DNA of 25,558 nucleotides from the IMG/VR virus record IMGVR_UViG_3300025102_000257, positions 1-25,558 of that record; one strand, given 5' to 3'. The notes beneath the pieces are model-generated. The model was not told where the DNA came from. It did no database searches and saw nothing but the letters and a program-made list of their open reading frames with translations. Positions 1 to 25,558 of this stretch are shown piece after piece; within the stretch, counting starts at the first letter, position 1, and each line of letters opens with the position of its first letter. Both the position numbers and the translations under genes were made by a program. This stretch comes from a virus.

Positions 1-187
1 TAGCCATCTTACGTACCATACCACCTTTAGCCATAGTCTGTGCAGCTTTTACAAAGCCATCCATACGTGCCTTACGTGCTGGGTCTTGTTCAATAAAGTC
101 TTGAAACTGTCCCATGTTACCAGAGTAGCCCATTGACTGTGCAATCTTATTCATTGCTTCCGGTTTAAATGCTTTAAAGACTGCCAT
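1..187 (-). CDS. Start of a phage structural-region gene (truncated by window edge)
   Basis: An open frame starts with ATG at 187 and runs off the left edge, giving 62 residues. It begins MAVFKAFKPEAMNKIAQSMG and contains an MAKGGMVRKMA segment at about residues 52-62. I recognise this kind of N-terminus from large uncharacterised genes next to tail genes in marine phages, but I cannot assign a function. The KGGMV element matches the Lys/Gly-rich motif seen in several other proteins of this window. It lies 1 bp after the stop of the small membrane protein gene and should belong to the same leftward transcript. The coding call is fairly firm because the frame stays open and the composition matches its neighbours. 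Confidence 0.75.
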   Translation of the reverse strand, partial: MAVFKAFKPEAMNKIAQSMGYSGNMGQFQDFIEQDPARKARMDGFVKAAQTMAKGGMVRKMA

Positions 188-188
188 A

Positions 189-389
189 TTAAATAATTCC
201 CATAAATACTATAACTACCGTAGTCATTACCATTAGTGTACTACCCATTAACATTGCTTCCAAACGCCACATACGTTTGTCAAGACTTTCTAACTTACCA
301 TGTACCATTTCATAACGCACCGCGCACTCTTTTTCGTGTGCCTCAAGTTCCATCTGTGTTTTCATTGCGGGTTCCATTGTCATTTTCAT
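189..389 (-). CDS. Small coiled-coil protein with C-terminal membrane anchor
   Basis: This 66-residue protein has a charged helical N-terminal half (HEKECAVRYEMVHGKLESLD, about residues 18-37) with heptad-like spacing. A single hydrophobic segment at about residues 46-66 ends the chain. The layout (HEKEC, a short coiled coil, then one transmembrane helix) resembles small XhlA/hemolysin-like or accessory holin proteins of phages, but the match is by pattern only. The start at 389 has an AGG about five bases upstream. It sits between the 2OG-Fe(II) oxygenase gene and the truncated gene at the left edge. It could help lysis or simply be a membrane-anchored virion accessory protein. Confidence 0.7.
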   Translation of the reverse strand: MKMTMEPAMKTQMELEAHEKECAVRYEMVHGKLESLDKRMWRLEAMLMGSTLMVMTTVVIVFMGII

Positions 390-400
390 TTAACCTAAAG

Positions 401-949
401 TTATCTCCATCTAGGACCTTCAAACCATGCAACTAAAGATTTTCTTACTCCCTTAGTAACTGGTGTGACTTTATGTAAAAGATAGCTAGGAAATATTAAT
501 ATAGTTCCTTTAGCCTTTGATTGGGTTGACGGATTTTCTACTTCAGAGAAAGAAAAGTCACCACCCTCGTATTCATCTGGACTAGAAAGCTGTACCGTTA
601 CTGATAACTTTCTATCAAATGCTTTGTCTGATTCCCAGTTTATATCATGATGTAATCCGTAGTGACCTTTTTCGGAAGCATGATACTCTGTATATTGCAC
701 ATCAGCTACTTTACAGACATCTACATTAAAAGCATTTCTATTAGCTTGTTGTACATAGTACCAAAGTGTATCTAAAACAAAGTTATTGCCTGTTAGCCAT
801 TTAATGTTAGAACGGCGAATATCTGGTATATTCTGTGACCCAGCAAAAACACTGGCTTTTTGTTGACTTACAGATTCCGCTTGATTTTCTATTTCTTTAA
901 TATTTTCATTGGAGATTCCGGCACTCCACATCTGCCATGTATTTCTCAT
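401..949 (-). CDS. 2OG-Fe(II) oxygenase, PKHD/prolyl-hydroxylase type
   Basis: The 182-residue protein carries the full iron and cosubstrate signature of the 2-oxoglutarate/Fe(II) oxygenase superfamily: H100-x-D102 (in GLHHDINW), H159 (in LLHKV), and R169 ten residues later (GVRKSL) to bind 2-oxoglutarate. An EGGDFSF segment (129-135) and the FPSYLLH strand are typical of PKHD-type hydroxylases related to prolyl 4-hydroxylase. The family hydroxylates proline or other side chains using O2 and 2-oxoglutarate. The gene lies two genes downstream of a fibre with a long collagen-like Gly-Pro-X tract, which suggests that tract as a possible substrate; this is inference. The start at 949 has AAGGT at usable spacing. 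Length is normal for phage members of this family. Confidence 0.88.
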   Translation of the reverse strand: MRNTWQMWSAGISNENIKEIENQAESVSQQKASVFAGSQNIPDIRRSNIKWLTGNNFVLDTLWYYVQQANRNAFNVDVCKVADVQYTEYHASEKGHYGLHHDINWESDKAFDRKLSVTVQLSSPDEYEGGDFSFSEVENPSTQSKAKGTILIFPSYLLHKVTPVTKGVRKSLVAWFEGPRWR

Positions 950-972
950 TTTACATTACCTTTGGTAAATAC

Positions 973-1407
973 CTATAGGGTAGGCCAAGTAACTCCTGCC
1001 CAGATATACTTACCATTTTCTGCGTCCCAAGTCAAGTAACAATTTGGATAATCCGCAGGTAAATCACGTAATGCTTTTCTATATGCTAATTGCTCAGAAG
1101 TTGATGTGCGGTCAGGTAATACCATCCAATCAGAATCTACGAGTAATGCGTCACGTTCTTTTCTAAGTTGTGCCATTGCATCTGAACCAGTAATATTTGC
1201 TGGTGGTGTATAATCACCAATAGTACCAAACTCACCAGCCACTGCTTTATTATAAATCTCTACGCCATATGACATGCTATCCAATGGGTTAGCTGAAAAA
1301 GGAACATATTCCTCATCTATGTGACTAAAGTTGACTTCAATATCAATGAAATTTTTAGCAGGGTTTCCCCACTTTGGATTTCTTGCATTTGTATATGTAA
1401 TATTCAT
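973..1407 (-). CDS. Tail fibre assembly chaperone-like protein
   Basis: I chose the ATG at 1407, giving 144 residues. It is preceded by GAGGG at good spacing and overlaps the fibre stop codon as TAATG; the longer frame upstream has no better signal. The segment at about residues 80-120 (LRKERDALLVDSDWMVLPD, then YRKALRDLPADYP) matches the pattern of phage tail assembly chaperones: arginine-rich helix, SDWxxLPD, then YRxxLRDLP. Proteins of this type help fold or attach the fibre encoded next to them. Translational coupling to the collagen-like fibre gene fits that role. The N-terminal half is not recognisable by eye. Confidence 0.8.
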   Translation of the reverse strand: MNITYTNARNPKWGNPAKNFIDIEVNFSHIDEEYVPFSANPLDSMSYGVEIYNKAVAGEFGTIGDYTPPANITGSDAMAQLRKERDALLVDSDWMVLPDRTSTSEQLAYRKALRDLPADYPNCYLTWDAENGKYIWAGVTWPTL

Positions 1408-3746
1408 TAGCTTACCCTCTGCCAGCATGTAATTTCATCTGATTTACCACCTGATTGAGACATGCCGTGACATCGCCAAGTGCCAGTGTTTATATGCTGT
1501 TGATAACCACCATCCACATTAGTATAGTAAAGAGATGACCCTGCTCTATTAGTTCCTGCGGAAGTAGTAGTATTATTAATCCATCCCAAAACAGTTGAAC
1601 CAACAGCACTTACTGAGCTTGGATTTGGGCCTTCAGGACCAGTTGGTCCCGTAGGTCCTGTTCCACCTGTAGGTCCAGTTGGTCCCGTAGGCCCGGCTGG
1701 TCCGGCTGGTCCGGCAGGTCCGGCACTTCCTGTTGGTCCCGTTGGGCCTGTACCGCCATCACTACCATCGCTACCATCGTCACCAGCAGGTCCCGTAGGT
1801 CCCGTAGGTCCAGCAGGGCCAGTAGAACCCGCAGGGCCAGTAGAACCAGCAGGTCCAGTAGGACCAGTAGGACCAGTAGGACCCGTTGGTCCTGCTAGTG
1901 AAGCATTGGCTATAGTTTGCTTTTCCCATCTGCTTGCAGTCACATCATATACAGCTATTAGGTCACTAGAAGCAGCATCTGTATCTGTAGGAAACGCAGT
2001 AAGAGTGTTACCAATAAATGCATCTAGTGCAGTGCCATCTACTGTAATAGCGTCAGCTTCAAGAGTGCCATCAAAGTCTCCATCTACTGCATCTATGTTA
2101 CCTTTAAATATTGTTGCTGTTACTGTTCCCGTACTTGGGTTGTATGCCAAGTTACCATCCATCTCCAAGCCAACATTTCCTGTGCTTGACGTAGCCCCTT
2201 CTACAAAAGTAATAAGATTTTCTTCATTTGTACTTTCATTATCAGTGACTAGAACGTGGGCAGAATTTGTTGCATCTGTAACTGTTGTTCCTGCAATAAC
2301 TGTGGCTAATGCCGTACCGCCAACAGTAATAGCATCTGCCTCTAAAGTACCATCAAAGTCTCCGTCTACTGCATCTATATTACCCTTGAATACTGTAGCA
2401 CTAACTGTTCCTGTACTTGGATTATAACTGAAATTACCATCCATCTCTAGTCCGACATTACCTGTGCTAGAAGTTGCATCCTCCACAAAAGCAATAAGGT
2501 TTTCTTCGTCAGTGCTTTCATTATCGGTTACTAAGACGTGAGCAGAGTTAGTTGCGTTAGTAACTGTTACTCCTGCAATTACTGTATTGAGTGCTGTACC
2601 ACCTACTGTAATCGCGTCTGCTTCTAGGGTTCCGTCAATGTCTGCGTCACCTGATACGTCAAGCGAACCCGCGTCCAACTCACCTGTTAAGGTGATGTTA
2701 CGGAAGCTGGCTACATCTTTGTTGGCATCTGCTGTAACTACTTTACTAGCAACCACCGTTCCTACAGAAGCACCCGTATCACTATAGTTAAGTTCAGCGG
2801 CTGTAGCTGTAACGTTTGTACCACCTATGTCTAGTGTAGTCATAGAAACTTCACCAGCTACGGTCAGTAATCCACTAGCGACAGTCATCAAGTCTGTATC
2901 GTCTGTGTGACCAATTGTTGTGCCGTTGATAATAACATCGTCAATATCAAGAGAGCCACCGGAGATTAAACCTGTAGTCGTAATCGTAGATGAGCCAGTA
3001 TCAATAGTACCAAACCCAGATGTAATAGAACCTGAATTAAGTGCGCCAACTGTTGTAGCGGCGGTAGTTACGAGATTTGGCATTGCCGTAATTTCGTCAT
3101 CAAAATAGGCAGCTAAGTCTGTGACCGCCACCTGTTTCATAGTTCCAGCATCGTTGAATACAACACGGTCTGCATCAGCTACAGTTGTAGAACTAGCAGT
3201 TGTGTCTCCATCTAGGATATTTAATTCTGTCGTGGTAATTGTTGCGCCATCTAGTATTTCTAGTTCAGCCTCAGAAATATCAGCACCACCTATTGTCAGT
3301 GTACCTGAAATATCTACATTACCATTCATGTCAATAGTAGTAGCAGCGATCTGTATTTCTGTATCGGCTATAAGGTCAAGCTGACCGTCTGCACTTGAGT
3401 GAATGTATATAGCTGTATCACGAAACTGTAGTTTTTCTGTACTAGCTATAAGTATATCATCTGAAAACTCAAAGTAGTCTTCATCTTCCATCCACTTGAG
3501 TACACCATCATTTGATTCACCATCAAAAGTAATAGTTAAATCTGTCCCTGAAGTACCATCACCAAAGGTAAGCGTCTGCCCTAATAGCTTAGTAATAGCA
3601 CCACCTTCATTGGCAGTGCCATCATGTGTGTGTCCTGTACTGGCTTGAAATGCAGCTAACAACTGGTCAAATTCGTTGTTAGTATCTGCGGCTTGAATTA
3701 CGTCACCGTCAGTATAGGATGACTGTCTTGTATATGTAGCACCCAT
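1407..3746 (-). CDS. Tail fibre with tandem repeats and collagen-like tract
   Basis: This 779-residue protein starts [20 protein letters not shown] followed by a HTHDGT box (39-44), an N-terminus I recognise from marine phage tail fibres that attach to the tail. The middle is Thr/Asp/Gly-rich beta-type sequence. It includes a 94-residue tandem repeat at 371-464 and 465-558, with a partial third copy at 559-574. Residues 619-707 form a collagen-like Gly-X-Y tract, mostly GPT and GPA, broken by an acidic [11 protein letters not shown] stretch. The C-terminal 70 residues (WINNTTTS... GTWRCHG... CWQRVS) look like a receptor-binding tip domain. Its stop overlaps the chaperone-like gene. It probably binds the host surface; the receptor is unknown. 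Confidence 0.9.
1626..1892 (-). repeat. Collagen-like Gly-X-Y coding tract
   Basis: About 30 Gly-X-Y triplets at residues 619-707 of the fibre. Proline is almost always in X, with Thr, Ala or Ser in Y, interrupted by an acidic Asp/Ser/Gly stretch. Such tracts form a trimeric collagen helix in known phage and Bacillus exosporium fibres. The DNA shows many short GGTCC-type repeats, which are a by-product of the triplet code. Confidence 0.92.
2025..2636 (-). repeat. 94-residue tandem repeat inside the tail fibre gene
   Basis: Two full 282-bp units (2636-2355 and 2354-2073) and a 48-bp partial copy (2072-2025) encode [16 protein letters not shown]-type units at residues 371, 465 and 559. The first two protein copies are nearly identical except for scattered changes such as NTVIAGV/ATVIAGT and NFSYN/NLAYN, while the DNA differs more at synonymous positions. 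That pattern suggests an older duplication kept under protein-level selection. Unit number could change fibre length by recombination. Confidence 0.85.
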
Positions 3747-5501
3747 TTAGCGTCTTTCTCCTAACTGATACTCTAATTGAAAACCTTTAAGTGAGTATGC
3801 GGCAGTAGTGCCACCATCATTGACACGTAAAGCTACAGCAAATCCTGAACCTTCTACTGGCTGTCTTACTAAAGGTTGTGATGGGCCACCGTATGTTGGT
3901 GTCCCATAAGTTGATGTTCCATAAATACCTGCAATATTTGTAGAGTCTAATGCATAGGCAGCTGGTCTAGCTGAATCTGATGACTCATAGTCATAACGTA
4001 CAAATAAGTCAGCATCAATTGTTGACTCCGGTTTATAGTTTACAATAACTCTTTGCATATGTTTGCGAATGCCCGGATCATTCATAGTCAAGTCTGGACT
4101 TCTATATCGCCCATTAATTGCTTCACCGTTAAAAGTAGTGCCTTGTTCTTGCCGATAAATAAAACCATCAAATCCGCCGTGTAATACAAGAACATCTCCT
4201 GTAGTAACAAATGTGTCTGTACTAGATGGTTTTATACCTTTGGTAGTTGAAAACTCATATCCTGATTGACCACTACTTTGTGATTTAAGTACACAAATAA
4301 TACCTTCTGTTCTATTTTCTGCGCTGTCTTCTTTAGAAAAGAATAATCGGTATTGTGTTTTATTTGGTATAACTAGAGACTCAAAATTAGAAGAATTATC
4401 TATATTATCATCAAAGATAGATTGAACATTAGCACTTATAGTACCCAGTTCCACATCACCAATTTTGGCTGTACCTGCTACCGTACGCAATCCATCTGGA
4501 CCAAGAAAAATTAGATCACCCGCAAATTCTTGTATAGTATTACCATTGATGCATCCAATGTCGCGTGTAACAGGGGCTACAGTAAAATCACTAGAAGAAC
4601 TACCCGTTACTTTAAATATTCTGTTTTCACAAAAAATAAATAGACTTTCACGGAAAACTTTAAGGCCAACAATTGTATCATCAACTTTAATACTACCTGC
4701 GCCACTGCCACTGTTAAATGCATCTTCGTCAAAAGGCTGACTAAATACTACTTCTTGTGGAGTGCTTGACATACCAGCGTAGAACATGTGTTCTCTATAT
4801 GCTACTACTAGACTTGCACCCTCTACAGAAGACTCTGTAACATCGGTTGCTGCCAAAGAGGTATTGAATACTGTGGGATCATTAGCCCCATCTACTATAA
4901 TAAGTTTATCATTGCCATCAAAGTTGAAGCGTTCAAAAGAATATTTGGTAGCACTTGTACGGCCTGTGTCTCTTGATGTCCACGACTCTGATACAGGTGT
5001 AAGACTTGTATTACCACTTTGTGTATGTGCTGCAGCTGTAGTGCTATTAGCCGCCCGTGTAACACCCGTAAATGTTGTGGCAGTTACACCAGTATAGGTA
5101 AACTGTTCATCATTTATTTGCAACGTTCCACTAGAACTAAAACCTGTAGTAGATTCTACAGTAATAGTGCCTGAACCTGTCATGCTAGTATCGGCAGCAA
5201 TTGCGCTAGTACTATCTGTACCTAATATAGTAGATGCACTAGACCAAATTTTTGTACCACGAGCTGCTACTACTTTGTTATCAAAGTTAGTAACCATCAG
5301 AACTTGTTCACTACTAGAAGAAGTATATGGCACTACTTGACGAATATGCTTTTGAAACCCAAGTATGCGTTTATAGCCACCTTCAATATCCGGCTCAAAG
5401 TTTTCTAACTGTAATGCCTGTCCCGGTTGCATAATAAAAGTAGAACGATTAGCTACTAATCCACCTTCACAAACAAAGGGCAAAGTTCCTGTCTCAGCCA
5501 T
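3747..5501 (-). CDS. Tail nozzle/tubular-type structural protein
   Basis: The 584-residue protein begins MAETGTLPFVCEGGLVANRS and contains LENFEPDIEGGYKRILGFQK at about 32-51, a pattern I associate with T7 gp12-like nozzle or stabilisation proteins of marine podoviruses. The rest is beta-rich, with WxSRDTGRTSATKYSFERFN and VGLKVFRESLFIFCENRIFK blocks like a propeller. A separate beta insert (about 105-165, LQINDEQFTYTGV... GVTRAANST... AAHT) also occurs in the upstream tail gene. The start at 5501 overlaps the preceding stop as TAATG, so the two tail genes are translationally coupled. The general virion assignment is good; the exact gp12 equivalence is inferred from order and style. Confidence 0.8.
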   Translation of the reverse strand: MAETGTLPFVCEGGLVANRSTFIMQPGQALQLENFEPDIEGGYKRILGFQKHIRQVVPYTSSSSEQVLMVTNFDNKVVAARGTKIWSSASTILGTDSTSAIAADTSMTGSGTITVESTTGFSSSGTLQINDEQFTYTGVTATTFTGVTRAANSTTAAAHTQSGNTSLTPVSESWTSRDTGRTSATKYSFERFNFDGNDKLIIVDGANDPTVFNTSLAATDVTESSVEGASLVVAYREHMFYAGMSSTPQEVVFSQPFDEDAFNSGSGAGSIKVDDTIVGLKVFRESLFIFCENRIFKVTGSSSSDFTVAPVTRDIGCINGNTIQEFAGDLIFLGPDGLRTVAGTAKIGDVELGTISANVQSIFDDNIDNSSNFESLVIPNKTQYRLFFSKEDSAENRTEGIICVLKSQSSGQSGYEFSTTKGIKPSSTDTFVTTGDVLVLHGGFDGFIYRQEQGTTFNGEAINGRYRSPDLTMNDPGIRKHMQRVIVNYKPESTIDADLFVRYDYESSDSARPAAYALDSTNIAGIYGTSTYGTPTYGGPSQPLVRQPVEGSGFAVALRVNDGGTTAAYSLKGFQLEYQLGERR

Positions 5502-6439
5502 TATTCAGCCCTTACGTTACTAGAACCCCTAGAGTTACCTGTGTATGGTATATACGTAGAACGGACATACTCAAATTTATTAACAAGAAGGGTTTGCATG
5601 TTTTTAATTCCTTGCTCAAATCTAGCAAAGTTAATGCCGTATTGTTGTGCCTCACCTCTATATTGATACACATATGCTGTTGCACCATCTACAATAACAG
5701 GGGAAAATCTATCTGGGACTGATGTTGTGCTGTCGTGCGCAGCTAAGTCTGTAGGAAAAGTAAAGTAATCATATTTTAATGTATACTCTTTTTCAGGAAA
5801 GGGATATAAAAGATAGTTATTATCTAAGGTTCTAACCACATAGGTAGGTGCAGAACCCCCTTCAAATTGTGCAACTTGTACGCCACTTGCGTGTGTTGTT
5901 GCTGTAGTTCCCTCTGCACCACGAGTACATCCTGTTATTGTTGTGGAGGAACCGATACCCGTGTACGTAATAACTTCACTACCTACATATACTTTACCTG
6001 TTGCATCAAAGCCTGTGGTACTTGTAACAGTAAGTGTTGTAACTGAATCTGTATGAGATTGACTAAGCGTTGTCGTAGTAATTTCATCTTCTTGCGTGAT
6101 GTAAGCATTAAGGTATTCATTGTAATCTAACTTACGCAGTCTACCACCAACAATAGCAAGGTCTGTATCTTTAACTATTCTAAATGTATTATAATCAATT
6201 GTTTTAGCAGTAGCAGGAATACTGTACCGGACACTACCCGGAACTACTGTTTCTGTATTTGTAGCGTGATTAAATGGGTAGTTAAACTCACGCTGGTTAA
6301 TATATCTAATAGCTTCATTAACAGCGTTTTTAGCTTGCGTTTGAATGCCACGAGATGATGCAAAGTTAGCAGAAGTTAACTCAACTTCATTTAGTTTAGC
6401 CAACACTTTATTTGTTAATGTGAGAAATGTTTCAGCCAT
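5501..6439 (-). CDS. Tail tubular protein A-like / head-tail connector protein
   Basis: This 312-residue protein has an N-terminal helical part (LTNKVLAKLNEVELTSANFA, then AVNEAIRYINQREFNYPFNH) typical of T7 gp11-like tail tubular proteins, followed by beta strands. The length exceeds the classical T7 protein because residues about 121-190 form an inserted beta module (VYVGSEVITYTGI... GCTRGAEGTTATTHASGV). A near relative of this module occurs in the next tail gene. The start at 6439 has AAGGGA upstream. It follows a probable terminator hairpin after the capsid pair, so its expression may come mainly from read-through. Confidence 0.82.
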   Translation of the reverse strand: MAETFLTLTNKVLAKLNEVELTSANFASSRGIQTQAKNAVNEAIRYINQREFNYPFNHATNTETVVPGSVRYSIPATAKTIDYNTFRIVKDTDLAIVGGRLRKLDYNEYLNAYITQEDEITTTTLSQSHTDSVTTLTVTSTTGFDATGKVYVGSEVITYTGIGSSTTITGCTRGAEGTTATTHASGVQVAQFEGGSAPTYVVRTLDNNYLLYPFPEKEYTLKYDYFTFPTDLAAHDSTTSVPDRFSPVIVDGATAYVYQYRGEAQQYGINFARFEQGIKNMQTLLVNKFEYVRSTYIPYTGNSRGSSNVRAE

Positions 6440-6458
6440 TATATTCCCTTAAACAGAA

Positions 6459-6488
6459 GTGAGGGGGCAAGTTTCCCTGCCCCGTCAC
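6459..6488 (-). terminator. Hairpin, probable leaky terminator after capsid genes
   Basis: Between the decoration-like gene and the tail genes is an inverted repeat with arms GTGA + GGGGCA and TGCCCC + TCAC, one central mismatch and an 8-base loop. Read on the minus strand it is followed by TTCTGTTT, a weak T tract. It would trim the capsid transcript started at 8263-8290 while letting some read-through reach the tail genes. Confidence 0.6.
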
Positions 6489-6495
6489 ATTGTAT

Positions 6496-6990
6496 TTACG
6501 CGAGTTGATCGCGGTCCACTTCTTGAGCAGTCATGTCGCCCGGATCGTCAACATCCAAACAGACAGCAAACATGCGGATTTTACCGCCTGTTGTTGTACC
6601 TGTCATTGCTTGAATTTCAACATCAATGGTATCAGAAGTGCCACCAATAAGAACAGGAGTTTGTCCTGCCTTAAAAGCGTAGTCACCTGCTGATGCACCA
6701 TCAAAATCAAACCCGTCAACAAAGTTGTCCAGATCACCTCCGGTAATACCAAAGTCAAAATCTGTGTCAGTTGAAGTACCTGTATGAGCAGATGTTACTT
6801 CAAAGCCAGCACACATGATGAGAGTATTAGCCGGAATAGTCAAACCCGGAATCACATCGTTAGCAGCGAGGGCTGTACCCTTATCGCTTGCCGCCGTTGC
6901 AAAGTTCAACTCTGCAGAAAGCAGGTATGGTTTACGTCCACGTGCGTCATTGCCTCGTGCTACGGAAGTAGTATTATCACCTAGAGCCAT
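6496..6990 (-). CDS. Probable capsid decoration or head structural protein
   Basis: The 164-residue protein is acidic and beta-rich (for example NTLIMCAGFEVTSAHTGTST, FDFGITGGDLDNFVDGFDFD) with almost no long helix. Small beta proteins immediately after the major capsid gene are commonly head decoration or head fibre proteins, and the N-terminal SVARGNDARGRKPY is basic as in capsid-binding tails. It shares the probable capsid promoter and lies between the capsid gene and a terminator-like hairpin, which suggests a need for high copy number. I do not recognise a named family, so the role rests on position and composition. Confidence 0.7.
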   Translation of the reverse strand: MALGDNTTSVARGNDARGRKPYLLSAELNFATAASDKGTALAANDVIPGLTIPANTLIMCAGFEVTSAHTGTSTDTDFDFGITGGDLDNFVDGFDFDGASAGDYAFKAGQTPVLIGGTSDTIDVEIQAMTGTTTGGKIRMFAVCLDVDDPGDMTAQEVDRDQLA

Positions 6991-7003
6991 AATTCAATCT
7001 CCC

Positions 7004-8062
7004 TTAAACCAAGCAGAAACGGGCGTTTACAAGAGCTTCAGGACGAAGAATCTTGCGGCCGTACAAATGCATACCACGAACAATGTCAGCAAAGCTGTCT
7101 GGATCACGGTATGTCTCAGTCTTGTTGATTTGCTCTGCAGTAGCAACAGCAGATGAATGTCCACCAACAATTACACCAAAGTTAGAACTATTCGTACCAC
7201 CTGTGGTAGCAGAACCTGTTCCAATTGAAGGAAGGTTGTTGGAAACATACACTTGGAAGCCGTGCAGATTATTAATCACAAGACCATTGCGAAGACCACC
7301 GCTTTCACCGAAGTCAGAGTTCAGAAGTTTTGAGTCTTCATCCTTCAGCACTTCCATGAATACTGGGTCTACAACAAGCCAGCGGCCCTGTGTATCAACA
7401 TTTTGCTGGTCTAGCTTGCGAGCCATACGAGCAATAATCATGGTTGGATTAGCGTTACCTGAACCCGGTACTGAAGAAGCACCCGGTAGGCGTGGCTGAA
7501 TGCCAATACCATTATTAGCAGAACCACCAAAGTCATTAGCGTCAACCTGCATTTCAGTTAGCAGTTCGTTAGTACCTGCAGTTGAAATAGCTTTTGAGCC
7601 GTTTACAGTAGTGTTAGCTGTGTCAGCAGCACCGTGAAGTGCAGACTGTTTGAATCCAGCCATGTAACCAAGAACATCTTGGTCAAACTGGTCAGCGAGG
7701 CGATACGCAGCACGATCACTTGCCAGTGATTGGAAGTTAACGTGTGAGTGTGCCTCTTCAATGTCATCAACCTTAAATGCAAAGTAGTTAGCTTTGTCAA
7801 TTGTTAGGCTGAAGTCTTCGTCATCAAGGTCTTGCGGAGTGATAGTAGTACCACGGGCGTAAGCCTTGACAGTGATTTCGGGTTCCTTAATAATCTTAAC
7901 GGAATCTCCCATCTGAGCAATCTCACCAAAGTAGTCATTGTTGGTGATTGCTTCAGCAACAGCACTCTTGCGGAAAGCAAGTTGCACCTGTTTGCTGTAA
8001 ATGATTGGAGAGAAGTTACCGTTAGGAAGATTACCATATCCCGATGCGGTAGTAAATGCCAT
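7004..8062 (-). CDS. Major capsid protein
   Basis: I chose the ATG at 8062 (352 residues, MAFTTASGYGNLPNGNFSPI) because AGGAG lies at ideal spacing upstream; the longer frame to 8089 includes that ribosome-binding site. The pattern fits HK97-fold coat proteins: an N-terminal arm, YSKQVQLAFRKSAVAEAITN, a beta-hinge (VKIIKEPEITVKAYARGTTI), FKVDDIEEAHS, then the spine helix (AAYRLADQFDQDVLGYMAGF), and a later WLVVDPVFMEVLKDEDSKLL block. Order scaffold, capsid, decoration supports the call. It has its own predicted promoter and a 190-base leader with an inverted repeat. An oxygenase-like gene has come to sit between scaffold and capsid. Confidence 0.92.
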   Translation of the reverse strand: MAFTTASGYGNLPNGNFSPIIYSKQVQLAFRKSAVAEAITNNDYFGEIAQMGDSVKIIKEPEITVKAYARGTTITPQDLDDEDFSLTIDKANYFAFKVDDIEEAHSHVNFQSLASDRAAYRLADQFDQDVLGYMAGFKQSALHGAADTANTTVNGSKAISTAGTNELLTEMQVDANDFGGSANNGIGIQPRLPGASSVPGSGNANPTMIIARMARKLDQQNVDTQGRWLVVDPVFMEVLKDEDSKLLNSDFGESGGLRNGLVINNLHGFQVYVSNNLPSIGTGSATTGGTNSSNFGVIVGGHSSAVATAEQINKTETYRDPDSFADIVRGMHLYGRKILRPEALVNARFCLV

Positions 8063-8279
8063 TTTAAATTCTCCTATTAGCATTTTCACAGATGCAAACT
8101 AACTAGACTATTCAGAGGCTGACCTACATGGGTGCGTATCTTAGTAAGGTGGCCGCCCTACTATTCAACGGGCCTTGCTTATCAGGTAATCCGTAAGACT
8201 TTGTTGTTTGCTGAATTGGTGTAAGCTGATAGCGAACCACACTTACACCTTTGTTACATATAGTTATACTAAAAAATAT
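8063..8279 (-). promoter_or_regulatory. Structured leader of the capsid gene
   Basis: This gap of about 217 bases holds no convincing gene. It contains the ribosome-binding site of the capsid gene (AGGAG) and the -10 box of the capsid promoter. A perfect 8-bp inverted repeat (GGTGTAAG at 8218-8225, CTTACACC at 8242-8249) would lie some 7 bases inside the predicted transcript. A weaker GCCC/GGGC pairing occurs near 8150-8174. The 5' hairpin could stabilise the capsid mRNA. Confidence 0.6.
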
Positions 8280-8290
8280 CTATATGTCAA
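8263..8290 (-). promoter_or_regulatory. Sigma-70 type promoter for the capsid gene
   Basis: On the minus strand TTGACA (8290-8285), a 16-base spacer and TATAAC (8268-8263) match the sigma-70 consensus at 11 of 12 positions. The -35 box lies in the last codons of the oxygenase-like gene. Predicted transcription starts near 8256, giving a leader of about 194 bases. The same two boxes recur at 24355-24383. Confidence 0.75.
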
Positions 8291-8948
8291 CACTTTTTTC
8301 TTTAGGTATCTCAATAAAATTCATATTCATACTGAAAGACCTTCTTTCACCCTTCGTATAGAAAGGATATACACAATGAAATAGTTGAGAAGGGAATACG
8401 TAAAAGTCTCCTACCTGTGGCTTAACTACAAAGTTTGTGCATGTATATCCTGAAGGAGTACCACTAGCAAACTGTATATGTCCATTGGCAGGATGATGAT
8501 CTTTATAATCTTCTTCCCACTCTTCTTCTATTCCATCTGGCAATTTCAAATACCCTACACATGACAAGCGAGAGCCAGTATGTATGTGTAGAGGATTATA
8601 TTCGTTTTCAAATTGACGAACAAACCAACCGGACACTACTTGTAGTCCATAGTCGTACTTTTCATTATCCATCTTCTTACTGCCCATAGTGTTTCGGTCA
8701 TCTGTATAGGCTTGGTACATACCTATAAATCTACCTAAACCCTCTTGGGCAATTTTAATAGTGTCATCATTAAAAGCTAATTCTTCAGACACTTTACCTA
8801 CTAAATTTTCAGAGTAGTCCTCTAGCCTATTAGACATTTTACTATTTAAGCTATCTACTAACTCTTCAGGCATACGATAGTATCCCATAGTGGGACCAAA
8901 CGGAGCAAGAAGATGAATATCTTTTTCAGGTTTGAATATGATACTCAT
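8280..8948 (-). CDS. Putative 2OG-Fe(II) oxygenase-like protein between scaffold and capsid
   Basis: The 222-residue protein has a C-terminal half in the style of the 2OG-Fe(II) oxygenase family common in marine and T4-like phages: NPLHIHTGSRLSCVGYLKLP (118-137), with H121 and H123 as likely first ligands, then KPQVGDFYVFPSQLFH ending at H191, and R202/R203 before SFSMNMNF. The motif is HxH rather than HxD, which may be a family feature or mean altered activity. Its substrate is unknown. The start ATG at 8948 overlaps the scaffold stop (ATGA), so it is translated with the scaffold. Its position inside the head-assembly block hints that a capsid component could be its target; that is inference. 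Confidence 0.75.
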   Translation of the reverse strand: MSIIFKPEKDIHLLAPFGPTMGYYRMPEELVDSLNSKMSNRLEDYSENLVGKVSEELAFNDDTIKIAQEGLGRFIGMYQAYTDDRNTMGSKKMDNEKYDYGLQVVSGWFVRQFENEYNPLHIHTGSRLSCVGYLKLPDGIEEEWEEDYKDHHPANGHIQFASGTPSGYTCTNFVVKPQVGDFYVFPSQLFHCVYPFYTKGERRSFSMNMNFIEIPKEKSVDI

Positions 8949-9817
8949 CGTGCCGATCCTGACACATCATAAATAAACTTTCCACTACGGATAGCTTCCA
9001 TGATTTCGTCAGCATGTTTTTCGTATTGTTGAGGAGACATACTCTGTACCTCTGATTCTTTCAGGTATGTAGAAGTCTCATTGCCTTGTGGCTTACTTCT
9101 TTTATTTTTTGGCGCAACTGCTTCTGCTGCACTTTTATCGTTCTTACCCTTAGACGGTTTGCTAATTCCTCTATCTCCTTTATAGAGGTCAATTGCTCTT
9201 GCTGCTGATTTTGCGTCATTATCATTCTCATACAGCGCATCCTGTACCCACTTAGGTTGTTCTTCTGCCCACTCGTGAAAATCATCACTGTCACGAATGT
9301 CATCAAAGTCTGGATGCAGACGCATAAGTTCCGCTTCTGCTTTTTCTTTCTTAGCATCATATTGCATTTCATCAATTACCTTCATGCGTTCTTCCAAGCT
9401 ATCTGCTTGTTCTTTCGCTTTTTTAATGGCAATTGTTTCTACAATGGCAGCAACGTCAGGGTAATTCTTAGCCCAACTTTCTAAATCTTCTTCTGACTTA
9501 GGTAGCCTCATTTCTTTTTTTGTTGCGGAACTTAGCTGAGACTTTAATTTATCTATCTCCTCTTTAAATTCCACTGCTTGTTTTTGTTGATGCCTACGAA
9601 GATCAGAGTAACGCTTCTTAAATGTTTTTTCTTCTGCGCTATCTGGTTCCTTATCTTCAGGTTCCGTATCTCCTACTTCCCCTTTTTGTTCTTTCATAAG
9701 CTGTTCAAGTTCTTCCTCATCAATCTTGCGTTTTTCTTCGTTAGTATATTTACGATTTGCAAATGCAACTTTCTTAGGTGACTGCATTTCTTCAGTCATA
9801 ATTTCGGCTTCTGCCAT
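8945..9817 (-). CDS. Capsid scaffolding protein
   Basis: The ATG at 9817 was chosen because AAGGAG lies just upstream; the frame extends further but without a signal. The 290-residue protein is highly charged, Glu/Lys-rich and predicted largely helical, with coiled-coil segments at about 15-75 (NEEKRKIDEEELEQLMKEQK) and 85-160. A basic linker (KPSKGKNDKSAAEAVAPKNK, about 220-245) and a helical C-terminus follow. Low-complexity charged helices directly upstream of the major capsid gene are typical of scaffold proteins that guide procapsid assembly. No protease motif is seen. The next gene, an oxygenase-like protein, overlaps its stop. Confidence 0.85.
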   Translation of the reverse strand: MAEAEIMTEEMQSPKKVAFANRKYTNEEKRKIDEEELEQLMKEQKGEVGDTEPEDKEPDSAEEKTFKKRYSDLRRHQQKQAVEFKEEIDKLKSQLSSATKKEMRLPKSEEDLESWAKNYPDVAAIVETIAIKKAKEQADSLEERMKVIDEMQYDAKKEKAEAELMRLHPDFDDIRDSDDFHEWAEEQPKWVQDALYENDNDAKSAARAIDLYKGDRGISKPSKGKNDKSAAEAVAPKNKRSKPQGNETSTYLKESEVQSMSPQQYEKHADEIMEAIRSGKFIYDVSGSAR

Positions 9818-9924
9818 TTTATTTACTCCTTGTTGGGGCCAACGTAGCCACACCTGTCGGGTGGGGGATGGGTAGGCCAACTGATTGCGGTTAATTTTTT
9901 AAAAGCTAACCCGCTTTGCTTTTC

Positions 9925-12900
9925 TTAATAATACTCATCGTCCATTCCTGTGGGTTCACCAGTAAAGGCTCCTGCTGTTCCTGTAGGATCACGGCCTTTT
10001 TCAATAGCTGTTTCCATAGTTTCTGTACCCGGACCACCATAGCTTTCACCCCTATCAACTGCTGCTTGGAAAGACTCTTGTGCCGCAGCTTGTGCTTGGG
10101 CGAAGGCTTTTTCATTTTTCTCTGCAATTGCTTTTTGATTAGCTAACTCTTTAGCTTTTGTTACCTCTCTCATTAAAGTATTGAAAGATTTTTTCTGACC
10201 TGCGGAAGTTAATGATACTCCATACGTATTTGCTAAAGCCTCTACTGCTTTACTAGCATACGCTTCAGTACGTTTATTTCCTTTTTCATCCACAAAAACA
10301 TCTTTTATTTCGGGGGACTCCATTACTCTATTAATACTTGCTGCTATAACGTTTTGCTTTTGGGGTGACATAGTATGTAACGGGTCTTTGTCCTCATATA
10401 CCCCAGATAGTTGTCCCATTTTTTCTGGGGATGAGAATGTAGCTGTACCACCTCTGAACGCATCTAAAACTCCACCAACAGCGGCGGCTTGTGCGGCTCC
10501 TGATTTAACTTTAGATTCTCCAAATACGCTAAACATTCCGGGTATTCCGTCAGTTAATGGCCCCATAGAATATTCGCTTATAGCTGTACGTAATGGGTTT
10601 GTCAATTCTGCTGCATTGTAACGAATACCTGTATCATCTGAAGTAGCAAAGCTCGGATTAAGGTCATTGTTCTCTCCATCACCTGTTGGTGTTTTTGCTG
10701 TAGGCACGGTAGTTTCCTCTGGTTCAATAGCCTCAACAACGTCTGTAGGAATTGGTACAAAACCTTGTGGGATAGGATAGACAGGCTTACCATCTACAAA
10801 CGGAATAGTCATCTTCTGTCCTGTGTCGTTGTTAATATATTCTTTTAACTCATCATATCTGCCAGTTGTTGTAGGCAAAAGGTCTTCAAATGTAGGCGTT
10901 GACCCTGCTGTCGTAACTGGTGTAGTTGGAGGAGTAAAGCCAGTTTGTAAGGGTTGTCGTTGTTGTAACATTGGTTGGCCTACAGGAATGATAGGTGCTT
11001 GATATGACGGCGGTGTGTATGGAGCAAATTGTGAAGGCTGTTCCATTATACCAAACTGGTTAGGTACAAAACCACCTACATTATACTCTAATTCATCTTC
11101 CATGTCAAGGTCATTAATATCAAATGGCAAATTATCAGGCATGGTAGCCTCTTCGCTGTTACCCATCTGACCCATTGCATCCATACGAGCAAGACCTGCT
11201 TTTGCTTCCTGTCGCAAGTTCATAAGTTTTTCTAGACCGATAAACCTTACTACATCTGCTGGGAATACAAACTCGCCCTCACTAAGTTGTGCAGGAATGT
11301 CATCCCGTACTTCTTCTTGCGTAGAGCCGGGTGGTACATCATTGCCAGACACAGGGTCTATTGTACCGCCTTCGTCCATCAAACCCCCATCTTCAAACAT
11401 GCTCATTTGTTTTTCCATAACTGTGCCGCCCTCATTAAAAGTTGCGGGTCTACCGACCCTATCTGGATTTTCAATTTTTAGTTCTCTAAGTTTGCTGATA
11501 CGTGTTGCACGTTCTGTTGCAGTCTTAGGTAACTTTGGTTTAGCCAAAACTAATGCACCAATCTGAATAACTTCTTCTGCCTCAAAAATTGGCATCATAG
11601 TATCTTTATCATAAAAGAAACTATGTCTTTCAGGATTAAATCCTACCTGAACGTATCCGCTTTTAGGATCAGCTAAATATTTCTGTGCTAGATCAAATGC
11701 CTGTTCATCAGAAAGGTCTTGCCATTCACCTTTCATAGTTGCCATAGGAAATTTTTTAGTTTCATCCTTTGCAATTTTACGGACTTTTTCTGTTGATGTG
11801 CTTATAGAAAAATCTACATTTTTTAAAACAGCAGTACGCGCATAGACATTTCCACCCTTATCGGGAAGTGTTATAGATGCTACCCAAGTATTAAATTTGT
11901 TATACGCAGGAATATCTAAACGAGTATCTAATATAGTTCCTTTTTTAATTTTTTTATTAAGACCTACAATACCTTTTGATGCTTTACTTTTACCTAATGC
12001 CCCAACAGTATTCTTCAATGTAGGAACCATCGTTTGTAAATCTTGTAAAGTGAATTTAGTAGCTGGTTGATTTTCACGTATGTATCTACGAAATTCTGGT
12101 CCAGACATTTCCCCAGATTCTAGTTTCTGCGCTTGCTCTGAAAACTTTCTTGTTTCACGTCTTTTTTCCTCAGTCTTATCTACTTTGTTAACAGGATCAT
12201 CTCGCCACTCTTGTAAAGAGTCTGGATCATCTAAAAACTTTTTAGCATCCTGCTCGTCAGCTTTACGAAACTTTTTTGCAAACACACGAATAGGTTTTGC
12301 TAAAGCATCACCTGCGCCGGGTAGTATACCTACACCCAAAGCAGCAGTTCCTATAGCTGCACTGCCGTAAGAACCCTCTTCAATATAATCTGCCACTTCT
12401 TTAGCAAGCATTGCATCGCCAATAACTGGTGTCATTTCTGCTAGTGATTTTCTATCTGCGGCTATTTCTTCTGCAGTGCGTGTTTCTGTGCGAGGTGAAA
12501 GTATGGACGGAGCATCAAGTCCCATAGACCGCATTTGTTCCTGTGCTTTATCAGAAGGTGTGGGTAGTTCATACTCATCATCTACAACACTATAATCAAT
12601 TTCTCCATCCGCTATACCACCCTTGTTCATTCTTACTGGTGGTATAATTGTTTCTGTTTCTAAATTTTCTAATCCTTTTAACAAGTCTTGTTTATTAGCT
12701 TCGCGGTTTTTAATTGTATCTGCGTCATCTTCTTCGGAAGAAAACATATCCACAAATTTTTCAAACAAACTTGGTTGCTCTGGTTTGTCAGCAGGTAAAT
12801 CAATTACAGGAATGGCATCTGTTGTTTCAGGTGCTATGTCCATAGTCTGAATAGAAGGTCTATCTACAAGAAGACTTTCCATCTGTTGTTTCTGTTCGTC

Positions 12901-13698
12901 CCTATCAGCCGCTTCAACATTTCTTTGAAACTCTTCCTGTTCCACTGTCTCAAGCATATCTGTAGTGCCAGCCTCTACTACATCACTGTCTTGTGCATCA
13001 GGTGCAGGTTTTGTTGTTGGTTTTAGCTGGGTGGCTGGTTTAACATTATCTTCAAGTGTTGCTACAGGTTCTATCGTCATACCCGCTACTGTAATAGTTC
13101 CGGGTTTTGTTGTACTATGCAATGACTGTGAAACATATGATATGGGTATTGCCGGACCATCTGACAGAGTGTATGTTACTTTTGCAGACTGTTGTTTATT
13201 GTTTTGGTTTATGGCATTTATACTTGTGATAGTAGGAATGTTTAAATCTTTAGCTGCCATATTATAAAACATTGCACGGCGTAATGCAATACCTTTTGTT
13301 GGGCGTTCCCCTTTTCTTTTTGGATCATACGCACCAATTGCATCTAACGATTGTTTTATAGCTGTTTCATAATTTCCTGATGTAAGAGCCTTAAAATATT
13401 TTGGAGCTTTATGGTTTAAGCTACCCATATTAAATTGAATGTCTAGTGAATTAAATTTCATAGGTAAAGGAAGATTATCCCAATCAACTCCCATCCTTTT
13501 TAACTCATCTATATTTTTTTGTGCAACAGCTTTTGCAAGACCCTTGGGATCACCCTCGTAATCTTCCTCTTTAACACCTAATAAATCTTTAACACCATAT
13601 TCTCTGGTTGCCATACCAGTTACTGTATCGCCACCTTCAGCACCTTCGCTAGTAGCAAGCGTATTTAGATATGCATCTAAAAACTTATCATTATCCAT
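9925..13698 (-). CDS. Large multidomain virion/ejection-type protein with muramidase-like N-terminus
   Basis: This 1257-residue protein is the largest in the window. Residues about 10-150 look like a muramidase-type domain (SEGAEGG... TVTG, FNSLDIQFNMGSL, ALRRAMFYN). Residues 394-480 include a Gly/Ala-rich hydrophobic stretch (GSAAIGTAALGVGILPGAGD) that could insert in membranes. Residues about 585-722 (TRLDIPAYNKFNTWVASITL, RHSFFYDKD, EEVIQIGALVLAK) resemble an associated domain of very large phage polyproteins. Residues 757-850 carry GG-rich motifs, then a block I recognise from many marine phages (DPVSGNDVPPG, IPAQLSEGEFVFPADVVRFI). The rest is Pro/Thr- and Ala/Glu-rich. A role in DNA ejection through the cell wall is likely but unproven. 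Its start overlaps the upstream gene by 8 bp. Confidence 0.8.
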   Translation of the reverse strand: MDNDKFLDAYLNTLATSEGAEGGDTVTGMATREYGVKDLLGVKEEDYEGDPKGLAKAVAQKNIDELKRMGVDWDNLPLPMKFNSLDIQFNMGSLNHKAPKYFKALTSGNYETAIKQSLDAIGAYDPKRKGERPTKGIALRRAMFYNMAAKDLNIPTITSINAINQNNKQQSAKVTYTLSDGPAIPISYVSQSLHSTTKPGTITVAGMTIEPVATLEDNVKPATQLKPTTKPAPDAQDSDVVEAGTTDMLETVEQEEFQRNVEAADRDEQKQQMESLLVDRPSIQTMDIAPETTDAIPVIDLPADKPEQPSLFEKFVDMFSSEEDDADTIKNREANKQDLLKGLENLETETIIPPVRMNKGGIADGEIDYSVVDDEYELPTPSDKAQEQMRSMGLDAPSILSPRTETRTAEEIAADRKSLAEMTPVIGDAMLAKEVADYIEEGSYGSAAIGTAALGVGILPGAGDALAKPIRVFAKKFRKADEQDAKKFLDDPDSLQEWRDDPVNKVDKTEEKRRETRKFSEQAQKLESGEMSGPEFRRYIRENQPATKFTLQDLQTMVPTLKNTVGALGKSKASKGIVGLNKKIKKGTILDTRLDIPAYNKFNTWVASITLPDKGGNVYARTAVLKNVDFSISTSTEKVRKIAKDETKKFPMATMKGEWQDLSDEQAFDLAQKYLADPKSGYVQVGFNPERHSFFYDKDTMMPIFEAEEVIQIGALVLAKPKLPKTATERATRISKLRELKIENPDRVGRPATFNEGGTVMEKQMSMFEDGGLMDEGGTIDPVSGNDVPPGSTQEEVRDDIPAQLSEGEFVFPADVVRFIGLEKLMNLRQEAKAGLARMDAMGQMGNSEEATMPDNLPFDINDLDMEDELEYNVGGFVPNQFGIMEQPSQFAPYTPPSYQAPIIPVGQPMLQQRQPLQTGFTPPTTPVTTAGSTPTFEDLLPTTTGRYDELKEYINNDTGQKMTIPFVDGKPVYPIPQGFVPIPTDVVEAIEPEETTVPTAKTPTGDGENNDLNPSFATSDDTGIRYNAAELTNPLRTAISEYSMGPLTDGIPGMFSVFGESKVKSGAAQAAAVGGVLDAFRGGTATFSSPEKMGQLSGVYEDKDPLHTMSPQKQNVIAASINRVMESPEIKDVFVDEKGNKRTEAYASKAVEALANTYGVSLTSAGQKKSFNTLMREVTKAKELANQKAIAEKNEKAFAQAQAAAQESFQAAVDRGESYGGPGTETMETAIEKGRDPTGTAGAFTGEPTGMDDEYY

Positions 13699-13915
13699 CT
13701 AGTTCACTCACTTCATCTCTAAGACGTTGCACTTTACGCAACGCAGTTATAGAACCCTGCGCACGTGAAATGTCTGTAATATTATTAGATTGCTCTAATG
13801 TTTTTCTATGTGTATCAATTAATGCATCTAAATAATTATTGAAGTGCGTCCATTGGCGGTTGTTGCCCACCAACGGCTTCAGCTTGCTGTACAGTTCCTT
13901 GTCCACCATTTCCAC
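13691..13915 (-). CDS. Small helical protein overlapping the portal gene
   Basis: The 74-residue protein (MEMVDKELYSKLKPLVGNNR) is helical and charged, with RKTLEQSNNITDISRAQGSI and LRKVQRLRDEVSEL suggesting a coiled coil. I recognise the pattern ELYxxLxPLVxNxxxW...LxxxRKxLEQ from small genes that follow portal genes in podovirus-type phages; its function is not known to me, though a head-tail accessory role fits. Its first 80 bases lie inside the portal gene in another frame, so the last 27 portal codons are read in two frames. The downstream stop overlaps the start of the large multidomain gene by 8 bp. Confidence 0.8.
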   Translation of the reverse strand: MEMVDKELYSKLKPLVGNNRQWTHFNNYLDALIDTHRKTLEQSNNITDISRAQGSITALRKVQRLRDEVSELDG

Positions 13916-15971
13916 TAAATCCTTGTTCGCCCGGTACAGGTACTTGTCCTGTCCCTATATTACCACCACCTGCACCAGTTGGGTCCATTACATCAGCACC
14001 TGCTGGCGCACCTTGGCCTTCAGGTAATGGGGCTTGGAACCCTTTCATAATCTCTGCTTGCAGTGCAGCTTCATTCATATTGTTCACAACCTTATCGGGG
14101 TCAAGGTCCATAGACTTTGCAATCTCTGTGATTACATATTGGAATTTAGCAAATGGCGCAAGTGCAGGATTACTTGCAATCTGCAAGAACTGCATTAAAC
14201 GTTGACTCCGTATTTCATTTGCCATCAGGCTTTCAGTTCCACGTGCTTTAACTTCTAAATCGCCTTTTAGTTCTGCATCAAAGTCAAACTGCATGTTGAA
14301 TCTAAATAAACCCTCACCAAGGGGACGAAGTAAATAATCATCTACATTCTTAATAACACTCTTGATAGAACCTTGTGCCGCACCCATGAGCATAGAGATG
14401 CCTGATGCTGTACGTCCTACACCAGATACACCTGTCTGACCGTGTGCAAAAGATGGAAAGCCTGTACTCTCATCTGCCAGCACCCTTGCTTTATCAAACA
14501 TCATCATGTTTTCTTGTGATACATTTGGATACTTTGTACCAAAGATAGCCTGACCCGGTGCGCCACCTTGTCTACGGAATACCTTACCCGGATATAGTGT
14601 AAGGTCTTGCCCCGGCACTAGATTAGTTTCATCTACTTCAACCAGCAAGTTACCAGATAATACAGCATTGTCAACCGCCATACGCATAAAGCCATTCATC
14701 AATGTCTGTGTATCATCCATATTTTCTGCTATACCTACACCAAAGAAGGAGTATGGGTTCAGTTCGTATGGAGCAGCCATGTACGGAATTTTTGATGGCT
14801 TGAACGGATTAAGCACAAGACGAATTAGCTTGCCATTACAAATCCATGCATTAGCTTGTAATTCATCAAAGTCTTCTAGTTCTTTAGGTATATCTACTTC
14901 TTGTTCAAGAAGCATAGCGACATCCATCATACCCCAATATTCAAGAACCTCAAAACGATCAATGCCATGCTCTGGTGCATAGTCTGACAAGTCATCTTCC
15001 CAATACTTTTTGGTATAGCTTTCACCAAAAGAAATAGCATCATCAATGACAGATGACCGGAAGTATGGGCGGCGTTTTAAGGAACGCAGTTGTGTACGAG
15101 ACATTTTATGTCGTTCAATTACGTACTGTGCCTCATCCATGTTGTTGGCATCAGGATCAGGATAAAAGTTCCAAACAGAAACGTGAGATATTTGTGGTAC
15201 GGTTTTAAATACAGGATCATACTCACCATTGTCATCCCAATTAGGATACTCTTTGTCAACAGCAAATGGACCTTTCATAACTCCTGTGCCGAATAGTGAC
15301 ATCTCAAATGCCGTACTACGAAGATACTTAGTTGCACTTGACTCCTCAAGCTGGTCATGTATCTTCTTCTGCATTTTTTTAGCAGCAATCATTGCTGGGC
15401 TAAATGTTATGGAAGTTGGTGTTGCGCCCGGTCCTTCTTTTAGTTTGTCTTTTACAGGGTCTAGCTTTTCTTGAAGTGGGCCTAGTTTATCCATCAAAGT
15501 TTTTTCTGTTGAACCAGCAGGTAAACCCAAGCCATCACCTGCAAAACCATACGGGTTCTGAAGGTCATCAATTCCTACAGATTGTTCTGGAGCTTGTGGG
15601 TCAAAGTGTACACTATCTACTACACCTTCAGGAAGTTCCGTAGGTTCAATAGAAAGCGGAAAGCGATTGTTGGCAAAGAGTACATCGGTAATTTGTCCAT
15701 ATGCTGCCAATGTTTTTGTTTTGGTGATTTTAATAAATACACGGGACTTCTCCGTTTCAGTGAACTGAACATCTGGTGAGTACAAACCACGATAATTCCG
15801 ATATGCTCTAAGCCAGCGTTCTTCATCTTGATACCTATAGTCTTCTGCTTTATGGTATCTACCTTCAATAAAGCCAATGATAGAAGACACGTTAGCATCT
15901 TCAGTTGCACTATCATCTGTATCGTCTAGCGCAATTGAATCATCTTCCATTAAAATTTCTTCTTCAGCCAT
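13836..15971 (-). CDS. Portal protein
   Basis: I chose the ATG at 15971 (711 residues, MAEEEILMEDDSIALDD) because AAGGAA precedes it at good spacing. Portal-type features are: an N-terminal helix with YRYQDEERWLRAYRNYRGLY, SVWNFYPDPDANNMDEAQYV, the PYMAAPYELNPYSFFGVGIA segment, a long channel-forming helix (DDTQTLMNGFMRMAVDNAVL), and GRTASGISMLMGAAQGSIKS. The length is at the upper end for podovirus portals. The C-terminal 60 residues are Gly/Gln/Pro-rich and overlap the next gene. It forms the dodecameric DNA channel at one capsid vertex and docks the terminase, whose gene ends 10 bp upstream. Confidence 0.93.
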   Translation of the reverse strand: MAEEEILMEDDSIALDDTDDSATEDANVSSIIGFIEGRYHKAEDYRYQDEERWLRAYRNYRGLYSPDVQFTETEKSRVFIKITKTKTLAAYGQITDVLFANNRFPLSIEPTELPEGVVDSVHFDPQAPEQSVGIDDLQNPYGFAGDGLGLPAGSTEKTLMDKLGPLQEKLDPVKDKLKEGPGATPTSITFSPAMIAAKKMQKKIHDQLEESSATKYLRSTAFEMSLFGTGVMKGPFAVDKEYPNWDDNGEYDPVFKTVPQISHVSVWNFYPDPDANNMDEAQYVIERHKMSRTQLRSLKRRPYFRSSVIDDAISFGESYTKKYWEDDLSDYAPEHGIDRFEVLEYWGMMDVAMLLEQEVDIPKELEDFDELQANAWICNGKLIRLVLNPFKPSKIPYMAAPYELNPYSFFGVGIAENMDDTQTLMNGFMRMAVDNAVLSGNLLVEVDETNLVPGQDLTLYPGKVFRRQGGAPGQAIFGTKYPNVSQENMMMFDKARVLADESTGFPSFAHGQTGVSGVGRTASGISMLMGAAQGSIKSVIKNVDDYLLRPLGEGLFRFNMQFDFDAELKGDLEVKARGTESLMANEIRSQRLMQFLQIASNPALAPFAKFQYVITEIAKSMDLDPDKVVNNMNEAALQAEIMKGFQAPLPEGQGAPAGADVMDPTGAGGGNIGTGQVPVPGEQGFSGNGGQGTVQQAEAVGGQQPPMDALQ

Positions 15972-15981
15972 TTTAAGTTCC

Positions 15982-17541
15982 TTAATATCCAAATGTTGAA
16001 TCTGCTACTCGCATACCCGTACCCGGCCTACCTTGCGGGTCGTAGTCAAAAATACTAAACCTTGGTCTGGACATAATGCCGTACCGGAGGGCGTCATAAA
16101 GATGGTCTTCAGAGTGTGTATCAATATCCTCTGGATTCTTTTTATCAAGAGGAAGTGCTGGTATCTGAGATATAATGTTTGTACAATTATTAAAGAACAC
16201 AAGTCTTGGTTCCTCCGTATACTCATCTATCTGTAGCCGTCTGTGTATTTCATTTTTGCCAGCCACTCGGCTTCCTCTACTTCTATCAGATGGACGCCAT
16301 CTGCATCCCTTCATAATCATTTGCTCTGCAAGGCTAGGGCCAGTATCACCACGCTTATGCCAAAGAGAACTATCAAGAACACCATACTTAATGTTACCAT
16401 CCCCAGCTTCCAACTCAAGTATTTGATCTGCCAAATCTGTCGCCAGAACTTTAGAAACGTAATGCTCCCTATATACAATAAGCTGTTCAGCAGGATTAAC
16501 AGCAAACCAAACAACGCCACTGTATGAACCATAACCATAATCACAAGCCCGAAACTTAACCCAATTATTAGGAATGGGGAAAGGATCAACCACATGCACA
16601 TTACGGTCAAACTCCGTAAAGGCTGCACCTTCTTTAATATCCCAATCACCCTCTAGTAATTGACGCCGTTGTTGTTCTGGCATGGACAGAAGCATTGCTT
16701 CGTAGTCACCCGACTCTGCCAAATAAGGATTGTCAGATAGTCTTGCTGGGATAAACCTCCTTTTGAAAAGAGATTTACCAGCCTTTGCGTGTCCTGCGGG
16801 ATACCGCAAGACCTCTCCTGTTTCAGAATCTGTCGCATCGAAAGACCTATTATATGGTGCAGGGTCGATGAACATTTTCTTGACCCACTGATGTCCCCGT
16901 CCACCGGGGTTAGTCGTAGCCCTCATAAAGATGGGCAAATCTGTTGCAGTGGACCTTAGACGTGAACGCATGTAGTTCCATGCATATGGGGTAGCCCATT
17001 GGGTTAGTTCGTCAAACCCTATCCAGCTAAACGCCAGACCCTGATAGCGCAAGACATCATCATCCCTATCTAGATATGACATCCACAATCTTGCGCCAGA
17101 TGGTGCAGTCCACTGCATCTTACGTTCTGACCACTTGATACCCGGCCAGATTTTTGGGTACAACTCCTGCGACTTGAATATAAGTTCACGCAGTTCCTCT
17201 GTTGTATGCCGAAGCAGCAGTCCACTAAACTGTGGATGCCCCATGTAACGTAGTGGGTCTGCAAGCATGGCGTAGCTTTTACCACCCCCTGCACTTCCAC
17301 CATATAACACTTCTCGTTCTGCAGCAGCTAGAAACTCTGTTTGTGGACCCGCATTTGGTTTGAACAATACATTGGCATGTTCTTCTATTGCCTCTGTTTC
17401 ATATGAAACATCTTGTATTTCAACCGTTGGCTTTGGAGCCGACTCTTTCTTCTTCAAGGGCTTTCGCTTTGGCGATTGCCTTTTCCGCATATTCTGCCCA
17501 CTTGCGGAGGCTTCTAGCTTGGTTCTTACGATGTTTTTCAT
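15982..17541 (-). CDS. terL: Terminase large subunit (ATPase and nuclease)
   Basis: The 519-residue protein has all packaging-motor motifs: Walker A GGSAGGGKS (81-89, K88), Walker B WIGFDE (173-178, E178 catalytic), and coupling motif TTN (209-211). The C-terminal RNase H-like nuclease has acidic residues D334 (ACDYGYG), D390 (VLDSS) and D483 (LYDALRYG). It cuts and pumps concatemeric DNA into procapsids. The first 60 residues are basic (RKRQSPKRKPLKKK) and their DNA overlaps the upstream gene by 122 bp. An alternative ATG at 17490 would shorten the overlap to 71 bp; neither start has a strong ribosome-binding site. Confidence 0.95.
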   Translation of the reverse strand: MKNIVRTKLEASASGQNMRKRQSPKRKPLKKKESAPKPTVEIQDVSYETEAIEEHANVLFKPNAGPQTEFLAAAEREVLYGGSAGGGKSYAMLADPLRYMGHPQFSGLLLRHTTEELRELIFKSQELYPKIWPGIKWSERKMQWTAPSGARLWMSYLDRDDDVLRYQGLAFSWIGFDELTQWATPYAWNYMRSRLRSTATDLPIFMRATTNPGGRGHQWVKKMFIDPAPYNRSFDATDSETGEVLRYPAGHAKAGKSLFKRRFIPARLSDNPYLAESGDYEAMLLSMPEQQRRQLLEGDWDIKEGAAFTEFDRNVHVVDPFPIPNNWVKFRACDYGYGSYSGVVWFAVNPAEQLIVYREHYVSKVLATDLADQILELEAGDGNIKYGVLDSSLWHKRGDTGPSLAEQMIMKGCRWRPSDRSRGSRVAGKNEIHRRLQIDEYTEEPRLVFFNNCTNIISQIPALPLDKKNPEDIDTHSEDHLYDALRYGIMSRPRFSIFDYDPQGRPGTGMRVADSTFGY

Positions 17542-17821
17542 TACCTAACCGTTTTCTTAATCCTACATGTGAAATGTATCTGTTGGTATTTGCACTCAAC
17601 CAGTTCGCTACTTCACGGTAGGAATATTGATTTACATGCTTCCTTGCTTTCTCTAGCAAGTCTAGTTCAGTCTGTATAGGGTCAAGAAGGTCGGGGTCTT
17701 CTTCGTTTACTTTGTATCCAAAAGGTACAGTCCTAGCAATGCGAGGTATCTGCACCCATACGTTTTCTTCTTTAATGTCGGTGGGCTGTGGCAGTTTCCA
17801 CTTGCCTATGCTTCTAGTCAT
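17420..17821 (-). CDS. HTH-like DNA-binding protein upstream of terL
   Basis: The 133-residue basic protein has YSYREVANWLSANTNRYISH (about 66-85), which resembles the helix-turn-helix tail of serine resolvases and other small DNA-binding proteins. A charged helix follows (RKNQARSLRKWAEYAEKAIA). Proteins with this pattern are often found just before terminase large genes in marine phages. It could recognise packaging DNA or assist the small terminase, but a regulatory role is also possible. The 3' end overlaps terL by 122 bp in a different frame, and its start overlaps the stop of the preceding gene (ATGA). Function remains inferred. Confidence 0.72.
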   Translation of the reverse strand: MTRSIGKWKLPQPTDIKEENVWVQIPRIARTVPFGYKVNEEDPDLLDPIQTELDLLEKARKHVNQYSYREVANWLSANTNRYISHVGLRKRLGNEKHRKNQARSLRKWAEYAEKAIAKAKALEEERVGSKANG

Positions 17822-18180
17822 TTGTTTCTACGGTTGTCTACTGTTGAAAGAACCATACCACCTTTACGATAGTCTTGTTTACCACTTGCAGTTTTTGACT
17901 TACGGTATTTATCTGTTTCAATTCCCGCTTTTGCCACCAGTGACAAGTCTGCATCGTTGGCTAATCTTTTTCCGTAAAAACTAGCAATGTCTTTATAGTC
18001 TGTAAAAGACAGAGGTTTTGACATACTGTCTGAAGAAAAACTTTTTTTATAAGAGTTGTAATCGTCCTTAGATACCGTTTCTCCATGTTTTTCTTTATAG
18101 GCATCTGCTTTTTTTTGTGTTGCTTTTTCCACTGATTTATCTTGTGGAAGTTGTGTTTTTCTTTCGTCTAAATTTGTCAT
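17818..18180 (-). CDS. Hypothetical hydrophilic protein with KGGMV motif
   Basis: This 120-residue protein is very hydrophilic, with an N-terminal Lys/Gln/Asp-rich half (KATQKKADAYKEKHGETVSK). A short central helix region (FTDYKDIASFYGKRLANDAD, about 58-77) is followed by a basic C-terminus ending KQDYRKGGMVLSTVDNRRNK. The KGGMV element is one of several copies of this motif in different proteins of the window. Its start overlaps the small terminase stop as TAATG. I do not recognise the family; its place between the two terminase-type genes only suggests a link to packaging or head assembly. Confidence 0.7.
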   Translation of the reverse strand: MTNLDERKTQLPQDKSVEKATQKKADAYKEKHGETVSKDDYNSYKKSFSSDSMSKPLSFTDYKDIASFYGKRLANDADLSLVAKAGIETDKYRKSKTASGKQDYRKGGMVLSTVDNRRNK

Positions 18181-18554
18181 TAGTCATCATCCTCTACAGT
18201 TGCTTTAGGTGGCATAAGCATGACTCCACCTGATGCTTCTACTTGCATCTTCTCAGTTTTTACTAGACCTACACGGTCAAGCAGTTCTTTGGCGGCTACC
18301 ATCTTATCACGAATGCCAAGTTCCGTTGGATCAACCAGTGCGCCTGTCATAGCCATTGCAGCCCGTGGCGCATTACGTGCCATGTACATCTGCGTAGCTT
18401 CTAGTATCTCTTCTTTTAATCCTTTAACAATCTCTGCTGTTCCGCTAGTGTCTGCATAACCTGCCATCTTCTTAGCAGTCACCATGTCCCCACCCGCTTC
18501 ATCAAAAAGAACTGCAAGAAACTTCTGTTGTTTTTCTGTTAGCTGTCTAGCCAT
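18180..18554 (-). CDS. terS: Terminase small subunit
   Basis: The 124-residue protein starts MARQLTEKQQKFLAVLFDEA and has an HTH-like helical region (DMVTAKKMAGYADTSGTAEI, about 23-42). The oligomerisation-type helices follow (VKGLKEEILEATQMYMARNA, then GIRDKMVAAKELLDRVGLVK). This order, including TEKQxxFL and AAKELLDRVGL, matches phage small terminases that bind packaging DNA and feed it to the large subunit. The large subunit lies two genes downstream. The acidic tail (TVEDDD) may contact the large subunit. The start overlaps the lysozyme stop as TAATG. Confidence 0.85.
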   Translation of the reverse strand: MARQLTEKQQKFLAVLFDEAGGDMVTAKKMAGYADTSGTAEIVKGLKEEILEATQMYMARNAPRAAMAMTGALVDPTELGIRDKMVAAKELLDRVGLVKTEKMQVEASGGVMLMPPKATVEDDD

Positions 18555-19039
18555 TATATCTCACCTGTATGCATAGCGTGTGCTAATTTCGTTGCCCTTG
18601 ATTTTACCTGATTTGCCCACCTGCTGTCAAGCATTTCTTTTGCTGCTTCATCAAATTTATTTTCGTGGATAGCTGCCCACATTTTTTTGAACTTGCATAG
18701 CCTTGGTACACCCATATTAAATGCCATGTCCACTAATATAAGCTGACGTACAGCGTCTAACCTGTCTACGCAAGGGTGCGCACGTACCAGTTCTTCTTCG
18801 ACTATCTGCACGTCATTCTCTGCTAAATGCATGGCATCCGCTTCAGTAATACCCTCAGTATGAACAATAGCCATATTAGGTATGTCCATCCAATCTAGTT
18901 CTTCTTTAGTAATGCCACGGTCTTCTAGGTTACGTCCGATACCAATAGTATCAATTCCAAGTGTATCCTGATATACCTGAAGGCGTAAGCCTTCGTGTGT
19001 AATTAGTTTCTTAACTAAATCTTCTTTGTTATATTTCAT
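18554..19039 (-). CDS. T4-type lysozyme (GH24 muramidase), endolysin
   Basis: The 161-residue protein has the catalytic triad spacing of T4 lysozyme: E16 (THEGLRLQVY), D25 and T31 (E-x8-D-x5-T, as E11-D20-T26 in T4). The later MAFNMGVPRLCKFKKMWAAI and SRWANQVKSRATKLAHAM segments match the GH24 C-terminal lobe. It cleaves the glycan strands of peptidoglycan at the end of infection. There is no signal peptide, so export would need a holin; two candidate holin genes lie directly upstream. Its start overlaps the stop of the small membrane protein gene as ATGA. Confidence 0.95.
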   Translation of the reverse strand: MKYNKEDLVKKLITHEGLRLQVYQDTLGIDTIGIGRNLEDRGITKEELDWMDIPNMAIVHTEGITEADAMHLAENDVQIVEEELVRAHPCVDRLDAVRQLILVDMAFNMGVPRLCKFKKMWAAIHENKFDEAAKEMLDSRWANQVKSRATKLAHAMHTGEI

Positions 19040-19239
19040 TTTTCATGTCCCAGCCATACCGCAAATGCACCTGTCATTGCCCCCGTGACTACACTCACCA
19101 GTGCTGACTGTTGTGTTGTCGGGTCTGGAAGAAGCATGAACCATTCCACTACTCTCCACGCTGATATTGACATCATCAGCATCATAAAGCGTGGTAGTAT
19201 CTTCCACTTTAGAAATCTTTCCATTGTCAGTTCTGCCAC
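19036..19239 (-). CDS. Small two-helix membrane protein, holin candidate
   Basis: The 67-residue protein begins with GTG at 19239, which has GCGAGG at good spacing; the ATG at codon 6 lacks a signal. Two hydrophobic segments (about 15-36, LPRFMMLMMSISAWRVVEWF, and 44-62, SALVSVVTGAMTGAFAVWLG) are joined by a short polar loop, and the chain ends in a charged HEK tail. Size, topology and position directly before the lysozyme gene, with overlapping codons, fit a small holin. A second candidate lies just upstream, so which one triggers lysis is open. Confidence 0.75.
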   Translation of the reverse strand: MAELTMERFLKWKILPRFMMLMMSISAWRVVEWFMLLPDPTTQQSALVSVVTGAMTGAFAVWLGHEK

Positions 19240-19296
19240 GATTAATCCTCGCTTGTTCTTCCGTAGTCCTGTTGTGCATATGCCACATATGAAACA

Positions 19297-19680
19297 TTAT
19301 TTCTTTCCAAAGAATTTAGTTGCGCTACGTACTCCAAAAGAAGCGGCAACGATAACTCCCAAGGAATATTGATACCATTCAGGCATTCTGTTGAGTTGGT
19401 CAAAGCCATTCTGTACTATACCTTCCATTCCGGGTATAAACGCTAGTATTAATGGGATGCTGAACAAAATTACTAGCCATTCGTCTTTCCAACTTGATGA
19501 CGAAGAACGAGCCATTTCAATGTCCCAATCAATTTCGCCAGTGGCTTTCTTTTCCATGATAGTCGCTTCAGCTTTAGCTTTTGCAACATTAGCAATTGCT
19601 TTTGCCTTTGTTTGCTCAACTTTGCCATCCATCCAACTCCCTGCTAAATTAGCTAATGGTCCTATTAATAGATTCAACAT
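19297..19680 (-). CDS. 3-TM holin-like protein (gene-transfer-agent holin type)
   Basis: The 127-residue protein has a short hydrophobic N-terminus (LNLLIGPLANLAGSWM), an Ala/Lys-rich amphipathic helix (about 22-48) and two clear membrane segments at about 68-88 (EWLVILFSIPLILAFIPGME) and 103-120 (QYSLGVIVAASFGVRSATKF). The WKDEW box before the first membrane segment and the YxxSLGxIVAASFG ending are the pattern of the GTA-type 3TM holin family. It would permeabilise the inner membrane for the lysozyme encoded two genes downstream. The start overlaps the preceding stop as TAATG. Confidence 0.8.
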   Translation of the reverse strand: MLNLLIGPLANLAGSWMDGKVEQTKAKAIANVAKAKAEATIMEKKATGEIDWDIEMARSSSSSWKDEWLVILFSIPLILAFIPGMEGIVQNGFDQLNRMPEWYQYSLGVIVAASFGVRSATKFFGKK

Positions 19681-19919
19681 TACGTTCTCCTGAATCTTGC
19701 TGTCTTTTTCGCAACACTTTTTGGTTGCTTAACAAATTGTTTGCCCTTACGTGTACCTTCCCTTTTAGCCTTGGTTGTAGCCGCATATTCCTTGGACGAC
19801 AAACTTTTGATAGCGGCTGTCGGTAAATACCGTTCACCAGTTTCACTGGATGGTTTCCCACTCTTTGTTCTCCACTTCTGCTTTGTCCAGTTTTTTAAAC
19901 TCTGCTGTGGTTTTTTCAT
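19680..19919 (-). CDS. Small basic protein (conserved phage hypothetical)
   Basis: This 79-residue protein is strongly basic: about one residue in four is Lys or Arg. Segments LKNWTKQKWRTKSGKPSSET, GERYLPTAAIKSLSSKEYAA and KKTARFRRT form a pattern I recognise from conserved small proteins of marine phages and viruses; I cannot assign a role. Such composition suggests nucleic-acid binding. It overlaps both neighbours by 1-4 bp, so it is made with the holin. Confidence 0.75.
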   Translation of the reverse strand: MKKPQQSLKNWTKQKWRTKSGKPSSETGERYLPTAAIKSLSSKEYAATTKAKREGTRKGKQFVKQPKSVAKKTARFRRT

Positions 19920-20623
19920 TTTAGTTTTTCCCTAATTGACTTCAGTGTTTCTTTCAATGTGGGTTCATCTTTTTCACGGGGGTTATACACACACTGATAT
20001 TCACGAGGACAGAACTCGTTAATTGTCATGGACTCTATAGTGTTATTTGCACCCCTGTATGTACAGATATATTCTGTGTATGGGTTTTCTTTTACTTTAA
20101 TTCTTTCATAGTCAACAAGTCTGCATGTAGTCCACTTTATCTCGTCTGCCCTAGCTTGCTTAGACACAAGGAACATAACAAATGCATAAAGCAGTGCAGA
20201 GGCTAATCCAACCATAACAATCCATGCTACAATCTCTACAAACTTACGTCTGCGTTCTCTCTGCTTATACAGTGTTTCTTGTCTCTGCTTGCGTATCTGG
20301 CCTTCCATACGAACTAGGTCATCCCATTTAGACCTACCCATAGTCAGGCTAATCCACTGCTGTAGTTCGTATCGCTGCGCTGCTGCCTTCTCTTTATTAG
20401 CAAAAGCAGTAATAGCTTCTTCTTCAATACTTGCGCCACTAAATAGCTTCTTGAAGATAGGCGGGTTCTTGGCTTCCTTCTGCGCTTGGTCAATATCACT
20501 TAGCGCACCCATCCAGCGAGACAAGTCACCAGCCATAGACTCGATGTCACGGCCTACCTGCATTCCCTTCTTGATAGCACCGAAAGCAGCCGATGCGGTA
20601 GCCATTGCGCTAATCGGGTCCAT
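19916..20623 (-). CDS. Membrane protein with cytoplasmic coiled coil and Cys-rich exterior
   Basis: The 235-residue protein has a helical N-terminal half, a basic amphipathic stretch (GQIRKQRQETLYKQRERRRK, about 108-127) and one transmembrane segment at about 129-153 (VEIVAWIVMVGLASALLYAF). The C-terminal domain has four cysteines (167, 187, 205, 211) that could form two disulfides if periplasmic. By the positive-inside rule the basic side is cytoplasmic. It lies directly upstream of the basic-protein, holin and lysozyme genes, so a part in lysis such as a spanin-like function is possible, but I see no spanin signature. Confidence 0.75.
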   Translation of the reverse strand: MDPISAMATASAAFGAIKKGMQVGRDIESMAGDLSRWMGALSDIDQAQKEAKNPPIFKKLFSGASIEEEAITAFANKEKAAAQRYELQQWISLTMGRSKWDDLVRMEGQIRKQRQETLYKQRERRRKFVEIVAWIVMVGLASALLYAFVMFLVSKQARADEIKWTTCRLVDYERIKVKENPYTEYICTYRGANNTIESMTINEFCPREYQCVYNPREKDEPTLKETLKSIREKLK

Positions 20624-21709
20624 CTATGCAGCTTCTTCCGCTAGTTCCTCTACAGGGTTTTGTGCAGATACGCCCATCCACTTAGACCATTCCGCGTAGT
20701 AGTGACGCATACCCACCTCATCGTGGATTGTGCCACCTTCGTGTCGTCCGTGCAAGATGTTGCGTGGTTCTGTGCCAGTACGCATTGTAGTCCCTTGACC
20801 AGCTACGCCAATTAAGTCTTCGTGTAGGTTACGCCCGAAAGGTCCCCAAATAGAGTTGTGGTGTTCGATGCGAGTAGCACGGTCTTCTGGACTGTCACTC
20901 TTCAAGCCATATCCACGGAACTCAATCAATACTTTGTTTGGTCCTAGTGGGGTTACGCTATCGCTACGGTAGGCACTGCCTCTAAGATTGAAGTTGAAGC
21001 CGGGGAACAGATCAACCATGTACCACTGATTTGGTGGCAGGTTAGGGAATGACAATTCACCTCTGTCTTCAAAGCCTTCATACTCTTCATATTGCACTGT
21101 AAAGCTAGATACGTTTACGTGTCCATTGTTGAATGGTATGTTCTTACGAGCAAAGTATGCATCGTTGAATCCGGTTACACGATTGTGGTAGTGCATAAAG
21201 TCGTGGTAGAACTCAGAGTTTGTGTCGTGCCACAGTTTGTAGTTTGTATCAATCACTGCCTTGTGGTAGTGGAATACTTCTAGTTCTTCAGCATCAATAG
21301 CACCAGCAATACAATCAAAAGCACCGCCTGTCCATTCTTCTACACTCTGGGTAGGATTAGGGTCAAGTGTTACCCAGACCATGCCGCCATGCTTTACTTC
21401 GCAGTGTAGTTGTGGTTCAACTGTTACAATTGGTGCAGCTACTGTACCAGAGGGAAAATTAAAACCATAATTATGATACGCTTTAACGCCATCTTTGGTA
21501 TTTACTGCAATCACATTTTGACCAGCAATCTGTGCTGTTCTGTAGTTACCTTCGTTACGCATCTCGCTAATGTGACACATTGGAACCCACACTTTAGAGA
21601 ATATCTTTTCTATCTCTTGTTCATATAGGTCTTGGTCAGAGTATATAAGCGAACTGATGTGTTCTATGCTGGGAGTCTTAGTCCACTGTTTATGATTACG
21701 GGGTGGCAT
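20624..21709 (-). CDS. Rieske-type oxygenase alpha-subunit homologue lacking the Rieske ligands
   Basis: The 361-residue protein follows the order of ring-hydroxylating oxygenase alpha subunits: YEQEIEKIFSKVWVPMCHIS (29-48), GNYRTAQIAGQNVIAVNTKD, then WVTLDPNP. The mononuclear iron site is present as E166-x2-H169-x3-H173 in NSEFYHDFMHYH, and D298 in NLHEDLIGV followed by QGTTMRTG. The Cys-x-His and Cys-x2-His pairs that hold the 2Fe-2S cluster are absent; the loop that should carry them (about 76-100, VKAYHNYGFNFPSGTVAAPI) is shortened. Normal electron delivery is therefore not possible, so it may use another donor or have a changed role. Substrate unknown. The start overlaps the preceding stop by 1 bp. 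Confidence 0.85.
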   Translation of the reverse strand: MPPRNHKQWTKTPSIEHISSLIYSDQDLYEQEIEKIFSKVWVPMCHISEMRNEGNYRTAQIAGQNVIAVNTKDGVKAYHNYGFNFPSGTVAAPIVTVEPQLHCEVKHGGMVWVTLDPNPTQSVEEWTGGAFDCIAGAIDAEELEVFHYHKAVIDTNYKLWHDTNSEFYHDFMHYHNRVTGFNDAYFARKNIPFNNGHVNVSSFTVQYEEYEGFEDRGELSFPNLPPNQWYMVDLFPGFNFNLRGSAYRSDSVTPLGPNKVLIEFRGYGLKSDSPEDRATRIEHHNSIWGPFGRNLHEDLIGVAGQGTTMRTGTEPRNILHGRHEGGTIHDEVGMRHYYAEWSKWMGVSAQNPVEELAEEAA

Positions 21710-21939
21710 TAATAAAGTTTTACATCCTCTGGGTTTACATATCTGGGTACACAGTACGCAGTTACTCTATCTTTTGGGTCTACTAGGTATCTGTATTGAT
21801 AGTTACCATATCTCTTAGTAACACGAGAGGCAAAGTAGTTACAATCGTTTATATCACGAAAGTACATATCGCCACTTTCTAGTCTACGTGCATCCCCGGT
21901 TCCCAAGTAAACGAGAAGCAGGAATACATGTGCGGTCAC
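21709..21939 (-). CDS. Small exported protein candidate
   Basis: The 76-residue protein starts with GTG at 21939, overlapping the upstream stop as GTGA. Residues 4-14 (HVFLLLVYLGT) look like the hydrophobic core of a signal peptide with a likely cut near TGDA. The mature part is rich in Tyr/Asp/Arg and has two cysteines (in NDCNYF and AYCVPRY) that could pair in the periplasm. I do not recognise the family. It is co-translated with the Rieske-like gene, but nothing links them functionally. Confidence 0.68.
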   Translation of the reverse strand: MTAHVFLLLVYLGTGDARRLESGDMYFRDINDCNYFASRVTKRYGNYQYRYLVDPKDRVTAYCVPRYVNPEDVKLY

Positions 21940-22220
21940 GACTTATATCCACCACCAGCTTTTTTGTAAGCAGACGCCAGCATTTGGGCTTTTCTTGCTG
22001 ACCACTGACCGGGACCACCACCTTTGCTACCAGCTTTGATACGCTGAAACTGTCGCTTTCTCATTCCGGGCTTAGTATAGTTGCCAGCTTCATTAACTCT
22101 ACTTTTGCTCTTTGGCGCACCACCCGCCGCAAGTTTAACCGTTCCAGTCTGTTTCTTTTTCGCCCTAGCTTGTGGGGCTTTGACTTTTTTAGTGGGGGCT
22201 TTTTTAGAGACACGTGCCAT
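21936..22220 (-). CDS. Lys-rich basic protein, histone-like N-terminus
   Basis: This 94-residue protein has an N-terminal Lys/Ala/Pro tail (MARVSKKAPTKKVKAPQARA) like a histone H1 or H3 tail. A conserved C-terminal block follows (NYTKPGMRKRQFQRIKAGSK, then GPGQWSARKAQMLASAYKKA) that I recognise from many marine phages without a known function. AGGAG lies 6 bases before the ATG. It follows the SET methyltransferase gene by 3 bases, so the lysine-rich tail is an attractive candidate substrate; that link is inference. DNA or RNA binding is likely from charge. Confidence 0.82.
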   Translation of the reverse strand: MARVSKKAPTKKVKAPQARAKKKQTGTVKLAAGGAPKSKSRVNEAGNYTKPGMRKRQFQRIKAGSKGGGPGQWSARKAQMLASAYKKAGGGYKS

Positions 22221-22223
22221 CTC

Positions 22224-22589
22224 CTACTCCTGTTTAGATACTCTGCTTTCCCAATACTCTTCACCGTAGTCGTGAAGTATTTCTTCGCCCTGCTTTATTT
22301 TTTTAAGCGCATAAAATTTAACAAAGCGGTCATCTTGTTCTTCAATGTCCCACTCAGCGTTTGGACTTGCGCTGTGGTTATACACCATAGCGTACCCAAG
22401 TGGAATGTAATACTGTTCCTCATTGATATAAGGAGTGTGTAACATATAGTCATGGAGGATGCAATCATCTCCAAAGTCAGTGTAATCCGCAACCAGATAA
22501 GGACACAACTCAATTGTATCTCCTTGAGTATAGTCCCTATCCGCAAAAACACCAAGTCCATGTATTTTTGAATTTGCAACATATGGCAT
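22224..22589 (-). CDS. SET-domain protein lysine methyltransferase
   Basis: The 121-residue protein is a compact SET domain: the N-terminal SKIHGLGVFADRDYTQGDTI (7-26) gives the SAM-binding GLG turn (G11-L12-G13), NHSASPN (71-77) is the core NHS motif, and GEEILHDYGEEYW (101-113) provides the catalytic-type tyrosine Y108. Cysteines of a post-SET zinc site are absent, as in other short viral SET proteins such as the chlorella virus enzyme that methylates histone H3. It transfers methyl groups from S-adenosylmethionine to lysine. The gene lies between a 47-residue Lys/Met/Gly peptide (TAATG overlap) and a Lys-rich histone-like protein (3-base gap). Confidence 0.9.
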   Translation of the reverse strand: MPYVANSKIHGLGVFADRDYTQGDTIELCPYLVADYTDFGDDCILHDYMLHTPYINEEQYYIPLGYAMVYNHSASPNAEWDIEEQDDRFVKFYALKKIKQGEEILHDYGEEYWESRVSKQE

Positions 22590-22732
22590 TACTTCTTCTT
22601 TGCCATACCGCCGCGCATCATTTTTTTCTTCTTAGCCATCTTAGCCATGCCACCGCCCATCATCTTTTTACGAGCCATACCACCGCCACGCATCTTCTTC
22701 TTCTTAGCCATCTTTGCTTTGCCCATTGCCAT
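22589..22732 (-). CDS. 47-residue Lys/Met/Gly repeat peptide
   Basis: Reverse-strand reading from ATG 22732 gives 47 residues ending at TAA 22589, shorter than usual gene-finding limits. AAGGAG sits about 8 bases upstream of the ATG. The sequence contains 16 Lys, 12 Met and 9 Gly, with repeats of the form MA(K)nM(R)GG(G)M: RGGGM at about 15-19, MGGGM at 25-29, MRGGM at 39-43. The stop overlaps the SET start as TAATG. It is related in style to the KGGMV segments in other proteins here. Its 5' end overlaps the upstream gene by 29 bases. Function unknown; it is a plausible methylation target. Confidence 0.8.
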   Translation of the reverse strand: MAMGKAKMAKKKKMRGGGMARKKMMGGGMAKMAKKKKMMRGGMAKKK

Positions 22733-23249
22733 TTCTTAATCTCCTTCTGTCAATCACTAAAGCGTCATATACGTCTTCCGGAAAGTGTTCATAGTAATTA
22801 GACTTTTCCAGATATAAAGCTGCATCATCTAGTTTAGAAAGTTTCTGAACAAAGACCATACAATAAGATAGGCTGTCGTCCGTAACCTCATCATCGACAA
22901 GGAAATCAAGACCAGCCTCTGTAGCATCATAGTCAGGATGGAACACCATCAAGTGTAAGTCCATACCAACTACAGATGCCAACTCATTTATGCCATCACA
23001 TATACCATCTAGGTATTCCATGTCTGGCAAATCTTCTTCAGCCCATACTACAATGTCGTAGTTATGAACTTCAAATGTACGTATAGATTCTATCAGTCCA
23101 TCAAGTCCAGTATTAATACTGAACACTACCTTGTCATCAGCCCATGCTTTTCTAGCATAGGGGCAAGGCGGTAGACCGTTTAGTTTTGAATTAGGTACTT
23201 CAAGAAAGTCCTTGGACCACTTTCGTATGTCCTGTTCTACAGGATGCAC
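22704..23249 (-). CDS. Conserved phage hypothetical with CPYAR motif
   Basis: The 181-residue protein starts with GTG at 23249, the only usable start after an in-frame TGA. Its N-terminus (IRKWSKDFLEVPNSKLNGLP, then PCPYARKAW) resembles the W...LNxCPFA pattern of DUF1415-type proteins and of unknown marine phage proteins. The rest is an acidic alpha/beta-like sequence (YDIVVWAEEDLPDMEYLDGI, DLHLMVFHPDYDATEAGLDF). A basic tail (VIDRRRLRNGNGQSKDG) overlaps the Lys/Met/Gly peptide gene. Cysteine and histidine residues could bind metal, but no catalytic motif is clear. Confidence 0.72.
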   Translation of the reverse strand: MHPVEQDIRKWSKDFLEVPNSKLNGLPPCPYARKAWADDKVVFSINTGLDGLIESIRTFEVHNYDIVVWAEEDLPDMEYLDGICDGINELASVVGMDLHLMVFHPDYDATEAGLDFLVDDEVTDDSLSYCMVFVQKLSKLDDAALYLEKSNYYEHFPEDVYDALVIDRRRLRNGNGQSKDG

Positions 23250-23251
23250 CG

Positions 23252-23491
23252 CTATACGTCAAATCCCATTTTAAGTACAGCTTGTTTTCCTTTATCTGTG
23301 GAGGCCAGTTTACGCAAACCTTTGTTTGGCAACTTGTCAGTAACATTACCACCACCAGAATACATATGCTTTTTACCATTGGCTGTACCACCCATTGCCA
23401 TCTCAGCCTTCTTCATTTTCTTCAGCTTACTCTTGGGCATAGAACCAATACCGATTGACACAACCATTACGTCATCTTTATTTTTAGCCAT
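23252..23491 (-). CDS. Small basic protein with GG-rich repeat motif
   Basis: The 79-residue protein has a hydrophobic/charged start (MAKNKDDVMVVSIGIGSMPK), then a Lys/Met-rich stretch (SKLKKMKKAEMAMGGTANGK). A GGGNV segment and a small helical end (NKGLRKLASTDKGKQAVLKM) follow. MAMGGTANGKKHMYSGGGNV belongs to the KGG/GGM motif group of this window. The start overlaps the preceding stop as TAATG. Function unknown. An alternative reading frame inside it encodes a lipoprotein-like peptide, noted separately. Confidence 0.75.
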   Translation of the reverse strand: MAKNKDDVMVVSIGIGSMPKSKLKKMKKAEMAMGGTANGKKHMYSGGGNVTDKLPNKGLRKLASTDKGKQAVLKMGFDV

Positions 23492-23793
23492 TAGTATTTT
23501 CCTTTTTTAGATTTGGGACTAGACTTTGTACTACCACCTGCTCCACCCCATAGAGTACGACATGCCCAGTACCGTGCCGATAGTTTATCATTAGCTGTGT
23601 CACACTTATGCCTAGCACGAAATGACTTACGAGCTGCAGCGCTATAGTTGTGACCATAGCCTGTAGCACCGAAGTGAATTAGTTTTATCTTGTCACCATC
23701 CTTGGCAAGAACCATCTTCTTCTTACCTTCACGGTTTGACTTAATAGGTTTGTTATAACCGGGGAAAGTAGTGCCACGATATTCTACACTCAT
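23491..23793 (-). CDS. Small basic protein with RARHKCD...ARYWACR motif
   Basis: The 100-residue protein carries KLIHFGATGYGHNYSAAARK then SFRARHKCD and KLSARYWACRTLWGG at about 57-83. I recognise this Cys/Arg/Trp pattern (RARHxCD... KxxAxYWxCR) from short proteins of marine phages and giant viruses; its function is unknown to me. The two cysteines (C64 and C77) with His and Asp could form a small metal or disulfide site. The C-terminal tail is Lys/Ser-rich and may bind DNA. ATGA overlap with the upstream gene shows coupling. Confidence 0.82.
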   Translation of the reverse strand: MSVEYRGTTFPGYNKPIKSNREGKKKMVLAKDGDKIKLIHFGATGYGHNYSAAARKSFRARHKCDTANDKLSARYWACRTLWGGAGGSTKSSPKSKKGKY

Positions 23794-23996
23794 GTTCGTA
23801 CACCTTTAGTAATATCTTCACACTTGTACATAATTTGAGAAGGGACAGGCGGCAGGAGTGAACTCATACTAGAAATCATTTCCTCAACACGTACTAGACA
23901 TTCCGCTTCTGTTTTATACGGACCTCTATTGTCAGTAAACTTCATACAATCACCCTCTGTTACGAGACTGCATACCATTACTATTGCTGTCAACAT
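23790..23996 (-). CDS. Small exported Cys-containing protein candidate
   Basis: The 68-residue protein starts with MLTAIVMVCSLVTEGDCMKF. Residues 1-12 form a short hydrophobic leader, and later Cys residues (ECLVR, YKCEDI) could pair outside the cytoplasm. AAGGA lies about 10 bases before the ATG at 23996, inside the upstream gene, which it overlaps by 47 bp. The layout resembles other tiny secreted phage proteins but matches no family I know. A later start at 23978 is possible but has no ribosome-binding site. Confidence 0.62.
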   Translation of the reverse strand: MLTAIVMVCSLVTEGDCMKFTDNRGPYKTEAECLVRVEEMISSMSSLLPPVPSQIMYKCEDITKGVRT

Positions 23997-24198
23997 CGTC
24001 TGTCCATCCTTCCTTACGCATAGCCCACTCTACGTGTTCAAGTGTAAAAGGACGACCATAATGTGCTTCTACTGCTTTACGTACGTAGAACACATCACTG
24101 TGAGGTATGTGTAATTTATCTAGTGTGTTATTCTTGATAGCATCATAAAATGCTTCAAGTACATTATCTGTATATAGTTTTACATATTTTTTTGCCAT
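23950..24198 (-). CDS. First gene of the leftward transcript, small helical protein
   Basis: I chose ATG 24198 (82 residues, MAKKYVKLYTDNVLEAFYDA); the TTG two codons earlier is less likely. The protein is helical and mixed-charge, with TLDKLHIPHSDVFYVRKAVE and YGRPFTLEHVEWAMRKEGWT, a pattern compatible with a small winged or helix-turn-helix DNA-binding protein. No DNA-binding signature is certain. It is the first gene after the predicted promoter at 24355-24383 and follows a 150-base leader with repeated operator-like sites, so an autoregulatory role is conceivable. Function otherwise unknown. Confidence 0.72.
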   Translation of the reverse strand: MAKKYVKLYTDNVLEAFYDAIKNNTLDKLHIPHSDVFYVRKAVEAHYGRPFTLEHVEWAMRKEGWTDDVDSNSNGMQSRNRG

Positions 24199-24246
24199 TG
24201 TCAACTACTTTTTCTAGGAATACGAGATTTAGTCCATATGGGGGGT

Positions 24247-24341
24247 ATTAGATGTAGTATTAAATGTTTACATTAGATGTCTTTAACATCTTTTGTTTTT
24301 TCATTTAATGTTACTTTAATCAATGTTAGTCATCTAATGTA
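24247..24341. repeat. Cluster of ATTAGATGT-like operator sites in the leader
   Basis: ATTAGATGT occurs at 24247-24255 and again at 24272-24280, 25 bases apart. TACATTAGATG (24269-24279) pairs perfectly with CATCTAATGTA (24331-24341), an 11-bp inverted repeat. Degenerate relatives (ATTAAATGTT near 24260, CATTTAATGTTA near 24302) lie between. The group lies in the predicted untranslated leader, so it could bind a repressor or fold in RNA. Confidence 0.65.
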
Positions 24342-24354
24342 TTATTATATATCT

Positions 24355-24383
24355 GTTATACCACACGACTAAAACAGTGTCAA
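24355..24383 (-). promoter_or_regulatory. Strong sigma-70 type promoter for the leftward block
   Basis: On the minus strand TTGACA (24383-24378), a 17-base spacer and TATAAC (24360-24355) match the bacterial consensus at 11 of 12 positions with ideal spacing. Transcription would start near 24348, about 150 bases before the first gene at 24198. The boxes are identical to those of the capsid promoter at 8263-8290. Confidence 0.8.
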
Positions 24384-24440
24384 GCATAATTAACTAAAAG
24401 CATCACGTATTTTAGTAATTGCCTATTATTTAAGCACTGT

Positions 24441-24457
24441 TGCACATTACTTGTGCA
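24441..24457. promoter_or_regulatory. 17-bp dyad TGCACA-N5-TGTGCA, operator-like
   Basis: A perfect 6-bp inverted repeat with a 5-base spacer lies about 58 bases upstream of the minus-strand -35 box. Its length and symmetry are typical of a dimeric regulator site. No terminator-like T tract follows. Confidence 0.5.
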
Positions 24458-24521
24458 TATTAGTTGATGAGTTACCCTTGTGGTTAACAATCAAATTCCC
24501 TGATCTGTGTATTTGTATGTA

Positions 24522-24551
24522 TATACGTACGTATACCGGGGGTCTGCCCCC
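24522..24551. repeat. 14-bp palindrome next to a GC-rich hairpin
   Basis: TATACGTACGTATA (24522-24535) is a perfect palindrome. Two bases later GGGGG-TCTG-CCCCC (24538-24551) forms a short hairpin. The pair is distinct from the AT-rich surroundings and could be a protein site or a boundary between the two arms. Confidence 0.5.
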
Positions 24552-24750
24552 TGCCCGTACCCTTTGGGTCAACGCGATATGGCGCGAATGGGACACTTTA
24601 TATCTTATTCACGACACCAATTAAAATAATTGATAGGGTAATCTATAAAAATCGCCGCCTTTTCAATAGGTTAACAGCATAAGGTCAATGTATATCCTAT
24701 GAATTGACGCCATAGCTTACAATAAAGATATGCCGAATATAAAAAGACAA

Positions 24751-24779
24751 TGCAAAAACATAACGGCGATGCATATAAT
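24751..24779 (+). promoter_or_regulatory. Weak candidate plus-strand promoter
   Basis: A perfect TATAAT (24774-24779) with a TG three bases upstream (near-extended -10) has only a poor -35 match (TGCAAA, 24751-24756) at 17-base spacing. No gene starts close behind it, so the call is tentative. Confidence 0.3.
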
Positions 24780-24841
24780 ATTAGATACACCCCATAAAGT
24801 TAGTACCGACTAACATTAACCACCAACCAACAAATACATAC

Positions 24842-24860
24842 GCTAATGATAATCATTATC
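24842..24860. promoter_or_regulatory. Fur-box-like site
   Basis: GCTAATGATAATCATTATC matches the 19-bp enterobacterial Fur-box consensus at 18 of 19 positions, differing only at position 2. It includes the TGATAA-N3-TTATCA dyad. About 20 bases downstream lies TATAAG (24881-24886). The similarity is to the known iron-regulator site; binding by the actual host regulator is inference. Confidence 0.6.
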
Positions 24861-25047
24861 AATAATCTTTTTTTATATATTATAAGTATAAACTAAATTT
24901 TGATTATTTTTATATTGCCTTATTCTTGCCACATTCTAATTGCAGAATACAATCATCGAAGGACGCAATGCTTAGGCAGACAATCTCGATAGGGTAAAAG
25001 AAAGCGCATAAGAGATACGTTCAACCTTGCTAACCCATGAATAAGAA

Positions 25048-25077
25048 TTGACTAAAGACTGAAAATATGAATAGAAT
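25048..25077 (+). promoter_or_regulatory. Sigma-70 type promoter for rightward genes
   Basis: TTGACT (25048-25053), an 18-base spacer and TAGAAT (25072-25077) form a good plus-strand promoter. Transcription would start near 25084, about 33 bases before the ATG at 25117. Confidence 0.65.
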
Positions 25078-25116
25078 ATAAAATGACAAATCAAATTGGT
25101 GCGAGAGGTAAACCCA

Positions 25117-25329
25117 ATGGCTAGACTAGGTAAGCGAGAACGTGCTTTGGCACGTGTAAAGCAAGCGAGAATTGATCGTGTTGACCATGCTTTTACAATA
25201 GAAACTAGTACAATGCGTGCTAGATATTGGGAAAATTACTCAGGCAAAGTATGTCAAAACATTAAGGGTAGCTACGCCAAGCGTACGCCAAGCAATGCAT
25301 TATATGACCTATGCCAAAAAGTAAAATAA
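25117..25329 (+). CDS. Small basic protein, first gene of the rightward arm
   Basis: The ATG at 25117 has GAGAGGT seven bases upstream and gives 70 residues; upstream TTG/GTG codons in frame lie over the ribosome-binding site. The protein is basic (MARLGKRERALARVKQARID at the start), with two cysteines and a mixed-charge C-terminal half (YWENYSGKVCQNIKGSYAKR). It does not match a family I know. Its place as the first gene behind an early-type promoter and its charge are compatible with a nucleic-acid-binding takeover protein, but this is conjecture. Confidence 0.7.
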   Translation: MARLGKRERALARVKQARIDRVDHAFTIETSTMRARYWENYSGKVCQNIKGSYAKRTPSNALYDLCQKVK

Positions 25330-25333
25330 GGTG

Positions 25334-25365
25334 TTGACAATATACAAAGCTAGGTGATAGCCTAG
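25334..25365 (+). promoter_or_regulatory. Possible promoter with overlapping dyad
   Basis: TTGACA (25334-25339) is a perfect -35 box, but the best -10 (GATAGC, 25356-25361) matches only 3 of 6. The dyad CTAGG-N6-CCTAG (25350-25365) covers the -10 position, as a repressor operator could. It lies between two rightward genes. Confidence 0.35.
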
Positions 25366-25446
25366 TAGCAAGATAAATATTCAGATTGGTGACTAACGTG
25401 TAAATCCAATCAGTGACCCAAAGCAAATAGGGTAGGAGATAGTACG

Positions 25447-25558
25447 ATGTACAAGCGTGATATGCCAGTAATGGCAAAGCATGGTTGGTCGTCACCTGAT
25501 GGGCTAGTGGATATTGTTGCATTTGTGCTTTGCACAATACAGCAACCACTACAATCAG
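25447..25558 (+). CDS. Start of a rightward gene (truncated by window edge)
   Basis: An open frame begins ATG at 25447 with TAGGAGAT in front at good spacing and runs off the right edge, giving 37 residues (MYKRDMPVMAKHGWSSPDGL...). The visible part has a mildly hydrophobic stretch (LVDIVAFVLCTI) but too little sequence for identification. It continues the rightward arm after a 117-base gap. Confidence 0.6.
   Translation, partial: MYKRDMPVMAKHGWSSPDGLVDIVAFVLCTIQQPLQS

Follow-up and report, generated by a model that had tools for sequence, protein, structure and literature searches.

A vSET-like SET-domain gene linked to a lysine-rich repeat-peptide gene in HMO-2011-type podophages

The window analysed here, a virus record of 25,558 bases taken at its full length, carries one SET gene. 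This gene encodes a real SET domain under selection, closest to vSET of PBCV-1, and it directly follows the gene for a small Lys/Met/Gly repeat peptide. The same linkage is found across HMO-2011-type phages, in which SET behaves as an optional cassette. What is known of SET enzymes comes mostly from eukaryotic chromatin; to our knowledge, their roles in free-living bacteria and phages are nearly unstudied. Phage SET annotations and vSET itself were already known, and the present enzyme is a new branch; the new element is the conserved coupling of SET to the repeat peptide. A full-text search of the open-licence literature found no description of SET in HMO-2011-type phages or in SAR116.

The locus and its phage

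The window covers part of the genome of an HMO-2011-type podophage, a member of a phage group that is widespread in the ocean (PMC9038755). It is collinear with Puniceispirillum phage HMO-2011, with 80% DNA identity over 38% of 25 kb, and the neighbouring genes gp61-gp63 and gp66 are common to both. Judged by the gene order of HMO-2011, the slot occupied by SET lies among the structural and lysis genes. Transcription on the minus strand runs from the gp66 homologue (23249-22704) through the peptide (22732-22589) and SET (22589-22224) to a basic protein (22220-21936). The features are as follows.

22704..23249, minus strand: HMO-2011 gp66 homologue (phrog_28122), upstream of the peptide; anchor of the census
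22741..22746, minus strand: AAGGAG ribosome-binding site, 8 nt 5' of the peptide ATG, read from the sequence
22589..22732, minus strand: 47-aa Lys/Met/Gly repeat peptide (KKMMRGGMAKKK type); adjacency census, gp66-anchored loci
22224..22589, minus strand: SET-domain protein lysine methyltransferase, 121 aa, vSET-like minimal SET; Pfam PF00856, phmmer, AlphaFold, fold searches, dN/dS
22227..22231, minus strand: AGGAG ribosome-binding site of the basic 94-aa protein, within the 3' end of the SET gene, read from the sequence
21936..22220, minus strand: basic 94-aa protein with a variable Lys-rich N-terminus and a conserved phrog_17747 C-terminal domain (E 8e-32)

The peptide stop and the SET start overlap in TAATG, and a gap of 3 nt separates the SET stop from the basic 94-aa protein. 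A first-pass annotation had given these coordinates and junctions, the 16 lysines of the peptide and the SET motifs correctly, all on the minus strand. It had also proposed co-translation of SET with the basic small proteins, and SET does appear to be co-translated with them. As no equally good ribosome-binding site precedes SET, the sequence suggests that translation of SET is coupled to that of the peptide.

Five small, strongly basic proteins with net charges of +11 to +25 (19680-19919, 21936-22220, 22589-22732, 23252-23491 and 23491-23793) sit within about 4 kb, and the other proteins of the genome are mostly neutral or acidic. The protein at 23491-23793, of 100 aa, has a weak DUF5754 match, below the cut-off. 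It contains AAARKSFRARH, which resembles the H3K27 site used by vSET; its HMO-2011 homologue has KARKKSYYARH. We gave no weight to AARKS in this protein as an H3-like methylation site, nor to SARK in the 94-aa protein, which is also present in the SET-less HMO-2011. The protein at 20624-21709 is homologous to gp61 of HMO-2011, for which the annotation is methanesulfonate monooxygenase. Its catalytic iron-site region (NYKLWHDTNSEFYHDFMHYH) is retained; the Rieske C-x-H...C-x-x-H motif is absent from both proteins, and the annotated activity is therefore doubtful.

A minimal SET domain maintained by selection

The SET protein matches Pfam PF00856 over residues 11-109 (E = 4e-13; 50.1 bits against a curated cut-off of 22.4), and its best PDB match by sequence (phmmer) is PBCV-1 vSET, with E = 1e-13. 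It is a minimal SET protein, its 121 aa holding the SET domain alone, without pre-SET or post-SET regions. The NHS and GEEILHDYG motifs fall at residues 71-73 and 101-109, and N71, H72, P76, N77, E103, Y108 and Y112 are invariant across 31 SET relatives. Four invariant residues, Y48, E103, Y108 and Y112, align with Y50, E100, Y105 and Y109 of vSET. NCBIfam assigned a family to none of SET and its two neighbours.

The AlphaFold model, built from 31 sequences, has a pLDDT of 85 and a pTM of 0.75. Its best fold matches are a Plasmodium SET (4rz0) and vSET (3kma), with Foldseek E values of about 1e-8. Alignment with VIA-align gave Z 15.3 and an rmsd of 2.2 over 105 residues for 4rz0, and Z 13.8 and an rmsd of 2.2 over 101 residues for 3kma. 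There are 279 PDB matches at E <= 0.001, which, among the matches listed, are SET proteins. Pairwise dN/dS between close SET relatives has a median of 0.13 and a maximum of 0.34, and the gene is therefore under purifying selection. Thus, the reading of this ORF as an intact vSET-like enzyme is borne out by the Pfam match, the match to vSET and the invariant catalytic residues.

The likeness to PBCV-1 vSET (A612L; PDB 1n3j, 3kma) extends to a length of about 120 aa, the SET domain alone, the catalytic residues and the YW.SR end, whilst identity to the window SET is only about 30%. The hosts also differ: the virus encoding vSET infects algae with histones, and its target is H3K27, whereas the bacterial hosts of the phage SET have no histone H3. 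Uncultured Caudovirales encode SETs of similar size and fold (for example A0A6J5L8Y2, 34% identical, E 6.5e-10).

An optional cassette behind a core peptide gene

The scans of viral contigs turned up 110 non-redundant SET genes, 99 of them with enough upstream DNA; the second scan took the best 80 of 315 matches, leaving very distant relatives under-sampled. The first point to note is that, in 93 of the 99, the Lys/Met/Gly peptide stops no more than 9 nt from the SET start, with a one-base overlap in 66. At three further loci (L039, L044 and L045) the peptide bears a C-terminal extension, and at L041 it lies about 200 nt upstream; when extensions or insertions within about 200 nt are counted, a peptide precedes SET in 97 of the 99. 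No peptide was present ahead of SET in L051 or in the huge phage LR756501. The adjacency is kept among SETs that are as little as about 50% identical, and the genes that come after SET are of several kinds. Longer Lys/Met/Gly proteins of 167-193 aa lie directly 5' of SET at L023, L024 and L026, their additional repeat units KKKMRGGGMVKAA being interspersed with other sequence.

The peptide of the window has 47 residues, 16 of them lysine, and a net charge of +19. Its last codons differ at synonymous positions while the K/M/G/R residues are retained, so that it looks translated and selected rather than a chance low-complexity ORF. Its gene is one of the small core genes of HMO-2011-type phages. 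HMO-2011 itself (NC_021864; L053, reverse strand 4503-4655) has an unannotated 50-aa Lys/Met/Gly repeat peptide between gp65 and gp66, overlapping the start of gp65, and is without SET; in CRP-345, too, the peptide is present and SET absent. Among loci anchored on gp66, 90 had SET and 91 did not, proportions that reflect the way in which the loci were retrieved and should not be read as frequencies in the population; the peptide was found in 180 of these 181. When the peptide was taken as the starting point, using an exact DNA pattern across all fetched loci (partly chosen for SET), SET came next in 59 cases and did not in 60. The peptide is thus independent of the enzyme, since about half of the loci carry it but lack SET.

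The same gene families occur behind SET or, in SET-less loci, directly behind the peptide. A 119-aa family was found 41 times after SET and 34 times after the peptide, a 93-aa histone-like family 31 and 7 times, and a 251-aa family 2 and 6 times; it follows that SET is an optional cassette inserted after the peptide gene. These counts, together with the one-base overlap that several genes in SET-less loci also share with the peptide stop, fit an adjacency without function, in which the end of the repeat-peptide gene is an exchange slot, SET is one cassette among many and linkage explains the rest. Such an account leaves aside that SET was seen at no other genomic place in the HMO-2011 lineage and occupies the position closest to the peptide at nearly all loci. 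We put its probability somewhat below one half, a figure that is not exclusive, as it is silent on the substrate and compatible with methylation of either the peptide or a host protein. A phage-database search with SET had as its sole match a 735-kb uncultured phage (LR756501/3), which has no peptide-like neighbour.

The basic 94-aa protein behind SET, with a net charge of +25, matches phrog_17747, whose C-terminal domain motif is NYTKPGMRKRxFxRIKAG..GQWSARKAQMLA..YK..GGGY. Relatives of it occur in 17 phage records, and it is widespread among pelagi-, roseo- and methylophages that lack SET. This histone-like protein lies behind SET in 31 of 89 loci, with other families elsewhere; it is a widespread phage family and no conserved SET neighbour. 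Of the two proteins first proposed as substrates, then, the peptide has a conserved adjacency to SET (directly or with the looser count), and the histone-like protein does not.

Peptides beside SET also differ in composition. GKAK occurs in 77 of 89 of them versus 2 of 91 from loci without SET, and S and T are scarcer, and K, M and G commoner, than in SET-less loci. On the gp66 tree, the presence of SET needs 7 changes and is mostly clade-bound, with one well-supported independent contrast. For this reason, the association of GKAK with SET may reflect linkage or shared descent, and we do not take it to prove co-adaptation.

Cellular relatives, a second phage lineage and the candidate substrate

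Genome contigs provided 25 SET relatives, of which the closest, mostly 48-55% identical, are in SAR116 and related alphaproteobacterial records. The SAR116 SETs are solitary genes with the same size and motifs as the phage SET; they differ from it in that no lysine-rich neighbour was seen in their neighbourhoods. Exactly one SET is present in 54 of 136 genomes of SAR116's order, and in a sample of its class the SETs outside that order were all distant ones. Solitary loci of vSET size in SAR116 are L349-L365, L367, L374-L385 and L391-L393.

A second phage lineage (L051, L312-L327) has SET in or near the replication module, and several members have UvrD- or SNF2-type helicases next to it. Loci of this lineage with SET among helicase or DNA-replication genes include L321 (G004:55903-56262), L322, L323 and L327. 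In the tree, the second lineage clusters with the SAR116 SETs (85/94), and the HMO-2011-lineage SETs are on other branches. In G004, a 58-kb member, a distant gp66 homologue precedes a Lys/Gly/Met repeat peptide, some 32 kb away from SET; in G006, a 38-kb fragment, no such pair was seen. The narrow DNA pattern for the peptide had no match in two SAR116 genomes, three second-lineage phages and LR756501, and it misses looser repeats, one of which was later found by an ORF scan among the searched genomes.

These relatives bring in the main rival to the peptide as substrate, namely that SET is a host-type auxiliary enzyme. It would methylate the same host protein as the SAR116 SET, for example a nucleoid or translation protein, keeping or changing its function during infection, and the basic neighbours would not be substrates. 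The solitary genes in SAR116, the limitation of close relatives to one order in the class sample, the second lineage with its replication-module SETs and the fact that HMO-2011 infects a SAR116 strain are all in keeping with this. It leaves unexplained, however, why SET and the peptide remain adjacent whilst the genes behind SET change; moreover, the host of the window is inferred, and the tree does not settle the direction of transfer. We regard it as a serious possibility, at roughly one chance in three.

The location of SET among structural and lysis genes might alternatively point to the virion. PBCV-1 vSET is packaged in the virion and trimethylates H3K27 (PMC7019647), and a phage SET that was packaged and ejected could act early on host nucleoid proteins, as has been proposed for vSET and the histones of its host. 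The second lineage, however, keeps SET in the replication module, and we consider this improbable.

Charge bears on the question of substrate. The median net charge of SETs is -20 in the HMO-2011-type lineage, -17 in the second phage lineage and -14 in SAR116, compared with -6 in the few distant others; the window SET has -15 against +19 for the peptide. This acidity fits a basic substrate, yet it is not special to phage, the SAR116 SETs being acidic too.

The data show what the enzyme is, that its catalytic residues are intact, that it is under selection, and that its gene is linked to the peptide gene and behaves as an optional cassette of HMO-2011-type podophages, in the variable slot directly after the core peptide gene in the structural and lysis region. 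The mechanism that we infer beyond this, from activity and coupling to timing, substrate and effect, would be as follows. SET would be active as a vSET-type protein lysine methyltransferase. It would be translated late, coupled to the peptide through TAATG, together with structural proteins, and would most likely methylate lysine-rich phage proteins produced alongside it, above all the Lys/Met/Gly peptide. Methylation, which retains the charge, could alter the binding of these proteins to DNA or to each other, during packaging or after ejection. We are highly confident of the architecture and of the enzyme. That the phage peptide is the substrate we hold to be close to an even chance, if slightly under it, and the explanation as a whole, an active cassette methylating co-made lysine-rich phage proteins, we place at the same level.

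The peptide is favoured as the substrate because its adjacency to SET persists across divergent SETs and changing downstream genes, because a strongly acidic SET, as a basic substrate would require, is paired with a strongly basic peptide, because GKAK marks the SET-adjacent peptides, and because one phage of the second lineage, G004, also has a gp66 homologue with a Lys/Gly/Met repeat peptide behind it, unlinked to SET. It is weakened by the acidic SAR116 SETs, which have no such neighbour, and by the two SAR116 genomes without the peptide motif as defined by the narrow pattern. The original proposal of an enzyme with its substrates encoded beside it is plausible for the peptide, given the conserved linkage, and weak for the histone-like protein; against it, the peptide is found independently of SET in the 91 SET-less loci, HMO-2011 included. 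A prokaryotic SET acting on a basic DNA-binding protein does have a precedent, as Go1-SET of Methanosarcina mazei methylates MC1-alpha in vitro (PMC3980110). This likeness lies in the reported activity, and Go1-SET differs in being a cellular archaeal enzyme.

The strictest version of the proposal, a self-contained pair in which the vSET-type enzyme methylates its own coupled multi-lysine peptide at many sites and so tunes condensation, packaging or ejection, seems to us rather unlikely. If true, histone tail methylation would have a parallel in a virus of bacteria. The candidate substrate, of about 50 residues, can be synthesised, which makes the targets of prokaryotic and phage SETs directly testable.
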